From NCBI GenBank assembly GCA_946566685.1, contig CAMNXA010000012.1:1-64000 (forward strand): DNA of 64,000 nt, given 5' to 3'. The notes beneath the pieces were generated by a model. That model made no database searches, was not told the origin of the DNA, and saw only the letters and a list, made by a program, of their open reading frames with translations. Both the position numbers and the translations under genes were made by a program. The stretch's first letter is position 1. Each line of letters starts with the position of its first letter. Source of the stretch: an uncultured Lachnospiraceae bacterium. GTDB lineage: Bacteria; Bacillota; Clostridia; Lachnospirales; Lachnospiraceae. This document shows positions 1 through 64,000 of this stretch, piece by piece.

Positions 1-95
1 AGACTAAGATCCACTCTGCCCCCTTCAAAGTGGAAATAAACTTTTCACTTCAGGTATATAAAAGAAAATTTTAATACCAGTAATTTTATGTAGAT

Positions 96-157
96 TCTCC
101 GAAGGTTTAGTGATATAATCGTAAACGGACAGCAAAAATGAGAATAGCCTTCGGAGA
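96..157. repeat. 10-bp inverted repeat flanking the parA promoter
   Basis: TCTCCGAAGG (96-105) is matched exactly by its reverse complement CCTTCGGAGA (148-157). The arms bracket the extended -10 element of the parA promoter. They could be an operator pair or a long stem in the leader RNA. It is not a canonical parS site. The function is unknown. Confidence 0.5.
111..119 (+). promoter_or_regulatory. Extended -10 promoter upstream of parA
   Basis: TG-A-TATAAT is a perfect extended -10 hexamer about 80 bp before the parA start. No good -35 is seen at the usual distance, which is common for extended -10 promoters. Confidence 0.55.
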
Positions 158-162
158 GAAAA

Positions 163-184
163 CGTTTTGTCGTAACACAAAACG
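163..184 (+). other. Small hairpin just before the parA ribosome binding site
   Basis: CGTTTTGT (163-170) and ACAAAACG (177-184) form an 8-bp perfect stem with a 6-base loop in the parA 5' leader. The stem directly abuts the Shine-Dalgarno sequence at about 184-188, so it could influence ribosome access. Confidence 0.4.
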
Positions 185-197
185 AAAGGTAAAGAAT

Positions 198-965
198 ATG
201 GGAAGAATAATTGCAATCGCAAACCAAAAAGGCGGTGTTGGTAAGACAACGACAGCCATCAACTTATCTGCTTCACTGGCAGTTAAGGGAAAGAAAGTAT
301 TAGTGATCGATGCCGATCCACAGGGTAACACTACCAGTGGTTTTGGTGTAGAAAAGAATGATTTGGACAACACGATTTATGAATTGATTCTGAGTGAATG
401 TTCCATCAATGAATGTATTTTACATGATGTAATACCCGGTGTTTCCATCATACCGTCAAATGTAAATCTGGCGGCAGCAGAGATTGAACTGATTGGTGTT
501 GATAAGAAAGAGTACATATTAAAGAATGAAATTGATTGGGTGAAGGACAAGTATGATTTTATCATGATTGATTGTCCTCCTTCACTGAACCTTTTGACCA
601 TCAATTCCATGACTACCGCAGATACTGTGCTTGTTCCCATTCAGTGTGAGTATTATGCACTGGAAGGACTCAGCCAGTTAATCCACACGGTTAATCTCGT
701 AAAAGAAAGATTGAATCCGGCACTGGATATGGAGGGTGTTGTCTTTACCATGTATGATTCCAGGACAAATCTTTCCATGCAGGTAGTGGAGAATGTTAAA
801 AATCATTTGAAGCAGAATGTGTATAATACCGTGATACCCAGAAATATCAGATTAGCAGAAGCACCCAGTTATGGAATGCCCATTAATATGTATGATCCGA
901 AATCTGCTGGTGCGGAAGCATATATGTTATTGGCGGATGAAGTGATCAATAGAAAGGACGTATAG
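198..965 (+). CDS. parA: ParA/Soj family chromosome-partitioning ATPase
   Basis: This 255-residue protein is a deviant Walker ATPase that binds DNA and is driven by ParB in chromosome segregation and replication-initiation control. The Walker A motif KGGVGKTT is at residues 11-18. The second conserved aspartate box (VIDADPQGN) and the Walker B-like box (MIDCPPS) follow at about 40 and 120. An in-frame ATG exists 60 bp upstream, but the ATG at 198 is preceded by a good AAGG-type ribosome binding site and matches the family N-terminus, so it was chosen. parB begins one base after the stop codon, so the two are co-transcribed. Family length is normal. Confidence 0.95.
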   Translation: MGRIIAIANQKGGVGKTTTAINLSASLAVKGKKVLVIDADPQGNTTSGFGVEKNDLDNTIYELILSECSINECILHDVIPGVSIIPSNVNLAAAEIELIGVDKKEYILKNEIDWVKDKYDFIMIDCPPSLNLLTINSMTTADTVLVPIQCEYYALEGLSQLIHTVNLVKERLNPALDMEGVVFTMYDSRTNLSMQVVENVKNHLKQNVYNTVIPRNIRLAEAPSYGMPINMYDPKSAGAEAYMLLADEVINRKDV

Positions 966-966
966 T

Positions 967-1860
967 ATGGCGGCAAAAGCAGCGAGGGGTTTAGGAAAAG
1001 GACTGGACTCATTGATTCCGGCGGCAACTCCCAAGGCGGATTCTGTGAAAACAACGCAAAAAGCAGAAGAAGGCGCAAAAGAGACTTTGGTTAAGATTAC
1101 CATGGTAGAACCAAACAGGGAGCAGCCAAGAAAAAATTTTGATGAAGATGCTCTACAGGAACTGGCCGATTCTATCAAACAGTTTGGTCTCATCCAGCCG
1201 ATTCTGGTACAGGACAGAAAAACATATTATGAGATCATAGCTGGTGAACGCCGTTGGCGGGCTGCTAAACTTGCTGGTTTAAAAGAGGTTCCGGTCATTA
1301 TCCGGGATTATACGGAACAGGAGATTGTGGAGATTTCTCTGATTGAAAATATTCAGAGAGAAGATTTAAATCCGATTGAAGAAGCGCAGGCTTATAAGAG
1401 GCTTTTGACGGAATTTAATCTGAAGCAGGATGAGGTAGCGGAACGTGTATCCAAGAGCAGAACCGCAGTTACCAATTCCATGCGGCTTTTGAAGTTGTGT
1501 GATGAGGTACAGCAGATGATCATTGATGATATGATCTCTACCGGCCATGCCAGAGCCCTGATTACGATTGAGGATCCGGAACAGCAGTATACCATTGCCC
1601 AGAGGGTTTTTGATGAAAAACTCAGTGTTCGTGAAGTGGAGAAACTGGTCAAGGATTTGAATAAGCCGCAAAAACCTAAGAAGGAAGTGGTAGAAGATAA
1701 GAGTCTGGAAATCATTTATCGGGATTTGGAAGAAAAATTAAAACAGGCTCTCAGTACGAAAGTATCTATCGCTTCTAAAGGAAATGGTGCGGGTAAGCTG
1801 GAAATCGAATTCTATACGCACGATGATCTGGATAAGATAATTGAACTGTTGACTCATTAA
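967..1860 (+). CDS. parB: ParB/Spo0J family chromosome-partitioning protein
   Basis: This 297-residue DNA-binding CTPase would load at parS sites and partner the adjacent ParA. The N-terminus carries a short ParA-stimulating basic stretch. A ParB nuclease-like domain with the QPR box and the GERRWRA motif (CTP-binding region) covers about residues 40-130. The IENIQREDLNPIEEA segment and the helix-turn-helix follow, and a C-terminal dimerisation domain ends the protein. No canonical parS palindrome was spotted in this window by eye, so the nearest site may lie outside. The gene is part of the parA-parB-DUF4446 operon. Confidence 0.95.
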   Translation: MAAKAARGLGKGLDSLIPAATPKADSVKTTQKAEEGAKETLVKITMVEPNREQPRKNFDEDALQELADSIKQFGLIQPILVQDRKTYYEIIAGERRWRAAKLAGLKEVPVIIRDYTEQEIVEISLIENIQREDLNPIEEAQAYKRLLTEFNLKQDEVAERVSKSRTAVTNSMRLLKLCDEVQQMIIDDMISTGHARALITIEDPEQQYTIAQRVFDEKLSVREVEKLVKDLNKPQKPKKEVVEDKSLEIIYRDLEEKLKQALSTKVSIASKGNGAGKLEIEFYTHDDLDKIIELLTH

Positions 1861-1885
1861 TAAGCAACAGAAAGGCAAAGGATAA

Positions 1886-2395
1886 ATGAATTATAATTTA
1901 CTCAGCGAGATGGGGCTTGGAAATTTTGATCTGACATACTTGTTTATTGGTATGCTGGCATTAATTATCATTCTGTTAATCATTATGATTACGCAGATGG
2001 TCAGATTAAGTAAATTGACCAAGAAATATAAAAAGTTCATGGGAGGTAAGAACGCAAAGAGCCTGGAAAAAGATATTGTGGGACTTTATGAAGATAATAA
2101 GTTTATAAAGACTTCCATGGAAAAGAATAAAAAAGATATTCAGACGTTGTACAGGAAATTTGAGGGTGCTTTTCAAAAAGTCGGTATCGTAAAATATGAT
2201 GCTTTTAACCAGATGGGTGGACAACTCAGTTTTTCTTTGGCTTTGCTGGATGAAAATGATAATGGCTTCATCCTGAATTCTGTACACAGTACGGAGGGTT
2301 GTTATTCCTATACCAAAGAGATCAAAGGTGGATTATGTGAGATATCATTGGGGGATGAGGAAAAGCAGGCGCTTGATATTGCCATGGATCTGTAA
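1886..2395 (+). CDS. DUF4446 family membrane-anchored protein
   Basis: This 169-residue protein has one N-terminal membrane segment (about residues 15-38, a run of L, I and M), then a basic linker and a coiled-coil-like charged region. A conserved globular part follows, with the GIVKYDAFNQMGGQLSF motif and LLDENDNGFILNS. That combination is typical of DUF4446, a family found next to parB in clostridia. Its biochemical role is unknown. The ribosome binding site AAAGG sits about 10 bases upstream. Its position 25 bp after parB suggests translation in the same operon and a possible envelope-linked segregation or division role, which is inference. Confidence 0.85.
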   Translation: MNYNLLSEMGLGNFDLTYLFIGMLALIIILLIIMITQMVRLSKLTKKYKKFMGGKNAKSLEKDIVGLYEDNKFIKTSMEKNKKDIQTLYRKFEGAFQKVGIVKYDAFNQMGGQLSFSLALLDENDNGFILNSVHSTEGCYSYTKEIKGGLCEISLGDEEKQALDIAMDL

Positions 2396-2422
2396 ATAAC
2401 AGACAGAAAATATGAGGATAAA

Positions 2423-3469
2423 ATGAAACTCTGCATGGTTAATGAACTGACAGGGGAAGAGACTCTTGCCAAAGATGTTTTTACAATGGAATATAAGATA
2501 TTGCTCTCTGAGGGAACAGTCCTTAAGCATGAGTATATTGAAAAACTTAAGGAATTGAATATCCGGCAGGTGTATATTAAAGAAGAAGGGCCGGATACTA
2601 AGACAGTGATGATCCTGAAAGAGGATGTGGAGGAATCATTTAAATCAAAGGTAAAGAGTATTCTGGAAAAACATACCTACAGTCATAATAATAAACTGGT
2701 AGAGTTATGCCAGACAGCAGATTATATTATCACGAATATCCTTGAAGAAGAGGAAGTAGTAGAAAAGATATATGATATTAAAGAGAGAAGTTCCGATATC
2801 TATGAGCATTCAATCAATCTGTGCAGTTTGGCCACGATTGTTGCATTGAAAATGGATCTTCCGCAGGATACAGTGCATGACATAGGTGTTAGTTGTTTAC
2901 TGCATGATCTGGGACTGCGATATCTGGCAATTGAATATAGTGATCAGGATTTGTCGGAACTTTCGGAAAAGGAACTTGCAGAATATAAGAAGCACCCTAT
3001 TTATGCATACTCAGCGCTTCGTGATGAAACCTGGATTTCTGAAGAAAGTAAGAATATGATATTATATCACCATGAACGTTTGGATGGTTCCGGTTATCCA
3101 TTGAAGGCTACTGATATTTGCAAGGAGTGCCGCATTATCCAGATTTGTGATGCCTTTGATGAAAAAATATGCGGCATTGGATGCAGACGAAAGAAAGTAT
3201 ATGAGGCGGTCGAGTATTTAAAAAGTAACAGGGATATTAAGTTTGATGGCAAGATTGTCGATATCTTTCTGGAGTTTACAGCAGTATATCCGGCAGGCAC
3301 TATTGTCAAGACAAATGAAGGCGAGACGGGTGTTGTTCTTTATCAGAATAAGCAGTTTCCGGACAGGCCTGTGATTCGTATCACCAAGGATAGAAATGGA
3401 ATCGCGGTTGATAAAGTGAAAGACCTTTCGGAAATCAATAATGTGTACGTTGAGGAAGTTATTGAATAA
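2423..3469 (+). CDS. HD-GYP domain protein (putative cyclic-di-GMP phosphodiesterase)
   Basis: The 348-residue protein has an N-terminal region of about 110 residues resembling the DUF3391-like extension that often precedes HD-GYP. An HD domain follows with HS (about 131), LLHDLGL (about 162) and the signature YHHERLDGSGYP (about 214-225). HD-GYP enzymes hydrolyse cyclic di-GMP. The usual HDxGK motif reads HDLGL here, so the conserved lysine is missing and activity or specificity may be altered. There is no signal peptide and no receiver domain. It lies between the par genes and serS with short spacing. Class assignment is firm; catalytic activity is not. Confidence 0.85.
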   Translation: MKLCMVNELTGEETLAKDVFTMEYKILLSEGTVLKHEYIEKLKELNIRQVYIKEEGPDTKTVMILKEDVEESFKSKVKSILEKHTYSHNNKLVELCQTADYIITNILEEEEVVEKIYDIKERSSDIYEHSINLCSLATIVALKMDLPQDTVHDIGVSCLLHDLGLRYLAIEYSDQDLSELSEKELAEYKKHPIYAYSALRDETWISEESKNMILYHHERLDGSGYPLKATDICKECRIIQICDAFDEKICGIGCRRKKVYEAVEYLKSNRDIKFDGKIVDIFLEFTAVYPAGTIVKTNEGETGVVLYQNKQFPDRPVIRITKDRNGIAVDKVKDLSEINNVYVEEVIE

Positions 3470-3523
3470 CTTATAATAAGCTGTGTATGATTTTACATGG
3501 CAATAGAAAGGATATGACTTACA

Positions 3524-4801
3524 ATGATTGACATTAAATTTCTAAGAGAAAATCCTGAGGTAGTAAAGGAAAATATCAGGAAAAAATTTCAGGATCAGAA
3601 ACTTGGTCTGGTGGATGAAGTGATCGCGCTGGATGCAGAAGTCAGGGCAGCACAGCAGGAAGCAGATGATATCCGAGCAAAGAGAAATAAGATTTCTAAA
3701 GAGATCGGCGCTCTGATGGGACAGGGCAAGAAAGAAGAGGCCGAGGCAAAGAAGGCGGAAGTAGCAGCCAATGCCAAAAGACTTGCCGAACTGGAAGAGA
3801 AAGAGAATGAGCTTCGTGAAAAGATTAAGAAGGATATGATGACGATTCCCAATATCATTGATCCATCGGTTCCGATCGGAAAAGATGATACTGAGAATGT
3901 AGAGATACAGAAATATGGGGAACCGGTGGTGCCTGATTTTGAGATTCCTTATCACACGGAGATCATGGAGCGTTTCCATGGAATTGATATGGATGCTGCG
4001 GGCCGTGTGGCTGGTAATGGTTTTTATTATCTGATGGGTGATATTGCCAGATTACATTCCGCAGTGATTGCCTATGCGAGAGATTTTATGATTGGCAGGG
4101 GATTTACTTATTGTGTTCCGCCTTTTATGATTCGAAGCGCAGTGGTAGATGGCGTTATGAGTTTTGCAGAGATGGATGCCATGATGTATAAGATTGAGGG
4201 TGAGGATTTATACTTAATAGGAACATCCGAGCATTCCATGATCGGTAAGTTTATTGATCAGATCATTCCGGAAGAAGAACTTCCGCATACGCTTACAAGC
4301 TATTCACCGTGCTTCCGTAAAGAGAAAGGTGCCCATGGCATTGAAGAGAGAGGCGTATACCGGATTCACCAGTTTGAAAAACAGGAGATGATCGTGGTCT
4401 GTAAACCGGAAGAATCTCCCATGTGGTTTGATAAGCTGTGGCAGAATACCGTGGATTTATTCCGTTCGATGGATATTCCGGTAAGAACGATTGAATGCTG
4501 TTCCGGTGATTTGGCTGATCTGAAAGTGAAGTCTTATGATGTGGAAGCCTGGTCTCCGAGACAACAGAAATATTTTGAGGTTGGAAGCTGTTCCAATCTG
4601 GGAGATGCTCAGGCAAGAAGACTGCGCATTCGTGTTAACGGCAAAGATGGTAAATATTTTGCACATACATTAAATAATACAGTGGTTGCACCGCCCAGAA
4701 TGTTGATTGCATTTTTGGAAAATAATTTGCAGGCCGATGGTTCTGTCCGTATTCCCGAAGTGCTTCGTCCATATATGGGAGGTATGACAGAGATCAGATA
4801 A
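3524..4801 (+). CDS. serS: Seryl-tRNA synthetase
   Basis: This 425-residue class II synthetase charges tRNA-Ser and tRNA-Sec in the cytoplasm. The N-terminal 110 residues form the long antiparallel coiled coil rich in K, E and A that contacts the tRNA. The catalytic core contains motif 2 (SPCFRKEKGAHG, then RGVYRIHQFEKQEM) and motif 3 (NNTVVAPPRMLIAFLEN). The length matches bacterial SerRS. The ATG at 3524 has an upstream GAAAGGA ribosome binding site. No T-box leader was recognised in the 54-bp gap before the gene. Confidence 0.97.
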   Translation: MIDIKFLRENPEVVKENIRKKFQDQKLGLVDEVIALDAEVRAAQQEADDIRAKRNKISKEIGALMGQGKKEEAEAKKAEVAANAKRLAELEEKENELREKIKKDMMTIPNIIDPSVPIGKDDTENVEIQKYGEPVVPDFEIPYHTEIMERFHGIDMDAAGRVAGNGFYYLMGDIARLHSAVIAYARDFMIGRGFTYCVPPFMIRSAVVDGVMSFAEMDAMMYKIEGEDLYLIGTSEHSMIGKFIDQIIPEEELPHTLTSYSPCFRKEKGAHGIEERGVYRIHQFEKQEMIVVCKPEESPMWFDKLWQNTVDLFRSMDIPVRTIECCSGDLADLKVKSYDVEAWSPRQQKYFEVGSCSNLGDAQARRLRIRVNGKDGKYFAHTLNNTVVAPPRMLIAFLENNLQADGSVRIPEVLRPYMGGMTEIR

Positions 4802-4833
4802 ATGATACGGACTGTCAGAAGGAGGTGAGATCT

Positions 4834-5715
4834 TTGCATAAATATATGCGGGCTATTGGTTTTAGCAGGTTGACTGACAGACGCGAGGAACAGAAGTTGA
4901 TTACAGATGTTATAATGAATGCATCACATCGCGCCTATACGTCCAATGGAGAAGAGACCATACTTGCAGAATTTTGTGAAGATTTTGCACAGGATATGGG
5001 GATTGCTGTCTGTGGAGAATTTGACGCGGAGGATAAATTTACTTACGATTATTTCTATCCTTACCTGCGCGGCACAGGCGTCAGTTCTTATGAAGATGTG
5101 TCTGTGGAAAGACATGCAGATAAAGAGTCTTATGCCGGCATCTGCGATGACATTAAGGTTGGCGTCAGTCTGATCTTTTATTTACAGAACATTGTTCCAT
5201 ATGTAAAGGCACAACATATGGATATGTTACCGGTCAGAGGTACAACTTTAACATTGTCAGGATTGTCAATTAGTGGTAATATAATATTACCGATTGATAA
5301 AGACGAAAGTGAGAAACAGAAAATACAAAAGGCATCGATGAGTCGTAATAAGTTGATTGCAGCAGCCCGAAAAGGGGATGAAGAGGCAATCGAGAGCCTG
5401 ACTTTGGAAGATATGGATATTTACACTTCCATTTCCAGAAAAATTCTCACGGAAGATGTGTTCACATTGGTAGATACCTATTTTATGCCCTATGGTGTAG
5501 AGTGTGACCAGTATTCTGTGTTGGGAGAGATTCTGGATATCTCTCAGCGCACTAACGGAATTACCAGGGAAGAGATTTATGTGATGCGGATTAGTTGTAA
5601 TGATCTGGAGTTTGATGTCTGTATCAATAAGAAGGATTTATATGGAGAGCCACAGGTAGGCCGCAGATTTAAGGGTGTTATCTGGATGCAGGGATATATC
5701 AATTATCCCATGTGA
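4834..5715 (+). CDS. DUF3881 family protein
   Basis: The protein has about 293 residues and begins MHKYMRAIGFS, which fits the DUF3881 family of Lachnospiraceae and relatives. It has no signal peptide or membrane segment and is acidic. No catalytic motif is recognised and the function is unknown. I chose the TTG start at 4834 because a strong AAGGAGGTG Shine-Dalgarno ends about 7 bases before it. A GTG at 4825 lies inside that Shine-Dalgarno and is unlikely to be used. It follows serS by about 30 bp and probably shares its transcript. Confidence 0.75.
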   Translation: MHKYMRAIGFSRLTDRREEQKLITDVIMNASHRAYTSNGEETILAEFCEDFAQDMGIAVCGEFDAEDKFTYDYFYPYLRGTGVSSYEDVSVERHADKESYAGICDDIKVGVSLIFYLQNIVPYVKAQHMDMLPVRGTTLTLSGLSISGNIILPIDKDESEKQKIQKASMSRNKLIAAARKGDEEAIESLTLEDMDIYTSISRKILTEDVFTLVDTYFMPYGVECDQYSVLGEILDISQRTNGITREEIYVMRISCNDLEFDVCINKKDLYGEPQVGRRFKGVIWMQGYINYPM

Positions 5716-5740
5716 TGTGCTTTCTTTTATAAATGCATCA

Positions 5741-5814
5741 GTCGCTATAGCTCAGCAGGACAGAGCGACCGCCTCCTAAGCGGTAGGCCGGAGGTTCGAA
5801 TCCTCTTAGCGACG
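5741..5814 (+). tRNA. tRNA-Arg (anticodon CCT)
   Basis: A complete cloverleaf can be folded. The 7-bp acceptor GTCGCTA pairs with TAGCGAC. The D arm contains GCTC...GAGC. The anticodon stem ACCGC/GCGGT holds loop CTCCTAA with anticodon CCT, reading AGG. The T arm is GGAGG-TTCGAAT-CCTCT. CCA is not encoded, so cca (61909) is needed for maturation. The accessory island begins just downstream, and tRNA-Arg genes are frequent integration sites, but no duplicated 3' end was seen. Confidence 0.97.
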
Positions 5815-5817
5815 CTG

Positions 5818-5861
5818 AAAAGCATTGAAAACATTGGATTTTTCAATGCTTTTCTCTTTTT
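5818..5861 (+). terminator. Intrinsic terminator after tRNA-Arg
   Basis: AAAAGCATTGAAAA pairs perfectly with TTTTCAATGCTTTT across an 8-base loop, followed by CTCTTTTT. It ends the serS/DUF3881/tRNA transcript. Confidence 0.85.
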
Positions 5862-6006
5862 ATCTCAGGAGATAATCGGTTGATTGAAATAAAATATGCC
5901 TTTTATGCATGATAAATGATGCAACATAGGTATTAGACATTATAAGATAGCGGATTTACAATATAGGTGTTCCGAAACAGGGGCATCTATATTTTTATTT
6001 TATAGA

Positions 6007-6198
6007 AAGATTTCGCTTGAAATACTGAAGAAATATGAAAGTTGGGGATTGTGCGGTGCAGCAAAGAAGGTTATGGGGGCATGGCAGTATGATGACCAGG
6101 ATATAGAACATCTCAGTATGATCATGACGCTTGACGATATGGGTTTTGACGGCAGTAAAGTGGAAACCTATATGCAGCTTACACTGAAAGGAGCATAA
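6007..6198 (+). pseudogene. Relic of a MerR-like regulator
   Basis: A frame open from about 5920 gives, from 6007, a peptide beginning KISLEILKKYESWGLCG and continuing through MGAWQYDDQDIEHLSMI to MQLTLKGA and a stop. This looks like the helix-turn-helix region of MerR-type regulators found beside flavodoxin genes in Lachnospiraceae. There is no start codon or ribosome binding site. The protein stops about 64 codons later, where family members continue with a helical effector region. Upstream sequence is AT-rich and degenerate. I read it as a truncated remnant of the former local regulator. Confidence 0.5.
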
Positions 6199-6201
6199 GT
6201 T

Positions 6202-6894
6202 ATGGGAATGAAAAAAGGTTTATCAATAATTATGATATCTGTACTGACAATTTCATTGATCGGATATGGGAGCAGTGAAGCAGAAAACGGGGGAGACAGC
6301 ACAGTGGAAAATGAAAATACGCCGGTGCAGACTGATGTGACAGAGGAGATAAATACTGAGCCTGTACAGGATCCGGAATTAACGGAATCAGAGCAGTCAG
6401 CCGCACAAAGTGGAAGCAGTTCCCTGGTTGTTTATTTTTCATGGTCGGGAAATACAGAAAATGTTGCAAATGCCATTGCGGAGCAGACGGGAGCTGATGT
6501 ATTCGAAATCGTTCCAAAGGAGGCTTATATTGATGACTACAACGCGCTTTTGGATATCGCAACCGAAGAAAAAGAAAACGGAGCACGCCCGGCAATTGCA
6601 GGAAACATAGAGGATATTACGCAGTATGACATCATTTATGTGGGTTACCCCAACTGGTGGAGTGATATGCCTATGATACTGTATACTTTTTTCGACAGCT
6701 ATGACCTGTCCGGAAAGACCATTGCACCGTTCTGCACCAGCGGGGGAAGTGGTCTGTCAGGTACGGTAAGCAGCATCAGGGAATTGGAGCCGGAGGCGGA
6801 TGTCCTTGATGGGCTTCATATCGGCAGTTCCGCAGCATCCGATCCGAATCAGGCAGTAAGTGACTGGCTGGAGAGTCTGGGATTTGTGGAGTGA
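6202..6894 (+). CDS. Exported flavodoxin
   Basis: The 230-residue protein has a signal-peptide-like N-terminus (basic KK, then a hydrophobic stretch to about residue 22) and an acidic, threonine-rich linker (about 25-72). A flavodoxin domain covers about residues 75-228. The FMN phosphate loop SWSGNTENVA follows strand VVYF, and YPNWWSDMP and CTSGGSGLSGT form the other FMN-contact loops. Such domains carry low-potential electrons on FMN. The signal resembles a lipoprotein signal, but the lipobox cysteine is replaced by tyrosine (LIGYGSS), so lipidation should be lost. A ribosome binding site AAAGGAG precedes the start. It begins the redox island. Confidence 0.88.
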   Translation: MGMKKGLSIIMISVLTISLIGYGSSEAENGGDSTVENENTPVQTDVTEEINTEPVQDPELTESEQSAAQSGSSSLVVYFSWSGNTENVANAIAEQTGADVFEIVPKEAYIDDYNALLDIATEEKENGARPAIAGNIEDITQYDIIYVGYPNWWSDMPMILYTFFDSYDLSGKTIAPFCTSGGSGLSGTVSSIRELEPEADVLDGLHIGSSAASDPNQAVSDWLESLGFVE

Positions 6895-7031
6895 AATATT
6901 TCACAGCAAGCTGTGGAGAAAGATTGTAAGCACGAAAAAGAGGCAGACCACAAAAATGATTTGCAATGAAGAGCAGGAGAGATGATGACGAGGCGTACGG
7001 AAAGTTAGGGTAATAAGCCAGGAGGAAATTT

Positions 7032-7643
7032 ATGAGAAAATTAGTTGCAAGTTTGGTAGTTCCGGTTATGCTGGTTTCCTTGACAGCCTGTGGCAGCAGT
7101 ACAGTTGAAGATGCAGTACCGACAAAAGAGCCCGTGGTGGCGGAAAGCAGCAATGTATCATCTGTAACAGAGGAGAATGGCACAGAGCCAGAGGAAGTCG
7201 GCAGCACAGATACGGAAACAAAAGAAACTACGGCAGTGGCTAACGAATCCAATCCGGAGGAAACAGACAACGGTACGGAACATACGGAGGATAATACCAT
7301 GAAAATAACAGCAGGGGACACTACATTTACGGCAACGCTTGCAGACAATTCATCCGCAGAGGCTTTGAAGGAACTTCTTGCGGAAGGGCCGCTGACAATC
7401 AGCATGAGCGATTACGCAAGCATGGAAAAGGTGGGACCTATCGGAACGGACTTACCGAGAAACGATGAACAGATTTCCACCGGAGCGGGCGACATTATTC
7501 TGTATCAGGGCAATTCCCTTGTAATCTACTATGATACAAATTCATGGAATTTTACAAGGATAGGAAAGATTGAAAACGTGACGGGAGAGGAACTTCTGGA
7601 TGCGTTTGGCAGTGGGGATGTGACGGTTACGTTTTCTTTATAA
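7032..7643 (+). CDS. Cyclophilin-like fold lipoprotein
   Basis: This 203-residue protein has a classical lipoprotein signal (MRKL, hydrophobic core, lipobox LTAC at about residues 16-19). A low-complexity S/T/E linker to about residue 90 follows, then a compact domain starting MKITAGDTTFTATLADN. The domain contains ALKELLAEGPLTISMSDY, GPIGTDLP, GAGDIILYQGNSLVIYYD and a final GSGDVTVTF, which fits the cyclophilin-like (TM1367/DUF369-type) fold family. These rarely have proven isomerase activity. It is likely anchored to the outer face of the membrane. A strong ribosome binding site (CAGGAGG) precedes it. It shares the island with flavodoxin and FMN reductase. Confidence 0.8.
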   Translation: MRKLVASLVVPVMLVSLTACGSSTVEDAVPTKEPVVAESSNVSSVTEENGTEPEEVGSTDTETKETTAVANESNPEETDNGTEHTEDNTMKITAGDTTFTATLADNSSAEALKELLAEGPLTISMSDYASMEKVGPIGTDLPRNDEQISTGAGDIILYQGNSLVIYYDTNSWNFTRIGKIENVTGEELLDAFGSGDVTVTFSL

Positions 7644-7655
7644 AGTGCACTGGCA

Positions 7656-7739
7656 ATGAGCTTTGACTGGTGCGTTCGGGCGGTTGCATTCTATATCCGC
7701 TTTCGAGGCGGAAAGTGGAAGAATCATCAGTTGATTTAA
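7656..7739 (+). other. Possible short coding remnant (27 codons)
   Basis: A 27-codon frame starting MSFDWCVRAVAFYIRFRGG lies between two island genes, in the same frame as the preceding gene and just after its stop codon. It is rich in W, R and F and looks like the C-terminal tail of a larger protein rather than random DNA, but I cannot name the family. No ribosome binding site is present. An imperfect 8-bp hairpin overlaps it at about 7699-7721. Confidence 0.25.
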
Positions 7740-7810
7740 TATAGGCAGGAGTTCATGATAATACTTGCAAAGCACGAGTGTCATTGTATGAGAAAGGAAT
7801 GGTAAAAAGT

Positions 7811-8344
7811 ATGGAAATTTTAGTCATTGAAAGCAGTCCCCACACAAAGGGCTCATCAAATCTGTTGGCGGAGCATTTTATACAGGGGGCGGAGGAAGCA
7901 GGACATAAGGTGATGGTTTTTGACGCTGCGCGTGCCAATCTTCATCCCTGCCTTGGGTGTGATGCCTGCGGGATGTCCGGGTCGTGCTGTCAGAAGGACG
8001 ATATGGCAGGATTGCGGGAGCGGATACTGAAAACGGATATGCTGGTATTTGTAACGCCGCTGTACTATTTCGGAATGTCCACACAGTTAAAAATGGTAAT
8101 CGACCGTTTTTACAGTTTTAACGGAGCGCTTACAGACAGAAAGCTGAAAACAGCGTTGATCGTGGCGGCATGGGATAGTAAGGATTGGACAATGAAAGAT
8201 ATCAAATCCCATTATGAGACTTTGTGCAGTTATCTTGATTTTCAGGATCAGGGGCAGATTCTGGGAACGGGATGCGGTACGGTTTCTATGACAAAGAACA
8301 CAGAGTTCCCAAAGCGGGCGTATGAATTTGGGAAAAGTGTGTAA
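7811..8344 (+). CDS. NADPH-dependent FMN reductase / flavodoxin-fold protein
   Basis: The 177-residue cytoplasmic protein has strand ILVIESSPHTKGSSN, the FMN phosphate-binding turn of the NADPH-dependent FMN reductase family. A cysteine-rich CLGCDACGMSGSCCQKDD segment (about 48-66) resembles iron-sulfur flavoproteins. TPLYYFGMSTQLKMVIDRFY is the classic second flavin motif. It probably reduces flavin or a quinone-like substrate with NAD(P)H. Start 7811 was chosen because GAAAGGAA lies about 10 bases before it; the upstream in-frame ATG at 7799 overlaps that site. The next gene starts 25 bp after it. Confidence 0.85.
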   Translation: MEILVIESSPHTKGSSNLLAEHFIQGAEEAGHKVMVFDAARANLHPCLGCDACGMSGSCCQKDDMAGLRERILKTDMLVFVTPLYYFGMSTQLKMVIDRFYSFNGALTDRKLKTALIVAAWDSKDWTMKDIKSHYETLCSYLDFQDQGQILGTGCGTVSMTKNTEFPKRAYEFGKSV

Positions 8345-8369
8345 GCGGATTTCGGAAGATGGAGTCAGC

Positions 8370-9041
8370 ATGAATACAAATACAAAAATAAAGTGGACAA
8401 TGGATGTCCTGATGACAATAGCGCTGTTTTTCCTGATGGGCTATCAGTTCTGGGGTGAGGCGATCCATGAATGGATTGGAGCAGGGATGTTTGTACTGTT
8501 TATCGCCCATCAGGTCTGCAACCTGAACTGGTATAAAAATCTGTTTCGGGGAAGATATACACCTATGCGCATCCTCCAGTGCACGATTAACATCCTGACG
8601 CTTGCGGCAATGCTGATGCTCATGTACAGCGGGATTACCATGTCCAGGCATGTGTTTGCTTTCCTGCCCATGCGGGGTGGAATGGCGCTTGCAAGGCGGC
8701 TGCACATCTTAGGCTCCTATTGGGGATATGTGTTGATGAGCCTGCACCTTGGTCTGCACTGGGGAATGGTTTTGAATATGGTTGTAAAAAAGCGTATATC
8801 ACAGCGTAAATATTGGGCGGCGGGTTTTATTGCAGGTCTGTTGACTGTGGTTTATGGAATCTATGTCTTTATTATTAAAAGAAATTTTCTGACCTATATG
8901 TTTCTGCGCAGTGAATTTGTCTATCTGGATTATGAGGAACCAAAGCTGTTGTTCTTTCTGGATTACCTTGCACTGATGGGGTTGTGTATTTTCATAGCGC
9001 ATTATAGTGCAAAGCTGGCCAGAAGGGTGGGAAATTTATGA
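8370..9041 (+). CDS. DUF4405 membrane protein (cytochrome b-like)
   Basis: About 223 residues with roughly six hydrophobic helices. Conserved histidines lie in or near helices (EAIHEWIG, FIAHQVCN, RLHILGSYWG, SLHLGLHWG), the pattern of DUF4405 and cytochrome b561-like four-helix proteins that may bind haem. Direct proof of haem binding is absent. The start at 8370 has GGAG upstream; the longer frame overlaps the reductase gene. It overlaps the next gene by 4 bp (ATGA), so the two are translationally coupled. A membrane electron conduit between cytoplasmic FMN reductase and surface lipoproteins is a plausible inference. Confidence 0.8.
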   Translation: MNTNTKIKWTMDVLMTIALFFLMGYQFWGEAIHEWIGAGMFVLFIAHQVCNLNWYKNLFRGRYTPMRILQCTINILTLAAMLMLMYSGITMSRHVFAFLPMRGGMALARRLHILGSYWGYVLMSLHLGLHWGMVLNMVVKKRISQRKYWAAGFIAGLLTVVYGIYVFIIKRNFLTYMFLRSEFVYLDYEEPKLLFFLDYLALMGLCIFIAHYSAKLARRVGNL

Positions 9042-10180
9042 GAAAAATAGCAGTTTGTCTGCTTGCGGCAGTGTTTATATTGACCATTTCGGGCTGTGGA
9101 AAAAGCAGCGGTGACAGTCTGAAGGGGCAGGAGACGGAACATCAGCAAAGCAGTACAACGCAGGGAATGGAATCCGTTTTGGAAACAGATACTGTGGATG
9201 CGACAAGTGGCAAAACAGGGCAGAATGGGAACGACACCTCTGCACAGGAAACATTAGCTGCGGATGACGAAACCGTTTCTAATCAGAACGGACAAAATAA
9301 CAATGCAGTACAGGATTCGGATGTGCCGGTTGTGTATATGAGCACGGACATCAGTGCAGAGGGACTTATGGCAGTCTATGAAGCGCTGGAGGCATCGCCT
9401 TCCGGAAACATTGCGATAAAACTTTCCACCGGAGAACCGGGCAGCAATTATCTGCGGACAGATCTGATCGGTACGCTGGTGCAGTCTTTTGACGATCCGA
9501 CAATCGTGGAATGTAACACAGCCTATGGCGGTTCACGGGCGAATACGGCAATGCATTATCAAGTGGCAATGGAGCATGGATATACGGCAATCGCTGACGT
9601 GGATATTATGGATGAGGATGGTTCTATGACGCTTTCGGTGGAGGGCGGCGATAACCTGACGGAAAACTATGTGGGCGCAAATTTTGCCAATTATGATTAC
9701 TATGTGATATTGTCTCATTTCAAAGGACACGCCATGGCGGGATTCGGGGGAGCTATCAAAAATATTTCCATTGGGATTGCTTCCGCGGATGGAAAGGCGC
9801 ATATTCACAGCGGCGGTACCGGCGGGAGTATGTGGGGCGGAGACCAGGATGCCTTTCTGGAATCCATGGCGGAAGCGGGGAAGTCTGTAGTGGATTATCT
9901 GGACGGGAATATCCTGTATATCAATGTGATGAACCGCCTGTCTGTGGACTGTGATTGTGACGGGAACCCCGCTGAGCCGGATATGCACGACATTGGTATT
10001 TTGGCTTCTTTTGACCCCGTGGCGCTGGATCAGGCGTGTGTTGACCTTGTATATGAGGCTGAGGACGGACAGTCATTGATCAATAGGATAGAATCCCGCA
10101 ACGGACTGCACACATTGGAGCAGGCAGAAAAAATCGGGCTTGGGAGCCGGGAATATCGGCTTGTAAATATAAATGAGTAA
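9038..10180 (+). CDS. DUF362 domain lipoprotein
   Basis: The 380-residue protein begins with a lipoprotein signal (lipobox ISGC at about residues 17-20) and an S/T/Q/N-rich linker to about residue 95. A DUF362 domain follows: NIAIKLSTGEPGSNYLR, ECNTAYGGSRANTAMHYQVAMEHGY, LSHFKGHAMAGFGGAIKNISIG and ASFDPVALDQACVDLVYE are its hallmark blocks. A CDCDGNPAEP segment supplies two cysteines. DUF362 proteins often accompany ferredoxin domains and redox operons but have no settled function. No ferredoxin domain is present here. It is coupled to the DUF4405 gene and is probably exposed at the cell surface. Confidence 0.85.
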   Translation: MRKIAVCLLAAVFILTISGCGKSSGDSLKGQETEHQQSSTTQGMESVLETDTVDATSGKTGQNGNDTSAQETLAADDETVSNQNGQNNNAVQDSDVPVVYMSTDISAEGLMAVYEALEASPSGNIAIKLSTGEPGSNYLRTDLIGTLVQSFDDPTIVECNTAYGGSRANTAMHYQVAMEHGYTAIADVDIMDEDGSMTLSVEGGDNLTENYVGANFANYDYYVILSHFKGHAMAGFGGAIKNISIGIASADGKAHIHSGGTGGSMWGGDQDAFLESMAEAGKSVVDYLDGNILYINVMNRLSVDCDCDGNPAEPDMHDIGILASFDPVALDQACVDLVYEAEDGQSLINRIESRNGLHTLEQAEKIGLGSREYRLVNINE

Positions 10181-10184
10181 TGTA

Positions 10185-11099
10185 TTACGGTGAGGATGGT
10201 GCCTGGACGCGCTGCTTTTCCATCAGAGAGCGGATAATATCCAGAAACTGCCTTGTTTCCGGGCTTGGCTCTGATGCAGAAAGAATCCCATAGGGAATCC
10301 TGTAATCCACCTGAAAAGGAACCGTAACCAAAGAGGGATGGACTTCACTCCAGGTATCTAAGCTCAACAAAATACATCCTTCTTCCGCGCATCGGTTAAA
10401 CACTTCCAGATCGTAATGATGCGGAAGATCCACAATGGTGATTTCCGGGTGTCCCTGTTCTATATCCGCACGTATTTTATCGTTGATAGGGCTGTTGCCT
10501 TTTGCCTGCATGAGAAAACGTTCCCCATGCAAATCCTCATAAGAAATACTTTTTTTTCCGGAAAGAGGGTGGGGTTTTGGCATTGCCAGACAGAAACGGT
10601 ACTGTCCCAATTCCAGAAAGTCTGAAGTCCTTGCCACATTCACGGAATTATGAGGCCCTATCATCAGATCATATTTTTTCCCCACGTTTGAAAATGCAAC
10701 CCTTGTACTGGTGTCCTCAAAGGGAACAATTTTTAACTTGAAATGAGGATGCCTGTCACTGACAGAGTTCCACAAATCCATCAAAATCTTGCAGGGGTAC
10801 AGGGCAGAGGTTCCTATACGGACAACCCTCTGTCCGGCATTTTGCGCTTTGCAGGCACGGTCGATGGCTTCACCTGAAAACTGTATAATAGTTTTGGCGT
10901 CTCTATAAAGGGATTCTCCAGCATTTGTCAGCTTGATTCCCTGATTGGTGCGCAGCATTAAAGAGAGTCCGATATGCTGCTCCAACAGGTTCATCTGCTT
11001 CATAATAGCCGTTGGGGATATAAAAAGTTTTTCCGAAGCTTTCAGGAAACTTCCGCAATCCGCAACTTCTATAAAAGTATTAAGAGCTTGATTATACAT
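10185..11099 (-). CDS. LysR family transcriptional regulator
   Basis: A 304-residue regulator. The N-terminal winged helix-turn-helix reads TFIEVADCGSFLKASEKLF and continues to LLEQHIGLSLMLRTNQGIKLTNAG. The C-terminal substrate-binding domain runs to the end. The start at 11099 was picked over an over-extended frame because a GAGGAA ribosome binding site lies just upstream and the family starts there. It is divergent from the ArsP-type permease (11261) and convergent with the DUF362 gene, so it most likely controls the permease and perhaps the island. A short dyad AACT-GAT-AGTT (11123-11133) in the divergent gap is a candidate operator. The ligand is unknown. Confidence 0.9.
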   Translation of the reverse strand: MYNQALNTFIEVADCGSFLKASEKLFISPTAIMKQMNLLEQHIGLSLMLRTNQGIKLTNAGESLYRDAKTIIQFSGEAIDRACKAQNAGQRVVRIGTSALYPCKILMDLWNSVSDRHPHFKLKIVPFEDTSTRVAFSNVGKKYDLMIGPHNSVNVARTSDFLELGQYRFCLAMPKPHPLSGKKSISYEDLHGERFLMQAKGNSPINDKIRADIEQGHPEITIVDLPHHYDLEVFNRCAEEGCILLSLDTWSEVHPSLVTVPFQVDYRIPYGILSASEPSPETRQFLDIIRSLMEKQRVQAPSSP

Positions 11100-11260
11100 A
11101 AGGTTTATTCCTCTTTTACTTAAACTGATAGTTAAAGCGATTTTAGCATTTCGGAACTTCCATGTCAAGCAGCGGTCTTGTAAAATAGAATCGGCAGATT
11201 TGTATAGAAAGTTGTGGTAGATCCTTTCACGGTAAAACGGCACATTGGAGGTGGTAAAGA

Positions 11261-12166
11261 ATGGCGGAAACGTTTCACAGGGAATTTGTATATCTCTGGT
11301 ATTATTTTGAATTGCAATTGGGGCAGATCTTTCCCTATTGGGTTTTAGGCATGGTGCTTGGCTCGGCGGTTTCCGTATTCCTGAAAGAGCGGATTCACGG
11401 TACATTCCGGGCATTGGGGGAAAGAAAGCTTGGCGTTTTAGGGATTTTTGCGGCCAGTATGTTAGGTGTTGCTTCTCCGCTGTGTATGTATGGCACGATT
11501 CCCATTGCCGCCTCTTTTTCCAAAAGCGGAATCCGGGATGACTGGCTGGCGGCATTTATGATGAGTTCCATCCTTCTCAATCCGCAGCTTATTATTTATA
11601 GTATGGCGCTTGGAACAGTGGCGCTTACTGTCCGTATTCTGTCCTGCTTTTTGTGCGGTGTGCTGGCAGGGCTTCTTCTCAGGCAATTTTATAAGGAAAA
11701 GAGATTTTTTGACTTTTCCGGTTTTGAGGAACCGAAGAATAAAGACATTGATCCGAATCTCCTGCTCCGGTTTTTGAAGAACCTTTGGCGCAATATCAAA
11801 GCAACCGGATTGTATTTTCTTTTTGGAATTGTATTATCTGTCATATTTCAGCGGTATGTTCCAGCTGAATGGATCAGCGGGCTTTTCGGTGAAAACGAGG
11901 GGTTTGGCGTCCTTTTGGCGGCTACTATCGGCGTACCGCTTTATGCCTGCGGCGGTGGAACCATCCCGCTCCTGATACAATGGCTGTCAAACGGCATGAG
12001 CATGGGAAGCGCAGCGGCTTTTATGATTACCGGGCCTGCTACGAAGATTACCAACCTGGGAGCGGTAAAAATTGTCCTTGGCACAAGAAGATTTCTGCTG
12101 TACTTAGGATTTGTTATGGCGTTTTCTTATATAACCGGGCTGGTTGTAAATATGTTTGTCCGGTAA
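11261..12166 (+). CDS. ArsP/YraQ-type permease
   Basis: A 301-residue integral membrane protein with about eight to nine hydrophobic segments. Two internal repeats carry the family signatures SPLCMYGTIPIAASF with SSILLNPQLI, and GVPLYACGGGTIPLL with ITGPATKITNLGA. This is the PF03773 permease family, which includes the organoarsenical exporter ArsP but mostly has unknown substrates. The usual cysteine-rich CSCG of ArsP is not present, so arsenical transport is not established. A GGAGG ribosome binding site precedes it. It is divergent from the LysR gene and followed 24 bp later by a small lipoprotein. Confidence 0.85.
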   Translation: MAETFHREFVYLWYYFELQLGQIFPYWVLGMVLGSAVSVFLKERIHGTFRALGERKLGVLGIFAASMLGVASPLCMYGTIPIAASFSKSGIRDDWLAAFMMSSILLNPQLIIYSMALGTVALTVRILSCFLCGVLAGLLLRQFYKEKRFFDFSGFEEPKNKDIDPNLLLRFLKNLWRNIKATGLYFLFGIVLSVIFQRYVPAEWISGLFGENEGFGVLLAATIGVPLYACGGGTIPLLIQWLSNGMSMGSAAAFMITGPATKITNLGAVKIVLGTRRFLLYLGFVMAFSYITGLVVNMFVR

Positions 12167-12190
12167 CAAAAACGAAAAGGAGGATGTCCT

Positions 12191-12415
12191 ATGAAAAAGA
12201 TAACAGCACTGACATTGGCGGCTATGCTTGCCTTGACGGTTTGCGGATGCCAGCAGGTTCCGTTTGATGGAGATTATACGTCCAGTATTTTCGTTTCCCA
12301 GGATTCGGTTACGAATCTGGGCGTTCACGAGCATTGGAATAACGCAGAGGAAAGATTATATAGCCGGAATTTGGGAAAGGAAGAAGGTATTGAGCTGATT
12401 TCGATTGAGCCGTAA
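12191..12415 (+). CDS. Small putative lipoprotein with a DUF362-like tail
   Basis: This 74-residue protein has a strong AAGGAGG ribosome binding site and a lipoprotein signal ending VCGC (cysteine at about residue 20). The remaining 54 residues contain VTNLGVHEHWNNAEERLYSRNLG and a closing GIELI. From memory that segment recalls the C-terminal tail of some DUF362-type proteins. It may be a genuine small surface protein or an in-frame deletion product joining a signal peptide to the tail of a larger gene. It directly follows the permease gene and is probably co-transcribed with it. Confidence 0.5.
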   Translation: MKKITALTLAAMLALTVCGCQQVPFDGDYTSSIFVSQDSVTNLGVHEHWNNAEERLYSRNLGKEEGIELISIEP

Positions 12416-12422
12416 ATTGAAA

Positions 12423-12557
12423 ATGAAATATTACGAGGCTAAGGAGGAGTTTATTGTTCCTATTCCCGGCATGAGGAAAATAGAACGGATGGAAGAAAAT
12501 TTTGGAGCGGCAAATTTTCACATACATCTTACAAATATTCATAGTTATAGAATATAA
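12423..12557 (+). pseudogene. C-terminal fragment of an aldo/keto reductase
   Basis: The 44-codon frame includes EEFIVPIPGMRKIERMEENFGAAN, split here as IVPIPGMRKIER and MEENFGAAN. This is the conserved C-terminal cofactor-binding stretch of aldo/keto reductases (usually IPIPGTxKxxRLEENLGA). No barrel sequence precedes it, and the threonine normally in the motif is methionine here. It is a decayed remnant of an enzyme that commonly sits with flavodoxin and cyclophilin-like genes in this family. Confidence 0.55.
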
Positions 12558-12593
12558 CTCGACTGCAGAAATTTAAGCTATGGTGAAGGAAAA

Positions 12594-13325
12594 TCAAGTT
12601 ATTTTCCTGATCGCATTGTCATAAAAGCGGAAATGATCCGGGCGGTGGCGGGACTGTGTGTATTCAAACATCACGCCATCGCTGTTGTAGGTCTGACTGC
12701 TCACTACTGCCATACAGTTATAATCCTCGGCATTCAGCTTCAAGTATTTTTCATCAATCTGTGTCATCTTTTCCACTGTCATAATCCGTTTGCTGTTCAC
12801 AATCGTCATGTGCAGTGTATTTTCCAGATAATCATAAATAGAGTTTTCCGCAATTTCCGGCGTGAGGCCGGGTACGGCTTCTTTTAAGAAATAATTGTGG
12901 TTTAAAATCAATGGCATACCATCTAAATAATGCAGGCGCTGGATATAATAAATATCCGTACCGACAGAAAAGCCGGTATACAGAGCCTGCTTTTCATCGA
13001 TTGCAAATTCAGTAAATAAAAGAACTTTTGTAAGGGACTGGTGTCCGTTTCTCAGTGCGGATTCCCGGAAGCTTTCGATTTCACCGATTGTGAAAGCAGT
13101 CTGGGCTACAGGCTGATAAATATTGCGGACACCTTTTCCCTGCATGGTCTGCACATATCCGTCAGATACCAGGCGGCTGACGGCACGGCGTAGGGTATTG
13201 CGGGAACAGTGGTATGTTTGGATCAGCGTGTTTTCTGATGGCAGAAGCTCCTGGTAGGCGAAGACATCATGCTCGATTTTTTGCTTTAGGTCTTTGTATA
13301 TTGATTCATATATGGATTTGGGCAT
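12594..13325 (-). CDS. treR: GntR/HutC family repressor of trehalose genes
   Basis: The 243-residue regulator has an N-terminal GntR winged helix (PKSIYESIYKDLKQKI, LPSENTLIQTYHCSRNTLRRAVSRLVSDGYV). A UTRA effector domain (about 80-240) ends YTQSRHRPDHFRF, as in TreR proteins that sense trehalose-6-phosphate. It is divergent from treP-treC. Three TTGTTTAAACAA-like sites lie between the genes, one overlapping the treP promoter spacer, so repression is well supported by sequence. The start at 13325 was chosen for its AGAGGTG ribosome binding site; the longer frame lacks one. Confidence 0.92.
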   Translation of the reverse strand: MPKSIYESIYKDLKQKIEHDVFAYQELLPSENTLIQTYHCSRNTLRRAVSRLVSDGYVQTMQGKGVRNIYQPVAQTAFTIGEIESFRESALRNGHQSLTKVLLFTEFAIDEKQALYTGFSVGTDIYYIQRLHYLDGMPLILNHNYFLKEAVPGLTPEIAENSIYDYLENTLHMTIVNSKRIMTVEKMTQIDEKYLKLNAEDYNCMAVVSSQTYNSDGVMFEYTQSRHRPDHFRFYDNAIRKIT

Positions 13326-13405
13326 TTTAACACCTCTGTATTTTATAAACAATCATAAAATCCTTACAAAAAACATTATAAAAACGTGGAAATGAAATGT
13401 CAATA

Positions 13406-13490
13406 ACTTGTTTAAACAAATTTGTAAAAGATGATTGACATGTTTAAACAAGTGTGTTATAACAGAATCATAAAACATGTTCAAACAAGT
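13406..13490 (+). promoter_or_regulatory. treP promoter with three TreR-type operators
   Basis: Palindromes related to TTGTTTAAACAA occur at 13408-13419, 13438-13453 (ACATGTTTAAACAAGT) and 13475-13490 (ACATGTTCAAACAAGT). A promoter with -35 TTGACA (13435-13440), a 17-bp spacer and -10 TATAAC (13458-13463) has the middle operator inside its spacer and the last one just downstream. This is classic steric repression. The outermost operator lies upstream and may also serve treR. Confidence 0.85.
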
Positions 13491-13514
13491 TGAAGCGAGT
13501 GGAGGAAAGTAAGC

Positions 13515-15440
13515 ATGGGAAAATATGCAGAGGACGCAAGACAGTTGTTACGTCTGGTAGGCGGCAAAGAAAACATAGCAGCGGTTTCGCATTGTATGAC
13601 ACGAATGCGGTTTGCGCTGGTCGATCCCAAAAAGGCGGATGTGAATGCAATCGAGGCGATGAAGGTTGTAAAAGGAAGTTTTACGCAGTCAGGACAGTTT
13701 CAGGTAATCATCGGAAATACAGTGGCTGATTTCTACAACGACTTTGTAAAAGAAGCGGGAATTGAAGGCGTATCAAAGGATGCGGTAAAACAGGCGGCAA
13801 AGAAAAACCAGAATGTGTTACAGCGTGTGATCACGGCGTTGGCGGAGATTTTTGCACCGCTGATCCCGGCAATTATTACGGGAGGTCTGATTCTGGGATT
13901 TAGGAACTGTATTGATAGCCTGTACCTGTTTGAAAGCGGGACGAAAACCTTATGTGACGTTAGCCAGTTCTGGGCGGGCATTGACAGCTTCCTGTGGCTG
14001 ATCGGAGAGGCGGTCTTTCATATGCTTCCGGTCGGAATCTGCTGGTCTGTGACAAAGAAGATGGGAACGAATCAGATGCTGGGAATTGTCCTCGGTCTGA
14101 CGTTGGTATCCGGACAGCTGTTGAATGCATATGCAGTTGCTGGGACAGCGGCGGCAGATATCCCGAAATGGAATTTTGGAAGCTTCCAGATTAATATGAT
14201 CGGTTATCAGGGGCAGGTACTTCCTGCAATCATGGCTGCATTTATGTTGGTCTATCTGGAAAAGTTTTTCCGTAAGATCACACCTCAGGTCATTTCGATG
14301 ATTGTTGTTCCGTTCTGTAGTCTGCTGTTGTCCGTGATGGCGGCGCACTTTGTATTGGGGCCAATCGGCTGGCAGATTGGAGCAGCGGTTTCTGCAATGG
14401 TATTTGCCGGGATTACAGGAGCATTTAAGATTGTATTTGGCGCGGTCTTCGGTGTTGTCTATGCGCCGCTTGTGATTACAGGACTTCACCATATGTCAAA
14501 TGCTATTGATTTACAACTGATTGCGGATTATGGCGGGACCATGCTGTGGCCGATGATCGCATTGTCGAATATCGCGCAGGGTTCTGCGGTACTTGGTATG
14601 ATCTGGCTGCAGAGAAAAGATCAGGCGGCACAGGAAGTCAATATTCCGGCATGTATTTCCTGTTATCTTGGTGTTACGGAACCGGCAATTTTCGGTGTTA
14701 ACTTAAAAAGAGGTTTTCCGTTTTTCTGCGGAATGATTGGTTCCGGCATTGCGGCAGTGGTCTGTGTGGCGACCGGAACAACTGCGAATGCAATCGGTGT
14801 CGGTGGTATTCCGGGTATCCTGTCCATTCAGCCGCCATATATGGTGTCCTTTGCAGTCTGCGCAGTCATTGCGGTTGCTGTTCCTTTTGTGCTGACAGTT
14901 GTTGTTGGGAAGAAGCGCTTGCAGGCAGAGACGGTGGACAATACCGCGGAACAGACAGAAACGGTTGCTGAGGAGACATTGGCAGATAATCAATTTATGG
15001 CATTTTTGACTGGTAAGGCGATTCCGTTGGCAGAGGTAGCAGACGGTGTCTTTTCGGAGGGAATCATGGGTGACGGGATGGCAATTATTCCGGAAAGCGA
15101 GACATTGTATGCGCCTGTAGATGCGGAGATTGCCGTACTGATGCCGGAGTCCCGGCACGCATGCGGATTGAAGCTGCAAAACGGCATGGAGGTCCTGTTA
15201 CATATCGGGATTGACACCGTGGGCATGAATGGGGACGGATTTGAATATCTGGTACAGGAAGGGCAGAAGGTACATGCAGGAACGCCATTGGTCAGATTTG
15301 ACAGGGCAAAGATCAAGGCGGCAGGCCACCCCGATGTCACCGTATGTATTGTTACGGAGGAGGGAAACGCACACGATATTCAGTTCCATACGGGAATGCC
15401 TGTCAAGGAAAACCAGACGATAGTAGCAGAATGGAAATAG
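13515..15440 (+). CDS. treP: PTS trehalose-specific EIIBCA component
   Basis: The 641-residue membrane permease phosphorylates trehalose during import to give trehalose-6-phosphate. The EIIB domain is N-terminal, with the phospho-cysteine C27 in AAVSHCMTRMRF. The EIIC domain (about 105-460) has many membrane helices and the conserved GVTEPAIFGVN motif. A fused EIIA domain (about 490-641) has the phospho-histidine in VLLHIGIDTVGMNG. Presence of EIIA makes the transporter self-sufficient apart from general EI and HPr. The ATG follows a GGAGGAAAG ribosome binding site. It is first in the treP-treC-HAD operon and under TreR control. Confidence 0.93.
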   Translation: MGKYAEDARQLLRLVGGKENIAAVSHCMTRMRFALVDPKKADVNAIEAMKVVKGSFTQSGQFQVIIGNTVADFYNDFVKEAGIEGVSKDAVKQAAKKNQNVLQRVITALAEIFAPLIPAIITGGLILGFRNCIDSLYLFESGTKTLCDVSQFWAGIDSFLWLIGEAVFHMLPVGICWSVTKKMGTNQMLGIVLGLTLVSGQLLNAYAVAGTAAADIPKWNFGSFQINMIGYQGQVLPAIMAAFMLVYLEKFFRKITPQVISMIVVPFCSLLLSVMAAHFVLGPIGWQIGAAVSAMVFAGITGAFKIVFGAVFGVVYAPLVITGLHHMSNAIDLQLIADYGGTMLWPMIALSNIAQGSAVLGMIWLQRKDQAAQEVNIPACISCYLGVTEPAIFGVNLKRGFPFFCGMIGSGIAAVVCVATGTTANAIGVGGIPGILSIQPPYMVSFAVCAVIAVAVPFVLTVVVGKKRLQAETVDNTAEQTETVAEETLADNQFMAFLTGKAIPLAEVADGVFSEGIMGDGMAIIPESETLYAPVDAEIAVLMPESRHACGLKLQNGMEVLLHIGIDTVGMNGDGFEYLVQEGQKVHAGTPLVRFDRAKIKAAGHPDVTVCIVTEEGNAHDIQFHTGMPVKENQTIVAEWK

Positions 15441-15489
15441 TGTACTTTTCACAGGATTTGGGCTTGAATAGCCGGTAGGGAGGATTCAA

Positions 15490-17139
15490 ATGACAGATTT
15501 TAGCGATAAGGTAGTTTATCAGATATATCCGAAATCGTTTCGGGATACCAATGGTGACGGTTTTGGCGATATTCCCGGTGTGATTGAGAAATTGGATTAT
15601 CTGCACGAACTGGGCGTGGATTATCTATGGCTGACGCCGTTCTTTCCCTCACCCCAGAGGGATAACGGATATGATGTGGCGGATTACCGAAAGGTTGCCC
15701 CGCAGTTTGGGACGATGGAGGATCTGGAGGATCTGATCCGGCAGAGTGAAGAGCGGGGCATGGGAATTATGCTGGATATGGTGTTTAACCATACTTCCAC
15801 GGAACATGAATGGTTTCAGAGAGCGCTGGCGGGTGACGAAAAGTATCAGAAATATTATATATTTAAGGAAGGCACGCCGGATCAGGCGCCCACAAACTGG
15901 AAGTCAAAGTTTGGCGGCACAGCATGGGAGTATGTTCCGGAACTGAAAAAATGGTATCTGCGCCTGTATGATGTGACACAGGCGGACTTGAACTGGGATA
16001 ATCCTGAAGTGCGGGAAGAACTGATAGATATCCTGCGGTTCTGGAAAGAAAAGGGTATCAAAGCATTCCGATTTGACGTCATCAACCTGGTTTCCAAGCC
16101 GGAGCAGATGGAGGACGACTTTGAGGGGGATGGCAGACGGTTTTACAGCGATGGGCCGCACATTCACGAATATCTGAAGGAGCTGGTGCGCGGTGCGGGC
16201 ATTGAGGACTTCGTGACTGTAGGAGAAATGTCCTCCACATCGCTTGCGCACTGTATCCGTTATTCTGCGCCAAAGGAAAAAGAACTTTCCATGTGCTTTA
16301 ATTTCCATCATTTGAAAGTAGATTATAAGAACGGGGATAAGTGGGCGCTTCAGGCTGTGGATTATCGGAAGTTGAAGGAGCTTTTTATAGAATGGCAGAT
16401 GGGAATGCAGCAAGGAGATGGCTGGAATGCGCTGTTCTGGTGTAACCATGATCAGCCCCGCATCGTGAGCAGGATGGGGGATGAGGGTGTTTACTGGAAA
16501 GAGTCTGCCAAAATGCTGGCGGGCATGATCCATCTGATGCGTGGCACCCCGTACATCTATCAAGGGGAGGAGATTGGCATGCTGAATGCGCACTTTCCTT
16601 CCATAGAGCAGTATCGGGATGTGGAGAGTCTGAATTATTATCAGATTTTGCTGGAAGAGGGTAAAACGAAAGAAGAGGCGCTTGAGACACTTGCGGCAAG
16701 ATCCCGGGACAACAGCAGAACGCCCATGCAGTGGAATGGCGAAATGTATGGTGGTTTTTCAAAGAAAGAACCGTGGCTTCCGATGTCCGCAGCGTTTAGA
16801 AAAGAAATCACGGTAGAAGTGCAGCAAGGTGATGACGATTCTATTCTTACATTTTATAAGAAGCTGATTGCCATGAGAAAGAAATATCTGGTAATCGCAA
16901 AAGGGGAGATTATCTTTCTGGAGACGGGAATTGATAAGGTGGTGGCCTACCAAAGGACATTCGGGGAACAGCAGATGTTCGTGTTTTGTAATCTTGACGG
17001 GAATAAGCAGTGCATTAAAATGGCCGGAGAGCGGAGCGGCTGTAGGATATTGCTGGAGAATTATAAAGGCAGGGAAATGCCGCTGGAAGAAGTATATACA
17101 ATGGAGCCATATGAGTTGTTGGCTTTTGGAAATGTATGA
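15490..17139 (+). CDS. treC: Alpha,alpha-phosphotrehalase (GH13)
   Basis: The 549-residue cytoplasmic GH13 enzyme hydrolyses trehalose-6-phosphate to glucose and glucose-6-phosphate. Family blocks are DYLWLTPFFPSPQRDNGYDV, DMVFNHTSTEHEWF, the nucleophile region FRFDVIN, the acid/base GEMSS and the transition-state NHDQPR. RDNSRTPMQWN is typical of the oligo-1,6-glucosidase/trehalose-6-phosphate hydrolase branch. The placement directly after treP decides between those two activities. Its 3' end overlaps the HAD gene by 4 bp. Confidence 0.93.
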   Translation: MTDFSDKVVYQIYPKSFRDTNGDGFGDIPGVIEKLDYLHELGVDYLWLTPFFPSPQRDNGYDVADYRKVAPQFGTMEDLEDLIRQSEERGMGIMLDMVFNHTSTEHEWFQRALAGDEKYQKYYIFKEGTPDQAPTNWKSKFGGTAWEYVPELKKWYLRLYDVTQADLNWDNPEVREELIDILRFWKEKGIKAFRFDVINLVSKPEQMEDDFEGDGRRFYSDGPHIHEYLKELVRGAGIEDFVTVGEMSSTSLAHCIRYSAPKEKELSMCFNFHHLKVDYKNGDKWALQAVDYRKLKELFIEWQMGMQQGDGWNALFWCNHDQPRIVSRMGDEGVYWKESAKMLAGMIHLMRGTPYIYQGEEIGMLNAHFPSIEQYRDVESLNYYQILLEEGKTKEEALETLAARSRDNSRTPMQWNGEMYGGFSKKEPWLPMSAAFRKEITVEVQQGDDDSILTFYKKLIAMRKKYLVIAKGEIIFLETGIDKVVAYQRTFGEQQMFVFCNLDGNKQCIKMAGERSGCRILLENYKGREMPLEEVYTMEPYELLAFGNV

Positions 17140-17939
17140 AACAGGATATAAAACTGGTTGCTGTTGACATAGACGGTACATTTGTCCGGTCGGATTACAC
17201 ATATGATATTTCGAGGTTTCAGCATATTTTATCTCGTATGCAAAGTGTCGGATGCAATTTTGTTGTGGCAAGCGGGAATCAGTATTACCAGTTAAGGGAT
17301 CTGTTTCCGGGATACTGTGATGAATTGTCCTTTGTGGCGGAAAACGGGGCATTTGTAAAAGACAGGGAGGAACTGGTCTTTACTGCGGACATGCCGAGGG
17401 ACACGGTGGAAGAGGTCATTGACGTGTGCAGGGAGTATCCCGAAATAGAGAATGTCCTATGTGGGGTGGACAGTGCGTACTGTCAGCGGGGGACGGTGAG
17501 TCAGGCCTTTTTTGAACTGACTGGTATCTATTATCACCGTTTGAAATGGGTGGATGATCTCAAGGAGGTACAAGACCAAATCTTGAAGTTTGCACCGACC
17601 GTCCCGGAAGAAAAAACATATTTTTATTACGACATGTTCTGCGAAAGACTGGGTGGAAAGATTGAACCCACGACAAGCGGGCACGGTTCCATTGACCTGA
17701 TCATGCCTGGCTGTCATAAGGCTTCCGGTCTGAAACGGCTTATGGCGCGCTGGGGTATTTCACCGGAACAATGCGCAGCATTTGGCGATGGGGGAAATGA
17801 TATCGAGATGCTGCAATACTGTAGACACAGCTATGCAATGGAAAACGCTCCCCAAAATGTAAAGGAGGCGGCAGAACATGTCTGCCCCTCCAATGAAGCG
17901 GATGGTGTGCTTGTTACGCTGGAAAAGCTGTTTGCGTAA
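17136..17939 (+). CDS. Cof-type HAD hydrolase
   Basis: The 267-residue protein has the HAD motif I VDIDGTFVRSD at about residues 9-19 and motif IV FGDGGNDIEML at about 214-224. It carries a type IIB cap as in Cof/YidA sugar phosphatases. It starts in the last codons of treC (ATGA overlap), so it is translated with it. A role in dephosphorylating an excess sugar phosphate from trehalose catabolism is plausible but inferred. Sequence context gives no exact substrate. Confidence 0.87.
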   Translation: MKQDIKLVAVDIDGTFVRSDYTYDISRFQHILSRMQSVGCNFVVASGNQYYQLRDLFPGYCDELSFVAENGAFVKDREELVFTADMPRDTVEEVIDVCREYPEIENVLCGVDSAYCQRGTVSQAFFELTGIYYHRLKWVDDLKEVQDQILKFAPTVPEEKTYFYYDMFCERLGGKIEPTTSGHGSIDLIMPGCHKASGLKRLMARWGISPEQCAAFGDGGNDIEMLQYCRHSYAMENAPQNVKEAAEHVCPSNEADGVLVTLEKLFA

Positions 17940-17983
17940 CAGAAAATGTTGTCCGGTCGACAAAATAAATCCTTATCTATATT

Positions 17984-19462
17984 TTATGAAAGATGAATCC
18001 GGATCATATTCCAGGAAGCGGCGGGAATCTTTAAATCATCAAGACATTTGTCAGTCACTTCCCTGGGAACGACCGGCTGGGAATCTGCCGTATTAACCGT
18101 ATCAAAAGAATGACCGGCTATGGTAACAAAGGAAAGAATCTTGCCTTTGTTACCGGGTAAATGTAGTTCCATTTCTTCCTGTGGATTTTTGTTGATCAGG
18201 AAAAGGGAAAGTGTATTTCCATCCTCGGATAAGACTGCGGAGGAGGACAGATAGGAAGCTTCTTTACGCACTTTGCAGGTATAGGAAGGAACATCCGCTT
18301 TTATTTTCAGTGCCGTCCCGCGTCCGTATTTGGATGTGTACAGGAAGGGCCAGTAAATCGTCTGCGTCCAGCTTCTTCCGCTTTCTTCTGTCATAATAGG
18401 AGCAATGCAGTTTACAAGCTGCGCCAGGCAGGCAATTTTAACAATATCGGAATGGTTGATTAAGGTATTCAACATACCGCCTACCAGCAGCGTGTCGGCA
18501 AAATCAAATTCTTCTTCTTCAATAGGACGGCCGACAATCCATTTCTCAGGAGATTTTCCGGATTTCTGGAAGTGATACCAGACATTCCATTCATCGAAAG
18601 AAAGCTTAATATCCTTGTCACTGTCCTTTTCCTTTTTAATACGGTCGCAGATAGCAGCAACTTCGTCTATAAAGTCAGCCATATCCTCATCACGGGACAG
18701 GAAACTCATGACGTCTCCTTCCATATCCTGATAGTACTGATGGAGAGAGAGATAATCAATATAAGGATAGCATTCCCGTAAAACGGTTTCTTCCCATGTT
18801 CTAAAGGTGGGCATCTCGCGGAAAGAACTTCCGCAGGCCACAAGTTCAATATTTGGATCCAGCATCTTCATGAGTTTGGCGGTTTCACATGCAATCCGGC
18901 TGTATTCTGCGGCTGTTTTGGCACAGATTTGCCAGGGGCCGTCCATTTCATTTCCCAGACACCATAACTTGACATTATAAGGTTCTTTTCTGCCATTTTC
19001 GATACGTTTCCGGGCCCAATAAGTTGGAAGGGATGAATTGCAATATTCCAGAAGTTCTACGGCATCTTTAGGAGTGCCGGTGCCGAGGTTTACGCCGAGC
19101 ATCGGCGAAATTTGCAGTTTTTCACAATAGGAAAGGAATTCATCTGTTCCGATCTGATTGGGTTCCAGGGCGCTCCAGGCCATATCAGGTCTTACAGGGC
19201 GGTCTTTTTTAGGGCCAATCCCATCTTTCCAGTCATAGCCGGAGAGAAAATTTCCGCCAGGATATCGAATATGTGAAACATTGAGGGGACGGATCAGGTC
19301 AGCAACATCCTGCCGAAATCCATCCTCATCAGCGGATTTGTGTGTTGGCTCATAGATTCCGGTATAGACGGTTCTGCCCATGTGTTCAATAAAGGAGCTG
19401 TAAATGCGGTCATCAATTGGAGAAATGATATTTTGGGTATTTATATGGAGGGTTGCTTTCAT
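17984..19462 (-). CDS. Alpha-L-arabinofuranosidase, GH51
   Basis: The 492-residue enzyme has the GH51 TIM barrel and C-terminal beta domain. Visible hallmarks are SSFIEHMGRTVYTGIYEP, HIRYPGGNFLSGYDW, the acid/base WCLGNEMDGPWQ and the nucleophile KLSFDEWNVWY. No signal peptide is present, so it acts in the cytoplasm on imported arabino-oligosaccharides or arabinoxylo-oligosaccharides. The gene lies 25 bp downstream of the LacI gene on the same strand. Terminal alpha-linked arabinofuranose removal here complements beta-L-arabinofuranosidase (GH127) encoded divergently. Confidence 0.93.
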   Translation of the reverse strand: MKATLHINTQNIISPIDDRIYSSFIEHMGRTVYTGIYEPTHKSADEDGFRQDVADLIRPLNVSHIRYPGGNFLSGYDWKDGIGPKKDRPVRPDMAWSALEPNQIGTDEFLSYCEKLQISPMLGVNLGTGTPKDAVELLEYCNSSLPTYWARKRIENGRKEPYNVKLWCLGNEMDGPWQICAKTAAEYSRIACETAKLMKMLDPNIELVACGSSFREMPTFRTWEETVLRECYPYIDYLSLHQYYQDMEGDVMSFLSRDEDMADFIDEVAAICDRIKKEKDSDKDIKLSFDEWNVWYHFQKSGKSPEKWIVGRPIEEEEFDFADTLLVGGMLNTLINHSDIVKIACLAQLVNCIAPIMTEESGRSWTQTIYWPFLYTSKYGRGTALKIKADVPSYTCKVRKEASYLSSSAVLSEDGNTLSLFLINKNPQEEMELHLPGNKGKILSFVTIAGHSFDTVNTADSQPVVPREVTDKCLDDLKIPAASWNMIRIHLS

Positions 19463-19487
19463 AAAATGTTTCCTTTCTTTGATTTAG

Positions 19488-20531
19488 TCAGTGTTCGTTT
19501 GTGGAGAATCTGCCTGTAGATTCCCGTTCAATAATATTACAGCCAAGAAGGACGCTGTGACTGGTTGTTTTTTTGCCGGAAAGCGTATCAAGCATGATAT
19601 TTCCGGCAGTCAGGCCAATCTCCATAAGAGGAAGTGCAACTGTGGAAAGTGTTGGCTTGCTGACAGTGCTGATCTCCCGGTTATCAAAACCGATCAGATA
19701 TAAATCTTTTCCGACAATAATTCCATTTTGGTTACACCAGTCGATGACCCCGGTGGCGATTAAGTCATTGTGGGCAAAGATTGCCTTCACTCCTGAGGCA
19801 ATCAGCTTTGCACCCAGTTTATATCCACTTTCCCGGTCCCAGTCGCCGTTTAATGTAAAACGGGGATTATAGGGAATGCCTGCCTGGAAAAGAGCATCCT
19901 GAAAACCATATAATCGATTGATAGAATGAATGCTATCCATAGGGCCGGTAATCATACCGACCTCGCGAAGCTCCTTTTTAACCAGCACTTTTGTGGCCTG
20001 ACAGGCGGCTGTCCGATCATCGTAAAGAACAGAGGGGACATTGGGATCGCTGCTGGTGCAGTAGGCGCACACAAAAGGCACATCCGCATAATCCATCAAA
20101 GAGACTACTACATGACTGTGGCAGCCAATATAGACAATGCCGTCAACCTGCTTGGAAAGCATATCATTAATCGTGGTGAGAAGAAGCCTTGCAGTTTCTG
20201 AATCATTTCTGGGGCCATTGCCGTATCGCTTATAGAAACGAAGATTCCCAAGTATATAATGGTATCCTCTTTCTTCGCACGCAACAGCAATGCCATCGAC
20301 AATCTCCGGAGAATTAAATACCGTTAAGTCTTCCGTAATGATGCCCAAAGTCTGGGAACGGCCGCTTTTTAAAAAGCGGGCATTTAGATTCGGACGATAG
20401 TTGAGACTATCAGCAATGGCAAGGATTTCATGGGCTGTCTCCTGCTTGACGCCGGATTTGCCGTTTAGAACTTTGGAAACGGTAGCAATGGATACTCCCG
20501 CTTTTTCAGAAATTTCCCGGATGGTTGCCAT
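19488..20531 (-). CDS. LacI family transcriptional regulator
   Basis: A 347-residue repressor. The N-terminal helix-turn-helix and hinge are unmistakable: ATIREISEKAGVSIATVSKV followed by LNGKSGV. The rest is a periplasmic-binding-protein-like sugar sensor. Start 20531 is supported by GAGGAGAAA upstream and by the family N-terminus; a longer frame reaches 20603 without support. Palindromes with core AACGTT lie immediately upstream of its own gene and around the GH127 promoter, so it probably controls both directions. Effector sugar is unknown but is likely arabinose-derived. Confidence 0.93.
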   Translation of the reverse strand: MATIREISEKAGVSIATVSKVLNGKSGVKQETAHEILAIADSLNYRPNLNARFLKSGRSQTLGIITEDLTVFNSPEIVDGIAVACEERGYHYILGNLRFYKRYGNGPRNDSETARLLLTTINDMLSKQVDGIVYIGCHSHVVVSLMDYADVPFVCAYCTSSDPNVPSVLYDDRTAACQATKVLVKKELREVGMITGPMDSIHSINRLYGFQDALFQAGIPYNPRFTLNGDWDRESGYKLGAKLIASGVKAIFAHNDLIATGVIDWCNQNGIIVGKDLYLIGFDNREISTVSKPTLSTVALPLMEIGLTAGNIMLDTLSGKKTTSHSVLLGCNIIERESTGRFSTNEH

Positions 20532-20550
20532 GGATTTCTCCTCTCTACAA

Positions 20551-20847
20551 ATAACGTTATCTATAAAAACACTAGCACAAAAACGTTTAACATGCAAGTA
20601 CAAGAATACAGAAAACAGAGGTTATTGAACTATATAGCAAATAGGAGTTATGGCTTTTATAGAGATTCAAATTATACATAATGCACAAAATATATCTAAA
20701 AAAATTTATAAAATATACAATTTTACAATTTTATATTTACAAGCAGAATAATCAGTGCTATGATAAGACCATGTTAAACGTTTAGCATTTTTAGAGAAAA
20801 TACATCGTAAACAATACAAATTTAGCAAAAAAAGGAAAACGTTTAAC
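20551..20847. promoter_or_regulatory. Divergent control region with LacI-type operators and GH127 promoter
   Basis: Four AACGTT-centred palindromes are visible: ATAACGTTAT (20551-20560), AAACGTTTAA (20581-20590), GTTAAACGTTTAGC (20773-20786) and AAAACGTTTAAC (20836-20847). The rightward promoter has -35 TTTACA (20736-20741), a 17-bp spacer and -10 TATGAT (20759-20764), so the third operator covers the expected start site. The first two sit over the LacI gene leader, pointing to autoregulation. CcpA could also recognise such sites. Confidence 0.8.
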
Positions 20848-20870
20848 ACAAATTAGGAGGAAACTGAGAT

Positions 20871-22811
20871 ATGCCGAGCAGAATCAGAGTACCACAGTTC
20901 CATATGATACATATTACAGACAGCCTGTTTGGACACTACGTTGATCTTGTGGCCGAAAAGATGATTCCTTATCAATGGGACGTTTTAAATGGTAAGGGAG
21001 AATATGTAAGAAGCCATTGTATTGATAACTTTAAAATTACGGCCGGGGAATTGGAAGGAGAGCATAAGGGGGTCGTATTCGGGGACACCGATGCGTATAA
21101 GTGGCTGGAGGCAGTTGCTTTTTGTGCAATGAATGGCAGAACGGAATATATTCCGGTGGCAGATGAGTTGATACGTTTGATTGGGAAGGCACAGCAATCA
21201 GATGGATACCTTAATACATATTATACGGTTGTGCATCCTGAACAGCGTTGGAAGAATCTGCGGGAGGGCCATGAACTTTACAGCGCCGGTCATTTGTTTG
21301 AGGCAGCGGCAGCATATTATCAGGCAACCGGCAAGAGAGAACTTTTTGATATTGCCTGTCGGTTTGCTGACCTGCTCTGTCAGGTGTTTGGGCAGGCGAA
21401 GAACCAATTAAAAGGCTATCCTGGACATCAGCTTATAGAATTGGCATTGATCAAGCTTTATAAAGTTACGGATAAAGAGAGTTATCTGGAACTTTCCAGG
21501 TTTTTTATTGATATAAGGGGTTCCCAGCCAAATTATTTTTTGGAAGAAATGGAGAGGGACGAACATAGGATTTTTCCGGAACTTAATGATTATACTCCGC
21601 CTTATTCGCAGTCGCATATGCCGCCGATCAGGCAGAGAACCGTAGAGGGACATGCGGTAAGGGCAACTTATATGTATAGTGCGATGGCGGATCTTGCACA
21701 GATCTATCATGATGATGAATTAAAAGAAGCCTGCAAATGTCTGTGGGAAAATATGACTACCAGAAGAATGTATATCACAGGAGGGATTGGTTCTTCCGGC
21801 CTGCTGGAAAGATTTACTACAGATTATGACCTTCCGAATGACAGGATGTATTGTGAGAGCTGTGCCTCTATCGGGATTATGATGTTTGGACAAAGGATGG
21901 CCTCCCTTTGCAGAGATGCAGTATATTATGAGGCTGTGGAAAGAGCTCTGTACAACACAGTGCTTGCGGGAATTTCAAAAGAAGGTGACAGATATTTCTA
22001 TGTCAATCCTCTTGAAGTCTGGCCGGCTAATTGTATGGATCATACAACCATTCATTATGTGAAACCGGTAAGACAGCCATGGTTTGATGTGGCGTGCTGT
22101 CCGCCTAACATAGCAAGGACACTCGCCTCTCTGGGGCAGTATATTTGCGCGGTAGATGATAAGAGCCTTTTTATCAATCTTTTTATTTCTTCGGAGATGG
22201 AAATCGTTTTAAATGAGACATCAGTAAAGCTTCGTTTGGAAAATGAACTGATGCAGGGCGGAAGATTAAAGATTACAGTATGTACAGATGGAAAGAAAGC
22301 AATTACAGTACGGCTTCGTGTTCCATCCTGGTTGGAAGGGATTGCATTTTACAGCGGTTGTGAGCGGATCAGACCTGCTATCGAAAATGGCTATGCAGTT
22401 CTTGCCGTTAACAGGGAGGGAGAACAAAGCTTTGAACTTTCCGGTCAGGTTCCTGCAAGACTTATGGCGGTTAATAAAAATGTCAGGGCAGATGTAGGAA
22501 AAGTTGCACTGACTAAAGGACCATTCGTCTATTGCTTTGAAGAAGTAGATAATGGAGAAAATCTGGCAACCCTTCGGATCCGTACGGATGGAAAGATTAA
22601 AGAGGCTGGTCCGTCAAAGGAACTGCCGGGAAATCTTCCGATGTTGAAAGTACCCGGAGAAAGAATAGTTTCTACGATAGGGCAGGAAGAACTTTTGTAT
22701 GCACCGCCCAGATTTGAAAAAAAGGATGAGGAACTGTCTGCCATTCCCTATTGTATGTGGGGCAACAGAAAAAACGGTGAGATGCGCGTCTTTCTCGATG
22801 CAGATTATTAG
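20871..22811 (+). CDS. Beta-L-arabinofuranosidase, GH127
   Basis: The 646-residue enzyme belongs to GH127 (former DUF1680), which uses a zinc-bound cysteine nucleophile. The zinc-binding glutamate and cysteine lie in MYCESCASIG. The cysteine pair lies in DVACCPPNIART, corresponding to the Glu338/Cys340/Cys417/Cys418 set of HypBA1. The HSMPP-like region and EGHAVRA are also visible. There is no signal peptide, so it is cytoplasmic. It is the first gene of a rightward operon with an ABC importer, controlled by LacI-type operators. AGGAGG precedes the ATG. Confidence 0.92.
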   Translation: MPSRIRVPQFHMIHITDSLFGHYVDLVAEKMIPYQWDVLNGKGEYVRSHCIDNFKITAGELEGEHKGVVFGDTDAYKWLEAVAFCAMNGRTEYIPVADELIRLIGKAQQSDGYLNTYYTVVHPEQRWKNLREGHELYSAGHLFEAAAAYYQATGKRELFDIACRFADLLCQVFGQAKNQLKGYPGHQLIELALIKLYKVTDKESYLELSRFFIDIRGSQPNYFLEEMERDEHRIFPELNDYTPPYSQSHMPPIRQRTVEGHAVRATYMYSAMADLAQIYHDDELKEACKCLWENMTTRRMYITGGIGSSGLLERFTTDYDLPNDRMYCESCASIGIMMFGQRMASLCRDAVYYEAVERALYNTVLAGISKEGDRYFYVNPLEVWPANCMDHTTIHYVKPVRQPWFDVACCPPNIARTLASLGQYICAVDDKSLFINLFISSEMEIVLNETSVKLRLENELMQGGRLKITVCTDGKKAITVRLRVPSWLEGIAFYSGCERIRPAIENGYAVLAVNREGEQSFELSGQVPARLMAVNKNVRADVGKVALTKGPFVYCFEEVDNGENLATLRIRTDGKIKEAGPSKELPGNLPMLKVPGERIVSTIGQEELLYAPPRFEKKDEELSAIPYCMWGNRKNGEMRVFLDADY

Positions 22812-22874
22812 GATTATACGCAGCAGGAAGTTGCTGTATAATATAAAACTCAAAAAAAGAAAGGAAGGAAAGCT

Positions 22875-24284
22875 ATGAAAAAGTATAAGAAAGTCATTTC
22901 AACAGTGCTTGGCCTGGCAATGGTATTTTCACTCACTGCGTGTGGAAATACTCAGACAGGAACAACAGCACAGACAACAGAAACAAACACAACTGAACCT
23001 GCTGCACAGCCTACAACGGAGGCAAACACAGAGCAAGGAAGTGGAGATGAGATCCACATTTCCTATTCTTATTGGGGAACTCCGGATGAAGCAGCCAGTG
23101 TACAGGAAGTCGCTGACAAATACCATGAAGAAAATCCGGGTATTGTTGTAGATATTGTGTGTATTCCCAATGAGGAATATGTAACAAAGCTGAATACCAT
23201 GGCAGCAGCCAATGAATTACCTGACTGTGGCATTATGAGTGAAGCCGGTGTACTTGATTTTGGTTCTAAGGGTCTGTTGGCAGATATCTCTGATATGTAT
23301 GCAGGTGCGGATGCAGCTCCCCTTGACTGCATTACTTTTAAGGCGGATGGTAAGCCGGTAGCTTACTCGGCAGCAAATGAAGTTTTGGTCCTGTATTATA
23401 ATAAGGATCTTTTTGATGCAGCCAATGTACCGTATCCCTCCGCAACAGAAGCAATGAGCTGGAACGAATTTGTAGATACTGCAAAGAAGTTGACCATTGA
23501 TGTCAATGGAAAGAACGCCGGGGAAGAAGGATTTGACCCGGAAAATATTGTACAGTATGGATGTACCGTAGATAACTGGACATGGCAGTTGGAAGTATGG
23601 GCGCTCTCTAATGGCGGACGCTGGTTCTCCGAAGACGGCAAGACCTGTACGATCAATACACCTGAAGTGGCAGAGTCTATTCAGAAGGTAGCTGATCTGA
23701 TGAACATTGAACATGTAATGCCTTACAGGGCAGGTTTGACTGATGATGGTGTACAGTCTACTATCTGTGCAGGGAACATTGCAATGTCTACTGGTGGTGC
23801 ATGGAATATTGGTACCTGCTTAAATGGTGTTGATTTCAATTATGGTGTTGCACGCCTTCCGCAGATGAAGAATTCTGTTACCATTTGTACCGGCGGCCCG
23901 CAGGTTGTTTTCTCTCAGAGCAAACATCCCGCAGAAGCAATGGAATTCATTAAGTGGTATATGAAAGAAGAGAACAGCTGGGACAGCCTGATCGCAACTG
24001 GTATTTGGATGCCGATTCTTGAGAAATACTATACGGATGAGGCATTGACCAACAGCTGGATTGATAATGAAAACTTCCCTGAGCACGAGGAATGTGTGGG
24101 AGCATTGGTTGATTATGCAATGAACAATGCACAGTCTACCTGTTGGTATTATACGCCTCATACAAATGAATTTATAGAGTTGCTCAGAGGTGTACTCGGT
24201 GATGTATGGACAGGAGATGCAACGGCGGAAGATGTTTTAAAAGATAATTATGATGCTCTCAATGCCGTATTCCTTGGAGAATAA
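22875..24284 (+). CDS. ABC transporter sugar-binding lipoprotein
   Basis: This 469-residue family 1 solute-binding protein has a lipoprotein signal (VFSLTAC lipobox, cysteine at about residue 23). A T/E/Q-rich linker and a maltose-binding-like domain starting IHISYSYWGTPDEAASVQEV follow. It captures oligosaccharide outside the cell for the two permeases that follow. The locus context (GH127, GH51) suggests an arabinose-containing substrate. A GGAAGGAAAG ribosome binding site is present. A stable hairpin follows the stop codon and likely raises its mRNA level relative to the permeases. Confidence 0.9.
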   Translation: MKKYKKVISTVLGLAMVFSLTACGNTQTGTTAQTTETNTTEPAAQPTTEANTEQGSGDEIHISYSYWGTPDEAASVQEVADKYHEENPGIVVDIVCIPNEEYVTKLNTMAAANELPDCGIMSEAGVLDFGSKGLLADISDMYAGADAAPLDCITFKADGKPVAYSAANEVLVLYYNKDLFDAANVPYPSATEAMSWNEFVDTAKKLTIDVNGKNAGEEGFDPENIVQYGCTVDNWTWQLEVWALSNGGRWFSEDGKTCTINTPEVAESIQKVADLMNIEHVMPYRAGLTDDGVQSTICAGNIAMSTGGAWNIGTCLNGVDFNYGVARLPQMKNSVTICTGGPQVVFSQSKHPAEAMEFIKWYMKEENSWDSLIATGIWMPILEKYYTDEALTNSWIDNENFPEHEECVGALVDYAMNNAQSTCWYYTPHTNEFIELLRGVLGDVWTGDATAEDVLKDNYDALNAVFLGE

Positions 24285-24302
24285 GACTTTATAAAATAAA
24301 CT

Positions 24303-24327
24303 GGGATGCCTGTGATGCAGGCATCCC
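24303..24327 (+). other. Intercistronic hairpin after the binding-protein gene
   Basis: GGGATGCCTG and CAGGCATCCC form a 10-bp perfect stem with a 5-base loop and no U-run. It sits between the binding-protein gene and the permease genes. Such hairpins usually protect the upstream mRNA from 3' decay or partly stop transcription. Confidence 0.7.
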
Positions 24328-24399
24328 GGATTATCTGGTCAATATAAGGATAGCTGGCGAAGCCTGACATCCGTTGTTTGTATTATGGAGGTACCTCAG

Positions 24400-25305
24400 T
24401 TGAAAAAGCAGCATAAAAAGAAAATGCATAAAGATGAAGTTATAGTGGCATATATCTGCCTAATTCCCTCTATTATAGGACTTATTTTCCTGACATATGT
24501 GCCCCTGGCGGCCGTACTGGGCCTCAGCCTTACCAAATGGGAGGGCGTAGGCACCCCTGAGTGGGTAGGTCTTGCAAACTATGTGAAGTTGTTTACTACG
24601 GATCCGTATTTTGTGGATTCGATCAAGGTAACGATTTACTTTTCCTTGATAGCGGTAATGGGCAGCATGGTTTATTCCCTGGCGGTCGCACTTTTGCTCA
24701 ACAGGAAAATCCCGGCCCGGGGATTTTTCCGTGCAGTGTTCTACCTGCCTTATGTATTGCCGGCAATGGCAGTGTATATTGGATGGAGCTGGCTGTATGA
24801 AGCGAATTTTGGCCTGTTTAATTATGTTCTTTCCCTTCTGGGAATACATAAGCTGAAATTTATTGCCTCTTCAGAACTGGTTGTTCCTTCCCTTGCATTG
24901 ATTGCGGTGTGGTTATCGGGTAATCTGATCGTTATCTTTTTGGCAGGGCTTCAGAATGTGCCCAGGGTTTATCATGAAGCTGCGGAAATCGATGGAGCTA
25001 ATGCCTGGCAGAAGTTTACGAATGTTACGATTCCATGCATGACGCCGATTATCTTTTACAATCTGCTTATGGCGCTCATCACCAACATGCAGGTGGTAAC
25101 ACCGGCTCTTGCATTGACGCAGGGAGGGCCTGGCAACTCATCCCGCTTCATTTCTTATGTCATGTATCAATATGCATTTAAGAGCGGTAAGTTCAGTTAT
25201 GCCTGCGCCATTTCCTTTGTTTCCTTTTTGTTGATTGGTGTCTTTACCGTTATATTGTTTGCTACAAGTAAGAGCTGGATTTTCTACGAGGGAGGCGATG
25301 ATTGA
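24400..25305 (+). CDS. ABC transporter permease, MalF/UgpA type
   Basis: The protein has about 301 residues and six membrane helices. The cytoplasmic EAA loop reads YHEAAEIDGANAWQKFTNVTIP, whose core (EAAEIDGA) couples to the ATPase. The TTG start at 24400 is preferred because GGAGGT ends 7 bases before it. The ATG at 24385 overlaps that ribosome binding site. It pairs with the MalG-type permease that starts at its stop codon. No ATPase gene is present, so a shared MsmK-like ATPase is expected elsewhere. Confidence 0.9.
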   Translation: MKKQHKKKMHKDEVIVAYICLIPSIIGLIFLTYVPLAAVLGLSLTKWEGVGTPEWVGLANYVKLFTTDPYFVDSIKVTIYFSLIAVMGSMVYSLAVALLLNRKIPARGFFRAVFYLPYVLPAMAVYIGWSWLYEANFGLFNYVLSLLGIHKLKFIASSELVVPSLALIAVWLSGNLIVIFLAGLQNVPRVYHEAAEIDGANAWQKFTNVTIPCMTPIIFYNLLMALITNMQVVTPALALTQGGPGNSSRFISYVMYQYAFKSGKFSYACAISFVSFLLIGVFTVILFATSKSWIFYEGGDD

Positions 25306-26168
25306 TGAGCCGGGAGAAGAGTTTTGCAAGTAAAAAAAGACACGAGAGAATGGCGGACACCTTTTGTCTTGTTTTAGTTATTGTGATGGCCATAATCGTA
25401 ATGATCCCCATCTGGTGGATATTCCGTTCCAGCCTGATGACCAATGCCGAATTGTTCCAGTGGCCGCCCACCTTTTTACCGCCGAATTGGCTGTTTTCTA
25501 ATTATAAAGAAGCGTTGGTATACTTTCCTTTTTGGGATTACTTTAAAAATACCATGACGATTATTATACCATCGGTTCTGGGAGGGACTTTTACGGCAAC
25601 CCTGGGTGGATATGCGTTTGCAAGACTGCGGTTTCCGGGAAAGAAATTCCTGTTCAGTCTGTGTGTGGGATCCATGCTGCTGCCTACTATGGTGACGTTA
25701 ATCCCATTATACGTCATGTGGACAAGAGGTTTTCATCTGGCAAATACGTATTGGCCGTTGATTCTTCCATATTTTTGCGGTGGCGGGGCCTTTAATATTT
25801 TCCTGATCCGCCAGTTTATCAGCAGTATTCCCAAGGAACTGGATGAGGCGGCAACTATTGACGGAGCCGGAAAATTCAGAATTTTATTTCATATTCTTTT
25901 ACCGTCCATTAAATCAGCCATGATTGTGGTAGCGCTGTTGTTGTTTATTCAGATTTGGAATGACCTGTTGCAGCAGATGATCTATATTAATACATCAGAT
26001 AAGTTTACGATTGCGATCGGGCTTTCCCAGTTTAAGGGATCGCTGAAATCGGATTGGTCAGCAATTATGTGTGCGACCTGTATGTCCTTTATTCCGGGTG
26101 TTATCTTCTACCTGATCGGTCAGAAATATTTTGTGGAAGGAATTGCACTTACGGGTATGAAGAACTAA
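25305..26168 (+). CDS. ABC transporter permease, MalG/UgpE type
   Basis: About 287 residues with six membrane helices and the EAA motif KELDEAATIDGAGKFRILFHI. It forms the second half of the translocation channel for the arabino-oligosaccharide importer. The ATG at 25305 overlaps the preceding stop codon (TGATG), with GGAGGCG as ribosome binding site, so translation is coupled; a TTG three bases earlier is the alternative. A strong terminator follows and ends the operon. Confidence 0.9.
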   Translation: MSREKSFASKKRHERMADTFCLVLVIVMAIIVMIPIWWIFRSSLMTNAELFQWPPTFLPPNWLFSNYKEALVYFPFWDYFKNTMTIIIPSVLGGTFTATLGGYAFARLRFPGKKFLFSLCVGSMLLPTMVTLIPLYVMWTRGFHLANTYWPLILPYFCGGGAFNIFLIRQFISSIPKELDEAATIDGAGKFRILFHILLPSIKSAMIVVALLLFIQIWNDLLQQMIYINTSDKFTIAIGLSQFKGSLKSDWSAIMCATCMSFIPGVIFYLIGQKYFVEGIALTGMKN

Positions 26169-26182
26169 AAAAGGAAAGTACA

Positions 26183-26220
26183 AATCCCTTGAAACTATTT
26201 TTGTTTCAAGGGATTTTTTA
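26183..26220 (+). terminator. Intrinsic terminator of the GH127-ABC operon
   Basis: AAATCCCTTGAAAC pairs with GTTTCAAGGGATTT across a 7-base loop and is followed by further T residues. The 14-bp stem is perfect. Confidence 0.9.
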
Positions 26221-26230
26221 TGAAAAAATA

Positions 26231-26259
26231 TTGCATAAAAAATATAAATAGGGTATAGT
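26231..26259 (+). promoter_or_regulatory. Promoter of the AAA ATPase/nuclease cassette
   Basis: -35 TTGCAT (26231-26236), a 17-bp spacer and -10 TATAGT (26254-26259) lie 50 bp before the ATPase start, immediately after the upstream operon's terminator. The cassette therefore appears to be independently transcribed. Confidence 0.65.
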
Positions 26260-26308
26260 ATATAGTGCCAATAAGACAAATAGGTTCTTAATTTTGGAGG
26301 GAATTCAC

Positions 26309-27586
26309 ATGTTAATAGAATTAATGGCAAAAAATTGCTTTTCCTTTTCAGATGAGATTCGATTTTCCACAAAAGCTGATATGAGAAATAAAAAGTTTTC
26401 ATCCAATGTCCATACAGAGAATAATTTCAATATTTTAAAAACAGTAGGAATTTATGGCCCAAACAATGCAGGAAAGACATGTTTGGTAAAATGTATCCGC
26501 AGTGTCAAGAACATTTTGTTAAATCAAAAACCCCGTATCATGTCCAATATTTTTCAGGAAAGTACAATATGTCAGCTGGGAATTACATTTTTGGAGGAGG
26601 GCAGAGAGTTTGCCTATGAATTTTGGTATGATGATAAAAAGGAAGAATATCCTTATGAAAAGTTTACTGAAATCACAAGAGACCAATATGGAAACGAAAA
26701 AGAAACTGTTTGGCTTTTAAAAGATATCATCAATGGAAATTGCCAATATGGTGACGAAGATCTTTTAAAAATGATGCCGCTTATATCTCAAAATAACCTG
26801 TTGTTTTATTTGGTAGATTCCAGCAAATTCCACCAGCTGGCGGAAATGAAGCGTATTGTTACAAAGTTTGCTTCTAAAATTGATATTGTCAACATGAACA
26901 ATATTCCTTTAAAACGTACCATTAGCATTATGAAAAATCAAAATGATCTTCAAAAAAAAGTCGTGGAGTTCATTAAGAATTCTGATTTATATATGGATGA
27001 TTTTGAATATGTGGATATGGATAAGATTCGTGTAAAAATAGATCCTGACGAGGAAAAGCCAGAGGAAAAGGCTCTTGATATTCCAGAGCAGATTATGGAT
27101 CAGATTCGATTGGTATCCGTTTATAGGGGGATTGCGGTTCCCAGTATACTTTTTGACTCTACGGGAACAAAGAAGATTGCTGCCCTTGCAAGTTATATCA
27201 TAGAGGGGATTGAACAGGGCAGAATTCTTATTGTGGACGAACTGGACAGCAGCATTCACTTTAAATTGACCAGAGCGATAGTTGCCATGTTTAATAATGA
27301 ACTGAATACCAATGCACAGATGATATTTACTGTACATGACATCAATTTAATGGATTGCAAAAAAATGTTCCGTAAAGAGCAGATATGGTTTATTCATAAG
27401 GATGATACCGGCATTTATGTTTATTCTCTGGCAGAGTTTACAGCACAACAGGGGATACGGGATACTACAGATATTATGGAGAAATATCGAAAAGGGGTAT
27501 TAGGCGCTCTGCCGGACCCTGAATTGATTCAATCCTTATTAAGTCTTAAAGGAAATCAGAGGGAGGTGCCAATTGATGGCGAATAA
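26309..27586 (+). CDS. AAA/ABC-type ATPase of a putative defence pair (AbiLi/RloA-like)
   Basis: The 425-residue protein begins MLIELMAKNCFSFSDEIRF, the usual first strand of OLD/SMC-like AAA_15/AAA_21 ATPases. Walker A is GPNNAGKT at about residues 47-54. Walker B is ILIVDELDSS at about 307, with the switch histidine in FTVHDINLMD about 30 residues later. No signal or membrane segment is seen. It overlaps the Toprim/RloB-like gene by 11 bp. ATPase plus Toprim pairs include AbiL, RloAB and PARIS, where the ATPase senses phage and controls the nuclease. Assignment to one named system is inference. The start at 26309 has GGAGGG upstream. Confidence 0.8.
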   Translation: MLIELMAKNCFSFSDEIRFSTKADMRNKKFSSNVHTENNFNILKTVGIYGPNNAGKTCLVKCIRSVKNILLNQKPRIMSNIFQESTICQLGITFLEEGREFAYEFWYDDKKEEYPYEKFTEITRDQYGNEKETVWLLKDIINGNCQYGDEDLLKMMPLISQNNLLFYLVDSSKFHQLAEMKRIVTKFASKIDIVNMNNIPLKRTISIMKNQNDLQKKVVEFIKNSDLYMDDFEYVDMDKIRVKIDPDEEKPEEKALDIPEQIMDQIRLVSVYRGIAVPSILFDSTGTKKIAALASYIIEGIEQGRILIVDELDSSIHFKLTRAIVAMFNNELNTNAQMIFTVHDINLMDCKKMFRKEQIWFIHKDDTGIYVYSLAEFTAQQGIRDTTDIMEKYRKGVLGALPDPELIQSLLSLKGNQREVPIDGE

Positions 27587-28208
27587 GCTTCCTCAGATTT
27601 TTACAGGTAATAAAATATGTATTATATGTGAAGGAGATGAAGAATATGAGTATCTGGAAAAGTTGATATCTTTAGATGTATGGAGTAAAAAATATTGTTT
27701 TCGGTTGGATAATGCTGGAGGAAACGGCAATATTCCGGCGCGGTATCAAGATAAGTTTCAGAATGGCTCATATGATCTGGTTTTAGTATTCTGCGATACA
27801 GATAAAAAACCCTATGAGCAGTATGTAGATATCAAGCGAAAGATTAATGAATTTCACGGGATTGAAAATGCAGCAGACCATGTTATCATATACGGGAATC
27901 CATGTACCATGCAGATTATCATTGAGCACTGGGATGATGTAGTGCTTGGTTCCCACAACAAGAAAAAGAATGCTCCAATTATTTTTACCCTGACAGGTAT
28001 AGAAGCATATAAGGGTAGGGCGGATCAGCGTCAAATGCTATTTTCGAGGATTACCAAAGAAAATTATCAGGAAATGCAGGAGAGGATTAAAAGTTTTCCT
28101 TCTGATGATACAGTGGAAGGAAGCACTAATTTTGGTAAATTTATTGAATATTTTACGATGGATGATAACAAGTGGATACAAATGATTAATAAAGTTTTGG
28201 ATGAGTGA
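27576..28208 (+). CDS. Toprim/RloB-like putative nuclease of the defence pair
   Basis: The 210-residue protein opens with strand KICIICEGDEEYEYLEKL. Its glutamate, and the later VLVFCDTDKKPYEQY with a DxD pair, match the Toprim catalytic pattern (E, then DxD) of RloB/AbiLii-type proteins. A mid-protein IYGNPCTMQIIIEHW block recalls the NPCFExW-like segment of RloB, with the glutamate/tryptophan spacing partly kept. The ATG at 27576 lies inside the ATPase gene and has GGGAGGTG 8 bases upstream. Translation coupling implies a fixed stoichiometry. It would cut nucleic acid when released or activated by the ATPase. Confidence 0.72.
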   Translation: MANKLPQIFTGNKICIICEGDEEYEYLEKLISLDVWSKKYCFRLDNAGGNGNIPARYQDKFQNGSYDLVLVFCDTDKKPYEQYVDIKRKINEFHGIENAADHVIIYGNPCTMQIIIEHWDDVVLGSHNKKKNAPIIFTLTGIEAYKGRADQRQMLFSRITKENYQEMQERIKSFPSDDTVEGSTNFGKFIEYFTMDDNKWIQMINKVLDE

Positions 28209-28263
28209 TATATACTGGAAAATATAAACTATAAGCAATAGGTTATATTTACGGCAATAAACA

Positions 28264-28297
28264 CAACCCCTGAGACAAAAAGTAGTTTCAGGGGTTG
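28264..28297. terminator. Bidirectional hairpin between the nuclease gene and merR
   Basis: CAACCCCTGAGAC pairs with GTTTCAGGGGTTG (one G-U) over an 8-base loop. It sits between two convergent genes. U-rich tails are weak on both strands, so efficiency is uncertain. Confidence 0.6.
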
Positions 28298-28310
28298 CGT
28301 TATGTGCTTT

Positions 28311-29147
28311 TTATCTTTTAACAAACACCCTAAACAACCAAAGCAGATACGGAAAGATCATCAGTGCCACTAAGGCTGTCCAGCCAATGCTCTGCCTGCT
28401 GATGGCCATTATGATGAAGACAACCAGCAGTAATAGATAAGGCCCGTTGATCAGCTGGTAAAGTACTTTTCTGTTTCTCGGAATGTCTTCCAGACCATCT
28501 TCTTCGGGATGGGTCATGGTACATTGTATGGTAGCGCCAAAACGTCCAAAGATTCGTTGGGCTGTATATTCTACCCCGTCAAGCTTAAAAGTTGGATACA
28601 TACCGCCTTTGAGAAGCACTAGATTCTGATGGTTTTCTTCAGCGTATTGAGACAGCGCTTCGCTAAATTCCATGGGATTCATTACCATGGTATCTGGCTG
28701 AAAAGAAAAAGTTTTTTTACGTTGTACTGCTGCAAATCTTTTATAATCCTCAATAATTGACATAAACTTACCCCCATTCTGTTCTATTTGCTCCATTTTT
28801 TCAAATGTTCCATCCAGATCTAAACACTCTGTGTCTGTTTGAAGCAGATCCTTGCAAACATCAATACAGGCTTCCAGTTTCTGCCGTCTTGCCTGCAATT
28901 CTTTGAGATGCTGCTCCAGTATTGTATGAAGCGGCATCTGCGCTGACAGGATTTTGTGGATGTCTTCTATAGAAAAATCCAGTTTCCGCAAAAGTTTAAT
29001 GGTCTTAAGTGTGGTAAGATCTTCCTGTGAATATTCGCGGTAATTGTTCTCGGAATTTCTCATTGGCTGAAGCAATCCCTTCTTTTCATAGAAACGGATA
29101 TTCTGTTTGGTGATTCCTGTCAGGCGTTCCAGTTCATTGATGTTCAA
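28311..29147 (-). CDS. MerR family regulator with a C-terminal membrane region
   Basis: The 278-residue protein has an N-terminal MerR helix-turn-helix (NINELERLTGITKQNIRFYE, KKGLLQPMRNSENNYREYS) and a dimerisation coiled coil to about residue 120. The C-terminal part ends in two strongly hydrophobic helices (about 228-270). It uses a TTG start preceded by GGGAGGAA; no in-frame ATG is available. The architecture suggests a membrane-tethered regulator. Its promoter has the 19-bp spacer typical of MerR-activated promoters, so it likely regulates itself. No target gene lies downstream. The effector is unknown. Confidence 0.85.
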   Translation of the reverse strand: MNINELERLTGITKQNIRFYEKKGLLQPMRNSENNYREYSQEDLTTLKTIKLLRKLDFSIEDIHKILSAQMPLHTILEQHLKELQARRQKLEACIDVCKDLLQTDTECLDLDGTFEKMEQIEQNGGKFMSIIEDYKRFAAVQRKKTFSFQPDTMVMNPMEFSEALSQYAEENHQNLVLLKGGMYPTFKLDGVEYTAQRIFGRFGATIQCTMTHPEEDGLEDIPRNRKVLYQLINGPYLLLLVVFIIMAISRQSIGWTALVALMIFPYLLWLFRVFVKR

Positions 29148-29182
29148 TGGAAATATTCCTCCCTTCCATGTTTGTTAAGCTG

Positions 29183-29213
29183 AGTATAAGGGGTATAGTT
29201 AGTATAAGGTCAA
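29183..29213 (-). promoter_or_regulatory. MerR-type promoter with 19-bp spacer
   Basis: Read on the minus strand, -35 TTGACC (29213-29208) and -10 TATACT (29188-29183) are separated by exactly 19 bp. The spacer contains the near-palindrome TATACTAACTATA. This overlong spacing with a central dyad is the hallmark of promoters twisted into activity by MerR proteins. Confidence 0.75.
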
Positions 29214-29422
29214 GAGTTTCATGTGTTTTTTTCTATTTTTTCTTTTTATTCTTATTATACATAAGATTTGTGAAAAATAATTATCATAATCAGCATTTTC
29301 ATCTGTGGATTGCAGGGATAGTCCAGGTGGACATTGCGTTGCAAAATCTCAGGGATATATGCTATGATAATAAAAATAATGGTGGAGCAGATTTTATATT
29401 GTTGTAAATAAGGGAATCAGTT

Positions 29423-30361
29423 ATGAATTATATTATTTTGGATTTGGAATGGAATCAAAGCAGCAGTGGTGAGGAGGAAGTTGTAAAAGTACTGCCCTTC
29501 GAGATCATTGAAATTGGCGCTATCAAATTAAATCATGATAAAAAAATGATCGATGAGTTTTCGGAGCTTATCAAGCCGCAGGTGTATCATGAGATGCATC
29601 ATATTACCAGAAAGCTGATTCATTTGCAGATGGAACAGCTTGAGAAAGGACATCTTTTTACGGATGTGATGGAAGAGTTCTGGGATTGGTGCGGTAAAGA
29701 ATATATTTTCTGTACCTGGGGATGTCTGGATTTGGTGGAATTACAGAGAAATCTCAGATATTATGGGTTAGAACCAATGGCAGAAGGGCCGTTTGCATTT
29801 TTGGATGTGCAGAAGTTATTCAGTATTGCGTTTGAGGACAAGAAGTCCAGAAGAACTTTGGAATATGCCATAGATTTTCTTCATATTGAGAAGGATATTC
29901 CTTTTCACAGGGCTTTCAGTGATGCTTATTATACGGCGAAGATCCTGGCGGAAATACCAGAGGAAGTGATGAAGAAATATTCTTTCGATGTATTTCATCT
30001 GCCCAAGGATAAGGATTCCGAGATACAGGTGATCTTTGATGATTACGCAAAATATATTTCCCGCAGCTTTGAGGATAAGGCACAGGCAGTGGCGGATCGG
30101 AAGGTTATGAGCACCAGATGTTATCTGTGTCATAAGAACCTGCGCAGAAAGATCCGCTGGTTTACGCCCAATGGAAAACATTATTACAGTGTATCCTACT
30201 GTGATAAACATGGTTACATGAAAGCTAAAGTACGGCTCCGCAAAGCAGAAAATGACAGGGTCTATGTGGTGAAGACGGAAAAATTCATCACCCAGGAAGA
30301 AGTGGACAATCTGCGGGCAAAGTATCAGAAGTCAAAGTCATCAAAGTCTGAACGTACATAA
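29423..30361 (+). CDS. DEDDh 3'-5' exonuclease family protein
   Basis: A 312-residue protein. The exonuclease domain (about 1-185) shows motif I ILDLEWNQ with a glutamate two residues after the first aspartate, as the DEDD class requires. Exo II is in CTWGCLDLVEL and Exo III is in HRAFSDAYYTAKIL with histidine five residues before aspartate (DEDDh). A C-terminal segment has CYLCHKNLRRKIRWF and SYCDKHGY, four metal-ligand candidates that may form a zinc finger, then a lysine-rich end. It probably trims RNA or DNA ends. The last 37 bases overlap the convergent dacF-like gene. Confidence 0.82.
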   Translation: MNYIILDLEWNQSSSGEEEVVKVLPFEIIEIGAIKLNHDKKMIDEFSELIKPQVYHEMHHITRKLIHLQMEQLEKGHLFTDVMEEFWDWCGKEYIFCTWGCLDLVELQRNLRYYGLEPMAEGPFAFLDVQKLFSIAFEDKKSRRTLEYAIDFLHIEKDIPFHRAFSDAYYTAKILAEIPEEVMKKYSFDVFHLPKDKDSEIQVIFDDYAKYISRSFEDKAQAVADRKVMSTRCYLCHKNLRRKIRWFTPNGKHYYSVSYCDKHGYMKAKVRLRKAENDRVYVVKTEKFITQEEVDNLRAKYQKSKSSKSERT

Positions 30362-31830
30362 GACCTGCGCCGCTGTTTACGTTTCACACGGTTATTTCTG
30401 CGCTTGGCTGTCTTCCGGTTGGCAATCAGCGCCCGGAGAACAAACAGGAAGATCAGGACAGCGGCCAGAACCAGAACGGTAATTAGTACCTTTTTGACAT
30501 TGATAAAAATAGTATCTTTCTCTGGGGTGGGTTCTATATCCGGTTCGGCTTCTACCTTTTCCACGCTGACATCGGTGGATGTCATATTTGTGTCAAATTC
30601 ATAGGTGGCGCCGGATTCTGTGATCAGATCAAGGTATGCGCTTCCCACATACATATCATGATAGGAATAGCGGATCTGTGCTACACGGTTTTCATCAGAT
30701 ATACTGTAATCAATCTCCGAATCAAGATCTGAGAAGGAGATGACATTTGGAACGATGACATAGCTGTCCTTATCTATGGAGAGGATAGGTTTGGAACTGC
30801 CAAAGATATCATCACCAATCTGTAAAAATCCTGTGGCTTCAATATTGTAGCGATCCTCATTTTCCGAGATATTCATCACCTGGAAATTGTGGAAGCCATA
30901 GTCCAGAAGTTCTTTGGTATCTGTGAATTGGGCCGGGGATTCCTCTTTAAAGACAACGCAGATCAGACGCATCCCATTTTGCTCCGCACAGGTGACGAGG
31001 GTCTGCCGTGCCTCATCCGTATAGCCGGTCTTGCCGCCAAGGATTCCATCATAGGGGATCTCGCCGTTGATCAGTTTATGCTTGTTATTTAGGTAAAAAT
31101 CATCGGGCTGTGTACTGGTAGGTTCAAAATGGCAGCGTGCGGTATTGCCAATCTTGCACAGCATTTCATTTTGAAAAAAATAACTGGAAATCAGCGCCAG
31201 ATCATAAGCGCTGGTGTAATGGTCGGAATCCTGAAGCCCGTTTGTATTCATAAAATGGGTATCTTTACATCCGATTTCTTCCGCCCGTTTATTCATCAGT
31301 GCCACAAAGTCATCTATGGAGCCGGAGATATATTCTCCTACGGCATTGGCTACTTCGTTGGCGGAACCGACCAGGATTCCATAGAGGCATTCTTCCAGGG
31401 TAATAGACTGCCCCACATCCATACCCATGTTAGAACCGCCGACCGGTACGGAAAAAACGGCATCATGACTGAATTCCACTTTATCATCCAGGTTGCCCTG
31501 TTCCATCGCGAGCAGACAGGTCATGATCTTGGTGGTGCTGGCTGGATAGAGGCGTTCATGGATATTTTTGGAGTAGAGAATAACACCGGTATTGGCATCC
31601 ATCAAAATAGCGGATTGTGCACTGATCTGTGGGCCAACGGGCCAGTTTTCAATTTCATTGGATTGAATAGGAAGAGCCTTGCGGGCTTCTGCCTCTGCTT
31701 CCAGTTCTTCTAAAGTGGCATAGGCAGTAAGTGTATCAACATGGAAGCCGCATAGAAATATGGCAGCTGTAAGGAGCAGTAAAAGGAATCTCGCTGCCCT
31801 TTGGTTTTTATATTTATATAATGAAAACAT
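30325..31830 (-). CDS. D-alanyl-D-alanine carboxypeptidase (serine-type, DacF-like)
   Basis: The 501-residue penicillin-binding protein removes the terminal D-Ala from peptidoglycan pentapeptides outside the membrane. A signal peptide covers about residues 14-37. The catalytic S98-T-T-K101 is in YPASTTKIM, the SxN motif is in GSANEVAN and the KTG motif is in GGKTGYTD. A PBP5_C beta domain follows. A C-terminal membrane helix (about 445-470) and a very basic R/K tail ending in an acidic FDDFDF stretch anchor it. Its 3' end overlaps the exonuclease gene. Confidence 0.92.
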   Translation of the reverse strand: MFSLYKYKNQRAARFLLLLLTAAIFLCGFHVDTLTAYATLEELEAEAEARKALPIQSNEIENWPVGPQISAQSAILMDANTGVILYSKNIHERLYPASTTKIMTCLLAMEQGNLDDKVEFSHDAVFSVPVGGSNMGMDVGQSITLEECLYGILVGSANEVANAVGEYISGSIDDFVALMNKRAEEIGCKDTHFMNTNGLQDSDHYTSAYDLALISSYFFQNEMLCKIGNTARCHFEPTSTQPDDFYLNNKHKLINGEIPYDGILGGKTGYTDEARQTLVTCAEQNGMRLICVVFKEESPAQFTDTKELLDYGFHNFQVMNISENEDRYNIEATGFLQIGDDIFGSSKPILSIDKDSYVIVPNVISFSDLDSEIDYSISDENRVAQIRYSYHDMYVGSAYLDLITESGATYEFDTNMTSTDVSVEKVEAEPDIEPTPEKDTIFINVKKVLITVLVLAAVLIFLFVLRALIANRKTAKRRNNRVKRKQRRRSYVRSDFDDFDF

Positions 31831-32003
31831 ATTGTCAGACCTTTCTTTTATGGTAACAAGTATATGTCAAAATCAGTTGTTTATGAATTTGGAGTGTTTT
31901 ACATTTTGAAATACAGACGGCCAAACTTAAGCCACATATATCATACACTATTTTTTACAAAAACTGTAGTGTATTCACAAAAAATACAAAATGTTGTAAA
32001 ATA

Positions 32004-32051
32004 GACGCAGACTCAGCAGTCTGCGTCCCAAGAATTGCACAGCAATTCTTG
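32004..32051. repeat. Double palindrome in the dacF-like/trmB divergent gap
   Basis: GACGCAGACT/AGTCTGCGTC (32004-32027, loop CAGC) is followed one base later by CAAGAATTGC/GCAATTCTTG (32029-32051, loop ACA). Both stems are 10 bp and perfect. The two-hairpin layout resembles repetitive extragenic palindromes and is like the other repeat family of this window in architecture, but not in its first arm. Gap 31831-32209 holds nothing else except the trmB promoter. Confidence 0.75.
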
Positions 32052-32085
32052 TTGAAGTCGCCAAGGATTACAGCATTTGTGGATA

Positions 32086-32094
32086 TGATATAAT
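32086..32094 (+). promoter_or_regulatory. Extended -10 promoter for trmB
   Basis: TG-A-TATAAT is a perfect extended -10 about 115 bp before trmB. The -35 is poor. A long leader of about 110 bases would follow; no known riboswitch was recognised in it. Confidence 0.5.
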
Positions 32095-32209
32095 GGATAA
32101 AGTAAGATTTTAATCTATGGGTAACAGGCCGGGTGATCTGCTTTGGGTTAAAAATTGTATGTAGGAATATGGATTAACAGGAGTATTAATTGAGGACAGG
32201 AATCGATAT

Positions 32210-32848
32210 ATGAGACTTAGGAATATAACAGGTTCGCGGGAAGTGATCGCAGGTTGTGACTATGTGATTCACGAACCTCAGGAACATCGGGGAAAATGGA
32301 GGGAAGTATTCGGAAACGATCATCCAATCCGGATAGAAATTGGTATGGGGAAAGGCCGTTTTATCATGGATCTGGCAAGGGCGAATCCGGATATCAATTA
32401 TATAGGAATTGAGAAATATTCCAGTGTGCTGCTCCGGGGGATTCAGAAGATGGAAGCCGATCCGCTGAGGAATCTATATTTTATCCGCATGGAGGCAGAG
32501 GAGATTACAAGTGTATTTGCACCGGGAGAAGTGGAGCGGATTTATTTGAATTTTTCAGATCCCTGGCCGAAGGATCGGCATGCGAAGAGAAGACTGCCCT
32601 CCCGTGAATTTTTACAGCGGTATGATGAGATACTAATACCGGATGGTTTGATCGAGTTTAAGACAGACAATCTGGAGTTGTTTCGATTTGCATTAGGGGA
32701 ACTGGAACCGGCAGGATGGCAGCTGGAACAGGTGACGGAAGATCTGCATCATGATGCGCAGATGATGCAGGGCAATGTGATGACGGAATACGAAGAAAAA
32801 TTTTCGTCCATGGGAAACCCTATTTGTAAATATATTATTTCGCGGTAG
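32210..32848 (+). CDS. trmB: tRNA (guanine-N7-)-methyltransferase
   Basis: The 212-residue SAM-dependent enzyme methylates G46 in the tRNA variable loop. SAM motif I is RIEIGMGKGRFIMDLA. YIGIEKYSSVLLRGIQKM follows. The TrmB signature NFSDPWPKDRHAKRRL and the closing TEYEEKFSSMGNPICKY are present. Length is normal. It precedes trxA by about 50 bp. Confidence 0.95.
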   Translation: MRLRNITGSREVIAGCDYVIHEPQEHRGKWREVFGNDHPIRIEIGMGKGRFIMDLARANPDINYIGIEKYSSVLLRGIQKMEADPLRNLYFIRMEAEEITSVFAPGEVERIYLNFSDPWPKDRHAKRRLPSREFLQRYDEILIPDGLIEFKTDNLELFRFALGELEPAGWQLEQVTEDLHHDAQMMQGNVMTEYEEKFSSMGNPICKYIISR

Positions 32849-32895
32849 TTCCAGATTGGGACAAGCCGCAAGAATCAATAATAGGAGGAAAAAAT

Positions 32896-33213
32896 ATGGA
32901 GTACAAGTTTACAGCAGCAAATTTTGAAAATGAGGTATTGAACTCAGAAATTCCGGTCTTCGTAGATTTTTACGCAGACTGGTGCGGGCCCTGCAAGATG
33001 ATGGCGCCGATCGTGGAGGAATTGGCTAAAAAGTATGACGGCAAGGTAAAGGTTGGGAAGTGCAATATTGATGAGGAAGATGGGCTTGCCAGATTGTATC
33101 GTGTCATGTCTATTCCAACCATGAAATTCTTTGTGGATGGGAAAGAAGCCGGCACGATTGTTGGCGCTGTTCCCCAGGAAGAACTGGAAGCACAGTTTGA
33201 AAAAATGTTGTAA
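32896..33213 (+). CDS. trxA: Thioredoxin
   Basis: The 105-residue protein has the active site W29-C30-G31-P32-C33 after strand VFVDFYADW and the cis-proline region SIPTMKFF. It is a cytoplasmic disulfide reductant that uses thioredoxin reductase encoded elsewhere. AGGAGG precedes the ATG. A hairpin and a copy of the dispersed palindromic repeat follow. Confidence 0.95.
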   Translation: MEYKFTAANFENEVLNSEIPVFVDFYADWCGPCKMMAPIVEELAKKYDGKVKVGKCNIDEEDGLARLYRVMSIPTMKFFVDGKEAGTIVGAVPQEELEAQFEKML

Positions 33214-33221
33214 TATAAAGA

Positions 33222-33265
33222 TCCCTGACTATCCGGTCACGATTCACGTAACTGACAGTCAGGGA
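33222..33265 (+). terminator. Probable terminator after trxA
   Basis: TCCCTGACT (33222-33230) and AGTCAGGGA (33257-33265) form a 9-bp stem with a long loop that can pair further inside. CATTTTGT follows, a short U-rich tail. Confidence 0.6.
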
Positions 33266-33285
33266 CATTTTGTGGGGTAGGAAAG

Positions 33286-33350
33286 TCTTCCGCTTATTCG
33301 AGTCCGCGAAGCGGATCTCGCAAAGTTATTTGCGAAGCAAATTACTTTTT
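33286..33350. repeat. Dispersed bipartite palindromic repeat, copy 1
   Basis: This copy has a first palindromic part built on CCGC...CCGCGAAGCGG followed by ATCTCGCAAAG, and a second hairpin ATTTGC-GAA-GCAAAT with a T-rich end. It lies between the convergent trxA and antiporter genes. The same element occurs at 39668-39727 (reverse) and, in three tandem units, at 56397-56590. Confidence 0.75.
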
Positions 33351-33351
33351 G

Positions 33352-34542
33352 TTATGCAGCTGTATTTTCCGGAGTTTTCTCCTTGCTGTATAAGAATTTC
33401 ATGATAAGCGGCGTCATAATGGAGGATACCAAAATCAACAGGATAACCGCTGTAAAGTAATCCGCAGTCAAAAGACCTGCGGCCATACCCTTCTGTGCTA
33501 CGATCAGGGCCACTTCTCCGCGCGTCATCATACCAACACCGATTTTCAGAGAATCGGGAAAACTGTATCGGCAGAGTTTGCTCATCAGACCGCAGCCCAG
33601 CACCTTGGCTGACAGTGCCACGATCACAAAGCAGATGCAGAAGGCGATCATAGTGCCGTCTATTGCATCAAAGGTAGTTTTCAGGCCTATACCTGCGAAA
33701 AAGATGGGGCCGAAGATCATATAAGAACTGACATCAACCTTGCGTTCTATGTAAGTGTTGTCACTCAGGTTACACAGCACGATACCGGCCACGTAAGCAC
33801 CGGTGATATCTGCGATCCCGAAATATTTCTCCGCGGCGTAGGACAGAGCAAAGCAGAAAGCCAGCGCAGCAATGGGGATTCGCCTGGTGTGGGGATATCG
33901 TTTATCCAGCGTCAGGAAAATCTTAAAGACGATAAATCCGCCCACGATGGCCATGATAAAGAAAGCGATTGTCTTTATGACTACCATACCCGGGTGCGAA
34001 TCGGGATTCTTAAAGCCGATTACAAAAGTGAGGACGATGATACCGATCACATCGTCAATGATCGCAGCACTGACAATGGTAGTGCCGACTTTACTTTTAA
34101 TCTTACCCAGTTCCTGTAAAACGGCCACAGTAATGCTGACACTGGTGGCAGTCATAATGGTTCCCATGAAGACTGCCTTATAGAAATTCTCACTGCCCCA
34201 GGGGGCAAAGCCATAAAATCCCATATATAAAAGGGCACCCATGATCAATGGAACAAACACGCCGGCGCAGGCGATCAGAAACGCAATGGGGCCGGTTTTG
34301 AGCAGTTCCTTCAAATCTGTTTCCAGACCCACCTCAAACATTAGGATGATCACGCCAATCTCCGCCATCTGTGTGATAAATTCCGTCTGGCTGATCCAGC
34401 CAAGGACACAGGGTCCAACAATAAGGCCGGCCAGAATCTGGCCAACTACCTGAGGCGCCTTACATTTTCTCGCCAAAATACCAAATACTTTAGCAAAAAA
34501 CAGGATGACAGCAAGATCCAGAAATACAGTATATGTTTCCAT
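33352..34542 (-). CDS. Cation:proton antiporter, CPA2/Kef type
   Basis: A 396-residue membrane protein with about 12 helices and no C-terminal TrkA domain. Family segments are LAGLIVGPCVLGW, MFEVGLETDLKELL, AIIDDVIGIIVL (the ion-binding DD pair) and MMTRGEVALIVAQKG. Members exchange Na+ or K+ for H+. Start 34542 has GAGGGA upstream and fits the family N-terminus better than the ten-residue longer frame. Its specificity cannot be read. Confidence 0.88.
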   Translation of the reverse strand: METYTVFLDLAVILFFAKVFGILARKCKAPQVVGQILAGLIVGPCVLGWISQTEFITQMAEIGVIILMFEVGLETDLKELLKTGPIAFLIACAGVFVPLIMGALLYMGFYGFAPWGSENFYKAVFMGTIMTATSVSITVAVLQELGKIKSKVGTTIVSAAIIDDVIGIIVLTFVIGFKNPDSHPGMVVIKTIAFFIMAIVGGFIVFKIFLTLDKRYPHTRRIPIAALAFCFALSYAAEKYFGIADITGAYVAGIVLCNLSDNTYIERKVDVSSYMIFGPIFFAGIGLKTTFDAIDGTMIAFCICFVIVALSAKVLGCGLMSKLCRYSFPDSLKIGVGMMTRGEVALIVAQKGMAAGLLTADYFTAVILLILVSSIMTPLIMKFLYSKEKTPENTAA

Positions 34543-34730
34543 AATATTCCCTCCCTCGTAAGAATGATTCATATTTAAATTTTCATCCTTAAATAGTTAT
34601 AGCCTCAAAACAATATAATGTCAACGCAAAGAATGGAAAATATGAGATTTTTGTGGTATTTTAGAAGGTAAGAACCTTGTGTATTTGATGTTGAGATGAG
34701 GCAGTAAACGGCTATGCCATGGAGGGAATT

Positions 34731-36293
34731 ATGAAAACAAAACAAAATCCTGTTTTATATACGGATTTTCCGGATCCGGATATCATCAGAGTTGGCGGTA
34801 CGTATTATATGGCCAGTACCACAATGCACTTTATGCCGGGTTGCGATATACTGCGCTCTTATGATCTCATGAATTGGGAGTTTGTTTGTCATGCTTATGA
34901 TATGCTGGAAGATACTCCCGGGCATCGGTTAGAAGAAGGATCACAGATATATGGGCAGGGAATGTGGGCGCCTTCTTTAAGGTACCACGAAGGTCTTTTT
35001 TACATATGTTTCACGGCAAACGATACGCATAAGACATATATTTTGACGGCGGGTAATCCCGCAGGACCCTGGAAGATTACTAATATTGAAGGATTTTATC
35101 ATGATAATTCCCTGTTTTTTGATGATGATGGCAAGGTGTATATTGTCTATGGCAACACGGAATTGTATCTGACGCAGTTAAGTTCGGATTTAAAAGGGCC
35201 GCTTGAGGGCGGACTGCACAGATTGATCGTCCGGGATGAGGGAGAGCTTCATCTTGGTTATGAGGGTTCTCATCTGTATAAAAAAGATGGCAGATATTAT
35301 CTGTTTACCTGTCATATTCCGGCGTATGGCACGGAGAGAAAAACGGAGGACTGCTTTATTGCGGATTCTCTGAACGGAGAATTTAGGGGGAAATGTATTA
35401 TTGATGATGATATGGGGTATCACAACCTTGGCGTGGCACAGGGGGGTATGGTGGATACGCCCTGGGGAGACTGGTATTTGTTTATGTTCCATGACAGAGG
35501 CGCGCTCGGCAGGTCGCCTATGGTGATGCCCATGCATTTTGATGAGGAGGGCTATCCGGTCGTTGGGGAAGACGGTAAGGTTCCCCAGTGCGTTTCTGTT
35601 AAGAGCAGCAGACCGGATTATGTATATGCGCCGCTAAACGGGGATGATGATTTCCTATACAAACCGGACAGAAACGGGAGAGTACATTTAAAACCGTTCT
35701 GGCAGTTTAACCACAATCCCATAGACAGTCTCTGGTCAGTGACGAAACGGCCGGGTGCCCTGCGGATTTATACGGGAGGGCTGTGTGACAGTCCGGTGCT
35801 TGCCCATAATGTGTTGACGCAGAGAAGCTTTGGGCCGGAAAGCGCGGCCTGGGTGACTGTAGATGGGAGCGGGATGAAGGATGGAGATTATGCAGGAATC
35901 AGTGCCTGGATAGGTTGTTATGGGGCAATCGCACTGACAAAGGAGGATGGGAAGTATTATCTGGTGATGTATGCGAAACCGGCAATGGATGAAACACTGC
36001 ATGCGGATTCGGATTTTCTGGATCCGCCGGTGGTGTATGAGAAGATTCCCATTACTGCACCATGTGTTACCCTGAAAGTACATCTGAACTTTCAGGACAA
36101 AGAGGATGAAGCGGATTTTGCCTATGAGGATGAAGAAAGCTGGAAGCCGCTCGGGATTCGGCAGAAGTTATATTTTAAACTGGATCATTTTACGGGATGC
36201 AGGTTTGGGATCTTTGTCTATGCCACACAGGAGTCCGGGGGCTGCGCTGATTTTATAAGGTTCAGGTATCAGGTCGGGGGAGATCATGATTAA
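34731..36293 (+). CDS. GH43 beta-xylosidase/arabinofuranosidase
   Basis: The 520-residue protein has an N-terminal five-bladed propeller. The base aspartate is in YTDFPDPDIIR, the pKa-modulating aspartate in FYHDNSLFFDDDG and the acid glutamate in GYEGSHLYKKDG. A C-terminal beta-sandwich domain (about 320-520) is typical of GH43_C2 enzymes. No signal peptide, so it acts on imported oligosaccharides. GGAGGG precedes the ATG at 34731; the in-frame ATG at 34719 overlaps that site. The two-component genes follow with an 8-bp overlap, giving one transcript. Confidence 0.9.
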   Translation: MKTKQNPVLYTDFPDPDIIRVGGTYYMASTTMHFMPGCDILRSYDLMNWEFVCHAYDMLEDTPGHRLEEGSQIYGQGMWAPSLRYHEGLFYICFTANDTHKTYILTAGNPAGPWKITNIEGFYHDNSLFFDDDGKVYIVYGNTELYLTQLSSDLKGPLEGGLHRLIVRDEGELHLGYEGSHLYKKDGRYYLFTCHIPAYGTERKTEDCFIADSLNGEFRGKCIIDDDMGYHNLGVAQGGMVDTPWGDWYLFMFHDRGALGRSPMVMPMHFDEEGYPVVGEDGKVPQCVSVKSSRPDYVYAPLNGDDDFLYKPDRNGRVHLKPFWQFNHNPIDSLWSVTKRPGALRIYTGGLCDSPVLAHNVLTQRSFGPESAAWVTVDGSGMKDGDYAGISAWIGCYGAIALTKEDGKYYLVMYAKPAMDETLHADSDFLDPPVVYEKIPITAPCVTLKVHLNFQDKEDEADFAYEDEESWKPLGIRQKLYFKLDHFTGCRFGIFVYATQESGGCADFIRFRYQVGGDHD

Positions 36294-38103
36294 ATATCGA
36301 TCCAAAATAGATAGCATAATGAATGACTTTAATATAAAGAAGAAACTGATCATTATATATGTGTTTTGTATGATCTTACCGTTGGTTCTGACAGATAGTG
36401 TCATCCTGTATATTTTGTATGATGCGGAAAAAAAGGAGCAGATTTATGAGTTTGAGAATATAACGGATGCTGTGAAGTACAGTATGGAATATACATTTGA
36501 AGAAGCTGTCAACGGCATGAATGATGTCTATGTGGACGGAAACATCAATGATTTCTTAAATGAAGAGTATAAGGATGGATATGATTTTTACAGCGCCAGT
36601 GTGGAATTATCCAGGAAATCGACTTTAGATCTGCTGAAAGGCTATGGGATCTCCAATATTGTTGTATATGCGGATAATGATACCATAGTGAACGGAGGAC
36701 ATTTTTATCGTCTGTCGGAGATAAAAGATACGGTATGGTATCAGGAATATATGGAATCAGGGAAAAACCTGACCTTTTCCTTATATTATATTGGAGAGTC
36801 GGATAGGTCTGCGACCTCCATGCGGAGAATCTCCCTGGTCAGGCATCTGGATTATTTTAAAAAGGAGGGCTGTGAGAAGATTCTCCGGCTGGATTTGGAT
36901 TATAACAATGTGGCCAGAAAACTGATGTTGGCGAATTATGGATATGGCATTTATATATGCCAGGGGGACCGGATTTTATTTTCCAATGAAGGGCATTCCA
37001 GCAGTCATGAGGATTTTTACAGGCTGACCGGAGAAGAACCGATTGCGTATAAGAGGTCTTTTACCATGTATGGGCAGGATATCGATATTCTGGTCATGAA
37101 ACCACAGAGTTCTGTGGTCAGGCAGTTAGAAAAGCACATGCCTATGATCATTTTTCTGGTGGTGGCCAACTTATTCTTACCGGTGATCATGGTTTCTACC
37201 GTCAATAAATCCTTTACTCAGAGGCTTTGGGAACTGGGAACCGCCTTTGACCAGGAACAGGGAGACAGTCTTCAGGGAATAGGGAATGTAAGAGGTAAGG
37301 ACGAGATCGGGACTCTGATGCAGAATTATAATCGCATGGTCATAAGAATGAATGATCTGATCCAGCGCGTATACAAAGACAGGCTGGAGAGACAGGAAAT
37401 AGACCTGGCCAGACAGAACGCGGAACTTCTGGCATTACATAGTCAGATCAATCCGCACTTCCTCTTTAATGTGCTTGAAAGTATCCGGATGCGCTCAGTT
37501 ATTCAGGGAGAAGAAGTGACTGCCCGCATGATAGAGAAGCTGGCCATATTGGAGCGCCAGAATATCAACTGGGCGTCAGATAATATAAAGCTTGCGGAAG
37601 AGATGAGCTTTGTGGAGGCTTATCTGGAATTGCAGCAGTATCGGTTTGGCAATCGCCTGCATTATGAGATTGACCTGCCGGATACATGTGCAGATTATTA
37701 TATTCCCAAACTGACGCTGACCACTTTTGTGGAAAATGCCTGTGTACATGGCATGGAGAAGAAAACATCTGCCTGCTGGATTTATGTGCGGGTTTATCTG
37801 AAGGGAGCGCTTCTGTATATTGAGATAGAAGATACCGGAGGAGGCATGGAAGAGGAACTCGTGATGAAGATGAACGAGAGTATGCGTGCTTGTACGATTG
37901 AGGATATCAAGGAAAATGCACATGTCGGAATCATCAATGCCTGTCTTCGATTAAAGATGTTCACCAGGGGTAACGTGGAGTTCAACTTAGAGAGTGAAAA
38001 GGGTATTGGCACTTTTATGACAATTCGGGCAGAATCTCAATATCTGCAACTGAAGGAACAGGAAGGATTGTACAATGTTGATGAAAGTGATGTTAGTGGA
38101 TGA
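36286..38103 (+). CDS. Sensor histidine kinase, YesM/LytS type
   Basis: The 605-residue kinase has one membrane helix at about residues 22-44 and another at about 288-308. An extracellular sensor of about 240 residues lies between them, and a HAMP-like linker follows. The phospho-acceptor histidine (about residue 392) is in LHSQINPHFLFNVLESIRM, the His_kinase block. HATPase motifs are LTLTTFVENACVHGM and IEDTGGGM. YesM-type kinases sense oligosaccharides or binding proteins. It overlaps GH43 by 8 bp and the response regulator by 29 bp, so the three form one unit. Confidence 0.93.
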   Translation: MIKYRSKIDSIMNDFNIKKKLIIIYVFCMILPLVLTDSVILYILYDAEKKEQIYEFENITDAVKYSMEYTFEEAVNGMNDVYVDGNINDFLNEEYKDGYDFYSASVELSRKSTLDLLKGYGISNIVVYADNDTIVNGGHFYRLSEIKDTVWYQEYMESGKNLTFSLYYIGESDRSATSMRRISLVRHLDYFKKEGCEKILRLDLDYNNVARKLMLANYGYGIYICQGDRILFSNEGHSSSHEDFYRLTGEEPIAYKRSFTMYGQDIDILVMKPQSSVVRQLEKHMPMIIFLVVANLFLPVIMVSTVNKSFTQRLWELGTAFDQEQGDSLQGIGNVRGKDEIGTLMQNYNRMVIRMNDLIQRVYKDRLERQEIDLARQNAELLALHSQINPHFLFNVLESIRMRSVIQGEEVTARMIEKLAILERQNINWASDNIKLAEEMSFVEAYLELQQYRFGNRLHYEIDLPDTCADYYIPKLTLTTFVENACVHGMEKKTSACWIYVRVYLKGALLYIEIEDTGGGMEEELVMKMNESMRACTIEDIKENAHVGIINACLRLKMFTRGNVEFNLESEKGIGTFMTIRAESQYLQLKEQEGLYNVDESDVSG

Positions 38104-39673
38104 TGAACCTTTTATATTGCAGGGGTTATCGGTGATCATCGATTGGGAAAAAGAAGGATATGAGATCGTCAAGAAGGCATCTGATGGACAGGAAGCACTG
38201 GACTATCTGAGTGAAAATGAAGTGGATCTGATCATTACAGATATCCGTATGCCGCAGATCAATGGACTGGAGTTATTGGAGAAGGTGCGCAATGAGAATC
38301 TTTCTGAAGCTTATATTATCATTCTGAGCGGATATAATGATTTTAAATATGCACAGGCGGCAATCCGTTATTCCTGTATGGATTATATCTTAAAACCTGT
38401 CCAGAAAGAACAGCTTCTGGAAAACATCAGGCGAGTGACGAAGAAGCGGGAGAATATGATCCAGGAGGAGATAGACAGCCAGCGGATGCAGCGGGGGTAT
38501 CTTTTGCAGAATATGATGGCCCTGCTGCAAGGGAAGGCAAAGGAGCAGAACCTGTCATATATCAGGGAAAACTTTCACTGTGGTTCGGCGGCGAGGTATC
38601 TTCATATCTGCCTCAATGATCTTTCCGCTCTGGAGGAAATGTCAGATGAAGAAATATCGGAACTGAAAGATCAGGTATATGAGCAGGTGTCCTGTTATCT
38701 GCGAGAGGATGCGGATCATCTGTTTAAAGATTTCTTTGTCTATGAGGAAGAATATGAAATAGGATTTGTGTACTTTGATTATATGGCAAAAGAGAGGGGC
38801 CTTACAGAGGAAGAGTTTATGAGGGCGCTTCACAGGACGGCACAGGACGGGAGCGAGAAATTGCCGGTGATACTGCTTGTCGGTAAGCGGGTGGAAGATA
38901 TCAGCAGGATTTCCCGCTCCTACAGTTCCGCCTGTGTGCTCCGTTCCTTTAAAGGCTTTCAGGATACGAAGAATATATATTATTATGAAAAGGAAGTGCA
39001 GGTAAATCCTTCTAAGACTGTCCTCTGCAAACAGTCCCTGGACAATCTGGTGATGGCAGTAGACCAGAATGACATCATTTCGATTAACAAGAGTGTGGAT
39101 GATCTCTTTATGGAGATGGACAGACTGGACAGAACCAGAGAGACTGTGACCATGAATCTGAACTGGTTGATTTTTCGGCTGATCAATCTGGCGGCAGAGC
39201 AGGATGAATCGGTCAATCAGGATGAGGTTCTTTCTTATATCAGTGAAAGTGTATCCAAGGAAGAGATTCTTCGGGGCAGCAGGTCACATATGCGTAAGTT
39301 TGCCAGTGAATTTGCAGAGTATCTGGTGCAGCTTCGTAAGAATGTCTCCAAAGGGATATTGGCGGAGATTGAGAATGAAGTGAAGGAGCATTATGCGGAG
39401 AACCTGACGCTGCGGGAACTGGGACAGAAGTATTATCTTAACAGTTCCTATCTGGGACAGATTTTTCGTAAGCGTTATGGGCAGTCCTTTAAGAATTATC
39501 TGAATAATTATAGAATCAAAGAGGCGGCATCCCAGCTGATCCGGACAGATAAGAAGGTCAGTCAGATTGCGGAGGATGTAGGGTATCGGGATCTGGACTA
39601 TTTTATCAGCCGGTTTATAGAACAGGAAGGCTGTACACCGTCCAGGTATCGTAAGAGCGCGCGGGAAGATTGA
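38075..39673 (+). CDS. AraC-type response regulator, YesN family
   Basis: This 532-residue regulator has an N-terminal receiver with DDEPF acid residues and the phospho-acceptor aspartate in DLIITDIRMPQINGLE at about residue 55. A long middle region is followed by a C-terminal AraC domain with LRELGQKYYLNSSYLGQIF and VSQIAEDVGYRDLDYFISRF. It should activate the adjacent ABC importer and GH genes once phosphorylated by the kinase. ATG at 38075 has AGGAAGGA about 8 bases upstream. The stop codon lies inside a palindromic repeat. Confidence 0.93.
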   Translation: MLMKVMLVDDEPFILQGLSVIIDWEKEGYEIVKKASDGQEALDYLSENEVDLIITDIRMPQINGLELLEKVRNENLSEAYIIILSGYNDFKYAQAAIRYSCMDYILKPVQKEQLLENIRRVTKKRENMIQEEIDSQRMQRGYLLQNMMALLQGKAKEQNLSYIRENFHCGSAARYLHICLNDLSALEEMSDEEISELKDQVYEQVSCYLREDADHLFKDFFVYEEEYEIGFVYFDYMAKERGLTEEEFMRALHRTAQDGSEKLPVILLVGKRVEDISRISRSYSSACVLRSFKGFQDTKNIYYYEKEVQVNPSKTVLCKQSLDNLVMAVDQNDIISINKSVDDLFMEMDRLDRTRETVTMNLNWLIFRLINLAAEQDESVNQDEVLSYISESVSKEEILRGSRSHMRKFASEFAEYLVQLRKNVSKGILAEIENEVKEHYAENLTLRELGQKYYLNSSYLGQIFRKRYGQSFKNYLNNYRIKEAASQLIRTDKKVSQIAEDVGYRDLDYFISRFIEQEGCTPSRYRKSARED

Positions 39674-39727
39674 GCTGCGCTCAATCGCGAGATCCGCTTT
39701 GCGGCCTCGGATAAGCGGAAGGTCATA
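39668..39727. repeat. Dispersed bipartite palindromic repeat, copy 2 (reverse)
   Basis: On the minus strand this reads CTTCCGC, TTATCCGAGG, CCGCAAAGCGG and ATCTCGCG, then hairpin GATTGAGC-GCA-GCTCAATC. It is the same layout as the copies at 33286 and 56397, with a different sequence in the second hairpin. It contains the stop codon of the response-regulator gene. Confidence 0.75.
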
Positions 39728-39732
39728 TGATT

Positions 39733-39774
39733 ACCCGGGTAAATTCTAACAACTAGAATTTATCCGGGTTCTTT
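39733..39774 (+). terminator. Terminator after the two-component operon
   Basis: ACCCGGGTAAATTCTA pairs with TAGAATTTATCCGGGT (one G-U) over a 5-base loop, with TCTTT after it. Confidence 0.8.
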
Positions 39775-39854
39775 ATAGACTTTATCAGGTTGAAGGTTTT
39801 CTTAATCGTAATAGAATTGTAGTATCACAAAAATTCAAGAGGGAGGATGAACGA

Positions 39855-41584
39855 ATGAAATGTAAAAAATTAACAGCACTTTTATTGACAGCAGCAATGA
39901 CAGCGTCTGTACTTGTCGGCTGCGGCGGTGGCCAGGAGAGCACCAGCGGCAGTGCAAGTGGCTCAGAACCCGCAGAAACGCCGGGGGGGGGCAAAATGAG
40001 ACGGCTGAATCAGGTGACAGCGGCAGTAAAGATATTATCGATTTTACGATGTTTATTGCTATGCCGGGTTCAGAGATCAATGACGGCAATGAGATTCAGG
40101 AGATTATTGCACAGAAGACCGGTGTAAGGGTCAAAGAGACATGGCTTACCGGACAGACAGCAGCAGAAGCAGTGGGAACGATTATCGCAGGAGGAGAGTA
40201 TCCTGATTTTATAGATGGCGGCGATGGACAGATGGCTCTGTATGATGCAGGGGCACTGATTGCCTGGGATGATTATCTTGATAAATATCCGAACTTAAAA
40301 GAGATGTATTCCGATGAGGAGTGGGACAGATTCCGTCAGGCAGATGGTAAGATCTACTGGGCAAATATCTTCCAGAATACATATGGTGAGACCAAAGCAA
40401 CGACTCACAATGACGAAGCATTCTGGATTCAGGCAAAGGTACTTGCATGGGATAATTATCCGAAGATTGAGACTTTGGATCAGTATTTTGATCTGCTGGA
40501 GCGTTATGCGGCAGCAAACCCGACCATGGAAGATGGTACAGAGGTGATCCCTTATACAATCCTCTGTGAGGACTGGAGATATTTCTGTATTGAAAATGCA
40601 GGGCAGTTCTTAGATGGTTATCCGAATGATGGTTCTGTTATTGTTAACACAGACACCATGAAGATTGAAGATTACAATACCAGTGAGACAACTCACAAGT
40701 ATTTCCAGAAATTGAATGAAGAATATCAGAAGGGTATGGTTGACCATGAATTTGCGACCCAGACCTATGATGAATATATTGCAAAACTTTCCACAGGCCG
40801 TGTACTTGGTATGTGTGACCAGTGGTGGGATTTCGCTTTCACAGTAAATGATGTATTTAAGCAGCAGGGGCTTGATCTTCAGGGCTGCAACTATGTACCT
40901 CTCGGACTTACGATCGAAGAGGGTATGGATAATATGTGGCATACATATGGTGATACCCAGAACGTGGCAAACGGTGTAGCAATCACCACAAGCTGTAAAG
41001 ATGTAGACGCAGCGTTTAAATTCCTGAATGATATTCTGGATCAGGAGATTCATGATCTCAGATTCTGGGGTATTGAAGGTGTAGACTATCTGGTGGATGA
41101 TGAAGGGCTCTATTACAGAACCGAGGATATGAGAATGCAGTGTGCTAATACAGAGTATAAGGCTTCTCACTTATGTACTTATTCTTATCTGCCGCAGTAC
41201 CTTGGAACAAGCAGAGACGGCAAGAACGCGATGCAGGTTCCTGAGCAGACTTCCGAGTTCTTCAGCGGATTGGCACAGCCTCTGGTAGACTGCTTCAACG
41301 CATATGGCGTGACAACTTATGTGGAAATGATCGGCTCCGTAAACAAAGAGACAGGACCTTGGTTCCCGATGTACTCTTACTCTAATAATATGACAACAGA
41401 AACTCCTGGTGGTGTTGCCTGGGCTAAGATGGGTGAGATTAAGCATGAATGGCTGCCTAAGGTAGTTATGTCTGATTCCTTTGGTACCACATGGGATCAG
41501 TACATGAAAGCATATGAAGAATGTTCACCGCAGGATTTCCTTTCTGAGATGCAGGCGGAGTTAGATCGCAGAGCAGGTAACTAA
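39855..41584 (+). pseudogene. ABC sugar-binding lipoprotein, frameshifted at a G9 tract
   Basis: The gene starts normally at 39855 with GAGGGAGG upstream, a lipoprotein signal (LVGC lipobox, cysteine at about residue 23) and an S/G/E linker. At the G9 run (39983-39991) the frame breaks and stops at 40127. The downstream frame continues the expected protein to 41584 (family 1 binding protein, about 575 residues in all, ending FLSEMQAELDRRAG). One additional G restores a continuous ...TPGGGQNETAESGDSG... reading. It may be a sequencing error, a null mutation or a phase-variable gene. LplB- and YtcP-type permeases follow, so the substrate is probably a xylo-oligosaccharide. Confidence 0.85.
39983..39991 (+). 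repeat. Nine-G homopolymer tract in the binding-protein gene
   Basis: A run of nine G lies in the linker coding region, just after the signal peptide. Ten would give an open frame. Such runs are slippage-prone in replication and error-prone in sequencing. Confidence 0.9.
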
Positions 41585-41622
41585 TCAACTCATGGAAACA
41601 GTAACCTGAGATTTTTAATGAA

Positions 41623-41668
41623 GGGACAGCTATATTGCTGTAAGAGCTATGTAGCTGTCCCCTTTTAT
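41623..41668 (+). terminator. Intra-operon hairpin/attenuator
   Basis: GGGACAGCTA (41623-41632) and TAGCTGTCCC (41652-41661) form a 10-bp stem followed by CTTTTAT. It lies between the binding-protein gene and the permeases and would lower permease transcription relative to the binding protein. Confidence 0.75.
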
Positions 41669-41701
41669 ACGAAAAATCTATGAGCGCAGAGGGAGAAGAG
41701 T

Positions 41702-42637
41702 ATGAGTCGGGGAAGAAAACAAGCAAAACAAAAAATTACATGGAAAGAAGTGAAACGGCAGAAAGTTTTATTGATATGGTCGGCACTTTTTGTTATTTAT
41801 GGTTTTATTTTTTACTACCTTCCGTTAGGCGGATGGATCATGGCTTTTCAAAATTATAAACCGAGGGATGGTCTGCTTCATTCTAAGTTTATCGGATTAG
41901 ATAAGTTTAAGTTCCTGTTCGGTGATGCCTCCTTTATCAGGGTCATCAGAAATACACTGGCAATGGGTACCATTAATCTGGTAACTTCGTTTATTATGGC
42001 AATCCTGTTTGCCATCCTGCTGAATGAAGTGAGATGGGTGCTGGGAAAGAAAATGGTTCAGACAATTTCTTATCTGCCCCATTTCCTGTCATGGATCATT
42101 GTTACCGGTATTTTACACGATGCACTATCTTCTACGGGTATCGTCAATGAAGTACTGATGAACTTGGGTATTATTGATAAACAGATTAATTTCTTTGCAC
42201 ATGAAGGTTATTTTTGGCCGATTGTAGCATTCTCTAATCTATGGAAAGAGACCGGATGGAACGCGATCATTTATCTGGCGGCAATCACGGCGATTGATCC
42301 AAGCCTTTATGAAGCGGCTTCCATCGATGGTGCGGGCAGATGGGCCAAGATTAAATATATTACACTTCCGGGTATTAAACCCACCATTATCATATTGCTT
42401 CTGATGAATGTGGGTAATGTCCTGAATGCTGGATTTGAAGTGCAGTACCTGTTAGGAAATGGACTTGTACAGAAGGTATCACAGACGATCGATATCTATG
42501 TATTGAACTGGGGTATCAGCCAGAATGATTATTCACTGGGTACAGCGGCAGGTATCTTCAAGAGTGCAGTCAGTATCGTCCTGATCGTGATTGCCAACCG
42601 GATAGCGAAGCACTCCGGCGAAGAAAGTCTATTCTAA
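41702..42637 (+). CDS. ABC transporter permease, LplB family
   Basis: The 311-residue protein has six membrane helices and a basic N-terminus. The EAA loop reads DPSLYEAASIDGAGRWAKIKYI. The family (LplB) imports complex oligosaccharides in Firmicutes and works with YtcP permeases and YesMN systems. The next permease starts 16 bp after it. No ATPase gene is adjacent. Confidence 0.92.
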   Translation: MSRGRKQAKQKITWKEVKRQKVLLIWSALFVIYGFIFYYLPLGGWIMAFQNYKPRDGLLHSKFIGLDKFKFLFGDASFIRVIRNTLAMGTINLVTSFIMAILFAILLNEVRWVLGKKMVQTISYLPHFLSWIIVTGILHDALSSTGIVNEVLMNLGIIDKQINFFAHEGYFWPIVAFSNLWKETGWNAIIYLAAITAIDPSLYEAASIDGAGRWAKIKYITLPGIKPTIIILLLMNVGNVLNAGFEVQYLLGNGLVQKVSQTIDIYVLNWGISQNDYSLGTAAGIFKSAVSIVLIVIANRIAKHSGEESLF

Positions 42638-42653
42638 GGGAGGGAGTGTAAAG

Positions 42654-43538
42654 ATGAAGAGAAAGAAAAGTGTTAGTGATTGGATCTTCGTGATATGCAA
42701 TACCATCTTTATGGTGGCCTTTGTTATCATTACGTTATATCCTGTATTGAATACCTTGGCAATTTCTTTTAATGACGGTATTGATGCCGTGCGCGGCGGG
42801 ATTCATTTGATTCCGAGAAAATTTACCTGGCAGAACTATTACACAGTATTACATAAACAGAACATGATCACGGGTGCTTATATCACTGTTTTAAGAACCA
42901 TAATCGGAACCCTATTGGCTCTGGTGACCAATGCCTTACTGGCATTTATTGTGAGCCGGAAGAGATTTTTGTTTAAATCACAGTTATCTTTATTCTGGGT
43001 TATTACCATGTATGTGAACGGCGGTCTGATTCCGGTATTCCTGTTATATAAGAATCTGCATCTGACAGGAACTTTCTGGGTATATGTTGTTCCCGGTGCG
43101 GTCAGTGCCTTCAATATGCTGGTGCTCAGAACTTATATGATCGGTCTGCCAGATTCCCTGGAAGAATCGGCCCAGCTTGACGGGGCTGGATATATGACGA
43201 TCTTTGTTAAGATCATCTCTCCGCTGTGTAAACCGGTTTATGCGACTGTAGCCTTGTTTGTAGCAGTAGGACAGTGGAACTCCTGGTTTGATGCAATGCT
43301 TTACAATCGTATGTCTGACAAGTATACTACATTACAGTATGAGTTGATGAAACTGTTATCTTCTGTCATGCAGCAGAGCGGCAGCGCGGATAGTATGAGG
43401 AACTCCGCCAACTCCATCACGCCAGCATCCATCAGGGCTGCGGCAACGATCGCAACGATGCTTCCCATCGTGTGCCTGTATCCGTTCCTGCAAAGATACT
43501 TTGTGACAGGATTGACTATCGGCGGTGTCAAAGAGTAA
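42654..43538 (+). CDS. ABC transporter permease, YtcP family
   Basis: A 294-residue permease with six membrane helices and the EAA motif DSLEESAQLDGAGYMTIFVKI. The C-terminus ends YFVTGLTIGGVKE, typical of the YtcP/AraQ group. It partners the LplB permease. GGAGGGAG serves as ribosome binding site. Confidence 0.92.
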   Translation: MKRKKSVSDWIFVICNTIFMVAFVIITLYPVLNTLAISFNDGIDAVRGGIHLIPRKFTWQNYYTVLHKQNMITGAYITVLRTIIGTLLALVTNALLAFIVSRKRFLFKSQLSLFWVITMYVNGGLIPVFLLYKNLHLTGTFWVYVVPGAVSAFNMLVLRTYMIGLPDSLEESAQLDGAGYMTIFVKIISPLCKPVYATVALFVAVGQWNSWFDAMLYNRMSDKYTTLQYELMKLLSSVMQQSGSADSMRNSANSITPASIRAAATIATMLPIVCLYPFLQRYFVTGLTIGGVKE

Positions 43539-43604
43539 CATGATGTATTGACAATGGGTTTTGTACAATCAGATCATAGTCTATAGAAAGGCGGTATTGT
43601 CACG

Positions 43605-44753
43605 ATGCAGTATCGTAATGTATTCAGGGAAATCGGTATTTCGGAAGAGGAGACCACGGCAAGGCTTAAGGAGATAGTGCATACCTTCTTTTATGATGAA
43701 GAAGAGAAGGTGTATCATCCGGTGGGGGATGATATGGCCTATATCGAGGATACGGGAAATATCGATGCGCGCACGGAGGGCATGTCCTACGGGATGATGA
43801 TGTGTGTGCAGCTTAACATGAAAGAGGAGTTTGACCGTCTCTGGAAATGGGCTAAGACATATATGTGGATGGACTCCGGGGAGAACGAGGGCTATTTTGC
43901 CTGGTCCTGTGCGCCGGATGGTTCCAAAAATGCTTATGGGCCGGCGCCGGATGGTGAGGAATACTTTGCCATGGCATTATTCTTCGCTTCCCACAGATGG
44001 GGAGATGGCGAAGGGATTTATTGCTATGAGAAAGAGGCAAGAGAGATTCTGTCAGCCTGTCTTCATAAAGGAGAGGCCGGACGTGCAGGAGATCCCATGT
44101 GGAACAGGGAGAATCACCAGATTCTCTTCGTGCCCGGGTCTCCGTTTACAGATCCTTCCTATCACCTGCCGCATTTTTATGCATTATTTGCAAAATGGGC
44201 CAATGAGGAGGATCGGGAGTTTTGGGCGGCGGCAGCCAAAGCCAGCAGAGAGTATCTGGTGGCAGCCTGCCATGCAGACACAGGCATGTCGGCAGAATAT
44301 GCGAATTTTGACGGAACACCGGTCTATACGGAATTTGAATGGGGACAACACGGATATTTTTATTCGGATGCTTATCGTACTGCGGCCAATATTGGACTGG
44401 ATTACAGCTGGAACGGAATTGACGAGGGGCAGTGTGCGGCGGCTTTAAGATTACAGCATTTTCTGGGTGTGACCAGAAAAGAGAATCCTTATATGACGTA
44501 TCGGATTGACGGCGAAGTGATCGATCAGCCGGCGCTTCATCCGGTAGGGATGCTGGTGACAACAGCACAGGGGACCCTGGCACTGTCAGAAAGACTGGAC
44601 GGGGCAGAGTTGTCTGAGGCGGCAAAGCTGGCGAAGGAGTGGGTAGAACGTTTTTATAAAGAGCCCATGCGCAAAGGTGTGCGCAGGTACTATGATAACT
44701 GTCTGTATCTGTTTGCCTTTCTTGCTTTGTCGGGAAATTACCGTATCTGGTAA
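43605..44753 (+). CDS. GH8 reducing-end xylose-releasing exo-oligoxylanase
   Basis: The 382-residue cytoplasmic enzyme has GH8 blocks: the acid glutamate in DARTEGMSYGMMM, APDGEEYFAMALFFA with the sugar-binding aspartate, and WGQHGYFYSDAYRTAANI with the likely general base aspartate. The overall length and lack of a signal peptide match Rex enzymes, which trim xylose from the reducing end of xylo-oligosaccharides of three units or more. The neighbouring importer and GH43 genes support that. The ATG is preceded by GAAAGGCGG. Confidence 0.9.
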   Translation: MQYRNVFREIGISEEETTARLKEIVHTFFYDEEEKVYHPVGDDMAYIEDTGNIDARTEGMSYGMMMCVQLNMKEEFDRLWKWAKTYMWMDSGENEGYFAWSCAPDGSKNAYGPAPDGEEYFAMALFFASHRWGDGEGIYCYEKEAREILSACLHKGEAGRAGDPMWNRENHQILFVPGSPFTDPSYHLPHFYALFAKWANEEDREFWAAAAKASREYLVAACHADTGMSAEYANFDGTPVYTEFEWGQHGYFYSDAYRTAANIGLDYSWNGIDEGQCAAALRLQHFLGVTRKENPYMTYRIDGEVIDQPALHPVGMLVTTAQGTLALSERLDGAELSEAAKLAKEWVERFYKEPMRKGVRRYYDNCLYLFAFLALSGNYRIW

Positions 44754-44773
44754 AATAGCGTATATTTGTAATG

Positions 44774-44805
44774 AGAGAAGGGGCCAGTGTGTCCCTTCTC
44801 TTTGA
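44774..44805 (+). terminator. Terminator after GH8
   Basis: AGAGAAGGG and CCCTTCTCT form a perfect 9-bp stem with a 10-base loop. TTTGATCGTTTTG follows. Confidence 0.7.
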
Positions 44806-44924
44806 TCGTTTTGCAGACAGATTTTATGATCAGACCATAAATTTGTTGCTATTTCATAACATTTCTGGCAAAATGGGATAGGAAGTTAATTTCTGAGAAA
44901 TTACAGGAGAGAAGGGATATTACT

Positions 44925-46115
44925 ATGGAAAGAAAAGTTGGAACAGTATCAAGAGGTATCCGTTGCCCGATTATCAGGGAAGGCGATGATCTGTCCAAGA
45001 TTGTTGTAGACAGTGTTTTGGAGGCAGCTGAGGCGGAAGGGTTTGCAATCCGGGACAGAGATGTAGTAGCAGTGACAGAGTCTGTTGTGGCGAGATCACA
45101 GGGCAATTATGCATCTGTGGAGGCGATCGCAGAGGACGTGCGGGCGAAGCTCGGTGGAGAGACGATTGGTGTCATCTTCCCGATTTTATCCAGAAACCGT
45201 TTTGCAATCTGCCTGAGAGGAATTGCCAAAGGGGCGAAGAAAGTGGTGCTGATGCTCAGCTATCCCAGTGATGAGGTGGGCAATGAACTGGTCTCTCTGG
45301 ATAAACTGGATGAGGCAGGCATCAATCCATACAGCGATGTGCTGACATTGGAAAAATATCGGGAATTGTTTGGGGAGAATATCCATCCGTTCACCGGTGT
45401 GGACTATGTGTCTTATTATGGAGAACTGATTAAGGAGGCCGGTGCAGATGTGGAGATCATCTTTGCCAATGACTGCCGCGCAATCCTTAATTATACGAAA
45501 AAAGTATTAAACTGCGATATTCACACCAGGGCCCGTACCAAGAGACTTCTGAAGGCAGCAGGCGCCGAGGTTGTGATGGGAATGGACGATATTCTGACAC
45601 AGCCTGTAAACGGCAGCGGCTGTAACGAAAAATATGGTCTGCTTGGTTCGAATAAGTCCACAGAGGATACGATCAAGCTTTTCCCGCGTGAATGTACGGA
45701 TTTGGTAATGGATATTCAGAAAGAGATTCTGAACAGAACCGGCAAGCATGTGGAAGTTATGGTCTATGGTGACGGTGCTTTTAAGGATCCTGTCGGAAAG
45801 ATCTGGGAGCTTGCGGATCCCTGTGTATCTCCGGCCAGCACACCCGGGCTTGAGGGGACTCCCAACGAAGTGAAGTTGAAGTATCTGGCTGATAATGACT
45901 TTAAGGATTTGTCCGGTGAAGCATTGCGGGAAGCGATCTCCAACCGTATCAGAGAGAAGAAAGATAACCTGGTTGGTGATATGGCTTCTCAGGGAACCAC
46001 ACCCAGAAGACTGACAGATTTGATCGGTTCTTTGTGCGACCTGACCAGCGGCTCAGGAGACAAGGGGACACCGGTGATTTTGATTCAGGGCTATTTTGAT
46101 AACTATGTAAGTTAA
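44925..46115 (+). CDS. CofE-like F420-0:gamma-glutamyl ligase family protein
   Basis: The 396-residue protein begins with the family opening (GTVSRGIRCPIIREGDDLSKIV) and carries VVAVTESVVARSQGN, the nucleotide-binding region, and GDGAFKDP...WELADPCVSPAS. These fit the coenzyme F420-0 ligase family (PF01996), as a stand-alone version. Lachnospiraceae are not known to make F420, so the real substrate is unknown; amino-acid ligation to some other carboxylate is possible. It sits between two xylan genes with a ribosome binding site AGGAGAGAAGGG and ends 12 bp before GH43, so it may be in that transcript. Confidence 0.75.
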   Translation: MERKVGTVSRGIRCPIIREGDDLSKIVVDSVLEAAEAEGFAIRDRDVVAVTESVVARSQGNYASVEAIAEDVRAKLGGETIGVIFPILSRNRFAICLRGIAKGAKKVVLMLSYPSDEVGNELVSLDKLDEAGINPYSDVLTLEKYRELFGENIHPFTGVDYVSYYGELIKEAGADVEIIFANDCRAILNYTKKVLNCDIHTRARTKRLLKAAGAEVVMGMDDILTQPVNGSGCNEKYGLLGSNKSTEDTIKLFPRECTDLVMDIQKEILNRTGKHVEVMVYGDGAFKDPVGKIWELADPCVSPASTPGLEGTPNEVKLKYLADNDFKDLSGEALREAISNRIREKKDNLVGDMASQGTTPRRLTDLIGSLCDLTSGSGDKGTPVILIQGYFDNYVS

Positions 46116-46127
46116 AGGAAGTAAATT

Positions 46128-47696
46128 ATGGCGACAGCGATAAATCCGATCATCCCGGGATTTTATCCGGATCCGTCAATTTGTGGAGTGGGCGATGATT
46201 ATTATCTCGTCAACTCCACATTTTCCTATTTTCCGGGTATTCCGATCATGCACAGCAAGGATCTGGTTCATTGGGAACAGATCGGCAATGTAATGGACAG
46301 GCAGTCTCAGATCCCTCTGGAAGGAGGACGGCACTCCCAGGGGATTTTTGCGCCTGCGATACGGTATCATGACGGTATTTTTTATGTGATATGTACGAAT
46401 GAGACAAGCGGAGGCAATTTCATTGTAACAGCCAAAGATCCGGCAGACCCCTGGTCTGAACCGGCCTATCTGGAAGGCGCGGATGGGATCGATCCCACCA
46501 TCTTTTTTGATGAGGATGGAAGGGTATATTATATAGGAACCCATCCGATCACAGAAGGCAGGCAGTATGATGGCGAGTGCCATATCTGGATTCAGGAACT
46601 GGACTTGGAGCATATGAGACTGACGGGGGAACCGAAGGACGTATGGAGCGGTTCCATGCGCTTTGTCCACTGGCCGGAAGGGCCTCATCTTTATAAAAAG
46701 GACGGCTATTATTATATGATGCTGGCGGAGGGAGGCACAGACAGAAACCATTCTGTGACCATGTGCAGAAGCCGCAGTATCTGGGGACCCTATGAGAATC
46801 ATTTCTGCAATCCGATCCTTACCCACAGACATCTGGGCAAAGACTATCCCATTCAGTGCGTGGGACATGGAGATCTGGTGGAGACACCGTCCGGGGAGTG
46901 GTATATGGTCATGCTGGCCATGCGCCCCATTGACGGCTATACAACCCTTGGCAGGGAGACCTTCATAGCCAGAGTGGTCTGGGAAAACGGCTGGCCGGTG
47001 GTCAATCCGGGAATCGGCAGACTGACGGAGGAAGTGGAAGTTAATCTGAAAGAGTGGAAGCCTGAGAAACCGGCCGCAGAGGATAAGCGCGTTTATCATT
47101 TCGGAGAAATGAAAGAGTTGGGATATGAGTTTGTGTATCTGCGTAATCCGAACCAGGAAATGTACTGCCTGTGTCCGGGAAAGGGCCTGGCCTTGCAGTA
47201 TGGCATCCATGCCCTGACGGAGGCGGCCTCACCCACTTATGTGGGGATCCGGCAGCAGCATCATTGTTTCCAGGCGGAGGCTGTCGTGTATACGGACAGT
47301 ATCTTCCGGCAGCAGGACACCGGTATTGCGTTATTACAGAGCAATGCATATTATCTGCGGACGGCGCTGACAAGAGAAACTGCGGATGAAATTATCCTGC
47401 GGGTGGTTCTGTGCCAGAATCTGGAAGAGAAATTGTTAGCGCAGATAACATTGACAGATGTGCAGGACGAGATAAAGATTTCCCTGAAAGTCGATGGACT
47501 TACTGCCGGTGTTAAAGTAATCTATGGTACAACAGAAATAGATGCGGTACAGGAGATTGATATCCACAGTCTCTCAACGGAGATTGCGGGCGGCTTTGTG
47601 GGTTGTACCGTGGGGATGTATGCTTTTTCCAAAAAGGAAACAGAAAAAAGAGTATTTTTTAAAGATTTTTCATATCAAAGTACTAAATCTTGTTGA
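46128..47696 (+). CDS. GH43 beta-xylosidase (second copy)
   Basis: The 522-residue enzyme differs from the GH43 at 34731 and fits the GH43_11-like xylosidases. The base aspartate is in PGFYPDPSICGV, the modulating aspartate in GIDPTIFFDEDG and the acid glutamate in WPEGPHLYKKDG. TTFSYFPG and the C-terminal beta-sandwich (about 335-520) are present. No signal peptide. It would release xylose from the non-reducing end, complementing GH8 at the reducing end. Confidence 0.9.
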   Translation: MATAINPIIPGFYPDPSICGVGDDYYLVNSTFSYFPGIPIMHSKDLVHWEQIGNVMDRQSQIPLEGGRHSQGIFAPAIRYHDGIFYVICTNETSGGNFIVTAKDPADPWSEPAYLEGADGIDPTIFFDEDGRVYYIGTHPITEGRQYDGECHIWIQELDLEHMRLTGEPKDVWSGSMRFVHWPEGPHLYKKDGYYYMMLAEGGTDRNHSVTMCRSRSIWGPYENHFCNPILTHRHLGKDYPIQCVGHGDLVETPSGEWYMVMLAMRPIDGYTTLGRETFIARVVWENGWPVVNPGIGRLTEEVEVNLKEWKPEKPAAEDKRVYHFGEMKELGYEFVYLRNPNQEMYCLCPGKGLALQYGIHALTEAASPTYVGIRQQHHCFQAEAVVYTDSIFRQQDTGIALLQSNAYYLRTALTRETADEIILRVVLCQNLEEKLLAQITLTDVQDEIKISLKVDGLTAGVKVIYGTTEIDAVQEIDIHSLSTEIAGGFVGCTVGMYAFSKKETEKRVFFKDFSYQSTKSC

Positions 47697-47759
47697 GGAG
47701 TAGCACTTCGGTAGCACTTCTTGTAGTATACTACCCTTGTAAAAGGGGATAAAATAGAA

Positions 47760-47818
47760 CCAAAGGCATACATTGAGAAGCCGGTTAAGGCTGACAGGGT
47801 ATGCCTTTGGGCGTTTTT
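47760..47818 (+). terminator. Terminator after the xylan locus
   Basis: CCAAAGGCATAC (47760-47771) and GTATGCCTTTGG (47799-47810) form a perfect 12-bp stem. An inner AGCC/GGCT stem lies inside and GCGTTTTT follows. Confidence 0.8.
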
Positions 47819-47924
47819 AAGCTATAAAAACTAATAAAAACAGTAAAAAACACCGATAAAAAATATATCTATGAAACGAACCTTATATAAATGAAAATTT
47901 GATAAAGAAGGGAGGAAAGGGTGC

Positions 47925-48905
47925 ATGAGTTATATGGATATTAATTTGTCAGATTATGCAGGCGTCAGAGAAAAGAAAGCTGACAGCCGTAAAGATCGTA
48001 CAACGGCAGAAGCACAGCAGACAGAAAGAACAAAAACCCCGGAAGAACGTAAGAAGGCTTACGAGGATATGGGTATTCATGCCGAGAAGTTTACGGTTGA
48101 TATTTCACCGGATTCGCAGGAGTTTATGGCGCAGGTTGCAGAGCGGAAAGAAGCACAGCGAGCAGAGAAAGAAAGACTGGAGGCGGAGAATCCCTGGAGT
48201 CCGTTTGACTATCGGGGAGACTTGAGTAAAAATGAACCGACACAATATCTGGTGTTTAGTAAATTCCTTTATGACAAAGGCTTCTTTCGTGATATGGATG
48301 ATGAACAGGCAGGAAAAATGGAGGATATGCTGAGAAATATTACCTCTGGCATGGATAGCATCCGGGGGCCTTTGGATGCGGGACGCTGGGACAGCAGTAT
48401 GTCTCATGAAGCGGCAAAACTGGATCTGGTCTCTTCCGTTAATGCCCTGAACTATTTTGCCGAGACTTATGTATCTGAGGGAATGAGGGATGCCTTTAAA
48501 GAGCTGATTAAAGAATATGAAAGCTATAATAGTAAGCTGGTTGCCAATCACAAAAACAGTATGGATTTGTATAGTGAAAGCATGAAAAGTATTTCTGCAC
48601 CGAACGCAACAGGCGTAAGTGCAGGTGTACGGCAGGCCCAGGACCGGACTAAGGCGTACCAGCAGATTGGCAGAGTAACACATACGGAACAGGAGGAAAA
48701 GGGGCTAAAAGAAGATTATCAGGCGCTCTTTGATAAATTGATGAATAAAGAGGACAATGCCAGAAATATTTTTGACAGCTTGCAGAACCTGTTGGTAAAT
48801 TATGCTTCGGGCGGCAGTAAAAATAACATGGTACTTGATTTGTTAAATGCCAATAATACGGGAAGTATTAACAGAATGTTCCAGTACTGGTCGGCGATGT
48901 TTTAA
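47925..48905 (+). CDS. Uncharacterised protein
   Basis: This 326-residue protein is not recognised. The N-terminal 90 residues are highly charged and low-complexity (runs of K, E, R and A), probably disordered. The remaining part is helical with few cysteines and contains YLVFSKFLYDKGFFRDMDDEQ and SVNALNYFAETYVSEGM. There is no signal peptide and no membrane segment. GGAGGAAAGG precedes the ATG. Terminators lie on both sides, so it is an isolated unit. No family, catalytic motif or mobile-element link can be proposed. Confidence 0.75.
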   Translation: MSYMDINLSDYAGVREKKADSRKDRTTAEAQQTERTKTPEERKKAYEDMGIHAEKFTVDISPDSQEFMAQVAERKEAQRAEKERLEAENPWSPFDYRGDLSKNEPTQYLVFSKFLYDKGFFRDMDDEQAGKMEDMLRNITSGMDSIRGPLDAGRWDSSMSHEAAKLDLVSSVNALNYFAETYVSEGMRDAFKELIKEYESYNSKLVANHKNSMDLYSESMKSISAPNATGVSAGVRQAQDRTKAYQQIGRVTHTEQEEKGLKEDYQALFDKLMNKEDNARNIFDSLQNLLVNYASGGSKNNMVLDLLNANNTGSINRMFQYWSAMF

Positions 48906-48953
48906 CCACAGGCTGTGTCTGGCAGTGAGAAGCAAAGGATTCATATAGTTAAT

Positions 48954-48988
48954 AAAAACACCGGATTCTTCAGGAACCCGGTGTTTTT
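48954..48988. terminator. Bidirectional terminator
   Basis: AAAAACACCGG and CCGGTGTTTTT form an 11-bp perfect stem with T-runs on both strands. It ends both the unknown gene (+) and tRNA-Pro (-). Confidence 0.85.
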
Positions 48989-48992
48989 ATAG

Positions 48993-49066
48993 TCGAAGCG
49001 ACAGGATTTGAACCTGCGACCTCTGCGTCCCGAACGCAGCGCTCTACCAAACTGAGCCACGCTTCG
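48993..49066 (-). tRNA. tRNA-Pro (anticodon CGG)
   Basis: On the minus strand, acceptor CGAAGCG pairs with CGCTTCG, followed by discriminator A. The D arm has GCTC...GAGC. The anticodon stem CTGCG/CGCAG holds loop TTCGGGA with anticodon CGG, reading CCG. The T arm is GCAGG-TTCAAAT-CCTGT. CCA is not encoded. Confidence 0.96.
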
Positions 49067-49083
49067 ATTTATGAACAATTAAG

Positions 49084-49113
49084 ATAATACAACATTCTTT
49101 AGGGAGTTGTCAA
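49084..49113 (-). promoter_or_regulatory. Promoter of tRNA-Pro
   Basis: On the minus strand, TTGACA (49113-49108), an 18-bp spacer and TATTAT (49089-49084) lie about 18 bp before the tRNA, a strong consensus match. Confidence 0.75.
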
Positions 49114-49190
49114 TGTTTCTGGGCGAATTATTTTATAATATGCTAAACTGTATATAGCGCCACCACTATTCAGAGAAAGGATATCCATAG

Positions 49191-50048
49191 ATGGACAGAC
49201 ATGCTCTTAAAATCCCCTGCAATGCCATGCCGTTTATATGTGAGGCTGATTACAGCGTTACGCTAAGCGAGATGATACACGCGGACAGGACGGTTCCGTT
49301 TCATGTGGCAGTCTATTTGCTGCGGGGCTCCATGGAGATTATTGAGGATGGGGAACGCCACATTATTCTGCCCAATCAGCTTTTTTTCTTGAAGAGCGGT
49401 GTGCATCACTGGGGTGAGAAGCCTTTTGAACTGGGATCGGCGTGGTATTATGCTCATTTTTATTGTGAAGAGCCTGAGGATGGGATGGGAGAACTGCGAA
49501 AGGGCGGGTATTATGATAAGCGGATATGTCTGGAAAAAGAGCAGGGCAAGAAGTATATCATACTTCCCAAACTGGCGGATGATACGAAGGAAAATCGGAT
49601 TGAAAGAACTTTTGAAAAGCTGGTAGACGCGCATATGCATGGTGACATTCCACAGGCCTCGGTGTGGCTGTGGCAGATTTTCCTGACATGTACGCAGAGT
49701 GCGCAGGATGCTGTGGTAAGTAATTCTTATGTCCGACAGATGCAGGAGTATATACAGGCACATTATATAGAGGATTTTACAGCGGAAGAGATAGAGAAGG
49801 TCTGCGGATTATCTTATAAGTATGCTGGCACACTTTTTAAGGAAACCATGGGACAGACAATCCGGGAGTATCAGAGGACGCTCCGGCTTGGCAGGGCCAA
49901 ACAGCTGTTGATGGAGACGGACAGAACCGTTACAGAAATTGCACAGACAACGGGATTTACAGATGTGTTTTATTTTAGTAAAATATTTCGCAGGGAATGC
50001 GGGTGCCCTCCCAGTGAATACCGCAAGGCTTATGTGCCGGGGATATGA
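49191..50048 (+). CDS. AraC family regulator with cupin domain
   Basis: A 285-residue protein. The N-terminal cupin-like ligand domain (about 1-150) includes GSMEIIEDGERHIILPNQLFFLKSGVHHWG. The C-terminal helix-turn-helix pair includes FTAEEIEKVCGLSYKYAGTLF and VTEIAQTTGFTDVFYFSKIF, ending RKAY. Members activate sugar genes. GAAAGGATATC precedes the ATG. Its nearest metabolic gene is outside this strand block, so its target is unknown. Confidence 0.9.
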   Translation: MDRHALKIPCNAMPFICEADYSVTLSEMIHADRTVPFHVAVYLLRGSMEIIEDGERHIILPNQLFFLKSGVHHWGEKPFELGSAWYYAHFYCEEPEDGMGELRKGGYYDKRICLEKEQGKKYIILPKLADDTKENRIERTFEKLVDAHMHGDIPQASVWLWQIFLTCTQSAQDAVVSNSYVRQMQEYIQAHYIEDFTAEEIEKVCGLSYKYAGTLFKETMGQTIREYQRTLRLGRAKQLLMETDRTVTEIAQTTGFTDVFYFSKIFRRECGCPPSEYRKAYVPGI

Positions 50049-50108
50049 CAGACGATATTAGCAGGAGAAAGATATAGGAGGACATTACGGATATGCAGGG
50101 CAGCAGCT

Positions 50109-51020
50109 ATGAGAAACATACGAAGAATTGAATTCCATACCGGAAGCAAGGAGGAATTGCTTCCTGATTTTGCAGGGGATTTTCCTTATATTGCCTCGGA
50201 TGTTGACCTTAACAATTACATAGGCCGTTTTGTACCGTGGCATTGGCACAGGGCGGTAGAACTCTTTTATATGGAAAGCGGCAGTATTGAATATTCTACG
50301 CCTGGCGGCAAAATGTTATTTCCGGCCGGCAGCGGCGGCCTGGTAAATTCAAATGTCCTTCATATGACAAGGGCGGCATCGAAGGCAGAACATAATCGGT
50401 CATTTCTGCATATTTTTGACCCATCTCTGTTAGCCGGGGAACCGGGCAGCAGGATTGAGAAAAAATATATTCTGCCAATCATGACGGCGCCGCAGATTGA
50501 GATAATCCCTGTCTATCCGGGTGATGTGAAACAGGATACGATCTTGAAGCTTATACTTGAAGCATTTCAGATTTCAGAGCAGGATTTTGGCTATGAAATG
50601 GAACTGCGGCAAATTTTGTCCAGGATATGGTTAATGCTCTTTGAATTATCCCAGCCCGTATTGGAGAAGGGTGGAGAATACAATAAGAGCAATGATAAGA
50701 TAAAATTGATGCTGGTATATATTCATGAGCATTATTCTGAAAAGATATCTGTTTCGGAACTTGCGGCAGCAGCCTATCTTAGTGAACGGGAATGTTTCAG
50801 GGTGTTTCATGACTGCCTGCATATGACGCCCACGGAGTACATGAAAAGTTATCGTTTGCAGATGGCATGCCAGATGCTGGCAAGAGGGCAGGAGCCGGTC
50901 ACGGTTATCAGCCAGGCCTGCGGGCTGGGCAGCAGCAGTTATTTTGGAAAGGTTTTTCGGGAATATGCTAACTGCACGCCATTAGAATATCGGGCAAGAT
51001 GGCAGGATAGTGATATATAA
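50109..51020 (+). CDS. AraC family regulator
   Basis: A 303-residue regulator with a cupin sensing domain (VPWHWHRAVELFYMESG) and a C-terminal AraC domain (ISVSELAAAAYLSERECFRVF, VTVISQACGLGSSSYFGKVF). The AGGAGG at about 50078 lies far from the ATG at 50109, and a short alternate ATG at 50095 (a 12-codon frame) lies between, so the start is a little uncertain. It resembles the regulator at 53302 closely in layout; the two may be paralogues. Confidence 0.85.
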   Translation: MRNIRRIEFHTGSKEELLPDFAGDFPYIASDVDLNNYIGRFVPWHWHRAVELFYMESGSIEYSTPGGKMLFPAGSGGLVNSNVLHMTRAASKAEHNRSFLHIFDPSLLAGEPGSRIEKKYILPIMTAPQIEIIPVYPGDVKQDTILKLILEAFQISEQDFGYEMELRQILSRIWLMLFELSQPVLEKGGEYNKSNDKIKLMLVYIHEHYSEKISVSELAAAAYLSERECFRVFHDCLHMTPTEYMKSYRLQMACQMLARGQEPVTVISQACGLGSSSYFGKVFREYANCTPLEYRARWQDSDI

Positions 51021-51105
51021 GGGCGGAAATCGAATATTTTTTCTGCAAGATAAGCATTATAATGATACCTGTAAAGATAAATAAATGTTTACAGGAGGAT
51101 TTACG

Positions 51106-51345
51106 ATGATAAAATTAAATATTTTGGAGATGAAAAGTTTTTTGGGAGCAGTCAATGATTGTACGGGGAGAGTACAGATGCTCTGTCCGGACGGTAAGAA
51201 AGTGAATATCAACAGGGACAGGATAATGCAGAATAGTTTGTGGGAAAGGTATCGCCAAAATAAGAACTGTCTGCGGCTTGTCCTGGAAATACCCAATCCG
51301 AGAGATTATATGAATATTGTCTCATACTATATTGGAGATTGTTGA
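51106..51345 (+). CDS. Small HPr-like protein (paralogue A)
   Basis: About 79 residues; ATG at 51106 has AGGAGG 7 bases upstream (an ATG at 51085 precedes that site). The order of strands and helices (KLNILEMKSFLGAVNDCTG, VQMLCPDG, LRLVLEIPNP, MNIVSYYIGDC) resembles PTS HPr folds, but no HPr phospho-histidine is seen. It resembles the protein at 52839 in length and in the SY-x-IG ending. It is a stand-alone gene before an HD protein. Function unknown. Confidence 0.55.
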   Translation: MIKLNILEMKSFLGAVNDCTGRVQMLCPDGKKVNINRDRIMQNSLWERYRQNKNCLRLVLEIPNPRDYMNIVSYYIGDC

Positions 51346-51418
51346 TTATACTGTAGATTGTTCATCATAAAAGGCTGGGAGGCTTTTCTTCCGGCCTGCC
51401 CCTCTGAGAGGAGTTAAT

Positions 51419-52018
51419 ATGGAGTTAAACAGACAAACTGCCGAAGCGGCACTGCAAGAAGCATCGAAATCGAATCCCGGGGCCTGGGTTGACCATTCCC
51501 GGTATGTGGCTATGGCCTGTGAAAATATCGCACAGCGCTGCGGGCATTTATCTGCCGAGCAGGCCTATTTATATGGCCTGTTGCATGATATCGGACGTTA
51601 CGCCGGGGTGAGTTCTGAGAGACACCTGATAGATGGTTATCGTTACTGTATGGAACGGGGCTGGGAAAAGATTGCGCAGATTTGCATCTCCCATGCTTTT
51701 ATGATACAGGATATAAGTACTTCTATCGGCGAGTTTGATGTAAGTGAGGATGATTATCTGTTTATGAAAGAGTTTGTTGCAAATGCCGTATATGACGATT
51801 ATGACCGGCTGGTACAGTTGTGTGACTCTTTGGCGCTGCCGTCAGGTTTTTGCCTTTTGGAAAAGAGGTTTGTGGATGTGACCATACGGTACGGCGTTCA
51901 TCCATGGACAATAGACCGGTGGAAGAAGATTTTGGAGATTAAGCAGGCGTTTGAAGAGCAGATGGGCTGTTCTATCTATACACTGCTGCCGGGTGTTGCG
52001 GAAAACAGTCTCCGTTAG
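51419..52018 (+). CDS. HD domain phosphohydrolase
   Basis: A 199-residue protein. WVDHSRYVAMACENIAQ, YGLLHDIGRYAG (HD pair) and CISHAFMIQD give a compact metal-dependent HD domain of the HDIG type. Such proteins cleave nucleotide or related phosphates; the exact substrate is unknown. It is followed 17 bp later by a HAD phosphatase gene, likely in the same transcript. GAGAGGAG precedes the ATG. Confidence 0.85.
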   Translation: MELNRQTAEAALQEASKSNPGAWVDHSRYVAMACENIAQRCGHLSAEQAYLYGLLHDIGRYAGVSSERHLIDGYRYCMERGWEKIAQICISHAFMIQDISTSIGEFDVSEDDYLFMKEFVANAVYDDYDRLVQLCDSLALPSGFCLLEKRFVDVTIRYGVHPWTIDRWKKILEIKQAFEEQMGCSIYTLLPGVAENSLR

Positions 52019-52035
52019 GGGAGAAGGGAGATTTT

Positions 52036-52824
52036 ATGATGAATATGGACAAGATTAAGATTATCTTTTTTGATATCGATGGGACGTTGATTGATATCCA
52101 CAGCAGGCAGATTACCGAGAAAATGCTGGAAACTTTGAACTGTTTAAAGAATAGAGGTATCCTTCTTTGTCTCTCAACGGGAAGAGGGCCATTGACGCTG
52201 CCTCGTTTTGAGGGATGGGAAGCGGATGCTTTCCTTACTTTTAATGGGTCCTACTGCTATAACGGACAGGAGGTCATCTATCGAAACCCTGTTTCCACAG
52301 AAGATGTGAAGAAGATTATCCAAAATGCCGCGTCTATTAACAGACCTGTGTCTGTTGCCGCAACGGATCGCATCGTGGCCAACGGCGCAGATAAAGATTT
52401 AACGGATTATTTTGCCATTGCCAGATTGAAAGTGGATATCTCTGATGACTTTGAAGATGTGGTCGAACATAAGGAGATATTTCAGATCATGTCCGGGGGA
52501 CGTGAAGATGAATACCCGGCGCTCCTACAGGGGGTCAGTCGTGCCAAGGTCGCGGCCTGGTGGGACAGGGCTTTGGATATTGTGCCCGCAGACAGCGGCA
52601 AGGGGGCTGGTGTCAGAAAGGTACTGGAATATTATCATCTGGATCCATCGGAGGCGCTGGCGTTTGGGGATGGGAACAATGATATCGAGATGTTCCAGGC
52701 CGTGGGAACTGGTGTCGCCATGGAAAATGCCTCGGATGAGTTAAAAGCAGTGGCGCAGGATGTGTGCGGACATGTGGCAGAAGATGGTATTTATCATTAT
52801 TGTATAACACATGGATTACTATAA
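52036..52824 (+). CDS. Cof-type HAD phosphatase
   Basis: A 262-residue Cof-like enzyme with motif I FFDIDGTLIDIHS at about residue 10 and motif IV FGDGNNDIEMF at about 215. The C2B cap lies between. It dephosphorylates sugar or nucleotide phosphates, substrate unknown. It is probably co-transcribed with the HD gene. Its 3' end is 14 bp from the convergent HPr-like gene. Confidence 0.88.
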   Translation: MMNMDKIKIIFFDIDGTLIDIHSRQITEKMLETLNCLKNRGILLCLSTGRGPLTLPRFEGWEADAFLTFNGSYCYNGQEVIYRNPVSTEDVKKIIQNAASINRPVSVAATDRIVANGADKDLTDYFAIARLKVDISDDFEDVVEHKEIFQIMSGGREDEYPALLQGVSRAKVAAWWDRALDIVPADSGKGAGVRKVLEYYHLDPSEALAFGDGNNDIEMFQAVGTGVAMENASDELKAVAQDVCGHVAEDGIYHYCITHGLL

Positions 52825-52849
52825 AAAACGGGGGCCGATCAAGCCCCCG
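52821..52849 (-). terminator. Terminator with the stop codon in its loop
   Basis: On the minus strand, CGGGGGC (52849-52843) and GCCCCCG (52835-52829) form a 7-bp GC stem followed by a run of T. The loop contains the TGA stop (52841-52839) of the HPr-like gene. Confidence 0.85.
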
Positions 52850-53081
52850 CACCTATCATATAACTCATAAAATCATAACTGTCCTGCTGGTCTGACAGGA
52901 AAAGTTCTAACCAGAATTCTTTGGGATTGATCATATAAAGCATTTGCAGGGCTTCTTCATTCTGCTTCAGGTCGCAGAGCATCTGGTTGGGAAGTTCCAG
53001 AAAGATATTTCCGCGGCTGTTCTTGACCATACTGATAAATTTGTCGATGTTTCCCATTTTTCTAATCTTAATCCTGTACAT
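52839..53081 (-). CDS. Small HPr-like protein (paralogue B)
   Basis: About 80 residues starting MYRIKIRKMGNIDKFISMV, ATG at 53081 with AAAGGAG upstream; the longer frame to 53141 lacks a ribosome binding site. Segments FISMVKNSRG, NIFLELPNQM and WLELFLSDQQDSYDFMSYMIG fit the same fold as the protein at 51106, and again no HPr active-site histidine is evident. Its stop codon lies in the loop of its own terminator. It is divergent from an AraC regulator. Function unknown. Confidence 0.55.
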   Translation of the reverse strand: MYRIKIRKMGNIDKFISMVKNSRGNIFLELPNQMLCDLKQNEEALQMLYMINPKEFWLELFLSDQQDSYDFMSYMIGAGA

Positions 53082-53301
53082 AGATTTGTCTCCTTTCAAA
53101 TGGTTGGATGCCAGCCTATATGGCATCATATTTGGTTTCATAAATGAAGTTATATTTCTGCTTTCCTTTTGTTCTATCTTATGATATGATTATATCATCA
53201 TTAAATATGGAAATAATAGAAGTAAATAGCCAAATAATATGATTATATTATCAAAAATGATATTTTAATCTCAAATTAGTACAAAGAGGAGGGTGTCAAC
53301 T

Positions 53302-54207
53302 ATGATATCGCCATGTAGCGTACAGACGAATTTACAGGGAGAGGAACTGCGGGAACATGGAACACATCTTTTTCCGGTGGCATGTTATCTGGATATTCTG
53401 CCGGGAGATGAGATTCCGTGGCACTGGCATAATGAACTGGAGTTTGGGCTGGTGGTAAGCGGTGCAGTTACAGTGGATGCCGGCTGTGTGAAGTATCAGA
53501 TTAAGGCCGGGGAAGCCTTTTTTATTAACAGCAACATTTTACATGCTGCTTCGCTTTGGGAGGGAGACCTGTGTGAGATTCATTCTGTGGTCTGTCATCC
53601 GCGGGCTGTCAGCGGCAGTACGGACAATATAATCTGGCAGAAATATTTGAAGCCGCTCATGGAAAATCAGGCGTTTCAGGGATTCCATTTCACACCCGAT
53701 ACAGGGTGGCAGAAGGAGGTCATAGACAGCATCGCTTCTCTATGGCAGTCTGCCGGGCAGGAAGAATATGGATTTGAACTGCATATTCGCAATGAACTGT
53801 CTGTGATCGTAGGCCTGCTATCGGAACATCAGCCGGCCACGAGCCGTAAGGCATTTGGAAAGGCCCAGCGGGACAATGCCAGAATCAAGGAAATGCTGAC
53901 CTATATTCAGGCAAATTATGATAAGGAATTGACCATAGAGGATATTGCAGCAGTTTGTTCTGTCAGCAGCAGTGAGTGTATGCGGTGTTTTCGTGCAACG
54001 ATCAGTACCACGCCGATTGCGTACCTGAAATCCTATCGATTGCAGCAGGCGGCAGTCAAATTGCAGTCTACAAATGATAAAATTTCTGCGATTGCGGAGA
54101 GCTGCGGATTTCAGGAGATGAGTTATTTTGCCAAATCTTTTCGGGAAGTGTATGGGTGTACGCCGTCTGCGTATCGAAAGACGGATGCGGAAGCGGGTGC
54201 GTCCTGA
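53302..54207 (+). CDS. AraC family regulator
   Basis: This 301-residue protein has a cupin domain (IPWHWHNELEFGLVVSGAV) and a C-terminal AraC domain (LTIEDIAAVCSVSSSECMRCF, ISAIAESCGFQEMSYFAKSF). ATG 53302 has AGAGGAGGG with good spacing; the GTG at 53293 overlaps that site. It lies directly upstream of GH127, whose promoter region carries two 21-bp direct repeats 32 bp apart, the layout expected for an AraC activator binding as two tandem units. Regulating GH127 is therefore a reasonable inference. Confidence 0.9.
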   Translation: MISPCSVQTNLQGEELREHGTHLFPVACYLDILPGDEIPWHWHNELEFGLVVSGAVTVDAGCVKYQIKAGEAFFINSNILHAASLWEGDLCEIHSVVCHPRAVSGSTDNIIWQKYLKPLMENQAFQGFHFTPDTGWQKEVIDSIASLWQSAGQEEYGFELHIRNELSVIVGLLSEHQPATSRKAFGKAQRDNARIKEMLTYIQANYDKELTIEDIAAVCSVSSSECMRCFRATISTTPIAYLKSYRLQQAAVKLQSTNDKISAIAESCGFQEMSYFAKSFREVYGCTPSAYRKTDAEAGAS

Positions 54208-54279
54208 GAGGCTGACAGAGATGTTAGTATTGCGAGTAGTCATCGAATGGTCTTTGAATCAGAAAATAATACAAAAGAA

Positions 54280-54332
54280 TAGGAAATTAATCCATTTAAT
54301 TAGTTAGCGATTAGGAATATAATCCATATTAT
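54280..54332 (+). promoter_or_regulatory. Tandem direct repeats upstream of GH127
   Basis: The two 21-bp copies at 54280-54300 and 54312-54332 match at 17 of 21 positions (core TAGGAA..TAATCCAT). Their start-to-start distance is 32 bp, three helical turns. TATAAT (54318-54323) and TATTAT (54327-54332) lie inside the second copy and could be the -10. This fits a class of AraC operator. Confidence 0.65.
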
Positions 54333-54420
54333 AAAAGTAAAGGACGCATAGCTGCCTGAGAGTTATGCAAACAAAGTTTATGAAACGAGGGTGAAAACAA
54401 AAATCAGTTGGAGGGTAAAA

Positions 54421-56352
54421 ATGAGTGATTTGAAATTAGTCAAAAGCTTTGAGGTGACAGATGGGTTTTTCGGGCGATATGAAAAGCTTGTCAAAGACGT
54501 GGTACTGCCCTATCAGGAACGGGCGTTAAACGATCAGATTGAGGGTGCGGAGAAGAGCCACTGTATCGAGAATTTCCGAATGGCGGCACAGAAACTGAAA
54601 GCCGGCGAATGTGACGGGGAATTTTACGGTATGGTATTCCAGGACAGTGATGTGGCGAAATGGCTGGAAGGGGCGGCGTATTCGCTGGCACAGTATCCGG
54701 ATGCAGATTTGGAGGCAAGATGTGATGAGATCATCCGGCTGATTGGTGAGGCACAGCAGGAAGATGGTTATCTGAATACCTATTTTACGGTGAAAGAGCC
54801 TGACAAACGCTGGACGAATTTACAGGAGGCGCATGAACTGTACTGTGCAGGGCATATGATCGAGGCGGCGGTTGCTTATGCAGAGTGTACGGGAAAGACC
54901 AGACTGCTGGAGATTATGTGCGGTATGGCCGATCACATTTATCAGCATTTTGTGGAAGAGGGGGCAGAAGGATATCCGGGGCATCCGGAGATTGAACTGG
55001 CGCTGATGAGGCTGTATCACAGTACCGGAGTGGAACGGTATAAGGAATTGGCGCTGCATTTTATCAATGTGCGCGGTGTCAACAGCGATTATTACAGTAA
55101 AGAGCAGGCAAAAAGGGGTTGGACCGTGTGGGGTGCGAATCCGGTGGACAAGGAGTATACGCAGTGCGATGCGCCGGTACGGGAGTTAAAGAAAGCCACA
55201 GGACATGCGGTCAGGGCGGTGTATCTCTACACAGGTATGGCAGACGCAGCTGTGGAGACGGGAGATCAGGAACTTGCTAATGCCTGTGAGACGCTCTGGG
55301 ATAATATTACCCGGCACAGGATGTATGTGACGGGGGCAATCGGTTCCGCCTATGAGGGCGAAGCCTTTACAAAGGATGACCATCTGCCCAATGATACGGC
55401 ATATGCGGAGACCTGTGCGGCGATCGGATTGATTTTCTTTTCCAATAAAATGCTTTATCTGGCGCGCCATGGCAAATATGCGGATGTGATGGAGCGCGCC
55501 CTGTATAACTGTGTGCTGGCGGGCATGCAGCTGGATGGCACGAAATTCTTCTATGTAAATCCGCTGGAGGTATTGCCGGGGATCTCCGGTGAGGCGAAGA
55601 CACATAAACATGCGCTGCCCGTGCGGCCGAAGTGGTTTACCTGCGCCTGTTGCCCGCCCAATGTGGCAAGGCTTTTAGCATCCGTGGCAGAGTATGCGTG
55701 GCATATGGTACAGGGGACGCTGTTCTCGAACCTGTTCATTGCAGGCACTCTGGATGCAGGGGATTCTCTGGGCGGGAAGGTCTCCCTGCGGACCTCCTAT
55801 CCTTATGATAATAAGGTGGAATATCATTTTGAGCCCCAGGGGGAGAAGATGTCAATGACCTTGGCAGTCCGTATGCCGGCCTGGAGCAGGGAGACGAAGA
55901 TCACTCTTAATGGTAAAGCGTCCGACTGTGAGATTCGGGATGGTTATGCATATCTGCATGGAGATTTCGGAACAGATGATGTGGTGACGGTGGAGTTTGA
56001 TATGGCAGTCCGCAGAGTCTATACCAGTAACAGGGTATCGGCCAATACCGGCCGGGCAGCAGTGCAGAGGGGCCCGCTTATCTATTGTGCGGAAGGCGTG
56101 GACAATGAGGATGATATCCTCTCCCTCAGTCTGAAAAAGAATGGCCAGGTGAGGGTCAGTGAATATCTGCCGGAGAAACTGTGGGGGATTCAGGAACTGT
56201 ATGTGGAGGGATACCGGGAGGCAGTCAGCGAGGAACTTTATAGTTATGAGGCGCCGGAAGCAAAACCTTGTCAGATTACTCTGATTCCTTATTATGCCTG
56301 GGGCAATCGAGGTCTGAATCAGATGCGGGTGTGGATGCCGGAAAAAGATTGA
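54421..56352 (+). CDS. Beta-L-arabinofuranosidase, GH127 (second copy)
   Basis: The 643-residue enzyme shares the GH127 zinc-cysteine site: TAYAETCAAIG and CACCPPNVARLLASV hold the glutamate and the three cysteine ligands. It diverges from the other GH127 gene (20871) and so probably differs in linkage preference. No signal peptide. ATG 54421 is preceded by TGGAGGG; the GTG at 54391 has no ribosome binding site. A terminator and a repeat array follow. Confidence 0.92.
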   Translation: MSDLKLVKSFEVTDGFFGRYEKLVKDVVLPYQERALNDQIEGAEKSHCIENFRMAAQKLKAGECDGEFYGMVFQDSDVAKWLEGAAYSLAQYPDADLEARCDEIIRLIGEAQQEDGYLNTYFTVKEPDKRWTNLQEAHELYCAGHMIEAAVAYAECTGKTRLLEIMCGMADHIYQHFVEEGAEGYPGHPEIELALMRLYHSTGVERYKELALHFINVRGVNSDYYSKEQAKRGWTVWGANPVDKEYTQCDAPVRELKKATGHAVRAVYLYTGMADAAVETGDQELANACETLWDNITRHRMYVTGAIGSAYEGEAFTKDDHLPNDTAYAETCAAIGLIFFSNKMLYLARHGKYADVMERALYNCVLAGMQLDGTKFFYVNPLEVLPGISGEAKTHKHALPVRPKWFTCACCPPNVARLLASVAEYAWHMVQGTLFSNLFIAGTLDAGDSLGGKVSLRTSYPYDNKVEYHFEPQGEKMSMTLAVRMPAWSRETKITLNGKASDCEIRDGYAYLHGDFGTDDVVTVEFDMAVRRVYTSNRVSANTGRAAVQRGPLIYCAEGVDNEDDILSLSLKKNGQVRVSEYLPEKLWGIQELYVEGYREAVSEELYSYEAPEAKPCQITLIPYYAWGNRGLNQMRVWMPEKD

Positions 56353-56363
56353 TATAGTATACG

Positions 56364-56392
56364 AAAAAGGAACTGCGGTGCGGTTCCTTTTT
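56364..56392 (+). terminator. Terminator after GH127
   Basis: AAAAAGGAAC (56364-56373) and GTTCCTTTTT (56383-56392) form a 10-bp stem with a T-rich end. Confidence 0.85.
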
Positions 56393-56396
56393 TAGT

Positions 56397-56590
56397 GCAG
56401 AAATTTGCACTACCTTCCGCATATTCCGAGGCCGCGAAGCGGATTTCGCAAAGATAAATTGCACTACTTTCCGCATATTCCGAGGCCGCGAAGCGGATTT
56501 CGCAAAGATAAATTGCACTACCTTCCGCATATTCCGAGGCCGCGAAGCGGTCCTCGTAAAGTTAATTTGCGAAGCAAATTTACTTTTTTT
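56397..56590. repeat. 54-bp tandem array of the dispersed palindromic repeat
   Basis: Three copies of a unit starting GCACTAC begin at 56407, 56461 and 56515, an exact 54-bp period. Each holds CTTCCGCATATTCCGAGG, CCGCGAAGCGG and a CGCAAAG-like end. The third copy ends instead with TCCTCGTAAAG, hairpin AATTTGC-GAA-GCAAATT and a long T run. Related single copies are at 33286 and 39668. Confidence 0.9.
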
Positions 56591-56721
56591 GTAAGGCTGA
56601 CGCAAGGTGACCGTAAGGTTGTTGTGTTAGCATAGACATATCAGGATATTGATATGCGGATCTTTCCGATAAACGGGGCGATTGGGAAGATTTTGCAATG
56701 ACGGAAAAAGGAGGCCTCATG

Positions 56722-57645
56722 ATGAGCAAATATGTAATTGAGACAAAAAATCTTACAAAACAATATGGAGCACAAAAAAGTGTTGCTGATTTGAATATCC
56801 ATGTTCAAGAAGGGCGTATCTATGGTCTGCTTGGCAGAAATGGAGCCGGAAAAACAACAACTATGAAAATGTTACTTGGACTAACTGGTCCAACTTCCGG
56901 GGAAGTGACAATTTGGGGGAAACCTTTACAGACCAATGAAAAAGAGCTGTTGCCCCGTATCGGCAGCCTGATTGAGTCTCCCGGCTTCTATCCTAATCTG
57001 ACTGCTACCGAAAACTTGCGGATTTTTGCTACCCTGCGGGGCATACAGAACCGCAACGCGATTAAAAACGCACTTGATCTGGTCGGTCTGCCTTATAAAG
57101 ATAAAAAATTGTTTTCTCAATATTCACTTGGTATGAAGCAGCGGTTGGCAATTGCCCTTGCTGTTATGCATGACCCGGAGCTTTTGATCTTGGATGAACC
57201 GATCAATGGCCTTGATCCAATCGGAATTGCAGAAGTTCGTTCTTTTATCCGCAATCTCTGCATGGAACGCGGAAAAACAATTTTGATTTCCAGTCATATT
57301 CTTTCTGAGATTGCACTTTTAGCTGACGATATAGGCATTATCGACCATGGCGTATTACTGGAAGAAGAAAGCCTTGCCCAACTGGAGGCAAAGAGCGATA
57401 GACATATCCGGTTTATCGTTTCTGACACAGCAAAGGCAGCAGGCATTTTAGAACGTAGCTTCCATGAAAACCATTTCATCATACAGGACGACCACAATAT
57501 ACAGGTGCATAATCTTGATCTGCCAATAGGAAAGATCATAACCGCTTTTGTAGAAAAAGGCCTGGAAGTGTCGGAGGCCCATATCTGTGAAGAAAGCCTT
57601 GAAGATTATTTCAAACGGGTAACAGGGGGTGAGGGGATTGCTTAA
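56722..57645 (+). CDS. ABC exporter ATPase, BcrA/lantibiotic-immunity type
   Basis: A 307-residue ATPase. Walker A is GRNGAGKTTT, the signature motif YSLGMKQRLAIA and Walker B LLILDEPINGLDP. The C-terminal extension is typical of BcrA/NisF/SpaF proteins. The two permease genes follow with overlap, giving a complete exporter that protects against bacitracin-like or lantibiotic peptides, substrate unknown. The ATG at 56722 is preferred (AAAGGAGG 7 bases upstream); the ATG at 56719 is too close. No regulator gene is adjacent. Confidence 0.9.
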   Translation: MSKYVIETKNLTKQYGAQKSVADLNIHVQEGRIYGLLGRNGAGKTTTMKMLLGLTGPTSGEVTIWGKPLQTNEKELLPRIGSLIESPGFYPNLTATENLRIFATLRGIQNRNAIKNALDLVGLPYKDKKLFSQYSLGMKQRLAIALAVMHDPELLILDEPINGLDPIGIAEVRSFIRNLCMERGKTILISSHILSEIALLADDIGIIDHGVLLEEESLAQLEAKSDRHIRFIVSDTAKAAGILERSFHENHFIIQDDHNIQVHNLDLPIGKIITAFVEKGLEVSEAHICEESLEDYFKRVTGGEGIA

Positions 57646-58423
57646 ACTTATAGAGTGTGAGTTTATCAAATTAAAACGCAAAAAATTTATTTTACTGGTC
57701 ATACTTTCTGCTTTTGTGTTTCCTGTACCTATTACAGTAATGTTGACAATGCCGCAGATGACGGAGAGATTTGACAATGATGCTGAGGTTTTCAATGCCT
57801 GTTTCCAATTTATCATGGGATATGGGGTGTTACTGCTCTTGCCATGTGTGATTGGAGTCATTGCGGCAATGTTGTTTTTCATGGAGCGGGATAATGATAC
57901 CTTTAAAAATCTACGGACCATTCCGGTGACAAGTACGCAGATGATTTTTGCAAAAATCATTGTTTTGTTTGCGATGGGAATTATTTTTAGTGTATCTTCG
58001 GCCTCTGCTGCTGTTTTATGTGGAAGTCTGATAGCTGAAGTAAATGGTGTTGTCTATAAGCTGTTCGTGGCATTGGAAATGGGTACTTTTATCACAGCAG
58101 GAACGCTGCCTTTAGTTGTCCTTGTTGTTTTTTTCAGTAAAACCCATATTTTTTCCACGCTGCTATGTGTTTTCTATAGTGTCTTAAGTTTGACTGCGGA
58201 ATCCTCTTTTGGCGTATTACCGAAAGTTTTCTGCTGGATTGTGCCGATTCCGCTTATAACGCTCTGGAGCGCAGGGGACATGAGTCGACATGGGGTGATC
58301 GAAATGAAGGCGGCACTTACTTATCTATTGCCGACAACTTTACAGACAAGTGTTATTCTGGTCATCGAGTCAGTTCTTTCCATTATAATCATTGATTATT
58401 TGTATAAAAAGAGGGGGGATTAA
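57638..58423 (+). CDS. ABC-2 type permease, BcrB/NisE-like
   Basis: About 261 residues with six membrane helices after a basic start (LLKLIECEFIKLKRKKF), typical of lantibiotic-immunity permeases. It overlaps the ATPase gene. The TTG at 57638 sits 5-6 bases after GGTGAGG; a GTG at 57629 is the alternative. The third subunit gene starts 2 bp after its stop. Confidence 0.82.
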   Translation: MLKLIECEFIKLKRKKFILLVILSAFVFPVPITVMLTMPQMTERFDNDAEVFNACFQFIMGYGVLLLLPCVIGVIAAMLFFMERDNDTFKNLRTIPVTSTQMIFAKIIVLFAMGIIFSVSSASAAVLCGSLIAEVNGVVYKLFVALEMGTFITAGTLPLVVLVVFFSKTHIFSTLLCVFYSVLSLTAESSFGVLPKVFCWIVPIPLITLWSAGDMSRHGVIEMKAALTYLLPTTLQTSVILVIESVLSIIIIDYLYKKRGD

Positions 58424-58424
58424 C

Positions 58425-59204
58425 ATGTTTCGTATGGTTAGAACTGAAATTTGGAAGCTGAAACGGTATCATATGATATGGGCGGGCATTCTCCTGATGC
58501 TGCTTTCCGTTTTGCTGACTGTGTTTTCTACCACTGCATCGGATGGCATAGTCTGGACATTTTCCTTTTTTACGGAGCAGGTACTTAAAAACAATATTAC
58601 GATGATTTTTCCCATGTGTATCACGTTACTTGCCGGATATATCATAACAAGAGAAGTTAGAGACGATACCCTGAAAAGTATTGTGACGGTTCCTGTTTCT
58701 TACGGCGATTTATTATGGGGAAAGCTATTTGTCTGTGGTTTATTGTCCTTGTTTTTAGGATTTGTAAGCGCTGTATTTACAGTCATTGCCAATTTGATAA
58801 TGAGGTTTCCGGGGATTTCCATAACAGCAGTACTACAGGCATTTATTCAAATTATTTTGAACTGTCTTTTTCTATATATTGCGGTAATGCCAATCATTGT
58901 AGTGACTGCCCGCATGTTGAATGGACATCTGATAGGTACGATCATCGCATTTGCCTATGGATATGGGGGAATGTTTGCCGCAGGGAATATAAATCTTGCC
59001 AATATTTATCCAATTACAGCAAGCATGGGATTAATACAGTATCGAAGCTATGATGAAGCTGTTCATTGGAATATTGGAGTATGTGGGCTGAGCATGCTTG
59101 CAGCTTTCATGGTTTCTGCGGTTATTATGGCGGCAACGAAGAATATTGCATTGGTGAAAACAGTTAGAAAGCAGAAAAAAAGTGTTGCAAAAAAAGGATG
59201 GTAA
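58425..59204 (+). CDS. ABC-2 type permease, NisG/SpaG-like
   Basis: About 259 residues and six membrane helices, opening MVRTEIWKLKRYHMIWAG. ATG 58425 has GAGGGGGG upstream and directly follows the preceding stop. It pairs with the first permease. The final GGTAACGG, holding its stop codon, is part of an inverted repeat that extends toward the GH3 gene. Confidence 0.85.
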   Translation: MFRMVRTEIWKLKRYHMIWAGILLMLLSVLLTVFSTTASDGIVWTFSFFTEQVLKNNITMIFPMCITLLAGYIITREVRDDTLKSIVTVPVSYGDLLWGKLFVCGLLSLFLGFVSAVFTVIANLIMRFPGISITAVLQAFIQIILNCLFLYIAVMPIIVVTARMLNGHLIGTIIAFAYGYGGMFAAGNINLANIYPITASMGLIQYRSYDEAVHWNIGVCGLSMLAAFMVSAVIMAATKNIALVKTVRKQKKSVAKKGW

Positions 59205-59255
59205 CGGATAACAAAATATAAAAAGATAATTGTATCTATAAGCGTTACCCGTTAT
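59201..59255. repeat. Imperfect inverted repeat after the exporter genes
   Basis: GTAACGGATAAC (59201-59212) and GTTACCCGTTAT (59244-59255) match in inverted orientation at 10 of 12 positions, with GATA-ATTG-TATC between. It could be a terminator stem or operator pair. Confidence 0.5.
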
Positions 59256-59282
59256 ACTTAACTTAATATGGAGATTGATGCG

Positions 59283-59317
59283 AACAGGCGGTGTGTCCAT
59301 AGGATATACCGCCTGTT
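59283..59317 (+). other. Hairpin in the GH3 leader
   Basis: AACAGGCGGT (59283-59292) and ACCGCCTGTT (59308-59317) form a perfect 10-bp stem, with a small inner TCC/GGA stem. It lies 31 bases before the GH3 start and has no U-run, so a leader or attenuator role is more likely than simple termination. Confidence 0.6.
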
Positions 59318-59348
59318 TGGACAAAGCACGGAAAGGGAGAGGGTTATC

Positions 59349-61586
59349 ATGAAGAAAAGAGAGAGAACCTATGATAAAAAGATGGAAAAAGAAATTGAAA
59401 AATTATTAAAAAAACTCACCTTGGATGAGAAGATTTCCATGGTTCATGCGGCTACTCTGTTTAAATCGGGCGCGGTGGACAGGCTTGGGATTCCTCCCAT
59501 CGTGACTTCCGATGGGCCTATGGGTGTCCGAGCCGAATTTATGGATGACAGATGGATTTCTTCGGGGAATCAGGATGATATGGTGACGTATCTGCCCAGC
59601 AACAGTGCGCTGGCATCATCCTGGAATCCGGATCTTGCCTATGCCATGGGGCATGTGCTGGGAGAAGAAGCCAGAGGACGGGGCAAAGATGTGATTCTGG
59701 CGCCTGGCATCAACATTAAGCGGGATCCGCGGTGCGGCAGGAATTTTGAATATATGAGCGAGGATCCGAAGCTGACGGCGGCGCTGGCAGTGCCCTTTAT
59801 CAAGGGCGTCCAGGACAATGACGTGGCGGCCTGTGTGAAGCATTTTGCGGCCAATTGCCAGGAAACGGACCGCATGATGGTGGATGAGGAGATTGACGAC
59901 AGGACGTTGTACGAGTTGTACTTACCGGCCTTTAAGGCGGCGGTTCAGGAGGGACATGCTTATTCCATCATGGGCGCTTATAATAGAATCAACGGAACCC
60001 ACTGCTGTGAAAATAAAAGATTGTTGGATCTGATCCTCCGTATGGAGTGGGGATTTGATGGTGCTGTGATCAGTGACTGGGGCGGTGTGCATAAGACAAA
60101 GGAGGCGGCTCAGTGCTCTATGGATCTGGAAATGTCCATTTTCCCTGACTTTGAGGACTATTATCTGGCGAAACCCCTGAAGGAAGCGATCGCGCGCGGC
60201 GAGGTGTCGGAGGATATGGTGGATGCCAAGGTGAGGAACCTTCTGCGTATGATGTACCGCTTAAAGATGATTGGAAGTCATAAAGATACGCGTAAGGCGG
60301 GAACATATAATACAGTGGCCCACAGGGAGGCAGTCCTGCATACGGCCCGGGAGTCCATGGTCCTGTTAAAGAATGAGAACCATACACTGCCTTTGGATGC
60401 CAAGAAGATCAAAAAGCTTCTGGTGGTCGGCGTTAATGCAGCCAGGGTTCATTCAGACGGCGGCGGCAGTGCGGAGATCAAGGCCTTGTATGAGATCTGT
60501 CCGCTGGCGGGACTTAAGATGTACTTAGGAGGCAATACACAGGTACAGTATGTGAAGGGATATCATGTACCGGAGAAACCCAAGACTTTTGATCACAACT
60601 GGCAGGCAGACAGCGTGGAGGATTTGAGAAATACCAATATAGGGCAGGTAGAACGACCGGAAGCCAATCAAGAAAATGAGAGGCATCGCAGGGAGGAAGA
60701 GGAGCGACTTGCACAGGTTGCGCGGGAGCAGGCTGAGATTCATGAGAAGAATCCGGAACTCTTTGCCCAGGCTGTGGAGGCAGCTAAGGACGCGGATGCA
60801 GTCATTTTCGTGGGCGGTCTGAATCATAATATTGACAGCGAGGGATTTGACCGTGGGGATATGAAACTTCCCTATGAACAGGATCTTTTAATAGAAGAAC
60901 TCTTAAAAGTCAGAAAGGACACGATCATCACCTTTGTGGGCGGATCCCCGGTGGAAATGCCCTGGAGGGATAAGGCGCGGGCAATCCTGTGGAGTTATTA
61001 TGCGGGTATGGAGACAGGCAATGCTTTTGCGGAGATTATCTTTGGGGAAGTGAATCCTTCCGCGAAGCTGGCGGAGACTTTCCCTGCTGTCTATGAGGAT
61101 TGTGCGTCTGCTAAGAACGGCCAGTTCGGTAAATGGGGCAGTATTTCCCTGGAAGAGGGACTGTACTGTGGATATCGTCATTTTGACAGGCAGCACATTA
61201 CGCCTGCGTTCTGCTTTGGCCACGGATTATCCTATACGGATTTCGAGTACAGTGGGTTGACTTTAAAGGCGGAGAAAGGCAAGAATGTGAAATTGTCGTT
61301 TACGGTAAAGAATATCGGTAAGCGGGCCGGTGCGGAGATCGCGCAGGTGTACATTGCACCGATTGCGGCCAAAGTGGACAGGCCGGACAAGGAATTAAAG
61401 AGTTTTGCCAAAGTTTTCCTTGCGCCGGGCAGATCAAAAAAAGTTTCACTTACGCTTAAACAGGAAGATTTTGCCTACTTTGATGTACAGCTTCACGATT
61501 TTATTGCGGATGCGGGAGATTATGTGATCTTGATCGGCGCTTCCAGCGAAGATATTCGTCTGCGAGGTATTGCCACGCTTGCATAA
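59349..61586 (+). CDS. Beta-glucosidase/xylosidase family, GH3
   Basis: The 745-residue cytoplasmic GH3 enzyme opens with SDGPMGVR, LAPGINIKRDPRCGRNFEYMSEDP and CVKHFAAN substrate-pocket blocks. VISDWGGVHKT carries the nucleophile aspartate. The second domain has RESMVLLKNENHTLPL and DSEGFDRGDMKLPYEQ, and a fibronectin-like domain closes the protein. A charged helical insert (about 440-500) is unusual in length. The ATG at 59349 has GGGAGAGG upstream; the in-frame extension to 59268 overlaps the leader hairpin. Beta-glucosidase versus xylosidase cannot be decided from sequence. Confidence 0.92.
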   Translation: MKKRERTYDKKMEKEIEKLLKKLTLDEKISMVHAATLFKSGAVDRLGIPPIVTSDGPMGVRAEFMDDRWISSGNQDDMVTYLPSNSALASSWNPDLAYAMGHVLGEEARGRGKDVILAPGINIKRDPRCGRNFEYMSEDPKLTAALAVPFIKGVQDNDVAACVKHFAANCQETDRMMVDEEIDDRTLYELYLPAFKAAVQEGHAYSIMGAYNRINGTHCCENKRLLDLILRMEWGFDGAVISDWGGVHKTKEAAQCSMDLEMSIFPDFEDYYLAKPLKEAIARGEVSEDMVDAKVRNLLRMMYRLKMIGSHKDTRKAGTYNTVAHREAVLHTARESMVLLKNENHTLPLDAKKIKKLLVVGVNAARVHSDGGGSAEIKALYEICPLAGLKMYLGGNTQVQYVKGYHVPEKPKTFDHNWQADSVEDLRNTNIGQVERPEANQENERHRREEEERLAQVAREQAEIHEKNPELFAQAVEAAKDADAVIFVGGLNHNIDSEGFDRGDMKLPYEQDLLIEELLKVRKDTIITFVGGSPVEMPWRDKARAILWSYYAGMETGNAFAEIIFGEVNPSAKLAETFPAVYEDCASAKNGQFGKWGSISLEEGLYCGYRHFDRQHITPAFCFGHGLSYTDFEYSGLTLKAEKGKNVKLSFTVKNIGKRAGAEIAQVYIAPIAAKVDRPDKELKSFAKVFLAPGRSKKVSLTLKQEDFAYFDVQLHDFIADAGDYVILIGASSEDIRLRGIATLA

Positions 61587-61596
61587 AGCAATCTCT

Positions 61597-61630
61597 TTCT
61601 GTACATGCTAACAGAGCATTAAGTACAGAA
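61597..61630 (+). other. Stem-loop bordering the next ribosome binding site
   Basis: TTCTGTAC (61597-61604) pairs with GTACAGAA (61623-61630), with an inner ATGCT/AGCAT stem. The 3' arm reaches into the AAGGAG of the next small gene, so it may sequester that site or stop GH3 transcripts. Confidence 0.55.
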
Positions 61631-61642
61631 GGAGTGAAAAAA

Positions 61643-61882
61643 ATGGATTATAATACGTTACCCGTTGGCTTAGGGCTGGCGTTCGCCACGAACCGGGAAG
61701 CAATGGATCGGTTTTCAGATATGTCGGATGACGAAAAGAAAGAGTTTATCGAGAGAAGCCGGGGTGTGATGTCCAAGAAAGAGATGGAACGCCTGGTGGG
61801 TTCTCTGGTAGAGGAAGATGAAAAACCGGATCTTCATCTGGAAGATGTAAAAGATATTTTTAAAGGGCCGAGCATTGGCTGA
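61643..61882 (+). CDS. Small acidic protein of unknown function
   Basis: About 79 residues, rich in E, D and K and mostly helical. MDYNTLPVGLGLAFATNREAM opens it and MSKKEMERLVGSL is at mid-length. ATG 61643 is preceded by AAGGAG with a 9-base gap; the GTG at 61634 abuts that site. No signal or cysteine. It lies 26 bp before cca and is likely co-transcribed with it. Confidence 0.6.
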   Translation: MDYNTLPVGLGLAFATNREAMDRFSDMSDDEKKEFIERSRGVMSKKEMERLVGSLVEEDEKPDLHLEDVKDIFKGPSIG

Positions 61883-61908
61883 AGTAAAAGACAGATAAGG
61901 AGAATCTC

Positions 61909-63240
61909 ATGCAGATACAGCTGCCTGCAAAAGTGCATAAGATCATAGACACCCTGGAAACGGCAGGTTATGAGGCGTATGCAGTGGGCGGCTGTGTCCG
62001 GGATTCCATTCTGGGCAGGGAACCGGATGATTGGGATATCACGACTTCTGCCAGGCCGGAGGAGATCAAGCGCCTTTTTTCGAGGACGATCGATACCGGT
62101 ATCCGTCATGGGACTGTGACGGTTATGCTGGATAAAGAAGGATTTGAGGTGACCACCTTTCGGATTGATGGAGATTATGAAGATGGCAGGCATCCTAATA
62201 ATGTCACTTTTACGGCCAGTCTGGAGGAAGATTTAAGACGCCGGGATTTTACGATCAATGCCATGGCATACAATGAAACCCGGGGGCTGGCAGATCTTTA
62301 CGGCGGCCTTGCGGATATGGAGGCCGGCGTGATCCGCTGCGTGGGAGATGCCAGGGAACGTTTTACGGAAGATGCGCTTCGTATGATGCGGGCGGTCCGT
62401 TTCTCAGCACAGCTGGGGTATCGTATTGATGAGGATACCCAGGCGGCCATCACAGCTCTTGCGCCTAATTTGCAGAAGATCAGTGCGGAGCGGATTCAGA
62501 CTGAGTTGGTGAAACTTGTGATATCACCGCATCCCGATTATCTCCGGATTGCCTATGAGACTGGCATCACCGCACAGATTCTGCCGGAATTTGATCTGTG
62601 TATGGAGACACCGCAGAACAACCCTCACCATTGTTATACGGTGGGAGAACATATCTTGCATTCCATGCTGGTTGTAGAGGCGGACAAAGTGCTGCGGCTT
62701 GGCATGCTTTTTCATGATATTGGAAAACCGCAGACGTTGACGGTGGATGAAGAAGGCATTACCCATAACAAGACACATCCTGTGGTGGGTGCGCAGATGA
62801 CCAGAGAAATCTTGCGGCGGTTAAAGTTTGACAATGATACCACGGAAAAGGTGACTAAGCTGGTATTGTATCATGATCAGGAGATCGCAGCTACAAAGGC
62901 GGGTGTCAGGCGGGCGCTGAACCGGATGGGCGAAGATATCTTTGCGATGATGTTTGCCGTGCGTCATGCAGACGTGGAAGCCCAGAGCAGTTACCAGAGA
63001 GAAGAAAAATTGCAGAATCTTGCTTACATAGAGAGACTCTATCAGGAGGTCAGAGAGCAGGGTGATGCCGTCAGTCTCAAAGACCTTGCCATCACAGGTA
63101 CTGATCTGATCGCCCTGGGAATGAAGCCGGGAAGACAGGTCGGAGCAGTGTTGCAGGAATTGCTTGACAGGGTGCTTGAGGATCCTTACTTAAACACACC
63201 GGAGAAGCTGTTGGACATCAGTAAGAAAATTGTCACATGA
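61909..63240 (+). CDS. cca: CCA tRNA nucleotidyltransferase
   Basis: The 443-residue enzyme adds the 3' CCA to tRNAs, which neither tRNA gene here encodes. The head domain has AVGGCVRDSILGREPDDWDITTS with the catalytic aspartate pair and RRDFTINAMAYN. The neck and RNA-binding region includes AERIQTELVKLV. An HD domain (HDIGKPQT, about residue 269) resembles the CCA-HD type with extra phosphatase activity. It is of normal length for this type. Confidence 0.95.
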   Translation: MQIQLPAKVHKIIDTLETAGYEAYAVGGCVRDSILGREPDDWDITTSARPEEIKRLFSRTIDTGIRHGTVTVMLDKEGFEVTTFRIDGDYEDGRHPNNVTFTASLEEDLRRRDFTINAMAYNETRGLADLYGGLADMEAGVIRCVGDARERFTEDALRMMRAVRFSAQLGYRIDEDTQAAITALAPNLQKISAERIQTELVKLVISPHPDYLRIAYETGITAQILPEFDLCMETPQNNPHHCYTVGEHILHSMLVVEADKVLRLGMLFHDIGKPQTLTVDEEGITHNKTHPVVGAQMTREILRRLKFDNDTTEKVTKLVLYHDQEIAATKAGVRRALNRMGEDIFAMMFAVRHADVEAQSSYQREEKLQNLAYIERLYQEVREQGDAVSLKDLAITGTDLIALGMKPGRQVGAVLQELLDRVLEDPYLNTPEKLLDISKKIVT

Positions 63241-63302
63241 AAATCATACTTTTCCCTTGCTGTTCATAAGATAAGATAGACGACTAAGCAGGGGGTATTC
63301 GT

Positions 63303-64000
63303 GTGAATGACAGAGCTGTCAGTTTATTGGAGCAATATGAGATAGAAGTGAATCGTACCTGGAAGGGGCGTGGAGCCATCCTGTGCGATTCAGACCGCGG
63401 GCTGCTTATCATGAAAGAGTATGGCGGACCGGCGGATAAAGTCAGATTTCAGGATTTCCTGTTAAAACATATTCATGAGAGCGGCATTGTAAGGGTGGAG
63501 TCTATTCTGCGGACGAAGGAAGATGAATTGATCGTCTGCGACCAGGACAGAGTGCCTTATATTGTAAAGACATACTTTGAAGGCAGGGAATGTGATCATC
63601 GGAATATGGAAGAATGTTGCAGCGCGGTAGATACATTGGCGGCCCTGCACAAGATTTGTGACCTCGCGGATTATGAAGAACTGGGCGATCAGCCGGTGTA
63701 CCGGGTAGAAAATGAGTATGAGAAGCATAACCGGGAACTGAAAAAGGTACACAAATTTCTTCAGAAAAAAAGCCAGAAGACAGATTTTGAGATATATTTG
63801 ATGAAACATTATGATTATTTTATGGATATTGCCTTGCAAATTACTGAGGATTTGCGGTATTATGCCTATGGAGAGGATTCCCTTCAGTATCCGGTAGTAT
63901 GCCATGGTGATTACCAGTACCACAACATCCTGCAAACCGATGGCGGCAGTGTGCTCATCAATTTTGAGAAATGTGTCAGAGACCACCCGGTCAGAGATCT
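63303..64000 (+). CDS. CotS-like spore coat protein (partial, runs off the edge)
   Basis: The frame opens at GTG 63303 with AGGGGG upstream, runs 232 codons and has no stop before the window end. It contains GLLIMKEYGG and later VVCHGDYQYHNILQ (63901-63940) with the catalytic histidine-aspartate of aminoglycoside-phosphotransferase-like folds. The overall layout matches CotS/YutH/YtaA spore-coat kinases of clostridia. It follows cca by 62 bp. Spore formation is suggested by its presence. Confidence 0.75.
   Translation, partial: MNDRAVSLLEQYEIEVNRTWKGRGAILCDSDRGLLIMKEYGGPADKVRFQDFLLKHIHESGIVRVESILRTKEDELIVCDQDRVPYIVKTYFEGRECDHRNMEECCSAVDTLAALHKICDLADYEELGDQPVYRVENEYEKHNRELKKVHKFLQKKSQKTDFEIYLMKHYDYFMDIALQITEDLRYYAYGEDSLQYPVVCHGDYQYHNILQTDGGSVLINFEKCVRDHPVRD

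Follow-up and report, generated by a model that had tools for sequence, protein, structure and literature searches.

An uncultured Lachnospiraceae bacterium carries a two-gene cassette between a sugar-import operon and a MerR gene, which raises the question of what such a pair does for its host and how it is controlled. The cassette lies in the 64,000-nt stretch of contig CAMNXA010000012.1 that was analysed here as a whole (hereafter, the window). The initial annotation, made from the letters alone, took the genes for an AAA ATPase and a Toprim/RloB-like partner forming a candidate defence system. That reading is supported by PADLOC matches to AbiLi and AbiLii and by the modelled Toprim fold of the second protein, and it is further backed by a patchy distribution and by defence genes beside the cassette in some relatives. 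As argued below, the cassette is most likely a toxin/keeper abortive-infection module with cassette-specific control.

Layout and insertion site of the cassette

Both open reading frames, here termed gene A and gene B, were confirmed, with an overlap of 11 bp at 27576-27586 (Table 1). Both start with ATG, and ribosome-binding sites were located by eye at 26296-26301 (GGAGGG) for A and at about 27561-27568 for B. The terminator that had been described ahead of the cassette and the hairpin behind it were borne out, the latter being probably a terminator, and the promoter attributed to the cassette itself was found to recur among relatives. A generic terminator scan listed neither structure, and an Rfam scan gave no match above the gathering score. 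The T-tract of the upstream terminator extends into the promoter palindrome.

Table 1. Features of the cassette and its borders (positions in the window)
Feature	Position	Strand	Evidence
Intrinsic terminator of the upstream sugar-import operon	26182-26216	+	Perfect 14-nt arms 26182-26195/26203-26216 (14/14 paired)
Palindrome, candidate operator over the −35	26213-26243	.	Inverted repeat, 13-nt arms, 92%
Promoter	26231-26259	+	−35 TTGCAT 26231-26236, 17-bp spacer, −10 TATAGT 26254-26259
Gene A, AbiLi-like ABC/AAA-type ATPase, 425 aa	26309-27586	+	PADLOC AbiLi, Pfam AAA_21, invariant ATPase residues
Gene B, divergent AbiLii-like Toprim protein, 210 aa	27576-28208	+	PADLOC AbiLii, OLD/GajA Toprim fold (model), conserved acids
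Hairpin between the cassette and the convergent MerR gene	28260-28301	.	17-nt arms 28260-28276/28285-28301, 88% complementary

That the cassette looks inserted is supported by two genomes of the same genus (G061 and G062), in which the 3′ end of the sugar permease gene and the terminator adjoin the MerR gene and the cassette is absent. The same two-gene order is kept in relatives with 51-94% identical proteins. Nucleotide similarity to the window begins at 26209-26217 in 20 of 30 loci (two being the same copy), and it ends near 28190-28214 in the closest relatives.

Several observations concern a tRNA-Arg(CCU) gene near this site. The gap at the cassette site of G061 holds one, a second and diverged gene (L090, G061:C22, 1422-1493), G034 has one directly beside the MerR gene, and in G028 (L092) tRNA-like ends flank a run of N at the cassette site. 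In the window the two are far apart: some 22 kb of genes, mostly metabolic, and the cassette lie between a tRNA-Arg(CCU) at 5741-5815 and the MerR gene, and this stretch (5741-28310) is a variable region beside a tRNA gene. No integrase was noticed by eye in the window's list of open reading frames. The tRNA-Arg as attachment site of the cassette was not supported: among the scanned cassette-bearing relatives only one (L031) has a tRNA, about 5 kb off.

Gene A encodes an AbiLi-like ATPase

The motifs named in the initial annotation were recovered in A, with GPNNAGKT at residue 50 (Walker A, 26456-26479), VDELD at residue 309 (Walker B, 27233-27247) and VHD at residue 342. The ATPase residues are invariant in 24 aligned rows, and a strict motif pattern matched 35 of 41 A proteins. 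By profile, A belongs with AbiLi (PADLOC PDLC02335, 1.4e-63, 213 bits), on which four other AbiLi-type proteins score 253-317 bits. The AriA profile came second to AbiLi (9.8e-21), and Pfam AAA_21 was also matched (2.9e-20).

Gene B encodes a divergent Toprim protein

B carries the expected CEGDEE and FCDTD motifs, with candidate catalytic acids E19 (27630-27632), D74 (27795-27797) and D76 (27801-27803). Across 25 rows, E19, E22, E23 and D74 are invariant and position 76 is D or E. B matched PADLOC AbiLii (PDLC02337), weakly and as a divergent member (3.1e-8, 32 bits), and all 25 rows matched this profile at E ≤ 1. Its score on RloB (PF13707) was 17.6 bits, below the Pfam curated cut-off of 31.5 bits, and a PF13707 search of the own genome found two other genes and not B. 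When a profile of B was compared with 25 open reading frames from RloB loci of Lachnospiraceae, of which at least one (L203) is probably in the wrong frame, the two aligned along the motifs with an hhalign probability of 32% (E 5e-4); the match to single AbiLii sequences was weaker. Taken together, the weak AbiLii score, the RloB score below cut-off, the low hhalign probability and the failure of the genome search to return B indicate a divergent AbiLii-like protein. Profile searches with B matched no AriB-type profile (DUF4435).

The modelled fold of B is Toprim, nearest to OLD and GajA. Foldseek gave weak E-values, the best being 5e-3 and none reaching 1e-3, and lumazine synthases ranked shortly after; searching solved structures by sequence added no information. 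The model and the conserved E and DxD/E acids thus support B as a Toprim protein of OLD type and a predicted nuclease.

Distribution and neighbours

Gene A was found in 8 of 77 genomes of the same genus and in 18 of 392 genomes at the level of the order, the own genome being included in both counts. A housekeeping gene was ruled out, since only 8 of the 77 genomes have it. The initial annotation had allowed for a pair that is core in all strains with a second protein lacking a nuclease fold; the pair is not core, and the modelled fold of B is Toprim.

Neither the 72,556 plasmid records nor the 50,697 phage records searched contained a match to B, and viral contigs gave none either. A had remote plasmid matches at 24-28% identity (30 of 163 records listed) and matches at 24-39% identity in 8 phage records. 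One IMG/VR contig (L186) holds A at 52% identity with a B-like frame behind it, as judged by eye. Carriage by plasmids or phages was therefore rejected, B being unmatched there and A, apart from the IMG/VR contig, only remotely matched. Behind the pair on this contig (5862-7799) lies a 645-aa ATPase that looks by eye like a single-chain OLD protein.

For the neighbourhood, 98 open reading frames were chosen around 20 relatives and 93 were scanned, giving the best 25 of 101 and 95 families. Among the matches listed were CBASS-type cyclases (two frames, one model), E1-E2, JAB and candidate (PDC) systems, together with many ordinary genes and one phage integrase. One cyclase stands directly behind the pair (L019). 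In four relatives, the same 310-aa protein follows the cassette (L006 2313-3242, L008 8789-9718, L009 2220-3149 and L010 8794-9723); the copies are 85-87% identical and weakly metallo-beta-lactamase-like, with a small gene behind, and protein and small gene are possibly a linked system. Two RloB-family genes elsewhere in the own genome score above the Pfam cut-off (G000:C24:34062-34643 and G000:C64:17924-18472), so that together with the cassette it may hold three ATPase/Toprim-type systems.

Gene B is lost repeatedly while gene A stays open

A search with A fetched 24 further copies, four of which are also in other sets. A is open and full-length in 22 of them, and in eight of these 22 B is broken, internally deleted or absent (L137, L140, L143, L145, L147, L151, L152 and L153); the two others (L155 and L156) have a partial A together with a broken or absent B. 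Searches with B added three copies with open A and broken B (L023, L030 and L031), two cut at a contig end with B broken (L016 and L017) and two in which A and B are both broken (L028 and L029). In total, 11 of 42 rows with an open A lack an intact B. On a tree of 42 A proteins, these 11 rows correspond to 10 changes, of which at least nine are forced by well-supported branches; without L153, which has an open A (424 aa) on a long branch with one Walker A letter changed, the count is 10 of 41 rows and nine changes. Conversely, a broken A was seen in none of 32 copies in which B is intact and the contig covers all of A; two further copies with intact B (L020 and L015) fall outside this count, because a contig end truncates or removes A. 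If breaks are independent and proportional to gene length, the chance that all nine fall in B is about 5e-5. One of the losses (L137, the same copy as L004) is an in-frame deletion of about residues 41-80 of B, including D74.

Two further readings of this pattern were rejected. An effector swap behind A is not seen, as remnants of B follow A where visible among the loci listed; no B can be recognised in two copies (L147 and L153). Nor is there a sign that A relaxes once B is gone. Pairs including a B-less copy gave dN/dS values of 0.025-0.073 for A, indicating strong purifying selection, compared with 0.023-0.162 for pairs of whole copies, although three pairs are undefined, several are near saturation, and pairwise values cannot isolate a branch. 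The count may be inflated by assembly errors, as the relatives are mostly represented by draft genomes or metagenome bins. In addition, B is the outer gene of the cassette, so that deletions at the edge would strike it; no deletion of A from the upstream edge with an intact B was seen. Effector-only decay suggests that B is the costly member and that A is tolerated or useful alone, and the 11 effector-less copies with an open ATPase provide a natural experiment on which protein costs.

This genomic signature is also what is expected of toxin-antitoxin pairs. The cassette could thus be an addiction or element-stability module, in which A merely neutralises B and phage plays no role. A promoter palindrome bound to the cassette would suit such a module, and AAA-TOPRIM pairs have been tested as toxin-antitoxin pairs, those of C. 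algidicarnis and S. agalactiae (AAA-TOPRIM_OLD) appearing in a figure of toxicity-neutralisation tests in the excerpted part of PMC10440598. We nevertheless consider this reading unlikely: with B unmatched in plasmid and phage records, hardly anything points to a mobile element that the pair could stabilise, AbiL, the matched family, owes its name to phage abortion, and some copies stand beside CBASS-type genes. The same decay bears on a second alternative, namely that A and B together make up a split DNA nuclease of the OLD/Gabija kind, which would attack the incoming DNA itself instead of arresting the cell. The common fold reveals no substrate, the cassette holds no helicase or other partner gene, and the repeated loss of B with A kept points to a cost of B. 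We therefore regard the split nuclease as the still less probable of the two, and retain a costly effector with its keeper.

A palindrome over the promoter travels with the cassette

The 31-bp palindrome, ATTTTTTATG-N11-CATAAAAAAT, covers the −35. It was found upstream of A in all 40 copies scored by arm, a set that leaves out L026 (A almost identical to that of L025), L029 (A broken), L133 (A identical to that of L014) and L153, and it is also present in L153 (right arm 9 and left arm 10 of 10). In the 40 copies, the right arm keeps at least 9 of 10 letters in 39 and the left arm at least 8 of 10 in 36. Across 41 relatives, the mean identity of the palindrome to the window was 89% (lowest 77%), whereas fourfold-degenerate sites of A averaged 38% (24-74%); in none of the 41 codon-aligned rows did the palindrome fall to the fourfold-site level. 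Identity in the 12 bases flanking it on each side is roughly between one third and two fifths. The −35 matches 3 of 6 letters by count, and the promoter is missing from the output of a generic sigma-70 scan; a −10 of at least 5/6 is located 16-18 bp from the −35 in 37 of the 40 copies. The T and G of an RTG in the left arm, like an A-tract behind the −35, reach about the same level of conservation as the hexamer itself.

A search of the 392 genomes showed that the sites with at most one mismatch (10 of 10) are all upstream of the cassette. With two mismatches, three more sites precede the cassette and six others, in five genomes, do not; a reversed control pattern gave 12 hits in the same genomes. 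At up to two mismatches, 13 of the 18 A-carrying genomes were hit. The other five are G241, G285 and G364, whose palindromes have more mismatches, and G393 and G418, where A lacks its 5′ part. A single site occurs in the own genome. In L146, the palindrome lies 227 bp upstream of A. The palindrome was also seen by eye at the IMG/VR pair, a contig unused in defining it; the exact pattern found nothing in viral contigs, so that this copy deviates from it. The box on this contig is directly adjoined by a second palindrome, TTGCATAC...GTATGCAA (L186, 3900-3950). In L135 (G070) the promoter box seems tandemly duplicated, with extra half-sites upstream of the −10.

Since the palindrome travels with the two genes and is nearly absent elsewhere, the simplest candidate for the factor that reads it is one of the cassette's own products. 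Alternatively, a host regulator might bind there, or the palindrome might be a strong-promoter element of the UP type with A-tracts. Its AT-richness and its overlap with the −35 favour this view. So does the outcome of profile scans, which found no DNA-binding domain over cut-off in A or B and leave self-repression a guess; the MvaT silencer model gave B a score of 12.9 against 180 bits, below cut-off, and this was judged to be noise. Against the alternative, letters outside the hexamer are about as conserved as the −35, and the exclusive position of the closest sites before the cassette makes a host regulon unlikely. We give the alternative a substantial chance, somewhat short of an even one. 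The left arm was further compared between copies with and without B. It was at 7/10 or less in 3 of 10 B-less copies versus 1 of 30 others (Fisher p 0.04), and at 6/10 or less in 2 of 10 versus 0 of 30 (p 0.06). We do not claim decay after loss of B, because this signal is weakened by L153, which is B-less and keeps 10/10. Most likely the cassette is under specific, perhaps self-imposed, control, for which the conserved, cassette-bound palindrome over the −35 is the candidate operator.

Proposed mechanism

We consider it probable that the cassette is an AbiL-type abortive-infection module, with A as keeper and sensor, B as toxic effector and a palindrome-bearing promoter. In the uninfected cell, A, presumably as an ATP-bound oligomer, would keep B inactive. 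A phage trigger would alter the nucleotide state or the assembly of A, thereby releasing or activating B, which as a metal-dependent nuclease would cut a nucleic acid needed by the cell (DNA or tRNA), and growth would halt before phage is made. As the −35 is inside the palindrome, A, B or an A-B complex may bind there and repress, and consumption of A and B would then refill the system, as in toxin-antitoxin operons.

The literature on relatives supports a toxin with a keeper, with some conflict. In the excerpted text on PARIS (PMC12409363), AriB is a Toprim tRNA nuclease sequestered by AriA, and its E26A mutant does not cut. In that of PMC3985639, AbiLii of F. nucleatum was toxic in E. coli and its cognate AbiLi gave no neutralisation; among the two-component Lactococcus Abi genes placed in E. 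coli there, only AbiEii was toxic, so that Lactococcus AbiLii was non-toxic.

More tentatively, in this AbiL subfamily of Lachnospiraceae and relatives, the ATPase keeper, alone or with the toxin, might also repress the cassette via the palindrome, a possibility that we regard as doubtful yet less so than the addiction module. If it is true, phage sensing by the ATPase would both free the toxin and open the promoter, and ATPase-only survivors would have standing immunity against toxins of related cassettes. Our search of the open-licence literature turned up no description of a palindromic promoter site or of self-control in either AbiL or PARIS, and no such coupling of sensing and transcription for the family. 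The cassette offers a compact pair of laboratory size, with a precise DNA element for the question of self-regulation.

Comparison with known systems

The initial annotation had placed the cassette near AbiL, RloAB and PARIS; of these, AbiL stands as the nearest subtype, and neither PARIS nor canonical RloB was supported by profile. Like PARIS, the cassette consists of two genes for an ABC ATPase, here matching the AriA profile, and a Toprim protein; the AriB profile was unmatched. RloB is a related Toprim family, and B aligns over the expected motifs; unlike RloA/RloB, however, B is below the Pfam RloB cut-off, and the same genome has over-cut-off RloB genes elsewhere. OLD and Gabija GajA are nearest to the modelled Toprim fold of B and share an ABC-type ATPase, whereas the cassette has ATPase and Toprim as separate proteins and no GajB helicase gene.

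As in AbiL, an AAA_21/ABC ATPase is followed directly by a small Toprim/RloB-like protein, and the AbiLi score of A is comparable to the 254 and 317 bits of the Lactococcus prophage proPhi7 and Psychrobacter plasmid pairs. In contrast, B is far from canonical AbiLii/RloB, the ordinary AbiLii proteins of those pairs scoring 64 and 89 bits and easily passing the RloB cut-off. The cassette-wide promoter palindrome also differs, none being seen by eye in the proPhi7 promoter. By sequence comparison, therefore, the nearest subtype of the cassette is AbiL, with a divergent B.
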